55,347 nt of DNA from an uncultured Trueperaceae bacterium (lineage in GTDB: Bacteria > Deinococcota > Deinococci > Deinococcales > Trueperaceae), in contig CAJXOA010000013.1 of the NCBI GenBank assembly GCA_913057685.1, positions 1 through 55,347 on the forward strand. Reading direction: 5' to 3'. The notes beneath the pieces were generated by a model. It worked only from the letters and a program-made list of their open reading frames with translations, was not told the DNA's origin and ran no database searches. Positions within the stretch are counted from its first letter, which is position 1. The number at the start of each line of letters is the position of its first letter. A program made the position numbers and the translations under genes. Shown here piece after piece: positions 1-55,347 of this stretch.

Positions 1-660
1 GAAGCGATGAAGCTCGCCGTCGACCGCGAGGCCATCCGCGCCTTCGTCGGTGGAGGGCTGTCCGCCGCCGCCCTCGATACGCCCGTCGGCCCGCTGTACG
101 ACGCCTACCACCGGCCCGATCTCACGCCCCCGGAGCGCGACGTCGAGCGCGCCCGCGCCCTGCTCGCCGACGCCGGCTACGAGGACGGCCTGCCGCTCAC
201 GCTGCACGTCCCCGACAGCGGCGACCGCCCCGACCTCGCCGTCGTCCTCAAGGACCAACTCGACGAGGCCGGCTTCGACATCGACGTGCAGGTCCAGCCC
301 GAAAGCGTCTACTACGGCGAGGGCGGCTGGCTCGACGTCGACTTCGGCATCACCGGCTGGGGTTCGCGCCCGACGCCGCAGTTCTACTTCGAAACGATGA
401 TCGCCTGCGACGCGGTGTGGAACGAAGCGCACTACTGCAACCCCGAGGTCGACGCCCTCATCGACGAGGCCGGCTCCACCCTCGACGAGGACGTGCGCAC
501 CGAGGCGTACGCCGACCTCCAACGGATCCTCGCCAGCGAAGGGCCCTACGTCATCCCGTACTTCTTCCCGCAGTTCGCCGCGCTCCGCGATACCTACGAG
601 GGGCTCGCCCTGAAGGCGTTCCCGGGACGCACCGACCTGGCCGCCCTGCAGCCTCGGTGA
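1..660 (+). CDS. ABC transporter solute-binding protein, family 5 (C-terminal part)
   Basis: The reading frame is open from base 1, so the gene begins outside the window and only about 219 C-terminal residues are visible. The start of this part (KLAVDREAIRAFVGGG) and the later DPERA-like helix (ERARALLADAGYEDG) are typical of SBP_bac_5 proteins, which bind oligopeptides, dipeptides or nickel outside the membrane. The ATG at 7 is internal by family comparison. The stop codon overlaps the GTG of the permease gene at 657, so this is the first visible gene of a four-gene importer operon. The ligand cannot be read from sequence. Confidence 0.9.
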   Translation, partial: EAMKLAVDREAIRAFVGGGLSAAALDTPVGPLYDAYHRPDLTPPERDVERARALLADAGYEDGLPLTLHVPDSGDRPDLAVVLKDQLDEAGFDIDVQVQPESVYYGEGGWLDVDFGITGWGSRPTPQFYFETMIACDAVWNEAHYCNPEVDALIDEAGSTLDEDVRTEAYADLQRILASEGPYVIPYFFPQFAALRDTYEGLALKAFPGRTDLAALQPR

Positions 661-1550
661 CCTCCCCGCGCGCAGCCGGCGCGACGTTCGTCGGCGGCGG
701 CGCGCGCTCGCCCCGCCGGCGCGGCGCGCTCGGCGTGCTGCGCAGCCTCTACGACCGGCCGGCGAGCGCGATCGGCACCAGCGGCGTGCTGGTGTTCCTG
801 GCGCTCGCCGCCGTCGGTCCGCTCGTCACGCCGTACGGCCCCACCGAGCAGGTCCTCCTCGACCGCGCCCAAGCCCCGAGCGCCGCGCACTGGTTCGGCA
901 CCGACCGCCTCGGGCGCGACGTCTTCAGCCGCGTCGTCGCCGGCGCCCGCGACATCCTCCTGCTCGCCGGCGGCGGGACCGCCCTCGCGGTCCTCCTCGG
1001 CACCGCCACCGGCCTGTGGACGTCGGCGCGCGGCGGCTGGATCGAGGAGGTCACCTTCCGCCTCTACGACGCGCTGTTGGCGCTCCCGGCGCTCCTGTTG
1101 GCGTTGTTGCTGCTCGGGACGGTCGGCCCCTCCCGGTCCAGCGTCCTGCTGGTCATCGCCGTCGCCTACACCCCGATCGTCGCCCGCGTCGTGCGCAGCG
1201 TCGTGCTGAGCGTCAAGGCCCGCGAGTGGGTCGCCGCCGCCCGCCTGCAGGGGGAGTCCCCCCGCTGGATCCTGCTGCGCGAGATCCTCCCCAGCGTCCT
1301 CCCCGCCCTCGCGGTGGAGAGCGCCCTGCGCTTCAGCTACGCGATCTTCCTCGTCGCCTCCCTCGGGTTCCTCGGCGTCGGCGTCCAACCGCCGTCCCCC
1401 GACTGGGGCCTCATGGTGGCGGAGGCCCGCGACTACGTCTACCTGACCCCCTGGTCCCTCGCCTTCCCCGCCGCCGCGATCAGCGGCCTCGTCGTCAGCG
1501 TCAACCTCGCCGCCGACGGCCTCGGGCGGGCGCTCCGGAGCGGCGCGTGA
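657..1550 (+). CDS. ABC transporter permease, DppC/OppC type
   Basis: A 297-residue inner-membrane permease of the BPD_transp_1 family. The N-terminal membrane helix is followed by HWFGTDRLGRDVFSR, the hallmark of DppC/OppC. The EAA-type cytoplasmic loop that contacts the ATPase is AAARLQGESPRWILLREIL, and SLGFLGVGVQPPSPDWG follows near the C-terminus. The GTG at 657 was chosen because it forms a GTGA overlap with the binding-protein stop, and because upstream codons in this frame are shadow sequence rich in Arg and Pro. The next gene is joined by another GTGA overlap. Confidence 0.93.
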   Translation: MTSPRAAGATFVGGGARSPRRRGALGVLRSLYDRPASAIGTSGVLVFLALAAVGPLVTPYGPTEQVLLDRAQAPSAAHWFGTDRLGRDVFSRVVAGARDILLLAGGGTALAVLLGTATGLWTSARGGWIEEVTFRLYDALLALPALLLALLLLGTVGPSRSSVLLVIAVAYTPIVARVVRSVVLSVKAREWVAAARLQGESPRWILLREILPSVLPALAVESALRFSYAIFLVASLGFLGVGVQPPSPDWGLMVAEARDYVYLTPWSLAFPAAAISGLVVSVNLAADGLGRALRSGA

Positions 1551-3595
1551 GCGCCGGCCTCTCCCTCCGGGACGTCACCGTCGCCTACGGCGACGTCGAC
1601 GTCCTCCACGCCGCCAGCCTCGACGTCGCGCCCGGCGAAACCGTCGGCCTGGTCGGCGAGTCCGGCAGCGGCAAGTCCACCCTCGCCCTCGCGGCGTTGC
1701 GCGCCCTCCCACCGGGCGGCGTCGTCCGCCGGGGCCGCATCACGCTCGGGGGGGACGACCTCCGCGCGATGGACGCCGCGAGCCTCCGGGCGTTGTGGCG
1801 CCACCGCGTCCGCTTCGTGCCCCAGGACCCGCTGCCGTCGATGAACCCCGCCCTCCCGGTCGGCGTGCAGGTCGCGGAGGCCCTCGACCCCCTCCAGCCG
1901 CGCCGCGCCGACGTCCGCGAGATCGACGCGATGCTCGACGCCGTCGGGCTGCCCGACCCCGAACGCGTCCGTCGCCGCTACCCGTTCGAACTCTCCGGCG
2001 GGCAGCAACAACGCGTCCTGATCGCCATGGCGCTCCTCGGGCGGCCGGACCTCCTCGTGATGGACGAACCCACCACGAACCTCGACGTCACCACCGAAGC
2101 CGCCATCCTCGAGTTGGTCCGCGAACGCGTCCGCGGCGGGACGACGGCGGTGCTGTACGTCAGCCACAGCCTCGGCGTCGTCGCCGCCCTCTGCGACCGC
2201 GTCGAGGTCCTCTACGCCGGCTACGGCGTCGAACGCGCCCCCGTCGACGACCTCTACCACCGCCCCGTCCACCCCTACACCGTCGGCCTCCTCGACGCCG
2301 TCCCCGACCTCGCGCGCGGCAAGGGGCACGCCCCCCTGCGCCCCATCCCGGGCCGCCTCCCGGACCCCGGCGAGACCGACGGCGGCTGCGTCTTCGCGCC
2401 CCGCTGTCCCGTCGCGGAACCCACCTGCCGCACGACGTCCCCACCGCTCGCCGCCGTCGCGCCCGGGCACGACGTCGCCTGCCTCCGCGCGGACGCCATC
2501 CGCGCCGGCGACGTCTCGCCCCGCCAGCCGGCGCCCGACGTGCCCGACGGGCCCACCTCCCCGCACGGCACCTCCCTGCACGCCGAGGGCCTCACCGCCA
2601 CGTTCGCCGCCCGCGCGCGGCTCGTCGACCGGCTCCGCGGGCGGGCCCGCCCGCGGCTGCAGGCGTTGCGCGGCGTGAACCTGCACGTCCCCGCCGGCCG
2701 GACCCTCGGGCTGGTGGGGGAGTCGGGCAGCGGCAAGAGCACCTTCGCGCGCGCCGCGGTCGGCCTGGAGACGCCCGACGCGGGCACCGTCACCCTCGAC
2801 CGCACGCCGCTCCCCGCCCGCCTCCGCGACCGCCCCCGCGACCTCCTGGCCCGGCTGCAGATGGTGTTCCAATCCAGCGACGAGGCGCTCCACCCCCTCC
2901 GCACGGTCGGCGCGACGTTGCGGCGTCCCCTCCGGCGGTTGGCGGGCGTCCCGCCCGCCGACCTCGACGCCGCCGTCGCCGACCTCCTCGCCTCGGTCGC
3001 CCTCACGCCCGACTACGCCGAGCGGACCCCACCCGAACTGTCCGGCGGGGAACGCCAACGCGTCGCCATCGCTCGCGCCTTCGCCAGCGACCCCGAGGTG
3101 CTGCTCCTCGACGAGTCGGTGTCCGGCCTGGACGTCAGCGTGCAGGCGTCGGTGTTGAACCTCCTCGACGACCTCCAGCGGGCGCGCGGCGCCAGCTACC
3201 TGTTCATCGGGCACGACCTCGCCGTCGTCGCGCACCTCGCCGACGAGGTGGCGGTCCTGTACCTCGGCGCGGTCGCGGAGGCCGGCCCCACCGATGCCCT
3301 CCTCGCGCCCCCGTTCCACCCCTACACCGAAGCGCTGCTCGCGTCGGTCCCGCGACCCGATCCCGACGCCACGCCCGCCCGCCCGCCGCTCGAGGGGGAC
3401 CTTCCCAGCCCCCAGGACGTGCCCGCCGGCTGTCCGTTCGCGACGCGCTGTCCGCGCGTCCTGGGTCCGGTGTGCCACGACGAACGCCCCCCGGAGCGCT
3501 GGTCGGACGACGGCCTTCACCGCATCCGCTGCCACATCCCCCGCGCCGACCTCGCCGCGGAACAGGCGGACCTCGACCTGCGGGAGGCGCCGTGA
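1547..3595 (+). CDS. ABC transporter double ATPase (DppD-DppF fusion)
   Basis: A 682-residue protein with two complete peptide-type ATPase domains in one chain. The first half has Walker [10 protein letters not shown] (about residue 40), signature LSGGQQQR and Walker B LLVMDEPTTNLD. The second half has a second GESGSGKST, signature LSGGERQR and LLLDESVSGLD. Each half ends in the oligopeptide-ABC C-terminal region with a Cys cluster (CVFAPRCPVAEPTC and CPFATRCPRVLGPVC) that in relatives can bind an Fe-S cluster. An unstructured linker lies around residues 315-345. It probably replaces separate DppD and DppF subunits for the two flanking permeases. Both ends use GTGA overlaps. Confidence 0.94.
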   Translation: MSAGLSLRDVTVAYGDVDVLHAASLDVAPGETVGLVGESGSGKSTLALAALRALPPGGVVRRGRITLGGDDLRAMDAASLRALWRHRVRFVPQDPLPSMNPALPVGVQVAEALDPLQPRRADVREIDAMLDAVGLPDPERVRRRYPFELSGGQQQRVLIAMALLGRPDLLVMDEPTTNLDVTTEAAILELVRERVRGGTTAVLYVSHSLGVVAALCDRVEVLYAGYGVERAPVDDLYHRPVHPYTVGLLDAVPDLARGKGHAPLRPIPGRLPDPGETDGGCVFAPRCPVAEPTCRTTSPPLAAVAPGHDVACLRADAIRAGDVSPRQPAPDVPDGPTSPHGTSLHAEGLTATFAARARLVDRLRGRARPRLQALRGVNLHVPAGRTLGLVGESGSGKSTFARAAVGLETPDAGTVTLDRTPLPARLRDRPRDLLARLQMVFQSSDEALHPLRTVGATLRRPLRRLAGVPPADLDAAVADLLASVALTPDYAERTPPELSGGERQRVAIARAFASDPEVLLLDESVSGLDVSVQASVLNLLDDLQRARGASYLFIGHDLAVVAHLADEVAVLYLGAVAEAGPTDALLAPPFHPYTEALLASVPRPDPDATPARPPLEGDLPSPQDVPAGCPFATRCPRVLGPVCHDERPPERWSDDGLHRIRCHIPRADLAAEQADLDLREAP

Positions 3596-4536
3596 TCGCC
3601 TTCCTCCTGCGCCGCACCGCCTTCCTGGCGCTCACGGTCCTGCTGGCGTCGATGCTGGTGTTCGCCGTCACGAACCTCCTGCCGGGCGACCCCGCCCGCA
3701 TCCTCCTCGGCCGCGAGGCGGGCCCCGCCGCCCTCGCGGAGGTCCGCGCCGAGCTGGGGCTCGACCGCCCCGTCCCGGTCCGCTACGCCACCTGGCTGGC
3801 GGGCGCGGTGCGCGGCGACTGGGGCGACAGCTTCGCGACGGGGGATCCGATCGGCGGCCTCCTCGCCGAGCGGCTCGGCAACAGCCTCCGGTTGGCGGGC
3901 GTCACGCTCGTGTTCGCCGTCCCTCTGGCGGTGCTGCTCGGGGTCGTCGCGGCGGTGCAGGCCGGCCGCTGGCCGGACGCGGTCGTCAGCCTCTCCAGCC
4001 TCGCCGTGGTCGGGCTCCCCGAGTTCGTGACCGGCATCGTCCTCATCCAGGTGTTCGCGTTCGGGTTGGGGTGGTTCCCCGCCAACGCCTCGATCCCTCC
4101 GGGCACGCCGTTCCTGGAGGCGCTCCCGTCGCTCGTGCTGCCGGCCGCCACCGCCACCCTCGTGATGCTCGCGTACGTCGCGCGCCTCACGCGCGCCAGC
4201 GTCCTCGAGGAGTTGCGCCGTCCCTACCTCCGCACGGCGCTGTTGAAGGGCGTCCCGCGGCGGACGGTGCTGCGGCGGCACGCGCTGCGCAACGCCCTGC
4301 TCCCGACCATCACCGTCGTCGCGATCAGCGTCGGCTGGTTGATCAGCGGCCTCATCGTCGTCGAGAACGTCTTCAACTACCCCGGCCTGGGGCGCCTCCT
4401 GACGTTCGCGATCGATCGGCGCGACCTGCCCCTCCTGCAGGCGGTCACCCTCGTCGCGGTCGTCGTCTTCGCGCTCGCGAACCTGGTGGCGGACGTCCTG
4501 TACGCCTGGTTGGATCCCCGCATCCGCCTCGCCTGA
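3592..4536 (+). CDS. ABC transporter permease, DppB/OppB type
   Basis: A 314-residue integral membrane protein of the DppB family. It starts with a membrane helix followed by NLLPGDPARILLG, a typical DppB N-terminus. It carries the coupling-helix region LLKGVPRRTVLRRHALRNALLP and ends with LYAWLDPRIRLA, matching the DPR(I/V)R terminus of the family. It partners the DppC-like permease at 657 and the fused ATPase. The GTG start overlaps the ATPase stop. Gene order (binding protein, C, DF, B) differs from the common A-B-C-D-F order. Confidence 0.94.
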   Translation: MIAFLLRRTAFLALTVLLASMLVFAVTNLLPGDPARILLGREAGPAALAEVRAELGLDRPVPVRYATWLAGAVRGDWGDSFATGDPIGGLLAERLGNSLRLAGVTLVFAVPLAVLLGVVAAVQAGRWPDAVVSLSSLAVVGLPEFVTGIVLIQVFAFGLGWFPANASIPPGTPFLEALPSLVLPAATATLVMLAYVARLTRASVLEELRRPYLRTALLKGVPRRTVLRRHALRNALLPTITVVAISVGWLISGLIVVENVFNYPGLGRLLTFAIDRRDLPLLQAVTLVAVVVFALANLVADVLYAWLDPRIRLA

Positions 4537-4594
4537 GGCCCACGCCCGGCGGGCCCAACGCACGCCCTGGGCCGGCGGTCGCCCTCGCCCTGCG

Positions 4595-5464
4595 TCACAC
4601 CCCGGCGAACGTCGCGATGCGCTGCCGGGCGTCCGGGTCGGCCGCCGCCACCTCGCCCGCCACCCGGCCGTCGCGGAGGAACACGATCCGGTCGGCGCGC
4701 AGCGCGGCGTTCGGGTCGTGCGTCACCATCGCCACCGTCCAGCCACGCGCGTCGACGCCGCGCCGCAACAGGTCCAGCACCTCGTGCCCGGTGGCGCTGT
4801 CGAGGTTCCCGGTCGGTTCGTCGGCGAGCACCACCACCGGGTCGTTCACCAACGCCCGCGCGATCGCGACGCGTTGGCGTTGCCCGCCGGACAACTGTTC
4901 CGGGCGGTGATCGAGGCGGTCCGTGATCCCCAGGTCGCCGGCGAGGTCGCGCAGGCGCGCCTCGCCCTCCCGCCGCCGGCCGGCGACCTCCGCGGGGAGG
5001 AGGACGTTCTCGCGGGCGGACAGGTTCGGCAGCAGCTCGAACGTCTGGAACACGAACCCGACGTCGTCGCGCCGCATGCGGGTCGCGGTGTCGTCGTCGA
5101 GGTCGTCGGTCGGGCGTCCGTCCAGGTGGACGGTGCCGGCGTCCGGCGTGTCGAGCAGGCCCAGGAGGTGCAGGAGCGTCGATTTGCCGCTCCCGGACGG
5201 CCCCATCACCGCGACGAAGGTGCCGCGCTCGACGTCGAGGGAGACGTCGTGCAGGGCGGGGATGGCGACCTCGCCGAGCCGGTAGGTCTTGCCCAGGCCG
5301 ACGGCGCGGACGGCGGGGAGGGCGTCGGGACCGCCGCCGGAATGCCGCTCGGGCGTCCCGCCCGGCGTTCCGGGGGCCGGTTCGGGGGCCGGTTCGGGGG
5401 GCGGTCCGGGGTCGGCCCCGTCGGGGGGACCGCCGGGCGGTGGGGGCGTCGGAGGTTCGCTCAC
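4595..5464 (-). CDS. ABC transporter ATP-binding protein, LolD/MacB-ATPase type
   Basis: A 289-residue ATPase. The first 55 or so residues are a Pro/Gly-rich extension not expected in the family. The core then has Walker A GPSGSGKST, Q-loop VFQTFELLPNLSARENV, signature LSGGQRQR, Walker B VVLADEPTGNLD and the H-loop THDP. The TFELLP and DEPTGNLD forms are typical of the LolD/FtsE/MacB group, which powers export or lipoprotein release rather than import. Its GTG overlaps the TGA of the FtsX-like permease, so the two form one transporter. A GTG start is accepted because of that overlap. Confidence 0.92.
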   Translation of the reverse strand: MSEPPTPPPPGGPPDGADPGPPPEPAPEPAPGTPGGTPERHSGGGPDALPAVRAVGLGKTYRLGEVAIPALHDVSLDVERGTFVAVMGPSGSGKSTLLHLLGLLDTPDAGTVHLDGRPTDDLDDDTATRMRRDDVGFVFQTFELLPNLSARENVLLPAEVAGRRREGEARLRDLAGDLGITDRLDHRPEQLSGGQRQRVAIARALVNDPVVVLADEPTGNLDSATGHEVLDLLRRGVDARGWTVAMVTHDPNAALRADRIVFLRDGRVAGEVAAADPDARQRIATFAGV

Positions 5465-8022
5465 GTGCTTCCTTTCAGCGCCTCGATCGGCGCGAGGCGG
5501 GACGCGCGGCGCGCGGGCGCCCAGGAGGCGATCAGGCCCACCAGCGGGGAGGCGGCCAACGCCACCCCCACGAGCGGCCAGGGGATCGCCGGCGCCAGTT
5601 CGTACCCGGTGAGGGCCTCCGCGCCGGCGGTCACGACGTCGGCGAGGGCGAGGCCGAACGCCACCCCGAGGAGGCTGCCGAGGACCACGACGACGAGGCC
5701 CTCCGCGACGACGATGCGGCGGACGCCGCCGCGCGTGACGCCCAGCACCCGCAGGGTCGCCAGGTCCCGCCCGCGGGTCGCGAGGTTCATCCCCAACGTG
5801 TTCGCGACCCCCAACGCCGCGATCGCGACCGCCAACCACAACAGCGTGTTCGTCGTCGCGAACGTCCGTTGGCTCAGGTTCACGATCTCCGCCTTGTAGG
5901 CGTCGTTGGGTGTGGCGTCGAGGTACAGCTCCGGGAACCGCGCGCGGAGGTCCGCCGCGACCGCGGTCGCGTCCGCACCGTCGGCGAGCAACAGGACGTA
6001 CAGCTCCGGCGCGCCGCCGCCGAACCGCTCCAGCAGCTCCAGCGACGCGACGAACGTCTCGCCGCCGCCGGTGAAGTCGACGACGACCCCCCCGACGCGG
6101 AACGACGCGAACCCGTCCCGCGTCCGCAGCGACGCGACGTCGCCGACCTCCAGGCCGTAACGGTCCTGCACCGTCGAGGAGATCAGCACGCCGTCGTCGG
6201 ACCGCAACGTGGCGTACCCCTGGGCGTCGTCGCCCTGCCCCCCGACGTACAGGAAGCGCCCGAAGTCGCGGTCGGGATCGAAACGTTCGGGATCGACGAG
6301 GATCAACGCGACCGTCCGGCCGCGCGAGGCGCCCTCCGGCCGGAACCGCACCGCGCGAATCCCGACGCCGGAGGCGACGTCGACGCCCGGCACCTCGCCC
6401 AGGCGCGCCTCGAAGTCGTCGGGGAAGGCGACGGGGGAGGTGACGAACAGGTCGCCGGTGATCGTCGCGTCCACCCAGTCGGAGATCTCGGCGTTGATGC
6501 CCGCCACCATCGCCCCCACCCCGATCACCAGGCCGGTGCCGACGACCACCGTCCCGACCGCGACGCCGTTGCGGTTGGCGCTGCGCCCCGCGAACCCGGC
6601 GGCCAGGCCGCCCTCCACGCCGAACGCGCGCCGCAACGCCGGCCGCGCGACGCGGAACGCCGGCCCGAGCAACGCCGGCGCGGCCAACGCCACCCCGACC
6701 GAGAACGCCGCCATGGCGACCGCCGCCGCCCCCAGGGCGGCGTACCCCTCCCACGGGACGCGGGTCACGACGAGGCCGACGAGGGCGGCGACGGCCCCCC
6801 ACCGCGCCGCGCGGGGGACGCTCGCGGCCTCCGCCCGGCGGCGGGCCGCCAACGGCGCGGCGCGCGACGCGAGGCGGGCGGGCCACGACCCCGCCCCCAA
6901 CGCGACCGCCGTCCCCCCGACCGCCGCGGCGACCAGCGCCCAGGCGGGCACGACGAGCGCGCGCACCTCGAAGCCCAAGCCGAACGCGTTCGCCCACGTC
7001 AATCCCCACGCCAACGCCACCCCGAACGCCACGCCGAACGCGACGCCCGCCGCGGCCACCACCGTCGCTTCGAGGGTCGCGAGGCGACGCACGTCGCGCC
7101 GCCGCAACGCCACGGTCCGCAGGAGCGCGTACGTCCGCGTCCGCTCCACGACGCTCGCCATGAAGGTGTTGTAGGCCAGGAACCCCCCCAACGCCAGCAG
7201 CGTCACGGCGAGCACCAGCAGGCCGGCCTGCAGCGTCTCGACGATGCCGCCCGCCAACTCCCCGCGGCCGGCGGGCGCGACGACCTCGTAGCGCGCGTCG
7301 AGCGTCCCCTCGAGCGCCGCGCGGAGGGCCCCGAGCTCCACGCCCGGCGCGGCCTCCACCTCGAGGAGCGAGGCGCGCCCGTCCAGACGGACGGCGTCCT
7401 GCACCACCCCGAGGGGCGCGATCGCGACCCGCCCGCCGTTGCTGGAGCCGTACCCGGTCGCGCCGTCCATCCAGCCGACCAACGCGAACGTCACGTCCCC
7501 GAAGCGGGTGGCGAAGGCCACCGCGTCGCCGATCGCGAAGCCGCGCGCCTCCGCGAACGGGCGGGCCATCACCAGTTCCGCCTCGCCCGGCATCGGCCAG
7601 CGGCCGGCCACCAAATCGGCGGGCAGCGCCTCGGGGGCGTCCATCGGCCGTCCCGAGAGTTGGAAGCCGCTGTCGACGCCGGGCAGGACCGGCGGGGTGT
7701 AGCCCTCGACGTCGCGGACCGGCTCCAGGCGGCGGTTCAACACCGGCGTGACGGCGGCGACCTCGGGGAGGGCGAGGACCGTCCCGAGGACCGGATCGAG
7801 GGACAGCACCGCCCGCCCACCGGTGCCGGGCGCGACCAGCAGGTCGGCGCGCCCGACGGTCGCCGCGAAGTCCGCCTGCAGGTTCCCGCGGACGTTCGCG
7901 CCGACCGACAACGTCGCGAGGACCGCCGCGACGCCGACCCCGACGCCGACGACCGTCGCGCCGGTCCGCCACGGGTGACGCAGCAGGTTCCGCAGTGCCA
8001 AGCGAAGCAGGACCCGCGTCAC
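5461..8022 (-). CDS. FtsX/MacB-like ABC transporter permease
   Basis: An 853-residue membrane protein with two FtsX-type permease domains. An N-terminal helix (residues about 17-40) is followed by a MacB periplasmic core-like region, a central helix set, a second periplasmic part and a C-terminal helix set ending in APIEALKGS. The phrase RRASRLAPIEALK is typical of FtsX/LolE-type proteins. With the ATPase at 4595 it probably works by mechanotransmission, moving lipids, lipoproteins or other molecules outward; the cargo is unknown. No separate membrane-fusion protein gene lies beside it. Both junctions are GTGA overlaps. Confidence 0.9.
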   Translation of the reverse strand: MTRVLLRLALRNLLRHPWRTGATVVGVGVGVAAVLATLSVGANVRGNLQADFAATVGRADLLVAPGTGGRAVLSLDPVLGTVLALPEVAAVTPVLNRRLEPVRDVEGYTPPVLPGVDSGFQLSGRPMDAPEALPADLVAGRWPMPGEAELVMARPFAEARGFAIGDAVAFATRFGDVTFALVGWMDGATGYGSSNGGRVAIAPLGVVQDAVRLDGRASLLEVEAAPGVELGALRAALEGTLDARYEVVAPAGRGELAGGIVETLQAGLLVLAVTLLALGGFLAYNTFMASVVERTRTYALLRTVALRRRDVRRLATLEATVVAAAGVAFGVAFGVALAWGLTWANAFGLGFEVRALVVPAWALVAAAVGGTAVALGAGSWPARLASRAAPLAARRRAEAASVPRAARWGAVAALVGLVVTRVPWEGYAALGAAAVAMAAFSVGVALAAPALLGPAFRVARPALRRAFGVEGGLAAGFAGRSANRNGVAVGTVVVGTGLVIGVGAMVAGINAEISDWVDATITGDLFVTSPVAFPDDFEARLGEVPGVDVASGVGIRAVRFRPEGASRGRTVALILVDPERFDPDRDFGRFLYVGGQGDDAQGYATLRSDDGVLISSTVQDRYGLEVGDVASLRTRDGFASFRVGGVVVDFTGGGETFVASLELLERFGGGAPELYVLLLADGADATAVAADLRARFPELYLDATPNDAYKAEIVNLSQRTFATTNTLLWLAVAIAALGVANTLGMNLATRGRDLATLRVLGVTRGGVRRIVVAEGLVVVVLGSLLGVAFGLALADVVTAGAEALTGYELAPAIPWPLVGVALAASPLVGLIASWAPARRASRLAPIEALKGST

Positions 8023-9032
8023 GCGGCGTCCCGAGGTCCGACGGGGGCGTGCGCGGGGGTGGGGGCCGCCGCCGCGGGGGCGTGCGCGGCGACCGCCGCC
8101 GCCCCGTCGGCCGTGCGTGCGAGGGCGGCGTGCACGTCGGCGCGGGTGTCGGCCCGCACGAGCGCGTCGCGCAGCCCCTGCGCCGCGGGGTGGTGCCGGA
8201 CGTACGCCGCGAGGTGCGAACGCAGGCCCCGCACCGCGCGCGCTTCGCCGTCGTGCGCGATCTGCAGTTCGACGTGCCGCAGGAGGACGGCGGCCGCCTC
8301 CCGCCAACTGCGGGGCGGGCCGCCGCGCACCTCGTCGAAGATCCAGGGGCGCCCCAGCGCCCCCCGCGCGATCATGACCCCCACCCCCTGCGCCCGCAGG
8401 GCGTGCGCGGCGGCGGGGGTCGTGACGTCGCCGGAGTACAGGACCGGGACGGGACTCCAGGCGGCGACGGCGAGGATCGGGTCGGGGTCGGCGACCCCGC
8501 CGTACTTCGCGGCCGCCGTCCGGCCGTGCACCGCCAACGCCGCGACGCCGCCCTCGACGAGGGCGCGCGCGACCTCGTCCAGTTCGACGCGGTCGCGCCC
8601 CAAGCGGGTCTTGGCGGACACCGGCAGGCCGGTCGCGTCGCGCATGGCGCTCACGATCCGCGCCGCCCCCTCGGGATCGCCGATCAGGCGCGCCCCGCAC
8701 CCCTTGTCGAGGATCTTCTTGACGGGGCAGCCCATGTTCAGGTCGAACGCCGCGGGGCGGAATCGGTCCTGCAGCACGCGCGCTGCGGCGGCCGCTTCGG
8801 TCGGGTCGGCCGCGAAGAGTTGGATGACGACGTCCGCTTCGCCGGGGTAGGGCGCGGGGATCGCCAAGCTCCGTTCGTCGCCCATCGCGAGGGCGCGGGC
8901 GCTGACCATCTCCGTGACCGCCCAGGCGCTGCCGTGCTCGCGACAGAGGCGCCGAAAGGGGGCGTCGCTGTACCCCGCCATGGGGGCCAGGACCGCTCCG
9001 CCGCGCGCCAATCCCGCCTCGAACACGTTCAC
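8019..9032 (-). CDS. dus: tRNA-dihydrouridine synthase
   Basis: A 337-residue FMN enzyme that reduces uridine to dihydrouridine in tRNA D-loops. It shows APMAGYSDAPFRRL at the N-terminus, the catalytic Cys in NMGCPVKKI (Cys102), SAKTRLG (Lys141) and VHGRT (His169). The C-terminal 60 residues form the helical tRNA-binding part, ending in an Ala/Pro-rich tail. The GTG start lies 6 nt after a TAGGGT -10 box, suggesting a leaderless message. It is the first gene of a three-gene unit with the exporter pair. DusB-like by motif, though the exact U position modified is not assignable. Confidence 0.93.
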   Translation of the reverse strand: MNVFEAGLARGGAVLAPMAGYSDAPFRRLCREHGSAWAVTEMVSARALAMGDERSLAIPAPYPGEADVVIQLFAADPTEAAAAARVLQDRFRPAAFDLNMGCPVKKILDKGCGARLIGDPEGAARIVSAMRDATGLPVSAKTRLGRDRVELDEVARALVEGGVAALAVHGRTAAAKYGGVADPDPILAVAAWSPVPVLYSGDVTTPAAAHALRAQGVGVMIARGALGRPWIFDEVRGGPPRSWREAAAVLLRHVELQIAHDGEARAVRGLRSHLAAYVRHHPAAQGLRDALVRADTRADVHAALARTADGAAAVAAHAPAAAAPTPAHAPVGPRDAA

Positions 9033-9038
9033 GCGGTC

Positions 9039-9044
9039 ACCCTA
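9039..9044 (-). promoter_or_regulatory. Leaderless -10 box for dus
   Basis: TAGGGT on the minus strand, 6 nt (GACCGC) before the GTG of dus. No clear -35 is visible in the GC-only DNA upstream, and there is no Shine-Dalgarno sequence in the space available. Confidence 0.6.
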
Positions 9045-9153
9045 CCGCCGGCGCCGCCGGCGGCGCGTGCCTGCGGGGACCGGCCGCGTCCCGGCGGCGT
9101 CCCGGCCGCACCTCGCGCCCGGTCCGGCGGAGCGCGGCGCGCGGCGGGGGAGG

Positions 9154-9162
9154 TGGTAGACT
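9154..9162 (+). promoter_or_regulatory. Extended -10 promoter for the efp-acc operon
   Basis: TGG TAGACT on the plus strand. The start of transcription would fall near 9169, giving a leader of about 42 nt. The leader holds a small hairpin (CGGGC 9184-9188 with GCCCG 9193-9197) and then the Shine-Dalgarno GGGAGGG. Confidence 0.55.
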
Positions 9163-9210
9163 CGCGCCCGGCACGAAATCGACCGGGCTGCGGCCCGTGG
9201 GAGGGTGACG

Positions 9211-9768
9211 ATGATCAGCGTGACCGATCTACGCAACGGCACGAAGGTGGAGATGGACGGCGGCCTGTGGGAGTGCCTCGACTTCCAGCACCAGAAGATC
9301 GGCCGGGGCGGCGCGAAGGTCGTCGCCAAGTTCCGCAACCTCGAGAACGGCAGCATCGTCGAGCGGACGTTCAACGCCTCGGAGAAGCTGTCCGACATCT
9401 TCATCGACTACAAGACCATGCAGTTCCTGTTCGCCGACGGCGACCTGTTCACCTTCATGGACCTCGAGACGTACGACCAACCGACGCTGGATCGCGCCCA
9501 GATCGGCGACGCCGCGAAGTGGTTGAAACCCAACACCGAGGTCACCGTCGACTACTACGGCGAGAAACCCCTCAAGGTGACGCTCCCCAACGTCATCGAG
9601 CTCGCCATCACCGAGACCGACCCCGGCGTGAAGGGCGACACGGTGTCGGGCGGCAGCAAGCCCGCGACGCTGGAGACCGGCGCGGTCGTGCAGGTGCCGT
9701 TGTTCGTCGATCCGGGCACCATCGTGCGGGTCGACACCCGCTCCGGCGAGTACCTGGGGCGCGCCTGA
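9211..9768 (+). CDS. efp: Elongation factor P
   Basis: A 185-residue three-domain factor that relieves ribosome stalling at polyproline. The N-terminus MISVTDLRNGTKVEMDGG closely follows Deinococcus/Thermus EF-P, and the C-terminal OB domain has DPGVKGDTVSGGSKPATLETG. The tip of domain I reads KIGRGGAK, so the residue facing the peptidyl-tRNA is Arg32 rather than Lys. The ATG at 9211 is preferred over the in-frame GTG at 9205 because the family starts MISVTDLR and GGGAGGG lies 6-7 nt upstream. The stop TGA overlaps the accB ATG (TGATG). No EF-P modification gene is seen in the window. Confidence 0.96.
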   Translation: MISVTDLRNGTKVEMDGGLWECLDFQHQKIGRGGAKVVAKFRNLENGSIVERTFNASEKLSDIFIDYKTMQFLFADGDLFTFMDLETYDQPTLDRAQIGDAAKWLKPNTEVTVDYYGEKPLKVTLPNVIELAITETDPGVKGDTVSGGSKPATLETGAVVQVPLFVDPGTIVRVDTRSGEYLGRA

Positions 9769-10265
9769 TGGACGTCAAGGAGGTCAAGAAACTCCTCGAC
9801 GCGGTGACCGCCGCCGACGTCGACGAGTTCCGTTACGAGACCGCCGACGTCCGCATCGAGGTCAAGCGCAACGGCGTGTCCGCCGCCGCGCCGGCGCCCG
9901 CCGTCGTCGCCCCGGCCGCCGCTCCCGCCCCGGCCGCCGCGCCTGCGCCGGCCCCCGCCGCCGCGGGGGCGGCGGAGCCGGCGGCGAGCGACGGTGCGGG
10001 CGGGGCGGACGCGCCCAGCGACGGCCTGGTGGACGTCAAGGCGCCGATCGTGGGGACGTTCTACGCCGCGCCCGCGCCGGACGCCGAGCCGTTCGTGAAG
10101 GTCGGCGACCGGGTCGAGGCGGGCGCCGTCCTGTGCATCCTCGAGGCGATGAAGTTGATGAACGAGATCGAGGCGGAGGTCGCCGGCACGGTGCGGGAGA
10201 TCCGGGTCCGCAACGAGGAACCGGTCGAGTACGGGCAGGTGCTCGTTCGCATCGAGCCGGACTGA
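9768..10265 (+). CDS. accB: Biotin carboxyl carrier protein of acetyl-CoA carboxylase
   Basis: A 165-residue BCCP. A short N-terminal helix region is followed by an Ala/Pro-rich flexible linker (about residues 42-85) and a C-terminal biotinyl domain. The biotin attachment motif is EAMKLMNE, with Lys129 as the acceptor. It carries the carboxyl group between AccC and the carboxyltransferase for malonyl-CoA synthesis. The ATG overlaps the efp stop, and accC starts 6 nt after the accB stop, so the three are translationally linked. The carboxyltransferase genes accA and accD are not in the window. Confidence 0.96.
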   Translation: MDVKEVKKLLDAVTAADVDEFRYETADVRIEVKRNGVSAAAPAPAVVAPAAAPAPAAAPAPAPAAAGAAEPAASDGAGGADAPSDGLVDVKAPIVGTFYAAPAPDAEPFVKVGDRVEAGAVLCILEAMKLMNEIEAEVAGTVREIRVRNEEPVEYGQVLVRIEPD

Positions 10266-10270
10266 GTCGC

Positions 10271-11608
10271 GTGATCTCGAAGCTGCTCGTCGCCAACCGG
10301 GGGGAGATCGCGCTGCGGATCCTGCGCGCCGCCCGCGAGTTGGGCGTCACGACCGTCGTCGCGTACTCCGAAGCGGACGCCTCCAGCCTCCCGGTGCTGC
10401 TCGCCGACGAGGCGGTCTGCATCGGGCCGCCCGCCGCCCGCGATTCGTACCTGAACGTCCACAACCTGCTGGCCGCCGCCCTCGTGTCGGGCTGCGAAGC
10501 GATCCACCCCGGCTACGGCTTCCTCGCGGAGAACGCCGAGTTCGCGCAGATGTGCGAGGAGCACAACCTGATCTTCGTCGGGCCGCGCCCCGACACGATC
10601 CGCCGGATCGGCGACAAGGCCAGCGCCCGCGCCCTCGCCGACGCCGCGGGCGTCCCGATCACGCCCGGCTCCGGTCCCCTCGAGGACCTCGCCACCGCCC
10701 ACCGCTTCGCCGCCGAGGTCGGCTACCCGGTCATCCTCAAGGCGTCGGCCGGCGGTGGGGGGCGCGGCATGCGGGTCGTGCACGCCGAGGACGAGCTCGA
10801 GCGGCAGTACCACGCCGCCCGCGAGGAGGCGCGCAGCGCCTTCGGGAACGCCGAGGTGTACCTCGAGGCGTTCCTCGAGGAACCGCGGCACGTCGAGGTG
10901 CAGGTGTTCGGGGACGGCGAGGGACGGGTCGTGCACCTGTTCGACCGCGACTGTTCGCTGCAACGCCGCTACCAGAAGGTCCTCGAGGAGGCGCCGAGCC
11001 CCGTGGGGGACGCCCTCCGCGCGCGCGTCGCGGCGTCCGCCGTCGCGCTGGCGGAGAGCCTCGACTACCGCGGGGCCGGCACCGTCGAGTTCCTCGTGGA
11101 CGCCAAGGGGCGGCACTTCTTCAGCGAAATGAACACCCGCATCCAGGTCGAGCACCCCGCGACGGAGCTCGTCACCGGCACCGACCTGGTCGCGCAACAG
11201 ATCCGCCTCGCGTCGGGGGAGGGCCTGCCGTGGCGGCAGGCGGACCTCGCGGTCCGGGGGCACGCGATCGAGGTGCGCATCAACGCCGAGGATCCCGACC
11301 GGGACTTCCGGCCGGCGGCGGGCGTCGTGCGGGAGGTGTTGTGGCCGGGGGGGCCGGGCGTCCGCGTCGATTCGCACGTGTACGCGGGCTACGCGATCCC
11401 GCCGAACTACGATAGCCTCGTCGCGAAGATCCTCGCGTGGGGCCCCACCCGCGCCGACGCGATCGCCCGCATGCGGCGGGCGTTGCGGGAGACGGTGATC
11501 GACGGCGTGACGACGACGTTGCCGTTCCACCTGCGGGTCCTCGACGACCCGGCGTTCCAGCGCGGCGAGGTCTCCACGCACTTCGTGCCCCGGATGTTGG
11601 CGTCGTGA
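10271..11608 (+). CDS. accC: Biotin carboxylase subunit of acetyl-CoA carboxylase
   Basis: A 445-residue ATP-grasp enzyme that carboxylates BCCP-biotin using ATP and bicarbonate. The N-terminus KLLVANRGEIALRILRAA is the classic pre-ATP-grasp domain. The glycine-rich ATP lid is KASAGGGGRGMRVV. The catalytic region includes EVQVFGDGEG and FSEMNTRIQVEHPATE, and the C-terminal domain has EVRINAEDP. Length matches bacterial AccC (about 445-450). The GTG at 10271 is selected because the family begins at this point. It sits directly after accB. Confidence 0.97.
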   Translation: MISKLLVANRGEIALRILRAARELGVTTVVAYSEADASSLPVLLADEAVCIGPPAARDSYLNVHNLLAAALVSGCEAIHPGYGFLAENAEFAQMCEEHNLIFVGPRPDTIRRIGDKASARALADAAGVPITPGSGPLEDLATAHRFAAEVGYPVILKASAGGGGRGMRVVHAEDELERQYHAAREEARSAFGNAEVYLEAFLEEPRHVEVQVFGDGEGRVVHLFDRDCSLQRRYQKVLEEAPSPVGDALRARVAASAVALAESLDYRGAGTVEFLVDAKGRHFFSEMNTRIQVEHPATELVTGTDLVAQQIRLASGEGLPWRQADLAVRGHAIEVRINAEDPDRDFRPAAGVVREVLWPGGPGVRVDSHVYAGYAIPPNYDSLVAKILAWGPTRADAIARMRRALRETVIDGVTTTLPFHLRVLDDPAFQRGEVSTHFVPRMLAS

Positions 11609-11628
11609 CGGCGCCGGAGGAGGTCCCC

Positions 11629-11982
11629 ATGAGCGACACCACGACCCCGGAACTCGGGCAGGACGTGCTGTTCGGCATCGCCCAGCTCGCCCTCGAACAG
11701 GTGGACGGCCTGCGGCCGTTGGCGCCCCCCGCGCGGGTGGGGGAGTTCCTCACCGGCCGCCGCGCCAAGGGCATCCGCATCGACCGCGACGGCGACGTCG
11801 TCGACGTCGACCTGAACGTCACCGTCCGCTACGGGACGGAGATCCCCGCCGTCGCCGAGCGCGCCAAGCGCGTCGTGCGCGAAGCGGTCGCCAGCATGAC
11901 CGGGCTGGAGGTGCGTTCGGTGCGCGTCACCGTCACCGGCATCGACGTCGCCGACGACGATGCGGACGGGGCGGATGGCTAG
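11629..11982 (+). CDS. Asp23/Gls24 family envelope stress protein
   Basis: A 117-residue protein of the Asp23 (DUF322, YqhY-like) family. The middle holds VDGLRPLAPP, followed by GIRIDRDGDVVDVDLNVTVRYG and a C-terminal helix-strand part (RAKRVVREAVASMTGLEVRSV). In Firmicutes, YqhY is encoded between accC and nusB and affects acetyl-CoA carboxylase balance, which fits the position here. The ATG at 11629 has GGAGGAGGT 4-5 nt upstream. An alternative GTG at 11605 would overlap the accC stop but lacks family support. The last residues are Asp-rich. It overlaps nusB by 8 bases. Confidence 0.9.
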   Translation: MSDTTTPELGQDVLFGIAQLALEQVDGLRPLAPPARVGEFLTGRRAKGIRIDRDGDVVDVDLNVTVRYGTEIPAVAERAKRVVREAVASMTGLEVRSVRVTVTGIDVADDDADGADG

Positions 11983-12427
11983 ACGCCGCGCCCGCGAGCT
12001 CGCCTTCCGAGCGCTGTTCCAAGCGGACCGCGGCGGCGCCGACCTGGACGCCACCTGGCGGCAGATCCGCTCCGAGGTCGGCGAGGACGACGAGGACGGG
12101 TACGGCGACGTGCTGGACGCCGACGCGTTGGCGTTCGCCGAACGCCTCGTGCACGCCTACCGCGACCACCGCAGCGAGGTCGACGACGCCCTCGCCGACC
12201 GCATCGAGGGCTGGACGTTCCCGCAGATGGCGCAAACCGACCTGAACGTCCTCCGCCTCGCGCTGAGCGAACTCTGGTACGAGGACGACGTCCCCCCGCG
12301 CGTGACGCTCGAGATGGCGGTCCGCCTCGCGAAACGGTTCGGGGGGGAGGAGTCGGGCCGCTTCGTCAACGGCGTCCTCGGGGCGTTCCATCGCGAGGCC
12401 GAAGCGGACCTGGCGGGGCGGACGTGA
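11975..12427 (+). CDS. nusB: Transcription antitermination factor NusB
   Basis: A 150-residue all-helical RNA-binding protein that joins NusE (S10) on boxA RNA during rRNA transcription. The N-terminus MARRRARELAFRALFQADRGG is typical. The C-terminal half has LNVLRLALSELWYEDDVPPRVTLEMAV spread over helices and ends near FVNGVLGAFHREAEADL. The ATG at 11975 was chosen over 11960 because the family starts at the RRRARE helix. It overlaps asp23 by 8 nt and folD by GTGA. Confidence 0.95.
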   Translation: MARRRARELAFRALFQADRGGADLDATWRQIRSEVGEDDEDGYGDVLDADALAFAERLVHAYRDHRSEVDDALADRIEGWTFPQMAQTDLNVLRLALSELWYEDDVPPRVTLEMAVRLAKRFGGEESGRFVNGVLGAFHREAEADLAGRT

Positions 12428-13266
12428 GCGCGCGGACGTTCGACGGGCGCGCCGTCGCCGCCGCGGTCCTCGCGGACGTCCGCGCGGAGGTGGAGGCGAT
12501 GGAGGTCGCCCCGCAGCTGGTGTTCGTGCGCGCCAGCGACGACCCCGCCGGCGCGTCGTACGTCCGCAGCAAAGGGAAGCGCGCCGGGACCGCCGGCGTC
12601 CGCCACGAGACGCGGGTCGTACCGGAGGACGCGACGAACGACGACCTGCAGGCGGTCCTGCAGGACCTGAACGACGACCCGGACGTCGACGGCATCCTCG
12701 TGCAGTTGCCGCTGTACCTGCACCTCGACGCCGACGCCGCCCTCCGGGCCATCGCGCCGGAGAAGGACGTCGACGCCCTCCACCCGGTGAACGTGGGGCG
12801 GTTGTGGCGCGGGCGGGCGGCGTGGGCGCCGGCGACGCCGGCCGGCCTGCTGCGGATCCTCGATCACTACGAGGTGCCGCTCGAGGGGCGCGAGGTCGTC
12901 GTCGTCGGGCGCAGCGACCTCGTCGGCAAACCCGCCGCCGCGCTCTTCCTCGGCCGCAACGCGACCGTGACGGTGGCGCACTCCCGCACCCGCGACCTGG
13001 CGGCCGTCACCCGCCGCGCCGACGTGCTGGTCGCCGCCGCCGGCGTCCCCGGCATGATCACGCCGGAGCACGTGCAGGCCGGCGCCGTCGTCCTCGACGT
13101 CGGGCAGGCGCCGGTCGACGGGGTGCTGCGCGGCGACGTCGCGCCGGACGTCGCGCGGGTCGCGGGGGCGCTCACCCCCACGCCGGGCGGGACCGGCCCC
13201 ATGACGGTCGCGATGGTCGTGGCGAACACCGTGCGGGCCGCCCGCGCGCGGCGGGGGACGGCGTGA
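12424..13266 (+). CDS. folD: Bifunctional methylenetetrahydrofolate dehydrogenase/cyclohydrolase
   Basis: A 280-residue enzyme that interconverts 5,10-methylene-, methenyl- and 10-formyl-tetrahydrofolate with NADP. Catalytic Tyr46 and Lys50 are in YVRSKGK. The conserved GILVQLPLYLHLDA, the PVNVGRLW region, the nucleotide-binding VVVVGRSDLVGKPAAALF and the terminal TPTPGGTGPMTVAMVVANTV are all present. The GTG start overlaps the nusB stop. The next gene starts in its stop codon. Confidence 0.97.
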   Translation: MSARTFDGRAVAAAVLADVRAEVEAMEVAPQLVFVRASDDPAGASYVRSKGKRAGTAGVRHETRVVPEDATNDDLQAVLQDLNDDPDVDGILVQLPLYLHLDADAALRAIAPEKDVDALHPVNVGRLWRGRAAWAPATPAGLLRILDHYEVPLEGREVVVVGRSDLVGKPAAALFLGRNATVTVAHSRTRDLAAVTRRADVLVAAAGVPGMITPEHVQAGAVVLDVGQAPVDGVLRGDVAPDVARVAGALTPTPGGTGPMTVAMVVANTVRAARARRGTA

Positions 13267-13703
13267 GCGAGGCGCTGCTGTACGGTCCGCTCGGTGCGGC
13301 GATCGTCGCGACCGTCGCTGCGCAGGCGATCAAGCTGCTGTTGGCCGCCGCCACCGAACGGCGCTTCGCGCCCGAACGCCTGCTCGAGACCGGCGGCATG
13401 CCGTCGTCGCACAGCGCGTCGGTCGCCGCCCTCGCGACCGCCCTCGGGATGACGGAGGGCGTCACGTCGCCGGTGTTCGCCGTCGCGATGGTGCTGGCCG
13501 GCATCGTGATGTACGACGCGACCGGCATCCGCCGGGCGGCGGGCATGCAGGCGCAACTCATCAACGACCTCGTGGAGGAGCTCGGGCACCTGTTCGACGA
13601 GGGGTTCCAGCCCGACGCCTTGCAGACGCTCCTCGGACACACCTACCCGCAGGTCCTCGTCGGGGCGTTGCTCGGGGTGGCGACCGCCGTCCTGCTCGTC
13701 TGA
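13263..13703 (+). CDS. Divergent PAP2 family protein (DUF212, YuiD-like)
   Basis: A 146-residue membrane protein with three or four hydrophobic segments. It carries GGMPSSHSASVAALATALG, the short phosphatase-like motif of the DUF212 branch of the PAP2 superfamily, plus DATGIRRAAGMQAQLIND and LGHTYPQVLVGALLG. The family is thought to be acid-phosphatase-related, but its substrate is not established. It is the last gene of the efp operon (GTGA overlap with folD). Its 3' end overlaps the convergent comF-like gene by 61 bp. Confidence 0.9.
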   Translation: MSEALLYGPLGAAIVATVAAQAIKLLLAAATERRFAPERLLETGGMPSSHSASVAALATALGMTEGVTSPVFAVAMVLAGIVMYDATGIRRAAGMQAQLINDLVEELGHLFDEGFQPDALQTLLGHTYPQVLVGALLGVATAVLLV

Positions 13704-14392
13704 GGGTCGGGCGTCCCGCCCACGGGGGCGGGGTCGGCGTCGGCGCGGACCACGACCGCGACGCGCACCTCGCGTGCGCCGGCGGCGAGCAGGGCGGCGC
13801 GCGCGGCGCGCGCCGTCGCACCGGTCGTCCAGACGTCGTCGATCAACAGCAGCGGGACCGGCGGCACCCGACGGGCGGCGAACGCGCCCGCGACGTTCGC
13901 GTCGCGGCCCGCCGCGCCGGTCCGCGCCTGGCGGGCGGTCGCGCGGACGCGGCGGAGGCCCCGCCAGTGCCGCGCCCCGAGGCTGGCGGCGACGACCCCG
14001 GCGAGGCGGTCGGCCTGGTCGTACCCGCGTGCCCGCCGCCGGCGGGGGTGCAGCGGGACGGGCACGACGCGGGCGACCGGCCACCCGAGCGCCGCGACGT
14101 GCGCCGCGAGCGCCGCCCCGAGCGGCGCTGCGGTGGCGTGCGCCCCGCCGAACTTGAGGGCGTGGATCGCCGGGCGCCACGGCGGCGCGTGCGGCCCCAA
14201 CCAGGCGACGTGCACGCCCCCCTCGAGCGTCGCGCGGCCGGGGTGGGCGGGCCGCCGGAGGGCGGCGCGGCAGGCGTCGCACACCCCGCCGGGGCCGGCG
14301 GGGGCGCGCCGGCAGACGGCGCAAGGCACCAACGCCGCGAAGCGCGCGAACGTCGCGGCGGCGCGGGGGGTGGGGGGCGGTCGGGTCCGCAC
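13643..14392 (-). CDS. ComF family phosphoribosyltransferase-like protein
   Basis: A 249-residue protein with an N-terminal zinc-ribbon (CAVC then CDAC, residues about 24-41) and a C-terminal type I phosphoribosyltransferase fold. The PRPP-binding loop is LLLIDDVWTTGATARAA, and VPVPLHPRRRRARGYDQAD is a strong ComF/GntX marker. Family members assist DNA uptake during transformation in competent bacteria. The C-terminal 20 or so residues run antisense over the end of the PAP2-like gene. The GTG at 14392 is the first start giving the family N-terminus. It lies 68 nt after the polyprenyl synthase stop and may share its transcript. Confidence 0.88.
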   Translation of the reverse strand: MRTRPPPTPRAAATFARFAALVPCAVCRRAPAGPGGVCDACRAALRRPAHPGRATLEGGVHVAWLGPHAPPWRPAIHALKFGGAHATAAPLGAALAAHVAALGWPVARVVPVPLHPRRRRARGYDQADRLAGVVAASLGARHWRGLRRVRATARQARTGAAGRDANVAGAFAARRVPPVPLLLIDDVWTTGATARAARAALLAAGAREVRVAVVVRADADPAPVGGTPDPQTSRTAVATPSNAPTRTCG

Positions 14393-14460
14393 GCGCTCAG
14401 CGTGCCGCACGGTGCGGCGGCGCGGCGCCGGTGGGAGGCGTTCGGCCGACCCGGTGGGGG

Positions 14461-15504
14461 TCAGGCGTCGCGATCGACGAGGGCGTCGATCCACGCGACC
14501 AGCGGCGCGCGCCGGGAGGCGTCGGTGTGCGCCTCGAGCGCCGCCAGCAACGTCGCGCGGCCCTCGGCGGCGAGGGTTTCCGCGGTTGCTTGCGCCGACG
14601 CGAGGGCGCCGGCGGACACGATCAGGGCGTGCGCTTCGCGCATCTCCGCGTCGGTCTTCTCGCGGCGCGGCCGGTTCAACAGCGCCTGGAGCCGCGCAGC
14701 GTCGTTCGGGGCGAGGCGCTCGAAGGCGTGCGCGAGGATGAGGGTGCGTTTCCCTTCGTACAGGTCGCCCGCGAACTCCTTGCCGTACGCGCCGCGGTCC
14801 GGCTCGAGGTTCAGCACGTCGTCGCGGATCTGGAACGCCGCGCCGAGCGCGCGTCCGGCCGCCTCGAAGCGCTCGTCGGGGGGCGTGCCGGCGACGTGCG
14901 CACCGAGGCGGAGGGGGGCGACGACGGTGTAGATGGCGGTCTTGCGTTCGACCATTGCGAGGTAGGCGGCCGCATCGACGTCGAAGCGGCCCTCGCTCAC
15001 CCAGGCGAGGTCGAGGTGTTGGCCCTCCGCCGTCCGCGCGATCGTGGTCGCGAACTCGTGCAGGACCGCGTCCCGCCACGGCGCGTCGGTGGCGAGGAGC
15101 GCCCGCCACATCGCGACGTGCATGGCGTCGCCGACGTTGATGGCGACCGGGACGCCGACCTCGCGGTGCAGGGCCGGTGCGCCCCGACGTTCGTCGGAGT
15201 CGTCCTCGACGTCGTCGTGCACCAACACCCAGTTCTGGAACAGTTCGAGGGCGGCGGCGACGGGGAGGGCGTCGGCGGGGTCCGCGCCGTGCGCGTACGC
15301 CGCCGCGAGCAGGAGCCGCCCGCGGAGGCCCTTGCCGCCGCGGGCGGGGTAGCTGCGCTGTAGCGCCGCGAAATGGGCGACCTCGTCGTCGCCGACCGGC
15401 TCCGGGAGGAGGTCGAGGACCGCGCCGGGGAGACGCGCTCCGAGCGCCTCCAGCCGCTCCGTGGCGGCGTCGGGCGGGGGGCCGCCGGCGGGGCCGCCGC
15501 TCAC
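14461..15504 (-). CDS. Polyprenyl (farnesyl/geranylgeranyl) diphosphate synthase
   Basis: A 347-residue trans-isoprenyl diphosphate synthase that condenses isopentenyl diphosphate onto allylic diphosphates. The first Asp-rich motif is DDVED (residues 97-101) in VLVHDDVEDDSDERRG. The second is DDVLN (228-232), with GDLYEGKRTL after it. The Asn at the last place of the second motif is common in geranylgeranyl-type enzymes. Product length cannot be set from sequence alone; a C20 product would feed the phytoene synthase at 29953. The GTG start lies 31 nt after the ABC ATPase stop on the same strand. Confidence 0.92.
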   Translation of the reverse strand: MSGGPAGGPPPDAATERLEALGARLPGAVLDLLPEPVGDDEVAHFAALQRSYPARGGKGLRGRLLLAAAYAHGADPADALPVAAALELFQNWVLVHDDVEDDSDERRGAPALHREVGVPVAINVGDAMHVAMWRALLATDAPWRDAVLHEFATTIARTAEGQHLDLAWVSEGRFDVDAAAYLAMVERKTAIYTVVAPLRLGAHVAGTPPDERFEAAGRALGAAFQIRDDVLNLEPDRGAYGKEFAGDLYEGKRTLILAHAFERLAPNDAARLQALLNRPRREKTDAEMREAHALIVSAGALASAQATAETLAAEGRATLLAALEAHTDASRRAPLVAWIDALVDRDA

Positions 15505-15535
15505 GGTCGGTGCGCGCCGCGCACGGGGCGCAACG

Positions 15536-16543
15536 TCAGGGACGCCGGATGCACGCCTTGAAGTGGCCGGGGGAGACCTCTTCGAGGGGCGGGTCGACGT
15601 GCTTGCAGTCGTCGATGGCGATCGGGCAGCGCGTCCGGAAGACGCAGCCCGACGGGGGGTTGATCGGGCTGGGGATGTCGCCCTGCAGGATGATGCGTTC
15701 GCGCTTGACGGTCGGGTCCGGGATGGGCACGGCGGACAGCAGCGCTTCGGTGTAGGGGTGCACCGGGTTGGCGTACAGGTCCTTGCTGGGGGCGATCTCC
15801 ATGACCTTGCCGAGGTACATCACGATCACCTTGTCGCTGATGTACTCGACGACCCCGAGGTCGTGCGCGATGAACAACAGCGTCAGCCCCAACTCCTCCT
15901 TGAGGTCCTGCAGGAGGTTGACGACCTGCGCCTGGATGGAGACGTCGAGGGCGGAGACCGGCTCGTCGGCGACGATGAACTGCGGGTCGACGGCGAGGGC
16001 GCGGGCGATGCCGATGCGTTGGCGTTGCCCGCCGGAGAACTCGTGCGGGTAGCGGCGCATGTGCGAGGCGCTCAACCCCACGCGCTCGAGCAGGTCGGCG
16101 ACCTTCTCCTCGCGCGCCTTGCCCTTCGCGAGGTTGTGGATCTGCAGCGCTTCGCCGATGATGTCGCCCACCGACATGCGCGGGTTGAGGCTCGCGAACG
16201 GGTCCTGGAAGATGATCTGCATCTTCTTGCGGTACTCGCGGAGCTTCGTCTTGTCGAGCTGCGTGACGTCGACCCCGTCGAACTTCACTTCGCCGGAGGT
16301 CGGTTCGATCAACCGCAGGATCGAGCGACCCGCGGTCGTCTTGCCCGACCCCGATTCGCCGACCAGGCCGACGACCTCGCCGGGCTTGATGGCGAAGGTG
16401 ACGTCCTCGACCGCCTTGACGTTGGCGACGACGCGGGAGAAGACCCCCCCGCGGATCGGGAAGTACTTCTTGAGGTTGTTGACCTCGAGCAGCGGCGCGG
16501 TGGTGTCGGCCGCGGCGTCGGGCGTGGTTGCGACGTCGCTCAC
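15536..16543 (-). CDS. Oligopeptide ABC transporter ATP-binding protein, DppF/OppF type
   Basis: A 335-residue ATPase. Walker A is GESGSGKTT, the Q-loop is [20 protein letters not shown], the signature is FSGGQRQR and Walker B is [12 protein letters not shown]. The C-terminal oligo_HPY region has [15 protein letters not shown] and a Cys set ([14 protein letters not shown]) that could hold an Fe-S cluster. [13 protein letters not shown] near the N-terminus is typical of OppF. The GTG start overlaps the DppD stop (GTGA). It is the last gene of the five-gene importer operon read from 21688. Confidence 0.95.
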
Positions 16544-17556
16544 GCGTGCACCTCGTCCTTCTTCAGGTCGATTTCAGCTTGCCGGATGCACCGCACCATG
16601 TGGCCTTCGCCGATGTCCTCGAGCGGCGGAATGCCGGCCGTGCAGGCGTCGGTGGCGTACTTGCAGCGCGGGTGGAAGGCGCAGCCTTCGGGCAGCGACA
16701 GGGGGTTGGGCACGTTCCCCGGGATCGCTTCGAGGCGCTCCTGGTGTTCGGCGACCTTGTCGACCCGCGGGATCGAGTTCAGCAGGCCCCGCGTGTACGG
16801 CATCCGCGGGTTCGCGTAGATGTCGCCCACGCTCGCTTCCTCCACCGCCCGGCCGGCGTACATGACGACGACCCGGTCGGCGACCTCCGCGACGACGCCG
16901 AGGTCGTGCGTGATGAAGAGGATCGACATGCCGATCTCCTCCTGCAGCGACCGCATGAGGTCGAGGATCTGCGCTTGGATCGTCACGTCGAGGGCGGTGG
17001 TGGGTTCGTCGGCGATCAACAGTTTCGGGCTGCACGACAGCGCCATCGCGATCATGACGCGTTGCCGCATGCCGCCCGACATCTGGTGCGGGTAGTTCTT
17101 CACGCGCTTGCCCGGCTCGGGGATCCCCACGAGATCGAGCATCTCCGTCGCCATCTTCATGCCCTGGCGGCGGGTCTTGCCCTGGTGCAGCTGGATCGCT
17201 TCGGAGATCTGGTCCCCGACGGTGTAGACCGGGTTGAGGCTCGTCATCGGTTCCTGGAAGATCATGCTGATCTCGTTGCCGCGGATCTTGCGCATCTCCG
17301 CTTCGGAGAGCGTCAACAGATCGCGACCCTCGAACTCGATGCGTCCGCCGGCGAACCGGCCGGGGGGCTGCGGGATCAACCGCATCGTCGACAGGCTGGT
17401 GACGGACTTCCCGGAGCCGGACTCGCCGACGACGCCGAGCGTCTCGCCTTTGTCGATGTGGAAACTCACGCCGTCGACCGCCTTGACCGTACCTTCGTCG
17501 GTATCGAAGTACGTCTGCAGATCGACGACGTCGAGCAGTCGTTCGGAGCTGGGCAT
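16540..17556 (-). CDS. Oligopeptide ABC transporter ATP-binding protein, DppD/OppD type
   Basis: A 338-residue ATPase that pairs with the DppF-like subunit. Walker A is GESGSGKSV, the Q-loop is [20 protein letters not shown], the signature is MSGGMRQR and Walker B is [16 protein letters not shown]. The C-terminal part has [18 protein letters not shown] and a [14 protein letters not shown] cluster. The ATG has AGGAGG about 8 nt upstream. A 95-nt gap separates it from the permease upstream and contains TAGAGT at 17577-17582, so a secondary promoter for the two ATPase genes is possible but unproven. Confidence 0.95.
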
Positions 17557-17651
17557 GCGCGTGAACCTCCTGCGGGACTCTACCGTACCGGCGGCGGGGC
17601 GGGGAGGGGGGCGGCGGGGAGGGTGCGGGCAGCGCCGAGGGTTACCGAGGG

Positions 17652-18842
17652 TTACCGACGCTTGCGGGGGTCGAGCGCGTCGCGGAGGCCGTCCCCCACC
17701 AGGTTCCAACTCAGGACCGCCAGGAAGATCGGGATGCCGGGGATCAACAACCACGGCACGAACTGGATCGAGATCCCCCGCGCCGTCGCGTCCGCCAGCA
17801 GCAACCCCCAACTCGAGGTGTCGACCGCGCTCGGCCCGAGACCGATGAACGACAGGCCGGTCTCGGTCAGGATGAAGCCGGGGATCGCCAGGGTCAGGTC
17901 GACCACGACGTAGCTGGCGGTCGCGGGCAGCAGGTGCCGGCGCAACACCCGCCGTTCGCTCGCGCCGAGCGCCTTCGCGGCCGCGGCGTACTCCATCTCG
18001 CGGATCGACAGCACCAGGCTGCGGATCGTGCGCGCGAGGCCGCCCCAGCCGACGAAGCCGAGCACCAGCACCACCATGAGGAAGGTCTGGGCGCTGTTCA
18101 TCTCCAGGCCGAACGCCTGCGCGAGGGGGTTGCGGGGGTCCTGTAGGAGGCTGGCGAGCACCACCAACAGGAACAGGCTCGGGATGGCGGAGAGGACCTC
18201 CACGAGGCGCATGACGAACTCGTCGACCCAGCCGCCGTAGAAGCCGGCGATCCCGCCGAACAACAGCCCCAAGCCCAGCGACACCCAGACCGCCAACACC
18301 CCGATCACGAGGCTCACCTGCCCGCCGTACAGCACCCGACTGAAGACGTCCTTGCCGAGGTCGTTCGTGCCCCACAAAAAGATCCGGGCGGGGTCGTCCA
18401 CCCCGAACAGGTGCAGGTCGCTCTCCCACAACCCCAACACCGAGTAGGTCGCTTCGGGCCGCTCGACGAAGAAGCGGATGGGGTAGCGCGTGGAGGTGTC
18501 CTCGACGTACACGCGCTGGAAGGTGACGGGGTCGCGCTCCACCTTCACGTCGTAGACGTACGGCCGCACCAACCGGCCGGTGTCCGGGTGGGTCCAGTGG
18601 ATGGGGGTCGGGGGGCGGAACGCCGCGACGGGGCGGGTGCGGTACTCGTTGACGCCGTAGGGCGCGAGGAACCCGGCGAAGATCGTCACGAGGTACATCG
18701 CGATCAGGACGACCGCGCCGACCATCGCCACGCGGTGGCGGCGGAACTGCCGCCAGGCGATCTGGCGTTGCGACATCGAGCGTTCGACGAGGCCCTCGAG
18801 CGCCTCGACGTTCGCTTCGCGGGGGCGGCCGGGCGTCGTCAC
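17652..18842 (-). CDS. Oligopeptide ABC transporter permease, DppC/OppC type with enlarged periplasmic loop
   Basis: A 396-residue permease, about 100 residues longer than the DppC-like protein at 657. The extra length lies between the first membrane helix and the [12 protein letters not shown] motif (roughly residues 65-160) and includes [20 protein letters not shown] and [10 protein letters not shown], an insertion also found in an OppC subgroup. The rest is standard: [22 protein letters not shown] coupling loop and [18 protein letters not shown]. The stop is TAA. The GTG start sits 1 nt after the DppB-like stop. Confidence 0.94.
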
Positions 18843-18843
18843 G

Positions 18844-19845
18844 TCAGTCGTACCGGATCCGCGGGTCGACCGCGGCGAGGAGGAGGTCGGAGATCAGGTT
18901 GCCGATCATCAGCAGGCCGGTCGTGACGACCACGAGGCCGAGGACGACGTAGATGTCCTGCCGCTGGATGGCGGCCAACAGGGTAGGGGTGATGCCGGGC
19001 CACGACACGACGATCTCCACCAGGCCGGCCCCGCCGATCAGGGTCGGGAGGATCCCCCCGATCCCGGCGACGAACGGGATGACCGCCGGCCGGAGGGCGT
19101 GCTTGTAGGTGATGCTGCGGCGCCCCACACCCTTGGCGCGGGCGGTCCGAATGAAGTCGCTCGAGAGGTACTCGATCATCTGCGCCCGCAACACCCGCGT
19201 GAAGCCCGCCACGCCCGACGTCGCGACGACGAACGCCGGGAGGATCGTGTGGTGCGCGACGTCCAGGAACCGCCCCCAGGCGTTCAGGTCGCTGAAGTCG
19301 CTGCTCGTCATCTGCGCGACGGGAAGCAACAGTTCGTTGAAGCCGAACGTCTCGCGGGTGAAGCCGCGCAGCAGGAACAATCCGAGGATCAGCACCTGCG
19401 CGAAGAAGAAGTTCGGGATCGCCAGACCGAAGTACGAGATGGCGCTGACGATCTGGTCCGCCCACGAGTACTGCCGGACGGCGGAGAACACGCCGAGCGG
19501 GATCGCGAGGGCGTACAGCAGGACGAGCGACGCGACGACGAGGACCATCGAGTTGCGGATCGGCGCCGCGATGAGGTCCCACACCGGTTGGTTGCTGCTG
19601 AACGACAACCCCAGGTCGCCCTGCAGGAGCGACCCCAACCAACGGACGTACTGCACCGGCCACGGTTGGTCGAGCCCGAACTGCACGCGCAGCCGTTCGA
19701 TCGTCTCCGGCCGGACGTTCGGCTCGAGCGCGCGTTGCGCCAGGAAGTCGCCCGGCACCAACTGCGCGACGAGGAACGCGAGGAACGTCGCGCCCAGGAA
19801 CGTCGGGATCAGGTTGAAGAGGCGACGGACGACGTAACCGAACAC
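18844..19845 (-). CDS. Oligopeptide ABC transporter permease, DppB/OppB type
   Basis: A 333-residue inner-membrane permease. The N-terminus FGYVVRRLFNLIPTFLGAT runs into QLVPGDFLAQRAL, and the C-terminal half has RAKGVGRRSITYKHALRPAVIP followed by a terminus AAVDPRIRYD. It forms the pore with the long DppC-like protein encoded just downstream. The GTG start is 91 nt after the binding-protein stop, a gap that contains a strong hairpin and GC palindromes. A GAGGAG sequence lies somewhat far upstream of the start. Confidence 0.94.
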   Translation of the reverse strand: MFGYVVRRLFNLIPTFLGATFLAFLVAQLVPGDFLAQRALEPNVRPETIERLRVQFGLDQPWPVQYVRWLGSLLQGDLGLSFSSNQPVWDLIAAPIRNSMVLVVASLVLLYALAIPLGVFSAVRQYSWADQIVSAISYFGLAIPNFFFAQVLILGLFLLRGFTRETFGFNELLLPVAQMTSSDFSDLNAWGRFLDVAHHTILPAFVVATSGVAGFTRVLRAQMIEYLSSDFIRTARAKGVGRRSITYKHALRPAVIPFVAGIGGILPTLIGGAGLVEIVVSWPGITPTLLAAIQRQDIYVVLGLVVVTTGLLMIGNLISDLLLAAVDPRIRYD

Positions 19846-19910
19846 GCGAAGGGGGAGCTCCTCGAGGGGGAACGCGCCGCGCGCGGCACGACGCCGCGCG
19901 CGGGCGAGGA

Positions 19911-19932
19911 CGCGGGGGCGGGTGCCCCCGCG
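19911..19932 (-). terminator. Intercistronic hairpin between binding-protein and permease genes
   Basis: A perfect 9-bp stem (19911-19919 with 19924-19932) with a 4-nt loop starts 4 nt after the binding-protein stop. No U-tract follows on the minus strand, so it more likely acts as a partial terminator or 3' stabiliser that raises binding-protein mRNA over permease mRNA. Confidence 0.6.
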
Positions 19933-19936
19933 CGGG

Positions 19937-21688
19937 TCAGCGCTTGAAGGTGAGCGGCAGCTGCCGGACGCCGACCACGGTGTCGATCAGGTCGCGGGGG
20001 TGCTCGCCGCCGACGTCGGACGCCCAACTGAAGTGCGAGAGGGGGCTGACCGTGAAGATCTGCGGTTGCAGCGCCGCCATGCGCGCCTGGATGGCGTAGC
20101 CGATCTGCCGCGCCGCTTCGGTGTCGAGGGTGCGGCGGCCCTCGCCGTACAGGCGTTCCGCGGTGCGTTCGGCGTCGGTGAGGCACGCCCCCGACTGGTT
20201 GTACATGTGCAGGTTGCCGTCGCACGGCAGGACGTTGGAGCCCCACGGCCAAATGCGGTTGCCGCCCTGCAGGCCGATCAGGATGGCGTCGAACGGCCGG
20301 TCGTCGCCGGTCGTCAGCAGCTGGTCGACGAGCAGGTTGAAGTCGATCGCCTGGACGTCGACCTGCACGCCGGCGCGGCGCGCCTCGTCGGCGAAGATCT
20401 GCGCGATCTGTTCGCGTTGGTCGTTCCCGGCGTTCGTCGCCAGCGTGAAGGCAAGCGGTTCGCCGTCCGCGTCGACGAGGGTGCCGTCGTCGTCGGGGGT
20501 GTAGCCGATCTCGGCGAGGAGCTCCAGGGCGCGCTCGGGGTCGAAGGGGTACTTGGGGACGTCCGGGTTCACCCAGTAGGCGTACACCTGGTAGACGTCC
20601 GACCACATCGGGGCGGCGGAGCCGCCGTACACGAGTTCGGTGATCGCTTCGCGGTCGACGAGGTGGCTCATGGCGCGGCGGAAGCGCACGTCGCGGAACA
20701 ACGCCTCCTTCTTCGGTTCGCTCGCCTTGTTCCAGTTGAAGACGATGAACTGGCTGCTCGCGACCGGCGCGACGTTCGGCAGCAGCTCCGCATCGATGTC
20801 GCCGTTGCGGATCGCTTGGCTGACGACCCCGACCTGGTCGAGGTTCGACGGCGAGAACGCGTCGATCTCGCCCGCGATGTAGAGGTTCAGCGCGGCGTCG
20901 ATCGACTCGACGATCTCCACGACGTAGCGGTCGAGGTACGGCAGCGCGTTGCCCTGTGCGTCGACGTTCCACTCCCCGAAGTAGGGGTTGCGTTCGAACA
21001 CGATGCGTTGCCCCGGCAGGAACTCGACCGGCACGAAGGCGGTCGCCCACACCGTTTCGCTCACGTCCGTGTCGGTGCCCCACGCCTCCTTGAGGGCCTC
21101 GGCGCCGCCGTCGCGGTAGATCTCGCCGAGGATGTGGTCGGGGGCGGGCGAGAGGTAGCCGGCGACGACGAGCGCCAGGCGGTCCTCGACGGGGAAGTCG
21201 AAGCGGACGGTGCGGTCGTCCACCGCCGTCATCTCGATGAGCTCCCCCTCGATGAACCAGCCGTCGTACGCGTTCGAGCCGACGTCCTCGTCGGTCTGCG
21301 CCTCGTACGCGAACAGGAAGTCGTCGGTGTCGATCGGTTCGCCGTCCGACCAGCGCAGGCCCTCGCGCAGCGTCATGGTGACGCTCAGCCCGTCGTCGGA
21401 GATCTCGAACGACTCCGCCATGTTGGGGATGAAGGCGTCGGAGTCCGGCCCCTGACGCAGCAACGTCGTCGCGTCGGCGGCGTCGACGATGTCGTTCTCT
21501 TCCGCGCTGACGAACGGGTTGAAGGTCCGCGGGTCGCTCAGGGCGGACACGCGGTAGGTGCCGCCGTACTGCGCTTCGCCCGGCTCCGCGGAGGTCCAGG
21601 CGGCGGGCCACGTCAGCGGCTGGGCGGAGGCCAGCGCCAGCGCGGCGACGGCGACGAGGGCGACGAGGTACGACGACGTTCGGTGCAT
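19937..21688 (-). CDS. ABC transporter solute-binding protein, family 5 (peptide type)
   Basis: A 583-residue exported protein. Residues 1-23 form a Sec signal peptide with ALASAQ at the cleavage region and no lipobox Cys, so it is probably released or held otherwise than by lipid. The mature part has YGGTYRVSALSDPRTFNPF, LREGLRWSDGEPIDTDDF and the FDPERALELLAEIGY helix, all SBP_bac_5 marks. The ATG at 21688 has AGGAGG 6 nt upstream; in-frame codons before it are leader sequence. It is the first gene of the operon running down to 15536. The ligand is probably a peptide, inferred only from the family. Confidence 0.95.
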   Translation of the reverse strand: MHRTSSYLVALVAVAALALASAQPLTWPAAWTSAEPGEAQYGGTYRVSALSDPRTFNPFVSAEENDIVDAADATTLLRQGPDSDAFIPNMAESFEISDDGLSVTMTLREGLRWSDGEPIDTDDFLFAYEAQTDEDVGSNAYDGWFIEGELIEMTAVDDRTVRFDFPVEDRLALVVAGYLSPAPDHILGEIYRDGGAEALKEAWGTDTDVSETVWATAFVPVEFLPGQRIVFERNPYFGEWNVDAQGNALPYLDRYVVEIVESIDAALNLYIAGEIDAFSPSNLDQVGVVSQAIRNGDIDAELLPNVAPVASSQFIVFNWNKASEPKKEALFRDVRFRRAMSHLVDREAITELVYGGSAAPMWSDVYQVYAYWVNPDVPKYPFDPERALELLAEIGYTPDDDGTLVDADGEPLAFTLATNAGNDQREQIAQIFADEARRAGVQVDVQAIDFNLLVDQLLTTGDDRPFDAILIGLQGGNRIWPWGSNVLPCDGNLHMYNQSGACLTDAERTAERLYGEGRRTLDTEAARQIGYAIQARMAALQPQIFTVSPLSHFSWASDVGGEHPRDLIDTVVGVRQLPLTFKR

Positions 21689-21771
21689 GGGGGCCTCCTG
21701 GCTGCGAGGGACGAACCGCGGGCGGACGAGCGCCGCGCGCGGCGCGCGGCACCGCCACACGGCGATGGGGA

Positions 21772-21801
21772 AATGTAGCAGAGCGCCGGGGGGTCGTACA
21801 A
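21772..21801 (-). promoter_or_regulatory. Promoter of the second peptide-ABC operon
   Basis: Minus strand TGC TACATT (21780-21772) is an extended -10 box. A poor -35 match TTGTAC lies 18 nt upstream (21801-21796), next to the secG terminator hairpin. The leader of about 75 nt contains a GC palindrome near 21732-21750 that could fold before the Shine-Dalgarno sequence. Confidence 0.5.
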
Positions 21802-21806
21802 ACGAC

Positions 21807-21832
21807 GCGGCGCACCCCGGAGGGTGCGCCGC
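21807..21832 (-). terminator. Terminator hairpin after secG
   Basis: A perfect 11-bp stem (21807-21817 with 21822-21832) and 4-nt loop lie 34 nt downstream of the secG stop. The minus strand continues GTCGTTTGT, a weak T-rich tail. It separates secG from the peptide-ABC promoter just beyond. Confidence 0.7.
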
Positions 21833-21866
21833 ACGAAGCGTCACGCCGTCGGGCGTGCGCCGAGGG

Positions 21867-22103
21867 TCAGCGGGGGATGATCTGCAGCAGGAGCGCCAGA
21901 CCGGCCCAGGCGACGCCCACGTAGATCGTGAGGCGCTGCAGGCCGCCGGCGGTCCCCCCGGCGGACCCGAAGTCGCCGCCGGACCCGCCGGTGAGGCCGT
22001 CCCCGAGCCCCGCCTGCTTGGGTTCCTGCAGGAGCACGACGGCGGTCAGGGCGACGGAGGCCAGGATGAAGAGGAACAACACCAACCAGAACAGGACGAA
22101 CAC
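21867..22103 (-). CDS. secG: Protein translocase subunit SecG
   Basis: A 78-residue protein with two membrane helices: FVLFWLVLFLFILASVALTA at the N-terminus and LTIYVGVAWAGLALLLQII near the C-terminus. Between them lies the conserved loop VVLLQEPKQAGLGDGLTGGSG. It is the accessory subunit of the SecYEG channel. The GTG at 22103 has GGGAGG 6 nt upstream and gives the normal family length; upstream codons overlap the tRNA gene. It lies 45 nt downstream of tRNA-Leu and probably shares its promoter. Confidence 0.93.
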   Translation of the reverse strand: MFVLFWLVLFLFILASVALTAVVLLQEPKQAGLGDGLTGGSGGDFGSAGGTAGGLQRLTIYVGVAWAGLALLLQIIPR

Positions 22104-22148
22104 GGAGACCTCCCAAGGCCGACGGTGGGCCGGAAACGGCGAGAAGCG

Positions 22149-22232
22149 TGGTGCCGGGAGCGGGATTCGAACCCGCACGGGTTGCCCCGGTAGATTTTGA
22201 GTCTACTGCGTCTACCGTTCCGCCATCCCGGC
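22149..22232 (-). tRNA. tRNA-Leu (CAA)
   Basis: An 84-nt class II tRNA read on the minus strand. The acceptor pair is GCCGGGA/TCCCGGC, with discriminator A and an encoded CCA (22149-22151). The anticodon stem GTAGA/TCTAC encloses CTCAAAA, giving anticodon CAA (22199-22197) for UUG codons. A long variable arm (CGGG...CCCG) and the T-arm GCGGG TTCGAAT CCCGC confirm leucine type. Confidence 0.96.
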
Positions 22233-22256
22233 ACGGGCGCGTCGGCGTAGCGAGTC

Positions 22257-22285
22257 ACGGTAGCAGCGCCCGGGGAGGCGGTCAA
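22257..22285 (-). promoter_or_regulatory. Promoter of tRNA-Leu and secG
   Basis: Minus strand -35 TTGACC (22285-22280), 17-nt spacer and -10 TACCGT (22262-22257) preceded by TGC. This is the best complete housekeeping promoter in the window. Transcription would start about 17 nt before the mature tRNA. Confidence 0.75.
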
Positions 22286-22296
22286 GCGCCGCCCCG

Positions 22297-24105
22297 TCAG
22301 GGCGCCCGCGCCGGCAGCCACGTCGCCGCCAACGCCCAGCCCTGCCCCCGCGACAGCGGCCCGGCGTCCGGCAGCCCGGCCGGCCACGCCCCCTCCCGCC
22401 GCAACGCCTCCGGCGTCGCCGGCCCCGCGCATGCGCCCCACACCAGGCAGGCGGCCGCCCGCTGCACCCGGGCGGCGTCCGCCGCCGTCGCCCCGCCCGG
22501 CGTGCACGGGACGGCGCGCTCCAAGCGCTCCGCCGCCTCGGCCTCGCCCGCCGCGCGCCGCAGGACCGCCGCCACCTGGCGGCGCACCGCGACGCACGTG
22601 GTGGGCGCGCCGCCGTCCGGTGCGTTCGCGTACCCCGCGGACGCCAGGGCGTACGCCGCGACGGCGCGGAAGGCGGCGCCGTGCGGGGCGTCCGCCGCCA
22701 CCGGGGGCGGATCCGGCGGGGCGGGCAGCACCGCCCCCCGCGCCGCCAGGGTGCGCCGCACGCCGGCGACGAACGCCGCGTCCCGCGACGCCGTGCGGGG
22801 GGTCCGCCCGGCGCGGACCGCCCGGGTCGCCGCGACGCCCACCGCCTCGCCCAACGCCACCCCCAGCGGCGCCACGCGGGCGCTGGCGTACGCCACGGGA
22901 TCGACGCCGACGCCGCGCCCGACGACCCACACGCCCGCCGCGCCGTCGGCGGGCGCCGCGACGCACAACGGCACGCCGTACCGCGCCGGGTCGGCGATCA
23001 CGAGGCCGTCCGGCGCATCGCGGGTCGCCTGCACGTCGAGCGGGTAGCCGCCCACCGCGACGTCCAGGGGGCCCGACCGGTGCGCCAGCACGTCCGCCCC
23101 CCGCAGCGTGCAGGCGGCGCGCAGGTGCACCGTCTCGCGCCGGTACGGCTGCGGCGCCAACGCGACGCCCGCGTCCGGCGCGACCCCCGGCACGCGGGGC
23201 GCGAGGTGCGCCGGGAGCGCCGCCAACGCCGCCTCCAGCCGCCCGCGGAGGCGCTCCTCGGTCGCCCGGCGCGCCTCCGGCGCGAGGGTCGCGACGCGCC
23301 CCACGTCCCCCGGGACGCCCTCGAGCGTGCCGGGCGCGAGGACGAGGGCGTTCAGCCACGCGGTGCCGTCCGCCCCGACCGCGAGGTTCGCGCCGCGCAG
23401 GCGGACGCCGGGCACGCCGGGATCGAACGACGCGAACGCGCCCCCGAACGCCCCCCACGCCGCCGCCCCCTCGACCTGCGCCCAGCCGGGCCCGCGGGCG
23501 CGCGCCGCCGCCCGCACCGCCGCGAGGTCCACGCCGTCGAGACGCACGATCCAGCCGTCGGCCATGCGGTCGTCGACCCCCCACGCCCGCCACCCGACGT
23601 CCGCCTGCGCGCCGACGGCGCGCGCGTGCCGGACCTCCCCGTCGCCGTCGATCACCGCGTCCGCCGGTACGCGGCCGCCGTCCCACGCCACCCCCGCGAC
23701 CGCACCACCCTCGACCTCGATCGCGACGGGACCGTCGGTGGCGACGACGTCGACCCCCGCCCCGTCGAGGAGCGCCCGCCAGGCGGCCGCCCCGGCGCGC
23801 GGGTCGAACGTCGGTCCGCCCCCGACCCGCTCCCGCCAGCGGGCGAACAGGCCGCCCTGCAGCGGCCGGCCGTCGTACGTCGCGTCGTCGATCAGCGCCA
23901 ACCCCACCGGCCCCAACGCTCCCCCGAGCGGCGTGCGGCCCGGCAGCAACGTCACCTGCGCCCCGACCTCCGCGGCGGCGACCGCCGCCGCAGCCGCCTC
24001 CGCGCCGGCGCCCAGCACCACGACCCGGGCGGGCGGACCCTCGGCAGCGGCGACGCCGGCCGCGGCGACGAGGAGGACGGCGGCCAGCCGCGCCGCCCGC
24101 CTCAC
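22297..24105 (-). CDS. Exported FAD-dependent oxidoreductase-like protein
   Basis: A 602-residue protein with an N-terminal signal peptide (residues about 1-21, ending VAAAEG). A Rossmann-like dinucleotide fold follows, VVVLGAGAEAAAAAVAAAE with LLPGRTPLGG. The third Gly of the usual GxGxxG is Glu-Ala here. The rest resembles FAD_oxidored (PF12831) proteins, including GLALIDDATYDG and RETVHLRAACTLRGADVL. The C-terminal 150 residues have paired Cys (residues near TTCVAV, VPCTPG, AACLVWGAC) that could form disulfides outside the cell. The substrate is unknown. The GTG start overlaps the glycosyltransferase stop. Confidence 0.72.
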   Translation of the reverse strand: MRRAARLAAVLLVAAAGVAAAEGPPARVVVLGAGAEAAAAAVAAAEVGAQVTLLPGRTPLGGALGPVGLALIDDATYDGRPLQGGLFARWRERVGGGPTFDPRAGAAAWRALLDGAGVDVVATDGPVAIEVEGGAVAGVAWDGGRVPADAVIDGDGEVRHARAVGAQADVGWRAWGVDDRMADGWIVRLDGVDLAAVRAAARARGPGWAQVEGAAAWGAFGGAFASFDPGVPGVRLRGANLAVGADGTAWLNALVLAPGTLEGVPGDVGRVATLAPEARRATEERLRGRLEAALAALPAHLAPRVPGVAPDAGVALAPQPYRRETVHLRAACTLRGADVLAHRSGPLDVAVGGYPLDVQATRDAPDGLVIADPARYGVPLCVAAPADGAAGVWVVGRGVGVDPVAYASARVAPLGVALGEAVGVAATRAVRAGRTPRTASRDAAFVAGVRRTLAARGAVLPAPPDPPPVAADAPHGAAFRAVAAYALASAGYANAPDGGAPTTCVAVRRQVAAVLRRAAGEAEAAERLERAVPCTPGGATAADAARVQRAAACLVWGACAGPATPEALRREGAWPAGLPDAGPLSRGQGWALAATWLPARAP

Positions 24106-25283
24106 CCTGCGTCCTCGGGCACGCCCTCGGGTGCGGCCTGGGGGGCGGCCTCGGGGGCGACGAGCTCGAGGGCGCCGGCGACGACGTCGCGGGCGGCGTG
24201 CGGACGCCCGACCGCCCGCGCCGCGTCACGCATCGCCGCGAAGCGCGCCGGGTCGCGCAGGAGCGTCCCGAGCTTGTGGGGCAGCGTCGTGAGCGGCTCG
24301 ACGCGGAGGCCCGCCCCGTGCTCCAGCAGGAACGTCGCGTTCGCCTCCTCCTGCAGCGGGTAGGGATCGACGACCACGAACGGACGGCCCGCCGCCAACG
24401 CCTCGGCCACCGTCAGGCCGCCGGGTTTCCCCACCACCAGGTCGGCGGCCGCCAGCAACGTCGGGACGTCCTGCCGCATCCCGAACGCGTCGATGCGGAC
24501 GAGGTCCGACGGGTCCGCCGCGGCGGCGGTCGCGACCTCCAGGAGGTCGCTGGAGCGCCCGCAGATCGCCTGGACGCGGAGGGGCCAGGGGGTGCGCTTG
24601 ACCTCCTCCAGCAGCCGGGCGGCGGTCGCCGCGTCGAGGCCGGACAGGGACACCAACAGCACCTGCACGTCGGGGGGGAGCCCCAACCGGGCGCGGGCGG
24701 CGCTCGGCGTCTCGAGCCGCGCGAAGCGCGGGTCGACCGGAATCCCCGTCGCGGCGACGCGGGCGCCGTCGACGCCGCTGGCGCGCAGGTGGACGGCGAC
24801 CTCCTCCGCGGCGACGAAGTACCGCGCGACGTCGGGCGCCAACCACAGGGCGTGCGCCCCGTAGTCGGTGACGACGACCGCCTGCGGGACGGCGCCGGTC
24901 CGGCGCGACCCCAGCACGCCGGTCGACAGGAAGTGCGTGTGCACCACCAGGTCGGGCCGGTAGGCGTCCACCCAGCGGGGGAGTTGGTACGACGCGAGGC
25001 GGGCGAGGCGCCGCCCCACCCGGCGGGAGCGGGCGGGCAGTTCGGTGGGGCTGCGGTCGAGGCGGCGCCCGAGGAACTCCACCATCTCCGGGGCGGTACG
25101 CACGAGATCGAAGTAGCTGCGGCGGTAGAGCGCCCGGAAGGGCGCCGACGTGTAGTCCAACAGGTCGACGTGGCGGGCGGGCACGCCCGCCTCCCCGAAC
25201 GCGGCCTCCAGCGCCCGGCCGGCGGCGACGTGCCCACCCCCGATCGACGCGGAGACGATCAACACCCGCCGGGACGGCGTCAT
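24102..25283 (-). CDS. MGDG synthase-like/diacylglycerol glycosyltransferase
   Basis: A 393-residue GT28-type enzyme. The N-terminal half is the MGDG_synth domain (LIVSASIGGGHVAAGRAL, HVDLLDYTSAPFRALYRR, VVTDYGAHALWLAPDVARY). The C-terminal nucleotide-sugar half has LVSLSGLDAATAARLLEEV and GKPGGLTVAEALAAGRPFVV followed by PLQEEANATFLLEHGAG. Relatives put galactose or glucose on diacylglycerol, and this one probably makes membrane glycolipids. The ATG lies 7 nt after TAGACT, fitting a leaderless message. Its stop overlaps the start of the exported FAD protein. Confidence 0.88.
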   Translation of the reverse strand: MTPSRRVLIVSASIGGGHVAAGRALEAAFGEAGVPARHVDLLDYTSAPFRALYRRSYFDLVRTAPEMVEFLGRRLDRSPTELPARSRRVGRRLARLASYQLPRWVDAYRPDLVVHTHFLSTGVLGSRRTGAVPQAVVVTDYGAHALWLAPDVARYFVAAEEVAVHLRASGVDGARVAATGIPVDPRFARLETPSAARARLGLPPDVQVLLVSLSGLDAATAARLLEEVKRTPWPLRVQAICGRSSDLLEVATAAAADPSDLVRIDAFGMRQDVPTLLAAADLVVGKPGGLTVAEALAAGRPFVVVDPYPLQEEANATFLLEHGAGLRVEPLTTLPHKLGTLLRDPARFAAMRDAARAVGRPHAARDVVAGALELVAPEAAPQAAPEGVPEDAG

Positions 25284-25290
25284 CCGCCCG

Positions 25291-25299
25291 AGTCTAGCA
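25291..25299 (-). promoter_or_regulatory. Leaderless extended -10 for the glycosyltransferase
   Basis: Minus strand TGC TAGACT with a 7-nt spacer (CGGGCGG) to the ATG at 25283. There is no room for a Shine-Dalgarno sequence. Confidence 0.6.
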
Positions 25300-25334
25300 A
25301 CCCCCCACCGCCCGCCGCGGGGCGGGCGTCCCCC

Positions 25335-25360
25335 CACCCCGCGCGCCCACCCCGCGCGCC
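25335..25360. repeat. Perfect tandem repeat, 13 bp x 2
   Basis: Two adjacent copies of CACCCCGCGCGCC (25335-25347 and 25348-25360) in the 148-bp divergent space between the glycosyltransferase and lipoprotein genes. GC-only DNA makes chance similarity easy, so function is open. Confidence 0.6.
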
Positions 25361-25404
25361 CGCCCCGCCGGTTCCCGCCGGCACGCGCCCGGCGCCGGTG
25401 GGGG

Positions 25405-25413
25405 TGCTACGCT
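25405..25413 (+). promoter_or_regulatory. Extended -10 for the PrcB-like lipoprotein gene
   Basis: TGC TACGCT, with transcription expected near 25420 and a short leader carrying GGAGGT (25421-25426). Confidence 0.5.
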
Positions 25414-25431
25414 TCTGCGCGGAGGTCCCCG

Positions 25432-26610
25432 TTGACGACGTTCGCCGCTCGCGCCCCCCTGACCGCGCTCCTGGCTTCCTTCGCGCTCCTCGCCGCCGCC
25501 TGCGATCCGGTCGGCACGCGCATCGTGCACGACGTCACGCTCGTCGACGGCGCCGCGATCGGTGGCGAGGGCGTCGCGGAGGGCGAGGAGGTCCGCCTGC
25601 GCTACGTCTACGGCTCCGCCGACACCGTCCGGCTCGGCGGGGAGGACCGCACCCTCGGAGCGTTGGTCGCCGACGACGAGGCGACCCGCGACGCCCCGTT
25701 CGCCGTCGCCGCCGCCCGCACCGTGGACGACGCCGCGTTCCTGCGCGAGGCACGCCCCGCGGAGCCGATCGAGGCCGCCCCCGCGACCGTCGCCCGCATC
25801 CCCCTCACGACCGACGTCGACGTCCGCACCGCCGCCGCGGTGGAGACCGTCGCGTACTTCGACGGCGAACGCTGGTTCGCCGTCGCCGACGACGTCCAGG
25901 CGGACGTCGCCCGCCGCGTCGCGCCGACGCCGGTCGCGCACCCGCTGCGCGGGGCGGGCGCCCTGACGCCGGCGGAGGCGGACGCGATCGCGGGCGGCCT
26001 CGCCGCCGACGGCGCGCCGCTCGTCGTGACGGTCGTGTCGCCGACCGCGTTCGAGGCGGCCGCCGGGCGGCCGCCGGCGTTCGGGCCGAGCGAACCCGGC
26101 GGGCTCGACGAGTACCTGCACACCCTGCTGGTCGTCCAGCGCGACCTCGCGACCGACGCGTCGCGCTACCAACCGGCGGAGGAGGCGCGCCTGTACGACG
26201 TCGTCGCCGAGGGGACCCAGGCGGCACCGGTCGAGCGGGACGCCTACCGCCTCGTCGAGGACCGCGACGCGTTGCGGTCGCTGTGGGCGGAACTGTACGC
26301 CCCCAGCCTCGATCCGCCCCCCACGCCCGACGCCCGCTTCGAGCGCGAAACGTGGTTCGCGGTGCGCCTCGCGCCGCGCCCCAGCAGCGGCTACGGCGTC
26401 GAGATCGCCGACGTCACGCAGGAGGGGCGCGACCTGTTCGTCGACCTGCGGCTCGTCGAACCGCCCGAGGGGGCGATCACGTCGACCGTGATCACCCACC
26501 CGTGGGTGCTCGCCCGCGTGCTGGGCGTCGAGGCGGAGGCGGTGTGGTTCCGCGACGCGGACGCCGGCGACCTGATCGCCGTCGCCCGGTCCGAACGGGC
26601 CGCCTTCTGA
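25432..26610 (+). CDS. Lipoprotein with PrcB-like C-terminal domain
   Basis: A 392-residue predicted lipoprotein. The N-terminus has a positively charged start, a hydrophobic stretch and the lipobox LLAAAC (Cys24). The middle is of no recognised fold. The last 110 residues resemble the PrcB C-terminal domain: ETWFAVRLAPRPSSGYGVEI followed by VTHP-like VITHPWVLARVLGVE. PrcB is a subunit of a treponemal surface protease complex; here no protease gene lies beside it. The start is TTG with GGAGGT 5 nt upstream, and no better start fits the signal peptide. Confidence 0.75.
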   Translation: MTTFAARAPLTALLASFALLAAACDPVGTRIVHDVTLVDGAAIGGEGVAEGEEVRLRYVYGSADTVRLGGEDRTLGALVADDEATRDAPFAVAAARTVDDAAFLREARPAEPIEAAPATVARIPLTTDVDVRTAAAVETVAYFDGERWFAVADDVQADVARRVAPTPVAHPLRGAGALTPAEADAIAGGLAADGAPLVVTVVSPTAFEAAAGRPPAFGPSEPGGLDEYLHTLLVVQRDLATDASRYQPAEEARLYDVVAEGTQAAPVERDAYRLVEDRDALRSLWAELYAPSLDPPPTPDARFERETWFAVRLAPRPSSGYGVEIADVTQEGRDLFVDLRLVEPPEGAITSTVITHPWVLARVLGVEAEAVWFRDADAGDLIAVARSERAAF

Positions 26611-26638
26611 AGCGACCCCGGCCCCCGGTGCGCGGGCG

Positions 26639-27787
26639 TCAGGTCAGCCGGGCGGGGTCGAACAGGCGGCGGTACTCGTCGCCCGCGAAGCGGTCGGTGA
26701 ACCCCGCGACGTAGTCGGTCACCGCCCGCACGGTGCCGCGCGCCTCCACCGCCGCCTGCCAGGCGGGCGGCAGCATCGTCGGCATCTCGACGTACGCCTC
26801 GAAGATCTCGCTCAGGACGCGGTCGGCCTTGCGGCCCATCCGCAACTGCCGGTGGTGGCGGTACAGCCGCGCGTACAGGAACGCCTTCAACTCCGCGTGC
26901 CGCTGCGTCATGGCCTCCGACGCGGTCGCCAGGACCCGCCCGGCATCGCGCACGTCGTCGGGGGAGGCGGCGCCCGCCTCCCGCACCGCGGCGTCCGTCG
27001 CGGCGACCACGTCGTCGATGCTGCGCCCGAGCAGCTCGCGAATCAACGCCGCCCGGCCGGCCCCCCGGAGCGCGTCCGGCGCGAGGGCCAGGTCCTCGAG
27101 GAGCGACGCGATGAGCGGCACCTCGACGACGTCCTCCGGCGCGAGCAGGCCCGAACGCAGGCCGTCGTCGAGGTCGTGCGCGTTGTACGCCATCTCGTCG
27201 GCGAGGTTCACGATCTGCGCCTCGAGGCTGCCGCGCCGGCCCGGCTCCCAGTGGACGTCGGGCAGGTCGTAGTCGGTCTCGTGCTTCATGATGCCCTCGA
27301 GCGCCTCCCACGTCAGGTTCAACCCCGGGAAGGCGTCGTAGCGGGCCTCGAGCTCCGTCACGACGCGTAGGCTCTGGCGGTTGTGGTCGAACCCGCCGGC
27401 GTCGCCCGCGAGGCGGTTCAACGCCCGCTCGCCGGCGTGCCCGAACGGCGGGTGGCCGAGGTCGTGCGCCAGCGCCACGGTTTCCGCCAGGTCCTCGTTC
27501 AGCCCTAGCGCCCGACAGACCGCCTTGGCGACCTGCGCGACCTCCAGCGTGTGCGTCAGGCGGGTGCGGTAGTGGTCGCCCTCGGCGTTGACGAACACCT
27601 GCGTCTTGTACTCGAGCCGCCGGAAGGCGGTGCTGTGCACCACCCGGTCGCGGTCCTTCTGGAAGGCGGTGCGGTGGCGGCTCTCCGCCTCGGCGTGGGT
27701 CCGGCCGCGCGACCGCGCGGCCTGCACGGCGTACGGGGCGAGCGTCGTGGCCTCCCGGCGTTCGAGATCCTCGCGCGTCACGATCAT
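26639..27787 (-). CDS. Deoxyguanosinetriphosphate triphosphohydrolase-like protein (HD domain)
   Basis: A 382-residue HD hydrolase that splits dNTPs into deoxynucleoside and triphosphate. The N-terminus has ESRHRTAFQKDRDRVVHSTAFRRLEYKTQV in pieces typical of dGTPase-like proteins. Metal ligands are in RLTHTLEVAQ, AHDLGHPPFGHAGE and NLADEMAYNAHDLDDG. The length is near that of type 2 dNTPases rather than the 505-residue E. coli Dgt. The ATG lies 7 nt after a TACGCT box. It is convergent with the lipoprotein gene and divergent from the phosphatase gene. Confidence 0.93.
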   Translation of the reverse strand: MIVTREDLERREATTLAPYAVQAARSRGRTHAEAESRHRTAFQKDRDRVVHSTAFRRLEYKTQVFVNAEGDHYRTRLTHTLEVAQVAKAVCRALGLNEDLAETVALAHDLGHPPFGHAGERALNRLAGDAGGFDHNRQSLRVVTELEARYDAFPGLNLTWEALEGIMKHETDYDLPDVHWEPGRRGSLEAQIVNLADEMAYNAHDLDDGLRSGLLAPEDVVEVPLIASLLEDLALAPDALRGAGRAALIRELLGRSIDDVVAATDAAVREAGAASPDDVRDAGRVLATASEAMTQRHAELKAFLYARLYRHHRQLRMGRKADRVLSEIFEAYVEMPTMLPPAWQAAVEARGTVRAVTDYVAGFTDRFAGDEYRRLFDPARLT

Positions 27788-27794
27788 GCCGCGC

Positions 27795-27800
27795 AGCGTA
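27795..27800 (-). promoter_or_regulatory. Leaderless -10 for the dNTPase gene
   Basis: Minus strand TACGCT, 7 nt (GCGCGGC) before the ATG. It lies only 11 bp from the opposing -10 at 27812-27817. Confidence 0.6.
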
Positions 27801-27808
27801 CCGCGGGG

Positions 27809-27817
27809 TGCTAGCGT
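27809..27817 (+). promoter_or_regulatory. Extended -10 for the histidinol-phosphatase-type gene
   Basis: TGC TAGCGT on the plus strand. The leader is about 40 nt and includes AAAGGA (27854-27859) before the ATG. It faces away from the dNTPase -10 at 11 bp. Confidence 0.55.
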
Positions 27818-27863
27818 GACGCCGCCTCGGCGGCCGCCGCGCCGCCCCGACCGAAAGGACGCC

Positions 27864-28652
27864 ATGGCCGAACTCGACACCCTGCTGGACGTCGCCCTCG
27901 ACGTCACCGACCGCGCCGCGCGCACGACCCTCGGGTACTTCCGGACCGGCGTCCGCCCCGACTGGAAGGAGGACGCGACCCCCGTCACGGTCGCCGACCG
28001 GGAGGCGGAAACCGTCCTCCGCGACGCGCTCGCGCGACGCTTCCCCGACCACGGCGTCGTCGGGGAGGAGTTCGGCGAGACGACCGGCGCCGCGCCGTAC
28101 CGCTGGTGGATCGACCCGATCGATGGCACGAAGGCGTTCGTGCGTGGCGTCCCGCTGTACGCGACCCTCCTCGGCCTCGAGCGCGACGGCGTGATGGTGG
28201 CCGGCGTCGCGTCGTTCCCGGCGTTGGGGGAGACCCTCTACGCCGCGCAGGGGCGCGGCGCGCACCTCAACGGCCGACCGGTCGCGGTGAGCGACGTCGC
28301 GGACCCCGCCCGCTCCGCGGTGTCGACGACCGACGTCGGGCGCTTCGAGGAGCTCGGGCGCGGCGCGGCGTGGGCGCGCGTCCGCGCGGCGTACGGCGAG
28401 CGGGTGGGGTGGAGCGACGCCTACGGGTACCTGCTGGTCGCCTCGGGCCGCATCGAGGCGATGCTGGACCCGGTGATCGCGCCGTGGGACGTCGCGCCGT
28501 TCGCCGCGATCCTGCCGGAGGCGGGCGGCTGGTTCGGCACGTGGGCGGGCGACGCGACGCCGCACGGCGCGGACGCCCTCGCGGTCAACGCTGCGCAGCG
28601 CGACACGCTGCTCGCGCTGCTCGACGCCGGCCGGCCCGACGCGGCACGGTGA
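27864..28652 (+). CDS. hisN: Inositol monophosphatase family protein, histidinol-phosphatase type
   Basis: A 262-residue Mg-dependent phosphatase. Metal-binding motifs are GEEFGE, WWIDPIDGTKAFVRGVP and the later IAPWDVAPFAAILPEAGG. The form DPIDGTK-F-RGVP matches the HisN-type histidinol-phosphatase branch better than inositol phosphatases, and hisD is also in the window at 49686. A general sugar or nucleotide phosphatase role cannot be excluded. The ATG has AAAGGA 4 nt upstream. An inverted repeat lies directly after the stop. Confidence 0.85.
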   Translation: MAELDTLLDVALDVTDRAARTTLGYFRTGVRPDWKEDATPVTVADREAETVLRDALARRFPDHGVVGEEFGETTGAAPYRWWIDPIDGTKAFVRGVPLYATLLGLERDGVMVAGVASFPALGETLYAAQGRGAHLNGRPVAVSDVADPARSAVSTTDVGRFEELGRGAAWARVRAAYGERVGWSDAYGYLLVASGRIEAMLDPVIAPWDVAPFAAILPEAGGWFGTWAGDATPHGADALAVNAAQRDTLLALLDAGRPDAAR

Positions 28653-28686
28653 CCCGGGACGCACGCCGCCGGCCACGCGTCCGGGT
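28652..28686 (+). terminator. Terminator-like hairpin between hisN and ispG
   Basis: Arms at 28652-28662 and 28677-28686 pair over 10 bp with one bulged G and a 14-nt loop. The 3' arm reaches the first T of the ispG -10 box. No T-run follows, so termination is plausible but weak. Confidence 0.4.
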
Positions 28687-28691
28687 AGGGT
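28686..28691 (+). promoter_or_regulatory. Leaderless -10 for ispG
   Basis: TAGGGT with a 6-nt spacer (AGGCCC) to the GTG at 28698. Confidence 0.6.
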
Positions 28692-28697
28692 AGGCCC

Positions 28698-29921
28698 GTG
28701 AGTTCGATTCCGCGCAGACGCACGGTGAACGTCCCGGTCGGCTCCGTCACCATGGGGTCCGACCACCCGGTCGTCGTGCAGTCGATGACGAACACCGACA
28801 CCTCCGACGTGCACGCCACCGTCCAGCAGGTCGCGGCGCTCCACCGCGCCGGAAGCGACGTCGTCCGCGTCACGGTCAACGACGAGGCGGCGGCCCGCGC
28901 GGTGCCGGAGATCGTCGACGTCCTCGACCAGCACGGCCTGGACGTGCCGATCGTCGGCGACTTCCACTTCAACGGCCACAAACTCCTACAGGCGGTGCCG
29001 GACGCCGCCGCGGCGCTCGCGAAGTACCGCATCAACCCCGGGAACGTCGGGGTGGGTGCGCGGCACGACGAGAACTTCGCGCGGATCGTCGAGGTCGCCA
29101 TCCAGCACGACAAACCGGTCCGCATCGGCGTCAACTGGGGCAGCCTCGACGGCGCGCTGTTGACCCGCATGATGGACGAGAACGCCGCCTCGAGCGACCC
29201 GGTCGACGCGCACGAGGTCACGATGCGCGCGATGGTCGAATCGGCGCTCGGCTCCGCCCGCATGGCGGAGGAGGTCGGGCTGGCGCACGACCGCATCGTG
29301 CTCAGCGCGAAGATCAGTCGCGCGCCCGACCTGTGGGACGTCTACCGGCGCCTCGCCGCCCGCACCGACTACCCGCTGCACCTGGGCCTCACCGAGGCCG
29401 GCATGGGCACGAAGGGCGCCGTCGCGTCCGCCGCCGGCCTCGTGCCGCTCCTCGCGGAGGGGATCGGCGACACGATCCGCGTCTCGCTCACGCCCGACCC
29501 GGGCGCCCCCCGCGAGCGGGAGGTGGAGATCGCCCAGGAGATCCTCTCCGCCGTCGGCATCCGCCGCTTCGCGCCGTCGGTCACCGCCTGCCCCGGGTGC
29601 GGACGGACGACGAGCACCCTGTTCCAGGAGATGGCGCGCGACATCGACGCCTACCTGAAGGACCGCATGGAGGTGTGGCGCGAGACGTACCCCGGCGTCG
29701 AGCACCTCAACGTCGCCGTCATGGGCTGCGTCGTGAACGGCCCCGGCGAATCCAAGCACGCCGACATCGGCATCAGCCTCCCCGGCACCGGCGAGACGCC
29801 GCGCGCCCCGGTGTACGAGGACGGCGAACTCGTCACCACCCTCGAGGGGGACGGCGCGACGATCGCGCGCGCCTTCAACGAACGCGTGCAGCGGTACGTC
29901 GAGCGCCGCTACGGCTCGTGA
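28698..29921 (+). CDS. ispG: 4-hydroxy-3-methylbut-2-enyl diphosphate synthase (IspG)
   Basis: A 407-residue Fe-S enzyme of the MEP isoprenoid pathway, converting MEcPP to HMBPP. The N-terminus has [20 protein letters not shown], then [10 protein letters not shown] and KYRINPGN. The [4Fe-4S] ligands are Cys298 and Cys301 (ACPGCGRTT) and Cys344 ([17 protein letters not shown]). It stands directly before the carotenoid genes, 31 nt ahead of phytoene synthase, so it probably raises C5 precursor supply for them. The GTG start is supported by the adjacent -10 box. Confidence 0.96.
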
Positions 29922-29952
29922 CCCCCGCCCGCCCCCGCCGGAGCGCCGCGGC

Positions 29953-30879
29953 GTGATCCGCGACCGCGCGTCGGTCCGCCCCGCGACCCTCCACCCCGAG
30001 GACCGCGACGCCTGGCCGTTGGACGCCGCCCTGCGCTTCGCGGAGGCGGAAACCCGCCGGCACTCGAGCACCTTCTCGCTCGGCGCGCGCGTGTTCGGCC
30101 CCGAGAAACGGCGCGCGGTCAGCGCCGTGTACGCCGCCTGCCGCGCCGGCGACGACGCCGTCGACGAAGCGACCGACGTCGCCGACGCCACCGAACGCCT
30201 CGAGGCGTGGTGGGCGGGCATCGAACGCGCCTACGCCGGCCGGCCCGACCCGGGCCACCCGACCGAGGTGGCGCTCGCCTGGGTGGTGGACCGCTGGGAC
30301 GTCCCCCGCGACGCGTTCTACGAACTTCGGCTCGGCTTCGAGAGCGACCTGCGGTTCGTGTGCGTCGCCGACACCGACGAACTGATGACGTACGCCCGCC
30401 GCGTCGCCGGCGTCGTCGGGTTGATGATCGCGCCGATCACCGGCTACGACGGCGGCGACGCCACCCTCGACGCCGCCGTCGCGATGGGCGAAGCGATGCA
30501 GATCACGAACGTCCTGCGCGACGTCGGGGAGGACCTCCACCGCGGTCGGTGCTACCTGCCGGTCGACCGCATGGCGGTGCACGGCGTCGACCAGGCGCAA
30601 CTCCGGCGCGGCGACGTCGACGCCGGCTACGTCGCGCTGCTCGAGGAGTTCGCCGACCTGGCGGAGGCCAAGTACCGCCAGGGGTGGTGGGGCATCCCGA
30701 AGCTGCACGGGTTGGCCGGCGTCGCGGTCGGCGTCGCGGCGATGAACTACGAAGCGATCCTCACGAAACTCCGCGCCAACCGCTACGACAACCTCTCGCG
30801 CCGCGCGCACCTGAAGACCCCCGAACGGCTCGCGATCCTGCCGCGTGCGGCGTGGGCGGTCGCCACCGCCCGCCGCTGA
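29953..30879 (+). CDS. crtB: Phytoene synthase
   Basis: A 308-residue squalene/phytoene synthase that joins two geranylgeranyl diphosphates into phytoene. The first Asp motif is DDAVD (residues 67-71) after YAACRAG. The second is [15 protein letters not shown] (Asp190, Asp194) after QITNVL. The early phrase [20 protein letters not shown] also fits. The CrtB reading over squalene synthase rests on the neighbouring carotenoid genes. The GTG at 29953 follows ispG by 31 nt. A small perfect hairpin follows its stop. Confidence 0.93.
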
Positions 30880-30882
30880 CGC

Positions 30883-30900
30883 GCCCCGCCGGCGCGGGGC
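30883..30900 (+). terminator. Hairpin after crtB
   Basis: A perfect 7-bp stem (30883-30889 with 30894-30900) and 4-nt loop begins 4 nt after the crtB stop. There is no T-run. It separates crtB from the promoter of the next carotenoid unit and may end or stabilise the ispG-crtB message. Confidence 0.5.
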
Positions 30901-30940
30901 CTCGCGGCGTCCGGGCGACAGGGTCGGCGGTGGGAACCGA

Positions 30941-30946
30941 TACATT
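30941..30946 (+). promoter_or_regulatory. Leaderless -10 for the carotenoid modification operon
   Basis: TACATT with a 7-nt spacer (GGGCGGC) to the ATG at 30954. It gives the five-gene block 30954-37285 its own start, apart from ispG-crtB. Confidence 0.65.
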
Positions 30947-30953
30947 GGGCGGC

Positions 30954-32504
30954 ATGGACTACGACGTCGTGACGATCGGTTCGGGCCACAACGCACTCAT
31001 CGCGTCGGCCTACCTCGCGCAGGCGGGCTACAAGGTCGGCGTGTTCGAACGGCGCGACGTCGTCGGCGGCGCCGTCTCCACCGTCGAGCAGGTGCCCGGC
31101 TACCGCTTCGACCTCGGCGGAAGCGCCCACATCCTCATTCGCCTCACGCCGATCGTCGAAGAGCTCGGCCTGGACCGCTACGGCCTCGAGTACCTCGACG
31201 TCGACCCGTTGTTCTTCGCGCCGTTCCCCGACGGCGACCACCTGTTCATCCACCGCAGCGAACGCGCGACCGCCGACCACCTCGAGGACCGCTTCCCCGG
31301 CGAGGGGGAGGCGTACGTGAAGTTCCTCGACGAGTGGCGCCCCTTCGCGCGGGTCGTGAAGGACCTGTTCCTCTCCACCCCCAGCCCCCTCAACCTGGGG
31401 CGCAAGATGGTGTTCGGGGACGCCATCCAGGGCGACTGGAAGCGGGCGTTGCGGGCGATCCTGCAGCCCTACGGCGACGTCGTCGACCGCTACTTCACCG
31501 AGGAGAAGGTCAAGGCCCCGCTCGTGTGGATGGCGGCGCAGTCCGGCCCGCCCCCCAGCGAACCGATGACGAGCCCCTTCTTGTTGTGGCACCCGCTCTA
31601 CCACGAGGGCGGTATCGCCCGCCCGCGCGGCGGGTCCGGGGAGCTGACGCAGGCGCTCGCGCGGCACGTCGAAGCGCACGGCGGGGAGGTGCACACCTCC
31701 GCGCCGGTCGAACGGATCCTCGTCGAGAACGGCCGCGCGACCGGCGTCGTCGCCGACGGCGAAACCTACCGCGCGAAGCGGGTCGTCGCCGGCGCGCACG
31801 CCCTCGAGACGTTCGCGAAACTGCTGCCCGAGGAGCACCGCCCGGAGGGCGCGAAGCACATGAAGGTCGGCAACGGCTTCGGGGCGGTCCTGCGCCTCGC
31901 GCTCGATGCGCCGGTGCGCTACGCCGCGCACCCCGGCGACGACGCCCGCGTCGCGCTGCAGCTCGTCGCCCGCGACCGCGCGCAGGTCGCCGCCGCCTAC
32001 GGCGACTACCTGGGTGGGCACCCGTCGCGCGACCCCGCCATCGTCGCGATGAGCTTCAGTGCGGTCGACGACACCCTCGCGCCGCCCGGCGGGGAGGTGC
32101 TGTGGTTGTGGGCGCAGTACTTCCCGTACGAGCTCGCCGGCGGCCGGCGGTGGGCGGATGTCGAGGACGAGGTCGCCGAATCGATCCTCGACACCTTCGA
32201 GGCGTACGCGCCGGGCACGAAGGCGTCCGTCGTCGGTTCGTTGTTCCAGCACCCCGAGTGGCTGGAACGCGAGCTCGGGTTGTTCCGCGGCAACGTCATG
32301 CACCTCGAGATGAGCCTCGACCAGATGTTCGCGCTCCGTCCGTTCCTCGGCATGGCGGAGTACCGCACGCACCTGAAGGGCCTGTACCTGACCGGCGCCA
32401 GCACCCACCCCGGCGGCGGCATCATGGGGGCGTCGGGCCGGAACGCCGCGCGCACGGTCCTGCAGGACCTCGACCGCCGGCGGTTCTGGGGGGTCGGGTC
32501 GTGA
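30954..32504 (+). CDS. Carotenoid ketolase/desaturase, CrtO-CrtI family FAD protein
   Basis: A 516-residue flavoprotein of the phytoene dehydrogenase superfamily. The FAD fold is [18 protein letters not shown] followed by [13 protein letters not shown]. The C-terminal FAD contact is [20 protein letters not shown]. Its length and the features [16 protein letters not shown] and [11 protein letters not shown] resemble the CrtO-type ketolase group of Deinococcus more than classic CrtI. It could therefore put a keto group at C-4 of a beta ring, or could be a desaturase. It heads a five-gene run linked by overlaps (GTGA to the cyclase-hydratase fusion). Confidence 0.82.
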
Positions 32505-33988
32505 CGTACCTGCAGTTCCACCTGGTGTTCACGCTGCCGTGGCTGCTGCTGTTGTTCGTGCTGGCGCGCCGCGCGGCGGCGCGCGGCGACGCGGTCGCCG
32601 GCCCCGGCACGACGAACCGCTTCGCGTGGGGCGCCCTCGTCGCGCACCTCGTGATCGCGTTCGTCTACACCACCCCGTGGGACAACTACCTCGTCTACCG
32701 CGAGGTGTGGGGCTACCCCCCCGGGCGGGTGTGGTTCACCGTCGGGTGGGTCCCGATCGAGGAGTACGCGTTCTTCTTGATCCAGACCGCCGCGACCGGG
32801 TTGTTCCTGTTCTGGTTGTTGCGCGCGCGCGCCTGGCGCCGCTACGACGGGCCGCTCCCGACCGCCACGATCCGCTGGGCCGGCGCGGCGGTCCTGTTGC
32901 TGCTCGCCGCGCTCGGGGGGGCGGCCCTCGCGAACGAATCGACGACGTACCTCGGCTTGATCGTGGCGTGGGCGTTCCCCGTCCTGGCGCTGCAGTGGGG
33001 GTTCGGCGGGGACTTCCTCGTGCGCCGCGCCCCCCTGGTCCTGACGGCGTTCGGGGTCCCCACCGCCTGGTTGTGGTTCGCCGACAAGCTCGCGATTCAG
33101 TTCGAGATCTGGTGGATCAGCGAACGCTTCACCGTCGGCATCGCCCCGTTCGGGCTGCCGGTCGAGGAGGCGCTGTTCTTCCTGGTGACGAACCTGCTCG
33201 TGACGTGGGGGATCACGATGGCGCTCGACCCCGCCGCGATGGACCGCCTCCGCGCGGTGTGGCGCGACCGCGCGCAGGCGTGGCGCCTGGCGTTGCTCGG
33301 GTGGGCGATCGCGATGGTCCCCACCCCGCTCGTGCCCGACGCCTTCCCCGGCCTCGCCTACACCTCCACCGGGCTGTTGGCCGGCGGCCTGCTCGGCTTC
33401 GCCGTCCACCGGTTCGGGGTCCGCGCCCTCGCCGCCTTCGCGGTCGCGGTCGCCTTCGGGGTCGCCGTCGAAGCGATCGGGGAACGGACCGGCGTGCCGT
33501 TCGGGACCTACACCTACACCGCCCCCGGCCCCGCGATCCTGGGGGTGCCGCTCCTCGTGCCGCTCGGGTGGTGGGCGTTCACGCTCGGGGCGATGGCGAT
33601 CGTGCCGCGCCGCGGGCGCCTCCTGTGGGCCCCCCTCGCGCTCGTCGCGTGGGACGTCGGCCTCGATCCGTTGATGGTGCACATGGGCTTCTGGCGGTTC
33701 GAGCAGGGCGCCTACTTCGGGATCCCGCTCAGCAACTTCGTCGGGTGGTACGTCGCCGGCCTCGTCCTCGTCGCCCTGATGGGGTGGCTGCTGCCCGCGC
33801 TGCGCACCGAACGGCCGCCCATCCTGCGGGCGGTGTACTGGGGGCAGGCGGGCTTCATGGGTCTCGGCCTCGTCCTCTTCGGCCTCCCGTGGGCCGGCCT
33901 CGCGGCGTTCGTCGCGATGACCGCCGTCGCGGCGGCGGGGGAGGCGGCGTCCCGCGAGACGCCCGAGCGGCGTCCGTCCCCCGCCTGA
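32501..33988 (+). CDS. Fusion of CrtYcd-type lycopene cyclase and CruF-type carotenoid hydratase
   Basis: A 495-residue polytopic membrane protein that appears to join two enzymes. Residues 1-240 contain both halves of a CrtYc/CrtYd-type lycopene cyclase: [15 protein letters not shown] with the PIEE motif (85-88), then [10 protein letters not shown] with PVEE (220-223) and [11 protein letters not shown]. Residues about 265-435 are a CruF/DUF422 carotenoid 1,2-hydratase: [36 protein letters not shown] and NFVGWYVAG. The last 60 residues are an extra hydrophobic tail. Such a protein could cyclise one end of lycopene and hydrate the other. GTGA joins it to the gene before, and TGATG to the acyltransferase. 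Confidence 0.88.
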
Positions 33989-34689
33989 TGGATCCGGTCC
34001 GCCGCTCCGTCCGCCGCACCGTCCGCCGCGGCATCGAGGGGGTGCTGCCGACCCTGGTGCGTCGCAGCCTCCACCGCGATTTGGCCGGCACGTGGGGCCG
34101 GGGGGACGTCGCGGCGCTCCGGCCGTCCGGCCCGGGCGGGCCGGGCGTCCTGGTCGCCGCCAACCACCACGCCTGGTGGGACGGCTACCTGGCGTGGGTC
34201 CTGGCCCGCCGGGCCGGCCGGCCGTTGGCGTTGCTGATGAGCGACGCGCAGTTCGATCGCTTCCCGTTCTTCTCCGCGTACGGCGTCGTGCCGGTCCGCC
34301 ACGCCGCGACGTTCGCGCGGCGCGTGGCCGGCGGGGCGCTCGGGGTCGTGTTCGTCGAGGGCGCCCTGCGGCCCGCCGGCCGGCTCGCGAACGTCGAGCC
34401 CGGTGCGGCGCGACTCGCGCGGGTGACCGGCGCGCCGCTGCACCCCCTCGCGATTCGCGTGACCCTCCGCGGCCGCCAGCGGCCGGAGGCGTACCTCTCG
34501 CTCGGGCGTGCCGTCGCGGCGGACGACGACGCCCTCCGCGCGGCGCTCGATGCGGACTTGGACGCCGTCGACGGCCTCCTGCACGCCACCGACCCCGAGC
34601 GGATCCCCGATACGTTCGCGCTCTGGTGGCGGGGGCGGGGGTCGCCCGACCGGGCCGCCCGCGGGTTCGAACGGTGGTGGACGGCGTGA
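33988..34689 (+). CDS. PlsC-like acyltransferase
   Basis: A 233-residue acyltransferase of the lysophosphatidate family. The catalytic HX4D motif is [12 protein letters not shown], followed by [18 protein letters not shown] and the glycerol-phosphate-type block [21 protein letters not shown]. Its place between the hydratase fusion and a carotenoid-type glycosyltransferase suggests it adds a fatty acyl chain to the carotenoid sugar. That role is inferred from context; phospholipid acylation is the alternative. The ATG overlaps the previous stop (TGATG). Confidence 0.88.
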
Positions 34690-35852
34690 CGCCCGCCGTC
34701 CTCCTCGACGTCGCCTGGTGGGCGGCGACGGCGTTCCTCGCGGTGCAGGTCGCGGTGTTCGCCGTCAACGCCGTCACCTTCCCGCGGTTGGACGTCGTCG
34801 GGCGCGCCGCCCGGCGGGCCGGCGGGGGACCCGGCGGCCGGGACCGCCGCCCCGACGACGCGCCGGTGGGGGACGCCGTCAGCCTCCTCGTGCCCGCCCG
34901 CAACGAGGCGGCGACCCTGCCCGACACCCTCCCCGCCCTCCTCGCGCAGGGGGCGGGGGAGACGATCGTCGTCGACGACCGCTCGACCGACGGCACCGCC
35001 GACGTCGTCCGTCGCCTGCAGGCGACCCACCCCACCCTCCACCTGGTCGAGGGGGCGGCGCTCCCCGCCGGCTGGTCGGGGAAGAACTGGGCGTGCCACC
35101 AGGCCGCCCGCGCGGCGCGCGGCGACGTGCTGGTGTTCACCGACGCCGACGTCGTCTGGCGGCCCGGGGCGCTCACGACGCTCCTCGCGCAGCTGCGCCG
35201 CACCGGGGCGGGCCTCGCCACCGTCTGGCCGCGCCAACGCACCGTCGGGTGGGCGGAACGCATCGCGGTGCCGCAGGTCGACCTGGTGCTGCTGGGGGGC
35301 CTCCCGCACCCGCTCGTCGGGCGCACCCCGTTCGCGTCGCTCGCCGCCGCCAACGGCCAGGTGATGGCGTGGACGCGCGACGCGTACGCCCACACCGGCG
35401 GGCACGAGGCGCTCCGCGGGGAGGTCCTCGAGGACGTCCGCCTCGCGCAACGCGCGAAGGCGCGCGGCGTGCGGTTGTGGTTGGGGCTCGGCGGGGCGGC
35501 GCTCGAGGCCCGCATGTACCGCACCCCCACCGAGGTCGTCGACGGGTTCGCGAAGAACGTCCGCGCCGCCGCCGGGTCCCCCGCCCTCCTCGCCGTCCTG
35601 GTCCTCCTCAACGCCCTCGCCTACACCGCCGCCTGGCCGTTGGCGTGGCTCGACGCGCGCTTCCTCCTGCCGGCGGTCGCGGGCGTCGCCTTCCGCGCGG
35701 GCGTCGCCGCGAAGGTCGGCCGCCCCCCGCGGGAGGCGGTCCTGCAGCCGCTCGGGCCGCTGGCGCTCCTCGCCGTCGTCCTGCGGGCGGCGTCGTGGCG
35801 CGGTGGGTACGTCTGGCGCGGCCGCCGCTACGGCGCCGAGGGCAGCCGGTGA
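34686..35852 (+). CDS. Glycosyltransferase family 2, CruG-like
   Basis: A 388-residue membrane-bound GT-A enzyme. An N-terminal membrane helix (about residues 8-30) is followed by [17 protein letters not shown], the first catalytic Asp region [11 protein letters not shown], the DxD-type VFTDADV and a later [19 protein letters not shown] (ED plus RxxRW-like loop). Two or three C-terminal membrane helices follow. CruG proteins that glycosylate 1'- or 2'-hydroxy carotenoids share this plan, and CruF and CruG are commonly neighbours. Linked by GTGA on both sides. Confidence 0.87.
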
Positions 35853-37285
35853 GCGGCGTGGAGCGCCGCGACGCGGTCGTCCTCGGCGCCGGCTTCGCCG
35901 GCCTCGCCGCCGCGATCGAGTTGGCGGCCGGCGGCGCGGAGGTCGTGCTCCTCGAGCGCGAGGCGGCGCCCGGGGGGAAGGCGGCGGAGGTCCGCGACGG
36001 CGGCCTGCGCTTCGATACCGGACCGAGCGTCGTGACCCTCCCGGACGTGCTCCGCGGTCCGTTCGAGGCGGTGGGGGCGACCCTGTCGGTCGCCCTGTCG
36101 CCCCTCGAGCCGTTGGCGCGCTACCGCTTCGCGTCGGGCCGCGTGCTCGACGTCTCCCGCGACGTCGCGCGCACCACCGCGCAACTCGACGCCCGCGAAG
36201 CGCAGGCGTACACGACGCTCCTCGAGGAGGCCCGCGCCTTCTACGAGGCGGCCGCCCCGACGTTCGTCTTCGGGCCGCCCCCCGGCCCCCTGCGGTTGGC
36301 GCGGTACGGCCTGCGGCACGGCCTGCGCGCCCGCCCGTGGGCGCGCCTCCCCGACCTCCTGGCGCACCACGGCGCGACCGGCGACGTGCGCGACCTGTTC
36401 CTGCGCTTCGCGACGTACTTCGGGGCGGACCCCTTCCGCGCGCCCGCGGTCCTGCACAACATCGCGTGGGTCGAGTTGGGGCTCGGCGTCGTGGCGCCCG
36501 AGGGCGGCGTCGCCGCCCTCGTACGGGCCTACGAGGCGCTCGCCCGCGACCTCGGGGTGGAGATCCGCACCGGCGCGGACGTCACGTCGCTCGCGGTGGA
36601 GGGCGGCGGCGTCGCGGTCGGCGTCCGCTCCGGTGGGGGCGCGACGGCGACGGTGCACGGCCGGCGGGTCGTCTCGGCGTTGGATCGCGGCCGGACCCTC
36701 GCGTTGTTGGGGCGGCGGGCGCCCGACCCGCCCCCCAGCCTGTCGGGCATGGTGGTGCTCCTCGACGTCGAGGGGCGCCGGGCGGACGCGCCGCTCCACA
36801 CCCTGTCCATGCCGGCGCGCTACGAGGCGGAGTTCGAGGCGATCCGGCGGGGGCGGGTCCCGGACGACCCGACCCTGTACGTCGCGGTCAGCGCCCGCGG
36901 GACGCCCGGCGACGCGCCGGACGGCCGGGAGAACTGGTACGTCATGGCGAACGCGCCCGCCCTGCGGGGCGACGTGGAGGTCGACGAGGCGGCGTACGCC
37001 GACGCGATCGAAGCGACCCTCGTGCGGCGGGGCCTGCTCGCGCCGGGCGGCTTCCGGCGGGTCGCGACGCGCGGCCCCCGGCACCTGGCGCGCCTCGCGA
37101 CGCACGGCGCGATCTACGGGGCGGCGCCCCACTCGCTGCTCGGCACGATCCGTCCCCCGCACCGGCTGCCGGGCGCGCCGTCGCTGCGGCTGGCGGGGGG
37201 GACGGTCCACCCGGGGGGCGGCATCCCGTTGGCGGTCCTGTCCGGCCGCGGCGCGGCCCGGGAGCTGCTCGCGGCCGACGGTTAG
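35849..37285 (+). CDS. CrtI/CrtD-like carotenoid desaturase
   Basis: A 478-residue FAD-dependent desaturase. The FAD fold is AVVLGAGFAGLAAAIELAA followed by LLEREAAPGGKAAEV. RFDTGPSVVTLPDVL is the usual CrtI/CrtD N-terminal block, and LAGGTVHPGGGIPLAVLSG is the C-terminal FAD contact. It could be the phytoene desaturase for the pathway or a CrtD-type 3,4-desaturase acting on the hydrated end. With the CrtO-like enzyme at 30954 it makes two superfamily members in one operon, so the division of labour is uncertain. Its TAG overlaps the convergent mscS stop by 3 bases. Confidence 0.88.
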   Translation: MSGVERRDAVVLGAGFAGLAAAIELAAGGAEVVLLEREAAPGGKAAEVRDGGLRFDTGPSVVTLPDVLRGPFEAVGATLSVALSPLEPLARYRFASGRVLDVSRDVARTTAQLDAREAQAYTTLLEEARAFYEAAAPTFVFGPPPGPLRLARYGLRHGLRARPWARLPDLLAHHGATGDVRDLFLRFATYFGADPFRAPAVLHNIAWVELGLGVVAPEGGVAALVRAYEALARDLGVEIRTGADVTSLAVEGGGVAVGVRSGGGATATVHGRRVVSALDRGRTLALLGRRAPDPPPSLSGMVVLLDVEGRRADAPLHTLSMPARYEAEFEAIRRGRVPDDPTLYVAVSARGTPGDAPDGRENWYVMANAPALRGDVEVDEAAYADAIEATLVRRGLLAPGGFRRVATRGPRHLARLATHGAIYGAAPHSLLGTIRPPHRLPGAPSLRLAGGTVHPGGGIPLAVLSGRGAARELLAADG

Positions 37286-38385
37286 GGGGTGCCGGCGGTC
37301 GTGCTGGAGGGGGCGGGGCCGGCGTCGCCGCCGCCCGTCGGCACCACGTGCACGGTGCGGGTGGGGAAGGCGAACTCCACGCCGCGCGCCGCGAAGGCGT
37401 CGAACAACTCCAGGTGGATCGCTTGGTTGACGTTCATGTAGGTCTCGTAGTCGGGCTCCAGCACCCAGTAGACGACCTCGAAATCGAGCGACGACGCGCC
37501 GAACGCCTTGAAGTGCGCGCGGTCGAAGCGGACGCCGTCCTGCGCTTCGATGATCGTGCGGATGACGTCGGGGAGTTCGCGGAGGCGTTCGCTGGGGGTG
37601 TCGTACGTCACGCCCAGCGCGACGACGGCGCGCCGTTCGCGCATGCGTTTGTAGTTGCGGATGCGGCTCTGCAGGAGGTCGTTGTTGGCGAACACCAGCT
37701 GTTCGCCGGACAACGCCCGCACGCGGGTGGTGCGCAGGCCGACGTTCTCGATGGTGCCGGAGAGGTCGTCGACGACGACGAAGTCGCCGATCTCGAACGG
37801 CTTGTCGAACAGGATCGACAGCGACGCGAACAGGTCCCCGAGGATGTTCTGCAGCGCCAAGCCGATCGCGACCGCGCCGATCCCGATGCCCGCCAACAGG
37901 GCGGTGATGTCCACCCCGAGGTTCTCGAGGATCAGCAGCACCACGACGACGTACAGCACCAACCGTCCCAGGAAGGTGAAGGCGGCGACGGTGGTGCGGC
38001 GGCCGCCGTCGACCTCCTCGCGGTCGCGGTAGTACGTCCCCAAGCTCTGCAGGCCGACGTTCGCCGCCACCCCGATCTGCAGGAGGACGACGAGGATCGC
38101 GGCGGTCCGCAGGGCGCCGTCGAACGCCGGGTCGAGGGTCAGGAGGCGGGTGGCGAACCAGCCGGCCAACAGCCACAGGAAGCCCGGCCGGACGCTGCGC
38201 AGGACCGCGACGAGGACGTCGTCGAGGCGCGTCGTGGTGCGCTGCGTCCAGGCCTCGACGCGGCGGAGGCCGAGGCGGCGGACGGCGGACAGCGCGACGC
38301 CCGCCACGACCCACGCGAGCGCGGCGGCGGCGAGGCGGAGCGGTTCGTTGCCCAGCAGGGCGGGCTGCAACCACCAGTCGGTCAT
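37282..38385 (-). CDS. Mechanosensitive ion channel, MscS family
   Basis: A 367-residue channel. Three or more N-terminal membrane helices lead to the pore-lining helix ALLAGIGIGAVAIGLALQNILGD. The beta domain that follows has FDKPFEIGDFVVVDDLSGTIENVGLRTTRVR, the standard MscS signature, and the C-terminal alpha-beta domain reads FAARGVEFAFPTRTVHV. It releases solutes on hypo-osmotic shock. The ATG lies 6 nt after TAGCAT, and the stop TAA is antisense to the crtI/crtD stop. Confidence 0.94.
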   Translation of the reverse strand: MTDWWLQPALLGNEPLRLAAAALAWVVAGVALSAVRRLGLRRVEAWTQRTTTRLDDVLVAVLRSVRPGFLWLLAGWFATRLLTLDPAFDGALRTAAILVVLLQIGVAANVGLQSLGTYYRDREEVDGGRRTTVAAFTFLGRLVLYVVVVLLILENLGVDITALLAGIGIGAVAIGLALQNILGDLFASLSILFDKPFEIGDFVVVDDLSGTIENVGLRTTRVRALSGEQLVFANNDLLQSRIRNYKRMRERRAVVALGVTYDTPSERLRELPDVIRTIIEAQDGVRFDRAHFKAFGASSLDFEVVYWVLEPDYETYMNVNQAIHLELFDAFAARGVEFAFPTRTVHVVPTGGGDAGPAPSSTTAGTP

Positions 38386-38391
38386 GCCGGC

Positions 38392-38397
38392 ATGCTA
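38392..38397 (-). promoter_or_regulatory. Leaderless -10 for mscS
   Basis: Minus strand TAGCAT, 6 nt (GCCGGC) before the ATG. Confidence 0.55.
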
Positions 38398-38465
38398 CCC
38401 GAGGTGCGGGGGCGGCCCGGGCGCGAACGCAGGCTGGACTCCGGTCGCGGGGGACGCGCATCGGA

Positions 38466-38471
38466 TAGCCT
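38466..38471 (+). promoter_or_regulatory. Leaderless -10 for the cobalamin adenosyltransferase gene
   Basis: TAGCCT with a 7-nt spacer (GCGCGGC) to the ATG at 38479. Confidence 0.55.
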
Positions 38472-38478
38472 GCGCGGC

Positions 38479-39150
38479 ATGAAGATCTATACCCGCACCG
38501 GGGACGGGGGCACCACGGCGTTGTTCGGGGGGGAGCGGGTCGCGAAGTCGTCGGCGCGCATCCGCGCGATCGGCTCGGTCGACGAGGCGAACGCGCACCT
38601 CGGCGCGGCCCGCGTCGCGTGGCGGGGCGCCGGCCCGGACGACGACGCCGCGAACGCCGCGTCGGCGCTCGACGCGCAACTCCACGACCTGCAGAACGCC
38701 CTGTTCGACGTCGGGGCGGACCTCGCGACGCCGGAGGAGGTCGCCGCCCGCGCGCACCTCCACCCGATCGACGCCGCCGACGTCGCCCGCCTCGAGCGGG
38801 CGATCGACCGCTTCGACGCCGACGTCGCCCCCCTGCAGCACTTCATCCTGCCCGGTGGGCACCCCGCCGCCGCGAACCTGCACGTCGCGCGGACGGTGTT
38901 GCGGCGCGCCGAACGCGAGACCGTCGCGCTCGGGCAGGAGGTCGCCGTCAACGCGCACGTCGCCGCCTTCCTGAACCGCGCGTCCGACCTGGCGTTCGTC
39001 CTGGCGCGCTGGGTGAACGCTGCGATGCACCTGCCCGAGGCGCCCTGGGCGGCCGACGGTCGCGACCGCGACGAGGCGCACGACACGACGCACGAAGAGG
39101 GGTCGAGCGACGCGGCTGCGGCCGCGCCACCCCTCCGGGAGGGCTCCTGA
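38479..39150 (+). CDS. Cob(I)yrinic acid a,c-diamide adenosyltransferase, PduO type
   Basis: A 223-residue helical enzyme that transfers adenosyl from ATP to cob(I)alamin. The N-terminus KIYTRTGDGGTTALFGGERV and SARIRAIGSVDEANAHLG are the PduO/MMAB ATP-binding motifs. NLHVARTVLRRAERETVAL and FLNRASDLAFVLARW complete the family pattern. The last 30 or so residues form a charged, low-complexity tail after the conserved end. It stands alone, divergent from mscS and convergent with pyrD (5-nt gap). Confidence 0.95.
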   Translation: MKIYTRTGDGGTTALFGGERVAKSSARIRAIGSVDEANAHLGAARVAWRGAGPDDDAANAASALDAQLHDLQNALFDVGADLATPEEVAARAHLHPIDAADVARLERAIDRFDADVAPLQHFILPGGHPAAANLHVARTVLRRAERETVALGQEVAVNAHVAAFLNRASDLAFVLARWVNAAMHLPEAPWAADGRDRDEAHDTTHEEGSSDAAAAAPPLREGS

Positions 39151-39155
39151 CGACC

Positions 39156-40220
39156 TCAGGGGGCGCGCCGGAGCGCCCGTAGCGACGGCGCACCGGTCGC
39201 GTCGAGACGCCGGCGCAGCGTCGCGTGCACCGCGCGGGGGAGGCCCGGCCCGGCGTAGATCAGGCCGGTGTACACCTGCACCAGGTCGGCGCCGGCCTCG
39301 AGGCGGGCGAGCACCTCGGCGGGGGAATCCACCCCGCCGACCGAGACGATGGGCAGGTCGGTCGCCGCACGCAACACCGCCAGCACCTCCCGGGCGCGGG
39401 GGGCGAGCGGCCGCCCCGACAGGCCGCCGGTCGCGCCCGGGTCGTGCCGCAGGCCGGCCCGCCGGATCGTCGTGTTGACCGCGACGAGGCCCGCGACGCC
39501 GCGCGCCGCCAGCTGCGTCGCGAGGTCGGCGAGGGCGTCGTCGGGCAGGTCCGGCGCGAGCTTCACGAGGACCGGCACCCCGTCCGCGGCGTCCTGCGTC
39601 GCGTCCAGGATGCGGTGCAGCGCGTCCGCCGCCTGCAGGTCGCGCAGGCCCGGCGTGTTCGGCGAGGAGACGTTCACGACCAGGAAGTCGGCGTACGGCC
39701 GCATGGCGCGGGCGGTGCGCCGGTAGTCGTCCGCCGCCTCGTCCAGGGGCGTGGCGCGGTTCTTCCCGAGGTTCACGCCGACGCGGGCGGCGGGCCAACG
39801 GCCCGACCGCCGCCAGCCGTCCAGCCGCCGCGCGACGGCGTCCGCCCCGAGGCTGGGGAACCCCATGGCGTTGATCACCGCGCGGTCGGCGGGGAGGCGC
39901 ACCGCGCGCGGTTTGGGGTTGCCCGGTTGCGGTTCCGGCGTCACGGTCCCGAGTTCGACGTGCCCGAGCCCCATCGCCGACCAGGCGGGCAGCGCGTCGG
40001 CGTCCTTGTCCATGCCGGCCGCCAACCCCAGGGGACCGTCGAACGTCACGCCGAACGCCTCCACCCGCTGGCGGGGGTCGTCGGGGGCGGTCCGGCGGCG
40101 CACGGCGCGCAGCAACGCCGGTGCGAGCGAGGCGCCCTGCAGGGCGCGCAACGTCACGCCGTGCGCGGTTTCCGGCGGCAGCCGGAACAGCGCGGGGCGC
40201 ACCCACCGGTAGGGATCCAC
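39156..40220 (-). CDS. pyrD: Dihydroorotate dehydrogenase (quinone), class 2
   Basis: A 354-residue FMN enzyme oxidising dihydroorotate to orotate for pyrimidine synthesis with a quinone acceptor. The N-terminal membrane-associating helix is YRWVRPALFRLPPETAHG. FMN and catalytic blocks are GLAAGMDKDADA, NRxGFxN-like INAMGFPSLGAD, VNLGKNR, VVNVSSPNTPGLRDLQ (catalytic Ser) and VNTTI. Length and helix place it in class 2. The GTG start is 1 nt after the SDR stop. Confidence 0.96.
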   Translation of the reverse strand: MDPYRWVRPALFRLPPETAHGVTLRALQGASLAPALLRAVRRRTAPDDPRQRVEAFGVTFDGPLGLAAGMDKDADALPAWSAMGLGHVELGTVTPEPQPGNPKPRAVRLPADRAVINAMGFPSLGADAVARRLDGWRRSGRWPAARVGVNLGKNRATPLDEAADDYRRTARAMRPYADFLVVNVSSPNTPGLRDLQAADALHRILDATQDAADGVPVLVKLAPDLPDDALADLATQLAARGVAGLVAVNTTIRRAGLRHDPGATGGLSGRPLAPRAREVLAVLRAATDLPIVSVGGVDSPAEVLARLEAGADLVQVYTGLIYAGPGLPRAVHATLRRRLDATGAPSLRALRRAP

Positions 40221-40221
40221 G

Positions 40222-40950
40222 TCAGCGTTTCGGGGGCCGCGCGGGCCGCACCTCGATGCGCGAGGGAAGCGTCCGGGCCGGCATCGCCGCGAGGTCCATC
40301 ACGAGGGTCGCGACGTCCTCGGGTTGGATCTTCCAGGCGTCGGCGTCGGTCGGTTCGCGCCCGGCGAACGGCGTGGCGACCGACCCCGGCATGATCGTCG
40401 AGACGCGGACGCCGCGGTCGCGGACGTCGAGCATCAACGCCTGCGTGAACCCGAGCAGCCCGAACTTGCTGGCGTTGTACGCCGCACCGCCGGCGAAGAA
40501 GTTCGCGCCGGCCAACGACCCGATCGTCACGAGCAGCCCCTGCGACGCCTCGAGGGCGGGCAGGGTCGCCTGCGCGGTGTGGAAGACGCCGGTGAGGTTC
40601 GTATCGATCACCGCGTGCCAGTCCTCGCTCGTCAGGTCCGGCACCGGTGCGAACCGCCCGATGCCGGCGTTCGCGACGACGAGGTCCAGACCCCCGAACA
40701 GCTCCGTGGCGTGCCGCACGGCGTCGTGGACGGCCGCCTCGTCGCGGACGTCGCAGGGGATCCCGACGACGCGGCCGGGGTGCGCGGCGTCGAGCGCCTG
40801 CGCGACGTCGGCGAGGGCGCCGGCGTCGCGGGCGGTGATGGCGACGTCGCCGCCGGCGGCGGCGATGCGTTCGGCGATGGCGCGACCGATGCCCTTGCTG
40901 GCGCCGGTGACGAAGGCGTGACGGACGGGCGGGGTGGGGGACGTCGTCAT
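40222..40950 (-). CDS. Short-chain dehydrogenase/reductase
   Basis: A 242-residue classical SDR. The cofactor motif is FVTGASKGIGRAIAE (TGxxxGxG), with NAG in VVANAGIG. The catalytic Ser is in TIGSLAG and the YxxxK is AYNASKFGLLGFTQ. The Arg after the third strand (ITARD) suggests NADP preference. The substrate is not evident. It is the first gene of a two-gene unit with pyrD. The ATG lies 6 nt after TAGCGT. Confidence 0.93.
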   Translation of the reverse strand: MTTSPTPPVRHAFVTGASKGIGRAIAERIAAAGGDVAITARDAGALADVAQALDAAHPGRVVGIPCDVRDEAAVHDAVRHATELFGGLDLVVANAGIGRFAPVPDLTSEDWHAVIDTNLTGVFHTAQATLPALEASQGLLVTIGSLAGANFFAGGAAYNASKFGLLGFTQALMLDVRDRGVRVSTIMPGSVATPFAGREPTDADAWKIQPEDVATLVMDLAAMPARTLPSRIEVRPARPPKR

Positions 40951-40956
40951 GCCGCG

Positions 40957-40965
40957 ACGCTAGCA
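40957..40965 (-). promoter_or_regulatory. Leaderless extended -10 for the SDR-pyrD unit
   Basis: Minus strand TGC TAGCGT, 6 nt (CGCGGC) before the ATG at 40950. Confidence 0.6.
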
Positions 40966-40987
40966 CGGGCCCCCCGCACCCCCCGGT

Positions 40988-41079
40988 GGTGCAGCTCGGC
41001 GGTGCGGCCCGGTGCCGCTCGGCGGTGGGGTCCGGTGCCGCGCGGCGGTGGAGCCCACTGCCGCCCGGCGGCGCGGCGC
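40988..41079. repeat. Degenerate tandem repeat, 23 bp x 4
   Basis: Four head-to-tail units (40988, 41011, 41034, 41057) share a core near GTGCCGCTCGGCGGTG. Units 1-3 differ at few places, and unit 4 is more diverged. The block fills the space between the divergent -10 boxes of the SDR and phosphatase genes and covers their likely -35 regions on one side. Confidence 0.75.
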
Positions 41080-41087
41080 GGGGGGCG

Positions 41088-41096
41088 TGGTACCTT
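41088..41096 (+). promoter_or_regulatory. Leaderless extended -10 for the phosphatase-scpA unit
   Basis: TGG TACCTT with a 6-nt spacer (GCCGCC) to the GTG at 41103. Confidence 0.6.
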
Positions 41097-41102
41097 GCCG
41101 CC

Positions 41103-41726
41103 GTGGAGCGGACGCTGACGTTGATCCGTCACGGACTCACCGACTGGAACGAAGCGGGACGCTTCCAGGGCCAGACCGACCGTCCGCTCAGCCCCGCGGG
41201 CCGGCGGCAGGCGGAACGCCTGGCGGCGCGCCTCGCCCCCCACCCCACCCCCGACGCGATCGTCGCCAGCCCGCTGCAGCGGGCGGCGGACACCGCCGCC
41301 ATCGCCTTCCCCGGCGCGGAGGTGACGCACGACGCGCGCCTGATGGAGATCCACTTCGGGGCGTTCGAGGGCCGCACCCGGGAGGAGAACGCCGCCCTGC
41401 CGGAGTGGCCGACGTGGGCGGAGGACCCCTACCTGCGGGTCGCGCCCGGCGGGGAGTCGTACGAGGCCGTCCGCACGCGCGTCGTCGCCTGGCTCGAGGA
41501 CCTCCCCACCGACGCGCCGCACGTCGTCGCGGTCACGCACAGCGGCGCCATCCAGATGCTCCTCGCGCACGTCCTCGGCATCGAACGCCCCCGCTGGCGC
41601 AAACGGATCTTCGTGCGGCACAGCAGCCTCACCCGCATCCTCGTGCGCGACGGCGCCTACGTCGTCGAGCGCGTCAACGACACCCGGCACCTGGACGAGG
41701 CGGGCGGCGACCCGTTCTGGACGTGA
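41103..41726 (+). CDS. Histidine phosphatase family protein (phosphoglycerate mutase-like)
   Basis: A 207-residue protein of the RHG superfamily. The catalytic His is in LIRHGLTDWNEAGRFQG, the second half has EIHFGAFEGRTREE, and the second catalytic His is in VVAVTHSGAIQMLL. Members include cofactor-dependent phosphoglycerate mutases and the alpha-ribazole phosphatase CobC; this short form cannot be assigned to one of them. The GTG at 41103 is chosen because the conserved N-terminus begins there and a -10 box stands 6 nt ahead. GTGA joins it to scpA. Confidence 0.9.
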   Translation: MERTLTLIRHGLTDWNEAGRFQGQTDRPLSPAGRRQAERLAARLAPHPTPDAIVASPLQRAADTAAIAFPGAEVTHDARLMEIHFGAFEGRTREENAALPEWPTWAEDPYLRVAPGGESYEAVRTRVVAWLEDLPTDAPHVVAVTHSGAIQMLLAHVLGIERPRWRKRIFVRHSSLTRILVRDGAYVVERVNDTRHLDEAGGDPFWT

Positions 41727-42442
41727 CGACCGAGGCGCCCCCCGGCTTCGTCGTCGACCAGCCCGCCTACCACGGCGACCTCGGGGGGTTGGCGTACGCC
41801 CTGCGGACCGGCACCGTCGCGCCCCGCGACCTGCGCCTCGCGGCGTTGGTCCGCGACGCGCTCGCGTGGTTCCACGCCGCCGCCGACCGCGACCTCGAGC
41901 ACGCCTCGAGCGCCCTCCCGGCGTTGGCGCGGGTCGTGGAGCTCAAGCTCCGCCTGAGCCTCCCGCGCCCCCCGCGCGACCCCGACGCGGACGAGGCGGA
42001 CGACGTGACGGAGGTGGAGGAGGCGCTCGAGGCGGTCGCGCTCCTCGAGGACCTCGAGGCGGCGATCGCGTTCCTCCGCACCCGCCGGCACGAACGCGCC
42101 GCGGTCGTGCCCGCGACGGCGCCGCGCCCCGACCTGCCGCGGCGTCGACGCGCGCACCGCGCCGACCCCGGGCGGTTGGCGCAGTTGGCGGCGTCGCTGC
42201 GGCCCGGGCGGGGGGTCGACCTGGCGTTCGAACGCCTGACGCTCGAGGCCGCCGGACGGGCGCTGCGCGACGCGCTCGCCGCGGTCCGGCGGGGGGTGCT
42301 GGCGCACCTCGGCCGCAACGCTACCTGGGCGGAACGCACGATCACCTTCGCGGCGTTCCTGGAGTTGGTGCGGGAGGGGCGCGTGCGGGCGCGGCAGGCG
42401 GCGCCGTTCGAACCGATCGAGGTGGAGGCGGCGGACGGCTGA
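41723..42442 (+). CDS. scpA: Segregation and condensation protein A (ScpA-like)
   Basis: A 239-residue divergent kleisin. The N-terminal part (AYHGDLGGLAYALRTGTV, then LARVVELKLRLSLPRP) follows the ScpA helical domain that binds the SMC neck. The acidic middle is followed by a C-terminal winged helix, ERTITFAAFLELVREGRVRA with APFEPIEV. ScpA bridges SMC heads for chromosome organisation. The usual partner scpB is not in the window. The N-terminal YxGPLDLLL motif is eroded, so identification leans on the C-terminus and overall plan. Confidence 0.8.
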   Translation: MTTEAPPGFVVDQPAYHGDLGGLAYALRTGTVAPRDLRLAALVRDALAWFHAAADRDLEHASSALPALARVVELKLRLSLPRPPRDPDADEADDVTEVEEALEAVALLEDLEAAIAFLRTRRHERAAVVPATAPRPDLPRRRRAHRADPGRLAQLAASLRPGRGVDLAFERLTLEAAGRALRDALAAVRRGVLAHLGRNATWAERTITFAAFLELVREGRVRARQAAPFEPIEVEAADG

Positions 42443-42469
42443 CGCCGCCCGCCCCCCCGGGGTCAGCCG
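42436..42469. terminator. Possible shared terminator between scpA and typA
   Basis: CGGCTGAC (42436-42443) and GTCAGCCG (42462-42469) form an 8-bp inverted repeat around the two convergent stop codons, with an 18-nt GC loop. No T-run lies on either side, so this is a weak call. Confidence 0.3.
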
Positions 42470-44268
42470 GCGGCGGCCTTCTGCGCCCGCTTGCGGGCGT
42501 GCGGATCGAGGATCGCCTTGCGGAGGCGGAGGTGCTTGGGGGTGACCTCGAGCCGTTCGTCGTCGGCGAGGTACTCGAGGGCCTCCTCGAGGGTCGGGAT
42601 GCGCGGCGGCGTCAGGACCAGGTTCTCGTCGCTGCCCGCCGCGCGGACGTTCGTGAGTTTCTTGTTCTTCGTGACGTTGATCTCCATGTCGCCCGCCCGC
42701 GCGTGCGCGCCGAGCACCATGCCGACGTACACCTCGGTGCCCGGCCCGACGAAGAAGGTGCCGCGGTCCTGGAGCTTGAACAGGGAGTAGGCGAACGCTT
42801 CGCCCGGCTCCATCGCGACGAGCGAGCCGTGGGGTCGCATGGCGATCGGGCCGACGTGCGGTTCGTACCCGTCGAAGACGTGGCTCAACAGGCCCTCGCC
42901 GGCGGTGAGGGAGAGGAACGTACTGCGGAAGCCGAACAGGCCGCGACTGGGCACCCGGAACTCCGCGCGGGCGCGCGTTTCGCCCTGCTCGAGGTTCGCG
43001 AGGGTGCCCTTGCGGGCGGCGAGGACCTCGATGACCGCGCCGAGCGCCCCGACGGGCAGGTCGACGACGACCCGCTCGAACGGCTCCTCGCGGACGCCGT
43101 CCCGCTCGCGCTCGATCACTTCGGGGCGCGAGACGGTGAACTCGTAGCCTTCGCGGCGCATCTCCTCGAGGAGGATCGAGAGGTGCAACTCGCCGCGGCC
43201 GGACACCCGGTACGATTCGCCGCCCGCCTCCTCGACCCGCAACGCGACGTTCGTGGCGACCTCCCGCTCGAGGCGTTCGCCGAGGTGCCGCGACGTCAGG
43301 TAGCGACCGTCGCGCCCCGCGAGCGGACTCGTGTTCGGCCCGACCGTGATGGCGACCGTCGGCGCGTCGATGCGGGGGGTGGGGAGCCGCTCGGGGTCGG
43401 CGGGGTCGGCGAGGGTCTCGCCGATGCGGACGCCGTCGATCCCGGCGAGGGCGACGACGTCGCCCGCCTCCGCGACGTCCCGTTCGACCCGCCGAAGGCC
43501 GGCATGCCCCAGGACCTTGGCGACGCGCGCGGGGTGCGACCCGCCGTCGGCGTCGAGCCGCACGAGGGCGTCCCCGGGTCGGACGGTGCCGCGCCGGAGG
43601 CGGCCGACGGCGAGCGTCCCGAGGTACGGGTCGCCCTCGAGGTTCGCGACCTGCAACAGCGCCGGGGCGGCGGGGTCGCCGTCGGCGACGGGGACGTGCT
43701 CGCGGATCGTTTCGAACAGGGCGGTGAGGTCGTCCGCCTCGGGCTCGCCGTCGCGCCAGGCGCGCCCGTCGCGCGCGACGGCGTGCAGGACGGGGAAGTC
43801 CAGCTGTTCGTCGCTCGCGCCGAGCTCCACCATCAGGTCGAACGTGAGGTCGACGACCGCGTCGGGGCGGGCGTCGCGCCGGTCGACCTTGTTGACGACC
43901 ACGAGGGGGCGGAGGCCGGCGGCGAGCGCCTTGCCGAGCACGAACCGGGTTTGCGGCATGGGGCCTTCGGCGGCGTCGACGAGGACGAGGACGGCGTCCA
44001 CCATCCCCAGCGCCCGCTCGACCTCGCCGCCGAAGTCGGCGTGCCCGGGCGTGTCGACGACGTTGACGACCTCGCCGTCCCACGTCAGCGACGTGGTCTT
44101 GGCGAGGATCGTGATGCCGCGCTCGCGCTCCAGGTCGCCGGAATCCATGACGCGTTCGGCGACCTCCTCGCGCTCGTGGAAGGTGCCCGACTGGCGGAGC
44201 ATGCCGTCGACCAACGTGGTTTTGCCGTGGTCGACGTGCGCCACGATCGCGACGTTTCGGAACTTCAC
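42463..44268 (-). CDS. typA: Translational GTPase TypA/BipA
   Basis: A 601-residue GTPase that acts on ribosomes in stress and in assembly. G motifs are AHVDHGKTT (G1), ERERGITI (switch I), [16 protein letters not shown] (G3) and VVNKVDR (G4). EF-G-like domains follow ([21 protein letters not shown]). The BipA-specific C-terminus has [15 protein letters not shown] and LTPRHLRLRK-like [14 protein letters not shown]. The GTG at 44268 has GAGGAGG 7 nt upstream and begins [15 protein letters not shown], as in the family. Confidence 0.96.
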
Positions 44269-44311
44269 AGGGGAGCCTCCTCGCGCCCGGCGGACGCCGG
44301 ACCGAAGCGTG

Positions 44312-44320
44312 ACCGTACCA
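44312..44320 (-). promoter_or_regulatory. Extended -10 for typA
   Basis: Minus strand TGG TACGGT, giving a leader of about 37 nt that carries GAGGAGG. Confidence 0.45.
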
Positions 44321-44435
44321 CTCCGCCGCGCCGGGGCGTGACGCCCGGCGTGCGTGCGCGCTGCCGCCCCTCGCACGGGCGGTGGGGGGCGGGCGGGAAA
44401 CGGTGGGGCGGACGGCGGTCGCCGGGACGGGACCG

Positions 44436-44444
44436 TGGTACACG
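44436..44444 (+). promoter_or_regulatory. Possible leaderless -10 for menG
   Basis: TGG TACACG, 6 nt before the GTG at 44451. The last base is G rather than the usual T, so the call is weak. Confidence 0.35.
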
Positions 44445-44450
44445 TGCGGC

Positions 44451-45200
44451 GTGACGACGGATCTTCCGCCCGCCCCACCCCACCCCGACAAGGGCCGTTC
44501 GGTCCGCGCGATGTTCGACGCGATCGCGCCCCGCTACGACGTCGCGAACGCCGTCCTGAGTTTCGGCGTCGACCGCGCCTGGCGGCGCCGCGCCGTCGAC
44601 GCGGCGCTCGCGAAGGCGCCCCGCGACGTGCTGGACGTCGCGACCGGCACCGCGGACCTGGCGTTGGCGCTCGCCAAGGCGGCGCCGGACGCGCGCGTCG
44701 TGGGCGTCGACTTCGCCGAAGCGATGCTGAATGTGGGTCGGGCGAAGGCCCACCGGCGCGGCGTCGACGTCGCGCTCGAGGTGGGGGACGGCCTGGCGCT
44801 CGACGCCGACGACGCCAGCGTCGATGCGGTGACGATCGCCTTCGGGCTGCGTAACTTCGCCGACGTCGACGCCGGCCTGCGGGAGTTCCGCCGGGTCCTG
44901 CGCCCGGGCGGTCGGGTGGTGGTGCTCGAGTTCCCCCCACCCCCGAAGGGCCCGTTCGGGTGGGCGTTCCGCCTCTACTTCCTCCGCATCCTGCCGTTCC
45001 TCGGGGGGCTCGTGACCGGCCACCCCGGCGCCTACGGGTACCTGCCGCAGAGCACCCTGGCGTTCCCCCCACCCGAGGCGCTCGCGGCCCGCATGGAGGC
45101 CGCCGGCTTCGACGCCGTGACGTACCGGACGTTGACGTTCGGGGTCGCGGCGCTCCACGTCGCCGACGTCGCTCCCACCCCCACGGAGGTCCCCGCGTGA
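44451..45200 (+). CDS. menG: Demethylmenaquinone methyltransferase (MenG/UbiE)
   Basis: A 249-residue SAM methyltransferase that makes menaquinone from demethylmenaquinone. The N-terminal block is VRAMFDAIAPRYDVANAVLSFG, the SAM motif is VLDVATGTADLALAL, and VTIAFGLRNFADVDAGLREF and YGYLPQSTLAFPPPE are UbiE signatures. The futalosine-route gene mqnD nearby supports menaquinone. The GTG at 44451 is used because the family starts just before the MFD block. The TGA overlaps the next GTG. Confidence 0.93.
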   Translation: MTTDLPPAPPHPDKGRSVRAMFDAIAPRYDVANAVLSFGVDRAWRRRAVDAALAKAPRDVLDVATGTADLALALAKAAPDARVVGVDFAEAMLNVGRAKAHRRGVDVALEVGDGLALDADDASVDAVTIAFGLRNFADVDAGLREFRRVLRPGGRVVVLEFPPPPKGPFGWAFRLYFLRILPFLGGLVTGHPGAYGYLPQSTLAFPPPEALAARMEAAGFDAVTYRTLTFGVAALHVADVAPTPTEVPA

Positions 45201-45781
45201 ACCGTCCCGGCATCGAGATCAACACCGACGCCTCCCTCGCCGACCCCGACTGGGAGGGGTTCGTCGAGCGGCACGACGAACGCTTCTCCCTCGCCATCCA
45301 CCACCTGAAGAGCATGGTGAAGGGCGAACGGTTCGACAACGAGGTCATGAAGGTCCGCGTGTCCGAGCACGGCTTCTACGTCCAGTCGCGCCGGTTCCCC
45401 GCGGCGTTCTTCGGCAGCACCGAAGCGCCGGAGGTCCGCTACGTCGACGACGACGAAGCCCGCGCGATCGCGTGGGAGGCGACGGCGCTCTACCGGTCGG
45501 GCGACGCGCAGTCGCTCACGTGCATCTACGACGACGGCGACCCACCCGACGTGTTCTTCGGCTACCGGACCGGCGACCGCGAGCGCTTCGAGATCGGGGC
45601 GCTGCAGTCCGGCCGACCGATCCACGTGCGCGTCATGATCGATGCGGACGCCCCCACCGAATCGCTCGGGGCGCGCGAGGGGTCGCTCATCTACCAGCGC
45701 ACCGCCGACGGGCGTCACGTCGTCCTCACCCGCCCCGGGCGGGCGCCCGCCACGCAGCCGTTCGGCACCCTCAAGGAGTGA
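45197..45781 (+). CDS. Unrecognised protein, 194 residues
   Basis: No family recognised. The protein is soluble, mixed alpha/beta by appearance and acidic overall. It begins VNRPGIEINTDASLADPDWE, has a Lys/Met-rich helix (HHLKSMVKGERFDN), and a C-terminal half with strands (VFFGYRTGDRERFEIGALQ, IHVRVMIDADAPTES). GTG at 45197 has GGAGGT 6 nt upstream as well as a GTGA overlap with menG, and its own stop overlaps the GidA-like gene. This position between two translationally coupled genes supports it as real. Confidence 0.8.
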   Translation: MNRPGIEINTDASLADPDWEGFVERHDERFSLAIHHLKSMVKGERFDNEVMKVRVSEHGFYVQSRRFPAAFFGSTEAPEVRYVDDDEARAIAWEATALYRSGDAQSLTCIYDDGDPPDVFFGYRTGDRERFEIGALQSGRPIHVRVMIDADAPTESLGAREGSLIYQRTADGRHVVLTRPGRAPATQPFGTLKE

Positions 45782-46539
45782 GCGGGCCGGCCGCCCGGCC
45801 GGGCGACCCCCGCCACCCGGCCGACGTCGCGATCGTGGGGGCGGGCGCCGCGGGGTGCGAGGCGGCCATCCGCCTCGCTCGCGCGGGCCGGTCGGTCCTG
45901 CTCGTCACCACCAGCCTCGACACCGTGTTCGCCGCGGAAACCGAGCGGGTGCCGTACGCCGCGCCCGAGGGCACCCTCCTCGCCGAGGTGATCGGTCGCC
46001 TGACGCCCACCGCCGACGGGACGGTGTCGGCGTGGGACCTGCACGCCGCCGCGAAGGCGCGGCTGGAGGCGGAGCCGGGCCTGCACCTGCTGCAGGCCAG
46101 CGTCGACGCGCTCGTGCCGCCCACCGAGGACGGACCGACGCCGGGCCCCTGGACGTTGGTGACGTGGGAGGGGGTCGAGCACCGCGCGGCGGTCGTCGGC
46201 CTGTGCGTCGGGACGTTCCTGCGGGCCCGCTGGACGTCGGGTGACGCGACGGAGGTCGCCGGGCGGCCGGGGGAGATGGCGTACGACGAGCTCGCCGACG
46301 ACCTCGCGGCGCACGGCGTGCCGTTCGTGCGCGACGCGGTCGAGGGGGGCGGTGCCGACCGGCCCGCTTGGCGGGTGACGTTCGACCGGTTCGCGCCGGA
46401 GGCGTGCGACGGACCGGCCCTCGTGGGGCTTCGTTCGGCGTACGCCGCCGGCCGCTGCGTGCACGGCGCGTCGAGCTACGAGGCGGCCGCGCGCGACGGG
46501 GCGCGCCTCGCCGACGCGGTCGTCGCCGCGACCTCCTGA
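45778..46539 (+). CDS. Short GidA/MnmG-related FAD protein
   Basis: A 253-residue flavoprotein-like chain. The FAD motif VAIVGAGAAGCEAAIRLARAG closely follows GidA/MnmG and TrmFO (GxGxAGxEAA), and the end has YAAGRCVHGASSYEAAARDGARLA, matching the FAD contact of that family. MnmG itself is over 600 residues with a helical tRNA-binding C-terminus that is absent here, and TrmFO is about 440. So the protein keeps the FAD core only and probably does something else. It forms an operon with menG and the unknown protein. Confidence 0.75.
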   Translation: MSGPAARPGDPRHPADVAIVGAGAAGCEAAIRLARAGRSVLLVTTSLDTVFAAETERVPYAAPEGTLLAEVIGRLTPTADGTVSAWDLHAAAKARLEAEPGLHLLQASVDALVPPTEDGPTPGPWTLVTWEGVEHRAAVVGLCVGTFLRARWTSGDATEVAGRPGEMAYDELADDLAAHGVPFVRDAVEGGGADRPAWRVTFDRFAPEACDGPALVGLRSAYAAGRCVHGASSYEAAARDGARLADAVVAATS

Positions 46540-46544
46540 CGGCG

Positions 46545-46757
46545 TCAGTCGCGCGTGTCGTCGTGCGGGCGGGTGTACGCCTCGACCTTCGCGAGGTCGG
46601 TCACGTCGGCCCACACGACGTCGGAGTCGCCGTCGGCGTGGCGGCCGCCGGCCGCGACGAGGCGCACCCCGTAGGGGCCGTCGCGGAAGCCCGCCACGAC
46701 GTACCGGCGACCGTCGTGCAGGACCTCCTCACCGTGCATGAAACGGGGCGTGGACAT
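46545..46757 (-). CDS. Small unrecognised protein, 70 residues
   Basis: No family recognised. It starts MSTPRFMHGEEVLHDGRRYV, followed by a strand-rich middle (YGVRLVAAGG) and an acidic C-terminus ending RPHDDTRD. It looks like a small beta barrel. The ATG lies 6 nt after a TACGCT box, the same promoter layout as the clear genes here, which supports it. It is convergent with the GidA-like gene (5-nt gap). Confidence 0.6.
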   Translation of the reverse strand: MSTPRFMHGEEVLHDGRRYVVAGFRDGPYGVRLVAAGGRHADGDSDVVWADVTDLAKVEAYTRPHDDTRD

Positions 46758-46763
46758 GCCGCA

Positions 46764-46769
46764 AGCGTA
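46764..46769 (-). promoter_or_regulatory. Leaderless -10 for the 70-residue protein gene
   Basis: Minus strand TACGCT, 6 nt (TGCGGC) before the ATG at 46757. Confidence 0.5.
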
Positions 46770-46799
46770 GCGCACGGACGCGAGCCCGACGGTCGCGCG

Positions 46800-47339
46800 T
46801 CACCCCCCGAGCCGCACCGACGCCCACGTGATCAGGCCCAGGGCGGGCGCGTAGGCGAGGGCGGCGTGCAACGCCACCGCCGCGCGGACGCCCTCCGCGC
46901 GCCCCACGTGCAAGCCGACCCCCAGCAGGTACGTCTGGGCCGGCGGGACGATCGCGATCGCGGCGACGAGCGCCTCCGCCGGCCGCACCGCGGCGACCGG
47001 GAGCGCCAGCAGCGCCACGACGCCGGCGGGCGCCCACGACCACCCGAGGAGCGCCGCGACGCGCGGGTCGAAGCGGTAGCGGCGCGCCACCGCCAACCCC
47101 GCCGCGCCCCCCGCGAACGCCAGGTACGGCACCGCGACCGCCGGCCCGATCGCGGCGGCGCGCACGCCCAAGGCCGGCGCGAAGGCGGCGTGCGACGCGA
47201 CCGCGGTCGCGACCGCGACGAGCGCCAGGGCGCCGACCGCGACGGCGAACGCCCGCCGCGGGGTCGGCGCGTCCACCTGCCGCGCGAGGAACGCGTCCGG
47301 CGCGTAGCGCGCCCACCCGCCGCGCGGCCCGGCGTTCAC
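46800..47339 (-). CDS. Unrecognised integral membrane protein
   Basis: A 179-residue protein with a cytoplasmic-looking N-terminus (about 30 residues, Arg-rich) and roughly five hydrophobic segments (near residues 30-50, 57-85, 95-120, 125-145, 155-175). The layout recalls Yip1-type small membrane proteins, but no diagnostic motif is seen. The GTG start overlaps the mqnD stop (GTGA), so it is probably co-expressed with mqnD. Its role is unknown. Confidence 0.72.
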   Translation of the reverse strand: MNAGPRGGWARYAPDAFLARQVDAPTPRRAFAVAVGALALVAVATAVASHAAFAPALGVRAAAIGPAVAVPYLAFAGGAAGLAVARRYRFDPRVAALLGWSWAPAGVVALLALPVAAVRPAEALVAAIAIVPPAQTYLLGVGLHVGRAEGVRAAVALHAALAYAPALGLITWASVRLGG

Positions 47340-48172
47340 GGGGTGGGGGTGGGCCAGAACAACGCCTCGGGTGGGGGGGCGATGCGACCGCGGTCGGCGG
47401 CGCGGTCCAGCAGCGTCCGCACCGCGGCGCGCCCGTCGTCGCCGACGTCGAGGCTGTGCTCCGTGACGTACGTCTCGACGTGGCGACGGCGGACGTCCGG
47501 CGCCATCTCCTGCGCGTGCTCCGCGACGTACGCCGCGCTGGCGTCGGGATCGGCGAACGCCGCGGCGACGCTGTCGCGCACCGCCCGCGCGACGGCGTCG
47601 ATCGTGGCGTCGGGCAGGTCGCGGCGGATCGCGATGCCACCAAGCGGGATCAGCGTGCCGCTGACCCCCTCCCACCATGCGCCCAGGTCGACGACCCGCT
47701 CGAGGCCGTGGTCGGGGTAGGTGAAGCGCGACTCGTGAATGATGAGGCCGGCGTCCACCTCGCCGTCCGCGACGGCGGCGAGGATGCGGTCGTAGCGCAT
47801 CTCGACGCGCCGAGCGCCGGGCGGGGCGTACAGGTCGAACAGCAGGTTCGCGGTCGTCCGGCCGCCCGGCGTCGCGACGGTCGCGCCGTCCAGCGGCGCG
47901 TGCGCGTCGCGCGCGACGACCAACGGCCCGACGCCGCGACCGAGCGCCCCGCCGGCGCCCAGCATCCACCAGGCGGGGGCGATCCGCCCGAACGCGTGGT
48001 AGGAGACCTTCGCGACGTCCAGCTCGCCGTTCTCCGCCATGCCGTTCAGCGTCTCGACGTCCTCGAGGTGCACCTCCCAATCGAGAGTGGGGGCGACGAG
48101 GCCGTGCACGAGGGCGTGGAAGACGAACGCGTCGTTGGGGCAGGGGGAGAACCCGAGGCGGAGGCGGTCCAT
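47336..48172 (-). CDS. mqnD: 1,4-dihydroxy-6-naphthoate synthase (futalosine menaquinone pathway)
   Basis: A 278-residue periplasmic-binding-protein-fold enzyme that turns cyclic dehypoxanthine futalosine into 1,4-dihydroxy-6-naphthoate. LRLGFSPCPNDAFVFHALVHG at the start, in pieces SPCPNDAF and LDVAKVSYHAF, is the MqnD signature. ETLNGMAENGELDVAK and GLIIHESRFTYPDHGL are further matches. It points to menaquinone made by the futalosine route, with menG as the final step nearby. The ATG lies 6 nt after a TAGGTT box. Confidence 0.93.
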   Translation of the reverse strand: MDRLRLGFSPCPNDAFVFHALVHGLVAPTLDWEVHLEDVETLNGMAENGELDVAKVSYHAFGRIAPAWWMLGAGGALGRGVGPLVVARDAHAPLDGATVATPGGRTTANLLFDLYAPPGARRVEMRYDRILAAVADGEVDAGLIIHESRFTYPDHGLERVVDLGAWWEGVSGTLIPLGGIAIRRDLPDATIDAVARAVRDSVAAAFADPDASAAYVAEHAQEMAPDVRRRHVETYVTEHSLDVGDDGRAAVRTLLDRAADRGRIAPPPEALFWPTPTP

Positions 48173-48178
48173 GCGGTG

Positions 48179-48187
48179 AACCTACCA
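48179..48187 (-). promoter_or_regulatory. Leaderless extended -10 for mqnD
   Basis: Minus strand TGG TAGGTT, 6 nt (CACCGC) before the ATG at 48172. Confidence 0.6.
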
Positions 48188-48243
48188 ACGCACCGCGCGT
48201 CCGCACGTGGCGTGAGCGTGCGTTGATGCGGCGTCCGCCCACC

Positions 48244-48252
48244 TGCTAAGGT
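48244..48252 (+). promoter_or_regulatory. Extended -10 for the infC-rpmI-rplT operon
   Basis: TGC TAAGGT. It would start transcription near 48259. That is 8 nt before a GTG (48261) and about 44 nt before the ATA used here as the infC start. Confidence 0.55.
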
Positions 48253-48302
48253 GACCCGCCGTGCCCGCCGGCCAGCGCGGGCGCGCCTTGGAGGTGGCGT
48301 TC

Positions 48303-48953
48303 ATAGCGAAGGACCTGAAGGTGAACGATCAGATCCGGGTTCGGCAGGTACGCCTGATCGACGCGGAGGGAACCCAAGTCGGGATCGTGGATACGCGCGA
48401 CGCCATGCAGCGCGCGCGGGATGCGGACCTCGACCTCGTGTTGGTGGGCGAACGGGCGCAACCGCCGGTCGCGCGCCTCATGGATTACGGCAAGTACCGC
48501 TACGAGTTGCAGCAGGAGGCGAAGGAGGCCCGCAAGCGCTCCCGCCAAAGCGAACTCAAGGCGATCAAGTTCCGCGTCAAGATCGGCGATCACGATTACC
48601 GGACGAAGGTCAATCACGTGCGCCGCTTCCTGTCGGCGGGCCACAAGGTGAAGGTCACCATCATGTTCCGCGGGCGGGAACGCACCCACCCCGAGCTCGG
48701 CAAGGAGCTCCTGCAGCGCGTCGCGCAGGACGTCTCCGACCTCGCCGCCGTCGATCAACCCCCGCAGATCGCCGGGATGGACATGAACATGACCGTCCGC
48801 CCGATCGCCGGGGAGGCGCCCGCCGGCAAGGACGACGACGCCGGCGCGGGCAAGGGCGGCAAGGGCGGCAAGGACGCCAAGGGCCCCCGGTCGGGGGGCG
48901 ACGAGGCCGGGCCGCAGGACGACGCCACCCCCGAAGCGGCCCCGACGGGGTAG
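48303..48953 (+). CDS. infC: Translation initiation factor IF-3, probable ATA start
   Basis: IF-3 of 216 residues from an ATA codon. The start is chosen because GGAGGT (48290-48295) lies 7 nt ahead and IAKDLKVNDQIR lines up with the true N-terminus of Bacillus and Thermus IF-3. Unusual start codons are known for infC, where IF-3 represses its own translation. The alternative is GTG at 48261, adding 14 residues without a Shine-Dalgarno. The N-domain has VRLIDAEGTQVG, the linker is Lys-rich, and the C-domain has IKFRVKIGDHDYRTK and KVTIMFRGRERTHPELG. The last 50 residues are a Gly/Lys/Asp-rich disordered tail. Heads the operon with L35 and L20. Confidence 0.9.
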   Translation: MAKDLKVNDQIRVRQVRLIDAEGTQVGIVDTRDAMQRARDADLDLVLVGERAQPPVARLMDYGKYRYELQQEAKEARKRSRQSELKAIKFRVKIGDHDYRTKVNHVRRFLSAGHKVKVTIMFRGRERTHPELGKELLQRVAQDVSDLAAVDQPPQIAGMDMNMTVRPIAGEAPAGKDDDAGAGKGGKGGKDAKGPRSGGDEAGPQDDATPEAAPTG

Positions 48954-49010
48954 ACTCGCGGACGGCCGCGCACCATGCGCGGCACGCACCGACGCAACGA
49001 AAGGACCAGC

Positions 49011-49208
49011 ATGCCGAAACTCAAGACCCACAAGGGCACCAAAGCCCGTGTCAAAGTCACAGGGCGAGGTAAGGTCAAGGCGATGCGCTCCGGCAAGCGA
49101 CACTTGAACTACAAGAAGTCCGGAACGCGCATTCGGCAGGGCCGTACCGACCTCATCGTCTCCGAAGCGGAAGCGAAGAAGATCACCGCGCTTCTGCCGT
49201 ACGACTGA
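49011..49208 (+). CDS. rpmI: 50S ribosomal protein L35
   Basis: A 65-residue basic protein. The N-terminus PKLKTHKGTKARVKVTGRG and the following SGKRHLNYKKS are typical L35. It binds 23S rRNA in the large subunit. The ATG has AAAGGA about 6 nt upstream. A TAGACT at 48951-48956, overlapping the infC stop, could act as a second promoter. Codons here are less GC-biased than in neighbours, as expected of a highly expressed gene. It lies 57 nt after infC and 11 nt before rplT. Confidence 0.96.
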   Translation: MPKLKTHKGTKARVKVTGRGKVKAMRSGKRHLNYKKSGTRIRQGRTDLIVSEAEAKKITALLPYD

Positions 49209-49219
49209 GAGGGTAGCGA

Positions 49220-49588
49220 ATGCCGAGAGCCAAGACCGGCACCGTTCGTCGGGCCAAACACCGCAAGATCCTCAAGGCCGCCAAGGGCTACTGGGGCCTG
49301 CGTTCGAAGAGCTTCCGCATCGCGCAACAGACGCTGCTGAACGCCGCCGATTACGAGTACCGCGATCGCCGCGCCAAGAAGGCGACGTTCCGCCGCCTGT
49401 GGATCGCGCGCATCAACGCCGCAGCGCGCCTGAACGGCCTCTCCTACAGCCGCTTCATGGCCGGCCTGCGCGGCGCGGGCGTGACGCTCGACCGCAAGGT
49501 CCTCGCCGACCTCGCCGTCCGCGAACCCGACGCGTTCGCGCACCTCGTCGAGGTCGCGAAGGAGGGCGGCGCGGCGAAGGCCGCCTGA
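49220..49588 (+). CDS. rplT: 50S ribosomal protein L20
   Basis: A 122-residue rRNA-binding assembly protein. The N-terminal basic helix has [20 protein letters not shown] and [14 protein letters not shown], and the globular part has [19 protein letters not shown] and [21 protein letters not shown]. In many bacteria L20 represses its own operon by binding the leader RNA; no matching site was proven here. It is last in the infC operon and is followed by a strong hairpin. Confidence 0.97.
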
Positions 49589-49618
49589 CCCGCCCACCAC
49601 GCACGACGCACGCCGAAG

Positions 49619-49642
49619 CGGGGCGCCCTCCGGGGCGCCCCG
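49619..49642 (+). terminator. Terminator hairpin after rplT
   Basis: A perfect 9-bp stem (49619-49627 with 49634-49642) that can extend by a C-G pair, with a loop of 4-6 nt, 30 nt downstream of the rplT stop. No T-run follows, as with the other hairpins in this window. Confidence 0.65.
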
Positions 49643-49673
49643 TCCGCGTGGGCGACCCGCGGGCGAGCGCGGA

Positions 49674-49679
49674 TAGAAT
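49674..49679 (+). promoter_or_regulatory. Leaderless -10 for hisD
   Basis: TAGAAT with a 6-nt spacer (CGAGGC) to the ATG at 49686. This is the closest match to TATAAT among the leaderless boxes in the window. Confidence 0.65.
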
Positions 49680-49685
49680 CGAGGC

Positions 49686-50984
49686 ATGCGCATCCTTCGC
49701 GGCCGCGACGCCGCCCTCCGCGAGGTCCGCCGACGCTCCGCACGCGCCGGGAACGACGACGTCACCGACGCCGTCCGCCGCATCGTTCGCGACGTCCGCG
49801 AGCGCGGCGACGCCGCGATCCTCGACGCCACCGAACGCTTCGACGGCGTACGGCCCCCGCACCTGGTCGTCCCGCCCGACGTCCGCGCGGCCGGCGCCGC
49901 CCGCGTCGACCCCGCCCTGCGCGCCGCGATGGAGCGCGCCGCCGCGCGCATCGAGGCGTACTACGCCCGGCAACCGACCGGCGGGTTCGTGGCGGCCGAC
50001 CCGGCGGGCGACGCGACGCTGGGGCAACTGATCGTTCCGGTCGACGCCGCCGGCGTGTACGTACCGGGCGGTACCGCCCCGCTGTTCAGCAGCCTCCTGA
50101 TGAGCGCCGTCCCGGCGCGCGTCGCCGGCGTCGAACGCATCGTCGTCGCGACCCCACCCCGCAGCGACGGCAGCGTCCCCGACGAGATCCTCCTCGCCGC
50201 CGACCTCGCCGGCGTCGACACCGTCCTGGTGGCCGGCGGGGCGCAGGCGATCGCCGCCCTCGCCTACGGCACCGACGCGGTCGAGGGCACCGCGGTCGTC
50301 GTCGGGCCCGGCAACGACTACGTCGTCGCGGCGAAGCGCGAGGTGTTCGGCGCGGCCGGCATCGAGGCGCTGCCCGGCCCCACGGAAACCCTGGTGCTGG
50401 CCGGCCCCGACGCCGACCCCCACCACGTCGCCGCCGACCTGCTCGCGCAGGCGGAGCACCTCGACGCCCAACCGGTGCTCGTGACGTGGTCGGAGGCGCT
50501 CCTCGACGCGACCCTCGACGCGGTCGAGGGGGCGTTGCAGGGGCTCGCCACGGAACCGGCGGCGCGCGCGTCGGTCGACGTCCGCGGCCTCGCCTGCCTC
50601 GTCGAGGACCCGGACGCCGCGATGGACGTCGCCAACGCCTACGCCCCCGAACACCTGTGCCTCCTCGTCGAGGACCCGTGGCGGTGGCTGCCGAAGGTCC
50701 GCAACGCCGGCGGGGTGTTCCTCGGGGCGTACAGCATGGAGGCGTTGGGCGACTACGTCGCCGGCCCCTCGCACGTCATGCCGACGTCCGGCACCGCCCG
50801 CTACGCCAGCTTCTTGAACCTCCGGCACTTCCAGAAGGTCGTGCCGTTGGTGTCCGCCAGCCCCGCCTTCGTGCAACGCGTCGGTCCCGACGCGGTCCGC
50901 CTCGCCCGCGCCGAAGGCCTCGAGGCGCACGCCCGCGCCGTCGAAGCGCGGCTGGACGGCGACGCCGACGGGACCGACGACTGA
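49686..50984 (+). CDS. hisD: Histidinol dehydrogenase
   Basis: A 432-residue zinc enzyme making histidine from histidinol in two NAD-dependent oxidations. Conserved blocks include VDAAGVYVPGGTAPLFSSLL, VAGGAQAIAALAYGT, VVGPGNDYVVAAKREVFG, GPTETLVLAG, LLAQAEH, NAYAPEHLCL and GPSHVMPTSGTARY. The AQAEHD consensus reads AQAEHLDAQ, a small departure just after the catalytic Glu-His. No other his genes adjoin it. The downstream YdcF-like gene starts 17 nt after its stop. Confidence 0.95.
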   Translation: MRILRGRDAALREVRRRSARAGNDDVTDAVRRIVRDVRERGDAAILDATERFDGVRPPHLVVPPDVRAAGAARVDPALRAAMERAAARIEAYYARQPTGGFVAADPAGDATLGQLIVPVDAAGVYVPGGTAPLFSSLLMSAVPARVAGVERIVVATPPRSDGSVPDEILLAADLAGVDTVLVAGGAQAIAALAYGTDAVEGTAVVVGPGNDYVVAAKREVFGAAGIEALPGPTETLVLAGPDADPHHVAADLLAQAEHLDAQPVLVTWSEALLDATLDAVEGALQGLATEPAARASVDVRGLACLVEDPDAAMDVANAYAPEHLCLLVEDPWRWLPKVRNAGGVFLGAYSMEALGDYVAGPSHVMPTSGTARYASFLNLRHFQKVVPLVSASPAFVQRVGPDAVRLARAEGLEAHARAVEARLDGDADGTDD

Positions 50985-51001
50985 ACGGCGGCCTGGCCCG
51001 G

Positions 51002-51565
51002 GTGCGTACGCGCGCGGGGCGCCTCCTCGCGGTCGCGCCGGTCGTCGTGGCCCTCGTGGTCGCCGCGAACCTCGCGCGCGTCCTCGCGCCCCCCGCCGCC
51101 CCCCCGGACTGCCGCGCCGACGTCGCCCTCGTCATGGGCGCCGCACAGTACGACGGGCGGCCCTCCCCGGCGCTCGCGCGGCGGCTCGAGGCGGCCCGCG
51201 CGCTGTTCGAGGACGGCTGCGTCGCGCGGATCGTCGTCTCGGGCGGCGCCCGGCCGGGCGACCGCACGAGCGAGGGGGCGAGCGGCGTCGCGTGGCTCGC
51301 GGCGCGCGGCGTGCCCCCCGCCGCCCTCGCGGCGGAGACGCGCGCGACCACCAGCGCGGAGAACGTCCGGTTCGCCCTCCCGCTCCTCGGCGACGGCCCC
51401 GTCGTCGTCGTGACCGACGACCTGCACCTGACGCGGTCGTTGGCGCTCGCGCGCCGCGCCGGCCTGGACGCCAGCGGCGCGGCGGCGGTCGTGCCGGACG
51501 ACCGCCTGCGCTACGCCGTCCGCGAAGCGCTCGCGCTCAGCGCGCACCAGTTCGGGATCGACTGA
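51002..51565 (+). CDS. YdcF-like protein (DUF218)
   Basis: A 187-residue membrane-anchored protein of the DUF218/YdcF/SanA family. An N-terminal hydrophobic helix (residues about 8-28) is followed by the conserved core: VALVMGAAQYDGRPSPAL, RIVVSGGARPGD, TTSAENVRFALPLL and VVVVTDDLHLTRSLALARRAG. The family is linked to cell-envelope integrity in Enterobacteria; the reaction is unknown. The GTG at 51002 gives a membrane-anchor N-terminus; a CTG at 50981 overlapping the hisD stop is a possible alternative. Confidence 0.88.
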   Translation: MRTRAGRLLAVAPVVVALVVAANLARVLAPPAAPPDCRADVALVMGAAQYDGRPSPALARRLEAARALFEDGCVARIVVSGGARPGDRTSEGASGVAWLAARGVPPAALAAETRATTSAENVRFALPLLGDGPVVVVTDDLHLTRSLALARRAGLDASGAAAVVPDDRLRYAVREALALSAHQFGID

Positions 51566-51580
51566 CCCACCCGCCGACCG

Positions 51581-52261
51581 TCACGACCGCCGCACGAGCG
51601 TGCGGAGCACGTCGGCGTACATCGCGAGGCGCGCCCGGACGCCGCCGACCACCCCGCGCTTCTCCTCCTTCATGACCTGCGTCACGCCGTGCAGCGGCAC
51701 GTCCAGCGGGGGCGTGCCGGCCCGACGGAGGCTGCGTTCGAGGGCGACCTCCACCCCGAACCGCACCGCCGCCAGGTCGGGGACGGCGAGGAGGGCGGTG
51801 CGGCGGACCGCCCGCTGGCCCCCCAACTGCGGGGCGAGGCGTTGCGCGCCGCTCGTCGCGGCGCGCGCCCCGCGGAACACCCCGCGCGTCGTGCCCGCCC
51901 GCCCCTCGCGGACGGGATCGAGCAGCGCCCGCACGTGCGCCGCCGTCAACCCCTCGAGGTCCGCGTCGAGCAGCACCAGCACGTCGGCGTCCGACGCCGT
52001 CGCGCCGGCGTGCAGCGCGCCGCCCTTCCCGACGTTCCGCGCGAGCCGGAGGACGCGCGCGCCGGCCGCCTCCGCGGCGGCGGCGGTCCCGTCGCTCGAC
52101 CCGTCGTCGACGACGGTGACCGGCCCGACGTCGGCCTCGCGGGCCGCCCGCACGACCCGCGCGACGCGCGGCGCCTCGTCGTACGCGGCGATCAGGACCT
52201 CGGCGCGCAGCGTCGCCGGGGACGGGGCGGGGGAGGGCACGTCGCGCGTCGCGGGGGTCAT
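51581..52261 (-). CDS. Glycosyltransferase family 2
   Basis: A 226-residue GT-A enzyme of the DPM1/DPG-synthase-like group. Blocks are VLIAAYDEAPRVARVV, VTVVDDGSSDGTAAAAE, RNVGKGGALHAGATASDADV and the DxD VLLDADLEGL. The C-terminal part is short and lacks membrane helices, so it is probably cytosolic and peripheral. The acceptor is unknown. It starts 7 nt after the site-2 protease stop on the same strand. Its 3' end faces the YdcF gene at 15 nt. Confidence 0.88.
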   Translation of the reverse strand: MTPATRDVPSPAPSPATLRAEVLIAAYDEAPRVARVVRAAREADVGPVTVVDDGSSDGTAAAAEAAGARVLRLARNVGKGGALHAGATASDADVLVLLDADLEGLTAAHVRALLDPVREGRAGTTRGVFRGARAATSGAQRLAPQLGGQRAVRRTALLAVPDLAAVRFGVEVALERSLRRAGTPPLDVPLHGVTQVMKEEKRGVVGGVRARLAMYADVLRTLVRRS

Positions 52262-52268
52262 GCGCCGG

Positions 52269-53360
52269 TCAGCCGGTCGACAGCAGGGTCTGGACCTCTT
52301 GCAGGGTGATGAGCACGATCAACGCCAGCACCGCGACGATGCCGACGAGGTGGAACGCCTCCTCCTGGCCGGGCCGGAACGGCCGACCGCGGAGCGCGAC
52401 GACGCCGGCGACCAATAGGCGACCGCCGTCCAGGCCGGGGATCGGCAGGAGGTTGAAGACCGCCAAGGAGAAGTTGATGAGCGCCGCCAACACCAGGACC
52501 GGCGCGATGCCGACCTGCGTCGCGTCGTTCACCAGCCCCACGATGCCGACCGGCCCCGCGACCTCCTCGCTCATCTGGCCGGTCGCAGCGGACGCGAAGC
52601 CGCGCGCGAAGCCGGCCACCATCTCCGGGACCGCCGTCACCGCGAACGTCGCGGACTCCCAGAACGCGACGGGGAGGGAGACCGTCGCGACCTCGAGCGG
52701 CGCCAACTGCACGCCGAGGCGCGGCGGTTCGCCGGCCGGCACGTCGGCGGGGGGCCACGCCACCTCGAGGGGGACGAGCGCCCCGTCGCGGCGCAGCTCC
52801 AAGCGCAGGGGGCCGTCCGCCGCCCGGATCGCCTCGACCGCTTCGGCGGGGGTCGGGTCGACCGCCGCCCCGACGCGCGCGAGGACGTCGCCGGCCTGCA
52901 CGCCCACGCGTTCGGCGAGCGAGTCGGGCGCGACCGCCACGATCTCCGCGCCGGACACGTCGGGCGGCGTTCCGCTCGTCAGGGTCCGGAAGCTGGGGTT
53001 CGCCGTCACGGCGGCGGTCAGCAGCAACGTGCCGAGCACGAAGTTCGCGACGACCCCACCGATCAGCACCCACGCCTTGCCGGGGAAGCCGAGGTCGGCC
53101 ATGCCGCCCTCCGGCGCCTTCAGGCCGCCGTCCTCGTCGCGTTCCGCGGCGAGGCCGGGGAGGTCGACGTACCCGCCCAGCGGGATGGCGGACAGCCGCC
53201 ATTCGGTGCCCCGCCAGGTGCGGCGCCACACGACCGGCCCGAACCCGACGCTGAAGGCGCGGACGGGCACGCCGACGCTCCGGGCGTTGAGGTAGTGCGC
53301 GAACTCGTGGACCAGGACGGCGGTCAGGAGGATCGCGAGGAACGTCACGGCGGTGATCAC
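52269..53360 (-). CDS. rseP: Site-2 metalloprotease, RseP type
   Basis: A 363-residue intramembrane protease. The first helix carries the zinc motif HEFAHYLNAR (His18, Glu19, His22). A PDZ domain sits in the middle (EIVAVAPDSLAERVGVQAGDVLARV), and the third metal ligand is in NLLPIPGLDGGRLL. It cleaves membrane-bound regulators or signal-peptide remnants. The GTG at 53360 has GGAGAG 6 nt upstream and places HExxH at the normal distance. It follows dxr by 73 nt, a pairing common in many bacteria. Confidence 0.94.
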   Translation of the reverse strand: MITAVTFLAILLTAVLVHEFAHYLNARSVGVPVRAFSVGFGPVVWRRTWRGTEWRLSAIPLGGYVDLPGLAAERDEDGGLKAPEGGMADLGFPGKAWVLIGGVVANFVLGTLLLTAAVTANPSFRTLTSGTPPDVSGAEIVAVAPDSLAERVGVQAGDVLARVGAAVDPTPAEAVEAIRAADGPLRLELRRDGALVPLEVAWPPADVPAGEPPRLGVQLAPLEVATVSLPVAFWESATFAVTAVPEMVAGFARGFASAATGQMSEEVAGPVGIVGLVNDATQVGIAPVLVLAALINFSLAVFNLLPIPGLDGGRLLVAGVVALRGRPFRPGQEEAFHLVGIVAVLALIVLITLQEVQTLLSTG

Positions 53361-53380
53361 GAGAGACTCTCCACACGCGC

Positions 53381-53386
53381 AGTATG
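53381..53386 (-). promoter_or_regulatory. Possible -10 for rseP
   Basis: Minus strand CATACT in the dxr-rseP gap, about 20 nt ahead of the GTG and followed by the Shine-Dalgarno GGAGAG. Confidence 0.35.
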
Positions 53387-53433
53387 GCAACGCCGGCGGC
53401 GTGGGACCGTTCCGTACGGCACCGACGGCGCCC

Positions 53434-54570
53434 TCACCGGACGGCGCCGCGCGCGACCGCGTCGCGCGCCACCCGCCGCGCGTCGGCGTCCGCGGCGCGC
53501 AGGGCGTCCCAGCTCGCCTCCGCCGGCCCGACCGCGTCGAGGGAGTGCCGAAGCAGGCGAGGGATGGCGTCGAACGACAGGTCGCCGTCCAGGAACGCCG
53601 CGACGGCGACCTCGTCCGCGGCGTTCAGGACCGCGGGCGCGACGCCGCCCCGGCGGCCCGCCTCGTAGGCGAGGTCGAGGGCGGGGAAGCGGGCGCGGTC
53701 GGGCGGCTCGAACGTCCAGGTACCCTCGAGCGGGAACGGCGCCAGGTCCAACGCCGGGCGTTCCTCCTCCTCGACGCCCCACAGGATCGGGAGGCGCATG
53801 TCGTGCGGCCCGACCTGCGCCTTGAGGGAACCGTCGCGGAACCGCACGAGGGCGTGCACCCACGATTGGCGGTGGACGACGACGTCGATGGCGTCGAGGT
53901 CGAACCCGAACAGGGCGTGCGCCTCGAGGACCTCGAGGCCCTTGTTGAACAACGTCGCGGAATCGATCGTCACGCGCGGCCCCATCGCCCACGTGGGGTG
54001 CGCCAACGCAGCCTCCGGCGTGACGCGCGAGAGGTCGGCCGGACCGTCCCGGAACGGCCCGCCCGAGGCGGTCAGGACGACCGACGCGATCGCTTCGCGG
54101 CGTTCCCCGAGCAGCAACTGCGCGACGCCGGCGTGCTCCGAATCGACCGGCGTGACGCGCCCCCCGGCCGCCCGTGCGGCGGCGTGCACGAGCGGACCGG
54201 CGACGACCATCGCCTCCTTCGTGGCGAGCGCCACGTGCCGGCCGGCCCGCACGGCGGCGAGGACCGGCGGGACGCCGGCCATGCCCGGAATCGCGGCGAC
54301 GACGGTGTCGACCGGTGCGGCGGCGGCCGCCTCGAGGGCGGCGTCGCCCGCCTCGACCTCGACGTGGGCCGGCAACGCCGCGCGGACGTCGGCGTGCACG
54401 TCGGGGTGGCACACGACCGCGCGGACGTCGTGCCGGCGCGCCTGCGCGACGAGCAGGTCGACGTTCCGGCCGGCCGCCAGACGCTCGACGCGCCAGCCGC
54501 GGCGTTCGGCGACGTCGAGGGTCTGCGTCCCGATCGAGCCGGTGGACCCCAGAATCGTGATGCTGCGCAT
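53434..54570 (-). CDS. dxr: 1-deoxy-D-xylulose-5-phosphate reductoisomerase
   Basis: A 378-residue NADPH enzyme making MEP in the isoprenoid pathway. NADPH binding is ILGSTGSIGTQTLDV, then ALATKEAMVVAG. The metal ligands are Asp143 and Glu145 in PVDSEHAG, with LTASGGPFRDG, WAMGPRVTIDSATLFNKGLE and VHRQSWVHALV completing the active site. With ispG at 28698 it is the second MEP gene here and supports the carotenoid supply. The first gene of a unit with rseP and a glycosyltransferase. Confidence 0.96.
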   Translation of the reverse strand: MRSITILGSTGSIGTQTLDVAERRGWRVERLAAGRNVDLLVAQARRHDVRAVVCHPDVHADVRAALPAHVEVEAGDAALEAAAAAPVDTVVAAIPGMAGVPPVLAAVRAGRHVALATKEAMVVAGPLVHAAARAAGGRVTPVDSEHAGVAQLLLGERREAIASVVLTASGGPFRDGPADLSRVTPEAALAHPTWAMGPRVTIDSATLFNKGLEVLEAHALFGFDLDAIDVVVHRQSWVHALVRFRDGSLKAQVGPHDMRLPILWGVEEEERPALDLAPFPLEGTWTFEPPDRARFPALDLAYEAGRRGGVAPAVLNAADEVAVAAFLDGDLSFDAIPRLLRHSLDAVGPAEASWDALRAADADARRVARDAVARGAVR

Positions 54571-54576
54571 GCGCGC

Positions 54577-54582
54577 ATCATC
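54577..54582 (-). promoter_or_regulatory. Possible leaderless -10 for dxr
   Basis: Minus strand GATGAT, 6 nt (GCGCGC) before the ATG. It keeps the A at position 2 and the last T of the box but has G at position 1. Confidence 0.35.
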
Positions 54583-54626
54583 GCACGGGCGGCCGCGAGG
54601 CCGGCGGACGCCGCCCGGCGGGAGGG

Positions 54627-54635
54627 TGCTACCCT
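54627..54635 (+). promoter_or_regulatory. Leaderless extended -10 for the CBS-ACT gene
   Basis: TGC TACCCT with a 7-nt spacer (CCCGTGC) to the ATG at 54643. Confidence 0.6.
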
Positions 54636-54642
54636 CCCGTGC

Positions 54643-55293
54643 ATGTGGGTTCGGGACGCGATGACGCCGGAACCGGCGACCGTCGACGCGAACGTGCCGC
54701 TGCTCGTGGCGATGGAACGCCTGCGCGACGGGGGGTTCCGGCGCCTCCCCGTCGTCGAGGACGGACGCCTGGTCGGGCTCGTCACCGCCCGCGACCTGAA
54801 CGCCGCCACGCCCGGCGGTCGCGCGCCCGTCTCGGTGTACGACCTCGACGACCTGCTCGCCCGCACCACCGTCGCCGACGTCGTGCCCCCCGACCTGTAC
54901 GTCACGACCCCCGACGCGCCGCTCGAGCGGGCGGCGGCGCTGATGGCCGACCGGCGGGTGTCCGGCCTCCCCGTCGTCGAGGACGAACGGCTGGTCGGCA
55001 TCGTCACGATCGGGGACGTCCTCCGTGCCTTCGTCGGCGGGCTCGGGGACGGCGAGGGCGGCACCCGCGTCGTGCTGGACCTCCCCGACCGCCCCGGGGT
55101 CCTCGAGCGCGTCACGGGCGTCGCGGCGCCGTCCAACATCGTCGGGGTGGCCACGTCGGTGGTGGAGCCGGGCCGGACGCGGCGCGTCACGGTCCGCGTC
55201 GTCGGCGAGGGGGCCGCCACCTACCCCGAGCGCCTCCGCGCCGCCGGCCTGACGGTGCGCGACGCCCGCGACGAGGGCGACCCCACCCCGTGA
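54643..55293 (+). CDS. CBS-pair and ACT domain protein (AcuB-like)
   Basis: A 216-residue regulatory protein. Two CBS domains (residues about 1-60 and 75-130) have RDAMTPEPATVDANVPL, RRLPVVEDGRLVGLVTARDL and RVSGLPVVEDERLVGIVTIGDV. An ACT-like domain follows (TRVVLDLPDRPGVLERVTGV). AcuB-type proteins bind adenine nucleotides and influence acetoin or central metabolism, but the partner here is unknown. The ATG lies 7 nt after TACCCT. Its stop overlaps the start of the gene at the right edge. Confidence 0.9.
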   Translation: MWVRDAMTPEPATVDANVPLLVAMERLRDGGFRRLPVVEDGRLVGLVTARDLNAATPGGRAPVSVYDLDDLLARTTVADVVPPDLYVTTPDAPLERAAALMADRRVSGLPVVEDERLVGIVTIGDVLRAFVGGLGDGEGGTRVVLDLPDRPGVLERVTGVAAPSNIVGVATSVVEPGRTRRVTVRVVGEGAATYPERLRAAGLTVRDARDEGDPTP

Positions 55294-55347
55294 GCGGCCC
55301 CGACGACCTGGCCGCGCTGGAGGCCCGTCTCGCGGAGGCGGCGGGCG
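55290..55347 (+). CDS. Start of a gene cut by the right edge
   Basis: A GTG at 55290 overlaps the CBS-ACT stop as GTGA, the usual coupling in this genome, and the frame stays open to the end. The 19 visible residues (VSGPDDLAALEARLAEAAG) suggest a helix with coiled-coil character. The product cannot be named. Confidence 0.5.
   Translation, partial: MSGPDDLAALEARLAEAAG

Follow-up and report, generated by a model that had tools for sequence, protein, structure and literature searches.

At which codon does translation of infC, the gene for initiation factor IF3, begin in a bacterium that, among named organisms, is most closely related to Trueperaceae of the phylum Deinococcota? In the 55,347 nt stretch of DNA analyzed here (in the following called the window; it is contig 13, and the genome comprises 2.29 Mb in 74 contigs), a rare ATA follows a strong Shine-Dalgarno (SD) sequence, and an in-frame GTG lies further upstream, near the predicted 5′ end of the mRNA. 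The preliminary description of this locus placed the start at the ATA and suggested that the GTG might serve as a leaderless start, yielding a second form of IF3.

AUA-type starts of infC and the self-repression of IF3 are already known. The AUU start of the Escherichia coli gene and its autoregulation by IF3 are reportedly the subject of work by Butler, Springer and Grunberg-Manago from 1987. More recent texts give ATT for E. coli and ATC for Streptomyces in connection with IF3 autoregulation, and state that IF3 discriminates against non-NUG starts, which makes infC self-limiting in E. coli (PMC5472188). AUU is likewise given for Bacillus subtilis (PMC1805508), and AUA, detected by initiation profiling, for Staphylococcus aureus (PMC13009471). 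The Streptomyces work describes the gene sigR as starting with GTC and being repressed by IF3, and the infC start as misannotated in most Streptomyces species (PMC5472188).

The window's gene encodes IF3 according to the TIGR00168 equivalog (196.9 bits, above the cut-off; the match begins at residue 17 of the GTG form) and the Pfam domains IF3_N (PF05198) and IF3_C (PF00707). It is followed by rpmI and rplT, giving the gene order infC-rpmI-rplT (Table 1). Given the divergent menaquinone biosynthesis gene at 47336–48172, the infC promoter is confined to positions 48173–48302, if infC is the first gene.

Table 1 Features of the infC locus, in positions of the window.
Feature	Position	Strand	Basis or remark
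Menaquinone biosynthesis gene (PF02621), divergent from infC	47336–48172	−	Profile match
−35-like hexamer TTGATG	48223–48228	+	18 nt before the −10 hexamer; weak; TTGAT/TTGAA in several relatives
Extended −10 box TGCTAAGGT of the infC promoter	48244–48252	+	TGCTA at the same place in 36/37 Trueperaceae infC genes
Predicted transcription start	48259–48261	+	7th–9th nt past the −10 hexamer; coincides with the onset of the leader hairpins in relatives
Predicted 5′-terminal leader hairpin	48260–48285	+	10 pairs; leader predicted at −18.9 kcal/mol; 5′ arm includes the upstream GTG
GTG, earlier read as leaderless start	48261–48263	+	In 5′ arm of hairpin; predicted fully paired; not conserved as a start
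Shine-Dalgarno sequence GGAGGT	48290–48295	+	Read from the sequence; kept in relatives; 16S 3′ end complementary
ATA start codon of infC	48303–48305	+	Conservation; relatives without other start; N-terminus alignment
infC, translation initiation factor IF3	48303–48953	+	216 aa counted from ATA; profile matches
rpmI (ribosomal protein L35), gene after infC	49011–49208	+	Profile match
rplT (ribosomal protein L20)	49220–49588	+	Profile match

We confirmed that GGAGGT lies 7 nt ahead of the ATA, with the spacer GGCGTTC (48296–48302), and found the 16S 3′ end needed for pairing with it (GGATCACCTCCTTT) to be present. The alignment to the N-termini of Bacillus and Thermus IF3, proposed earlier, was reproduced with the solved IF3 chains 1tif and 5lmn, presumably from Bacillus and Thermus, respectively. 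The codon following the ATA corresponds to residue 2 of 1tif, which places residue 1 on the ATA itself, and 5lmn, one residue shorter, begins one residue later. The genome contains the pattern GGAGGT-N7-ATAGC a single time; because a reversed control pattern is equally frequent (one copy), the single copy is no proof of a start, and the evidence comes from conservation.

For this, we used 111 Deinococcota genomes from five families, on which class and phylum searches agreed. Deinococcus itself is seemingly absent from this set, with none among 80 named loci; studies of D. deserti may reportedly give the infC start of that species. A match to infC was obtained in 106 genomes (five had none), and 97 infC genes were read from 97 genomes; the other nine matching genomes, six with loci that were not retrieved and three with partial matches only, stand outside the counts. 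A second infC-like gene in genome G004 (L118) was also excluded from all 97-gene counts.

The codon behind the SD is ATA, ATC or ATT in 93 of the 97 genes and GTA in four, as chosen by a codon picker that considered only ATA, ATC, ATT, ATG and GTA; in one gene (L121) the script picked an ATC to which an ATA is directly joined downstream, and the codon is AUH whichever is right. An in-frame NTG 4–11 nt behind the SD, taken from the candidate lists, occurs in none of the 97. In 51 genes, an in-frame stop is followed by no ATG, GTG, TTG or CTG up to the rare codon, leaving no ordinary start, and in 34 an in-frame stop lies at most three codons before it. The stop immediately precedes the ATA in all 19 Thermus-type genes read (genus g30), as well as in L089 (Trueperaceae) and L128. 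The five infC genes of the window's own genus carry ATA (four) or ATC (one). For 60 named loci from other phyla, a coarse automated reading returned ATC, ATT or ATA in 47, ATG in two, TTG in one and none in ten.

The rare codon, never an NTG, thus stands at the same place in 97/97 genes, some of them without any ordinary start, and no protein sequence is conserved before the ATA when the upstream regions of relatives are compared. These results support the start proposed before. The gene combines IF3 identity, an AUH codon at the proper distance from the SD and conservation without a usable NTG, which places it in the class of infC genes with rare (non-NUG) starts. The infC gene of this bacterium almost certainly begins at AUA; the assignment is strongly supported, as sure as sequence alone allows, and belongs to a known kind.

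Like E. coli infC, the gene has a non-NUG codon that differs from AUG at the third base, and a strong SD; it differs in using AUA for AUU and in having its own predicted promoter with a short hairpin leader, and its response to IF3 is deduced rather than known as there. S. aureus infC shares the AUA codon and the strong SD, but belongs to another phylum; its codon was observed by initiation profiling (PMC13009471). With Streptomyces, our locus would share a rare start kept for IF3 control, although the GTC there belongs to sigR, not to infC (PMC5472188).

Three groups of loci deviated in other respects. The second infC-like gene of G004 is divergent (45% identity) and starts with ATA; a long inverted repeat precedes it, and the gene may stem from contamination of that genome. 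In family f4 (L126, L129–L132) the genes start with ATT, and directly behind it their products share a conserved, basic extension of ~15 residues at the N-terminus (RRRGRVPPPTKTQH-like). Ten loci, mostly from Thermoleophilia and other Actinomycetota (L021, L022, L023, L028, L032, L040, L045, L068, L069 and L080), yielded no proper SD with a rare start; in these, a TTG recurs ~18–21 codons ahead of the conserved IF3 motif and may be a leaderless start.

Start codons beyond AUH appeared in two lineages. In the actinobacterial order that includes L036 (Actinomycetota bacterium KatS3mg013; genes L180–L203), for which 22 of 27 genomes were read (L186, L193 and L204 were left out, two had no match), the 22 infC genes carry GTC (18), GTA (three) or ATG (one) at this position. 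None of the 21 GTC/GTA genes has an ATG, GTG or TTG between the in-frame stop, usually located inside the SD (TGA), and that codon, and the lone ATG occupies this very position, which speaks for GTC and GTA being starts in the others. Within the Deinococcota, all four genes of family f3 (L119, L127, L138, L145) have GTA at the start position, 6–7 nt from the SD. A GUA start is probable throughout this family, although it is less certain in two of the four, where a further ATG abuts the SD two codons upstream. For recJ, a GUA initiation mutant controlled by IF3 has reportedly been described. A literature search on infC with GUC, GUA or GTC starts yielded, for IF3-controlled bacterial genes, GTC only in Streptomyces sigR (PMC5472188).

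Turning to the region upstream of the SD, a strict consensus scan found no promoter at infC, and the window's own −10 hexamer (TAAGGT) is weak. We nevertheless accepted the −10 box because TGCTA recurs there in nearly all Trueperaceae infC genes (Table 1). A search of the window's own genome for similar pairs of promoter and SD returned a single match, belonging to another gene. When promoters were chosen for the leaders of relatives, a bonus for the GTG/TTG-preceded form set L154, L164, L119 and L127 right, while the choice for L123 still looks wrong.

The predicted transcript opens with a hairpin. We defined a 5′-terminal hairpin as a helix of at least four pairs starting at most 4 nt from the predicted mRNA start and derived the expectation from dinucleotide shuffles. 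Such a hairpin is present in 84 of the 97 Deinococcota infC leaders (43.9 expected); the mean folding z is −2.45, and it is below −1 in 25 of 31 genera. As a control, 45 promoter-like sites from other places in these sequences gave a mean z of +0.18, with 13 hairpins versus 15.1 expected. A further control comprised 49 leaders from this phylum that belong to genes other than infC, hand-picked by eye among the matches listed, one per look-alike group (52 entered, three shorter than 12 nt were lost), some of them probably chance matches within genes; these gave a mean z of −0.82 and 16 hairpins versus 16.2 expected. Other leaders of the phylum are mildly structured, though not at the 5′ end.

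The two arms of the helix also change together. Within one aligned genus (13 distinct leaders of the Meiothermus group), covariation was modest: both partners had changed in 2 of 15 pairs, and 13 of 500 shuffles scored as high; for this reason we added an alignment-free arm-swap test. Across 29 genera, own arms paired at −9.0 kcal/mol versus −6.4 kcal/mol for swapped arms, and in none of 20 draws did any of the 1000 permutations reach so low a value; within the Trueperaceae (17 genera) 0 or 1 of 1000 did. This test leaves some between-genome GC difference in, while the dinucleotide shuffles remove the GC effect. When the Trueperaceae leaders are lined up on the −10 box, three to six kinds of standard pair occur at each of positions 2 to 7. 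Excess stability and co-varying arms thus support the predicted hairpin, whose sequence changes freely.

Thirteen leaders missed the 5′-terminal criterion. In eight, there is a helix that begins deeper in the leader; in the others, it is too weak (L159) or off by one nucleotide (L086), the leader has 8 nt and no hairpin (L119, L127), or the promoter is the doubtful one mentioned above (L123). In the window's transcript the SD and the AUA are predicted to be mostly paired; over the stretch from the SD into the coding sequence, no conserved structure above chance was found in the 97 genes (mean z +0.53).

How, then, should the upstream GTG be read? Its position had been given correctly as in frame, 42 nt (14 codons) before the ATA and 8 nt after the −10-like box. 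If the mRNA began at or next to this GTG, 70S ribosomes could also produce an IF3 with 14 extra residues, and thus two forms; because the codon is in frame and open in this organism and so close to the −10 hexamer, it might allow a low-level long form here. In this phylum, a −10 box adjoining the reading frame commonly gives leaderless expression, and leaderless transcripts are assumed for about one third of the genes in D. radiodurans (PMC12340547). The comparison of relatives, however, makes this reading very unlikely. We scored any ATG, GTG or TTG at most 5 nt from the predicted mRNA start for frame and open reading. Among 37 Trueperaceae genes, such a triplet is in frame and open in two (the window and G004); in the other 35 it is in frame but stopped (six), out of frame (20) or absent (nine). 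In none of the 60 infC genes from other families is it in frame and open. All four congeners of the window lack the in-frame GTG, including G033, where a leader shorter by one nucleotide puts the GTG out of frame although the two IF3 proteins show no difference over 168 residues. Since a functional N-terminally extended IF3 would keep its frame, this speaks against an extension. At the position of the GTG, relatives have GTG, GTA, GCG or CTC, and the conserved property is therefore pairing, not a codon; in the window, these bases are predicted to be paired with a probability near 1. High IF3 is moreover reported to inhibit leaderless mRNAs (PMC9031893). A start codon at the 5′ end is thus neither conserved nor in frame (2/37), a conserved SD GGAGGT is present, and the suggestion of two IF3 forms finds no support: the GTG is one arm of the predicted RNA hairpin at the front of infC across the phylum. 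Two further in-frame codons, GTG at 48294–48296 and TTG at 48288–48290, are open as well, and in-frame NTG codons recur near the SD in many Trueperaceae, as GTG is part of GGAGGTG. Initiation at either is extremely improbable: both overlap the sole SD and are therefore unable to use it, the stops right before the ATA in L089, L128 and the genus g30 genes intervene, and in the seven g4 genes, which have a shifted SD frame, that GTG falls out of frame while the rare codon is retained.

A different question is whether the hairpin serves as a binding site for a regulator such as ribosomal protein L20 or IF3, in the manner of the B. subtilis infC leader. The gene order infC-rpmI-rplT is shared with B. 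subtilis, where L20 controls the operon (PMC10931766), and the 5′-terminal hairpin is enriched at infC relative to other leaders. Yet a protein-binding site would be expected to conserve sequence or shape, and the leaders range from 8 to 83 nt (L123 aside) with no sequence in common. No Rfam family matched at the gathering score in eight relatives, and the window stretch gave matches at chance level only. We regard such a site as improbable.

The arrangement that we consider very probable is an infC gene with an extended −10 promoter, a short 5′ hairpin leader, a strong SD and an AUA start read as methionine. Transcription from this promoter would yield an mRNA beginning with the hairpin, followed by the full SD and then the AUA, to be decoded as methionine by initiator tRNA. 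Going by known biology, the strong SD would compensate for the weak start codon, and because IF3 destabilizes non-NUG initiation, free IF3 would lower its own synthesis; this self-repression, the standard explanation, is likely here as well. The hairpin, in turn, may shield the 5′ end of the mRNA, prevent ribosomes from starting there in leaderless mode, or both. If initiation at the end were blocked, all IF3 synthesis would pass through the IF3-sensitive AUA site. In E. coli, 5′-terminal stem-loops can reportedly stabilize mRNAs (attributed to Emory, Bouvet and Belasco, 1992); the hairpin described here likewise lies at the very 5′ end, but in a different organism, and its stabilizing effect is putative.

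More tentatively, we suggest as a possibility, although not the expected outcome, that selection at infC keeps the weakness of the third base and no specific codon, GUC and GUA included, and that in the Deinococcota this is paired with a sequence-free 5′-terminal hairpin that blocks end-initiation. If true, every IF3 molecule would be made via an IF3-sensitive site, in a phylum that readily initiates at mRNA ends.

Gene finders restricted to ATG, GTG and TTG misplace this start, for instance at the GTG at 48261 with 14 false residues. On a wider scale, the comparison points to a deliberately poor start codon retained in IF3 genes over very long times; it puts GTC and GTA on the list of infC starts, and indicates that the infC leader hairpin is kept as a structure while its sequence changes. 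Literature searches did not find the infC 5′ hairpin or the GTC/GTA infC starts of the L036 order in print, and it is these that merit follow-up; we claim no priority for the GTC/GTA starts because a survey of non-AUG genes appeared on arXiv in 2020.

Hairpins of other kinds were seen along the way. Among the matches listed are leaders of several other Thermus genes in which a GC-rich hairpin immediately precedes the SD (GGGGGCCAAGGCCCC type), and in many infC genes of the L036 order, a hairpin of varying sequence was recognized by eye upstream of the SD.
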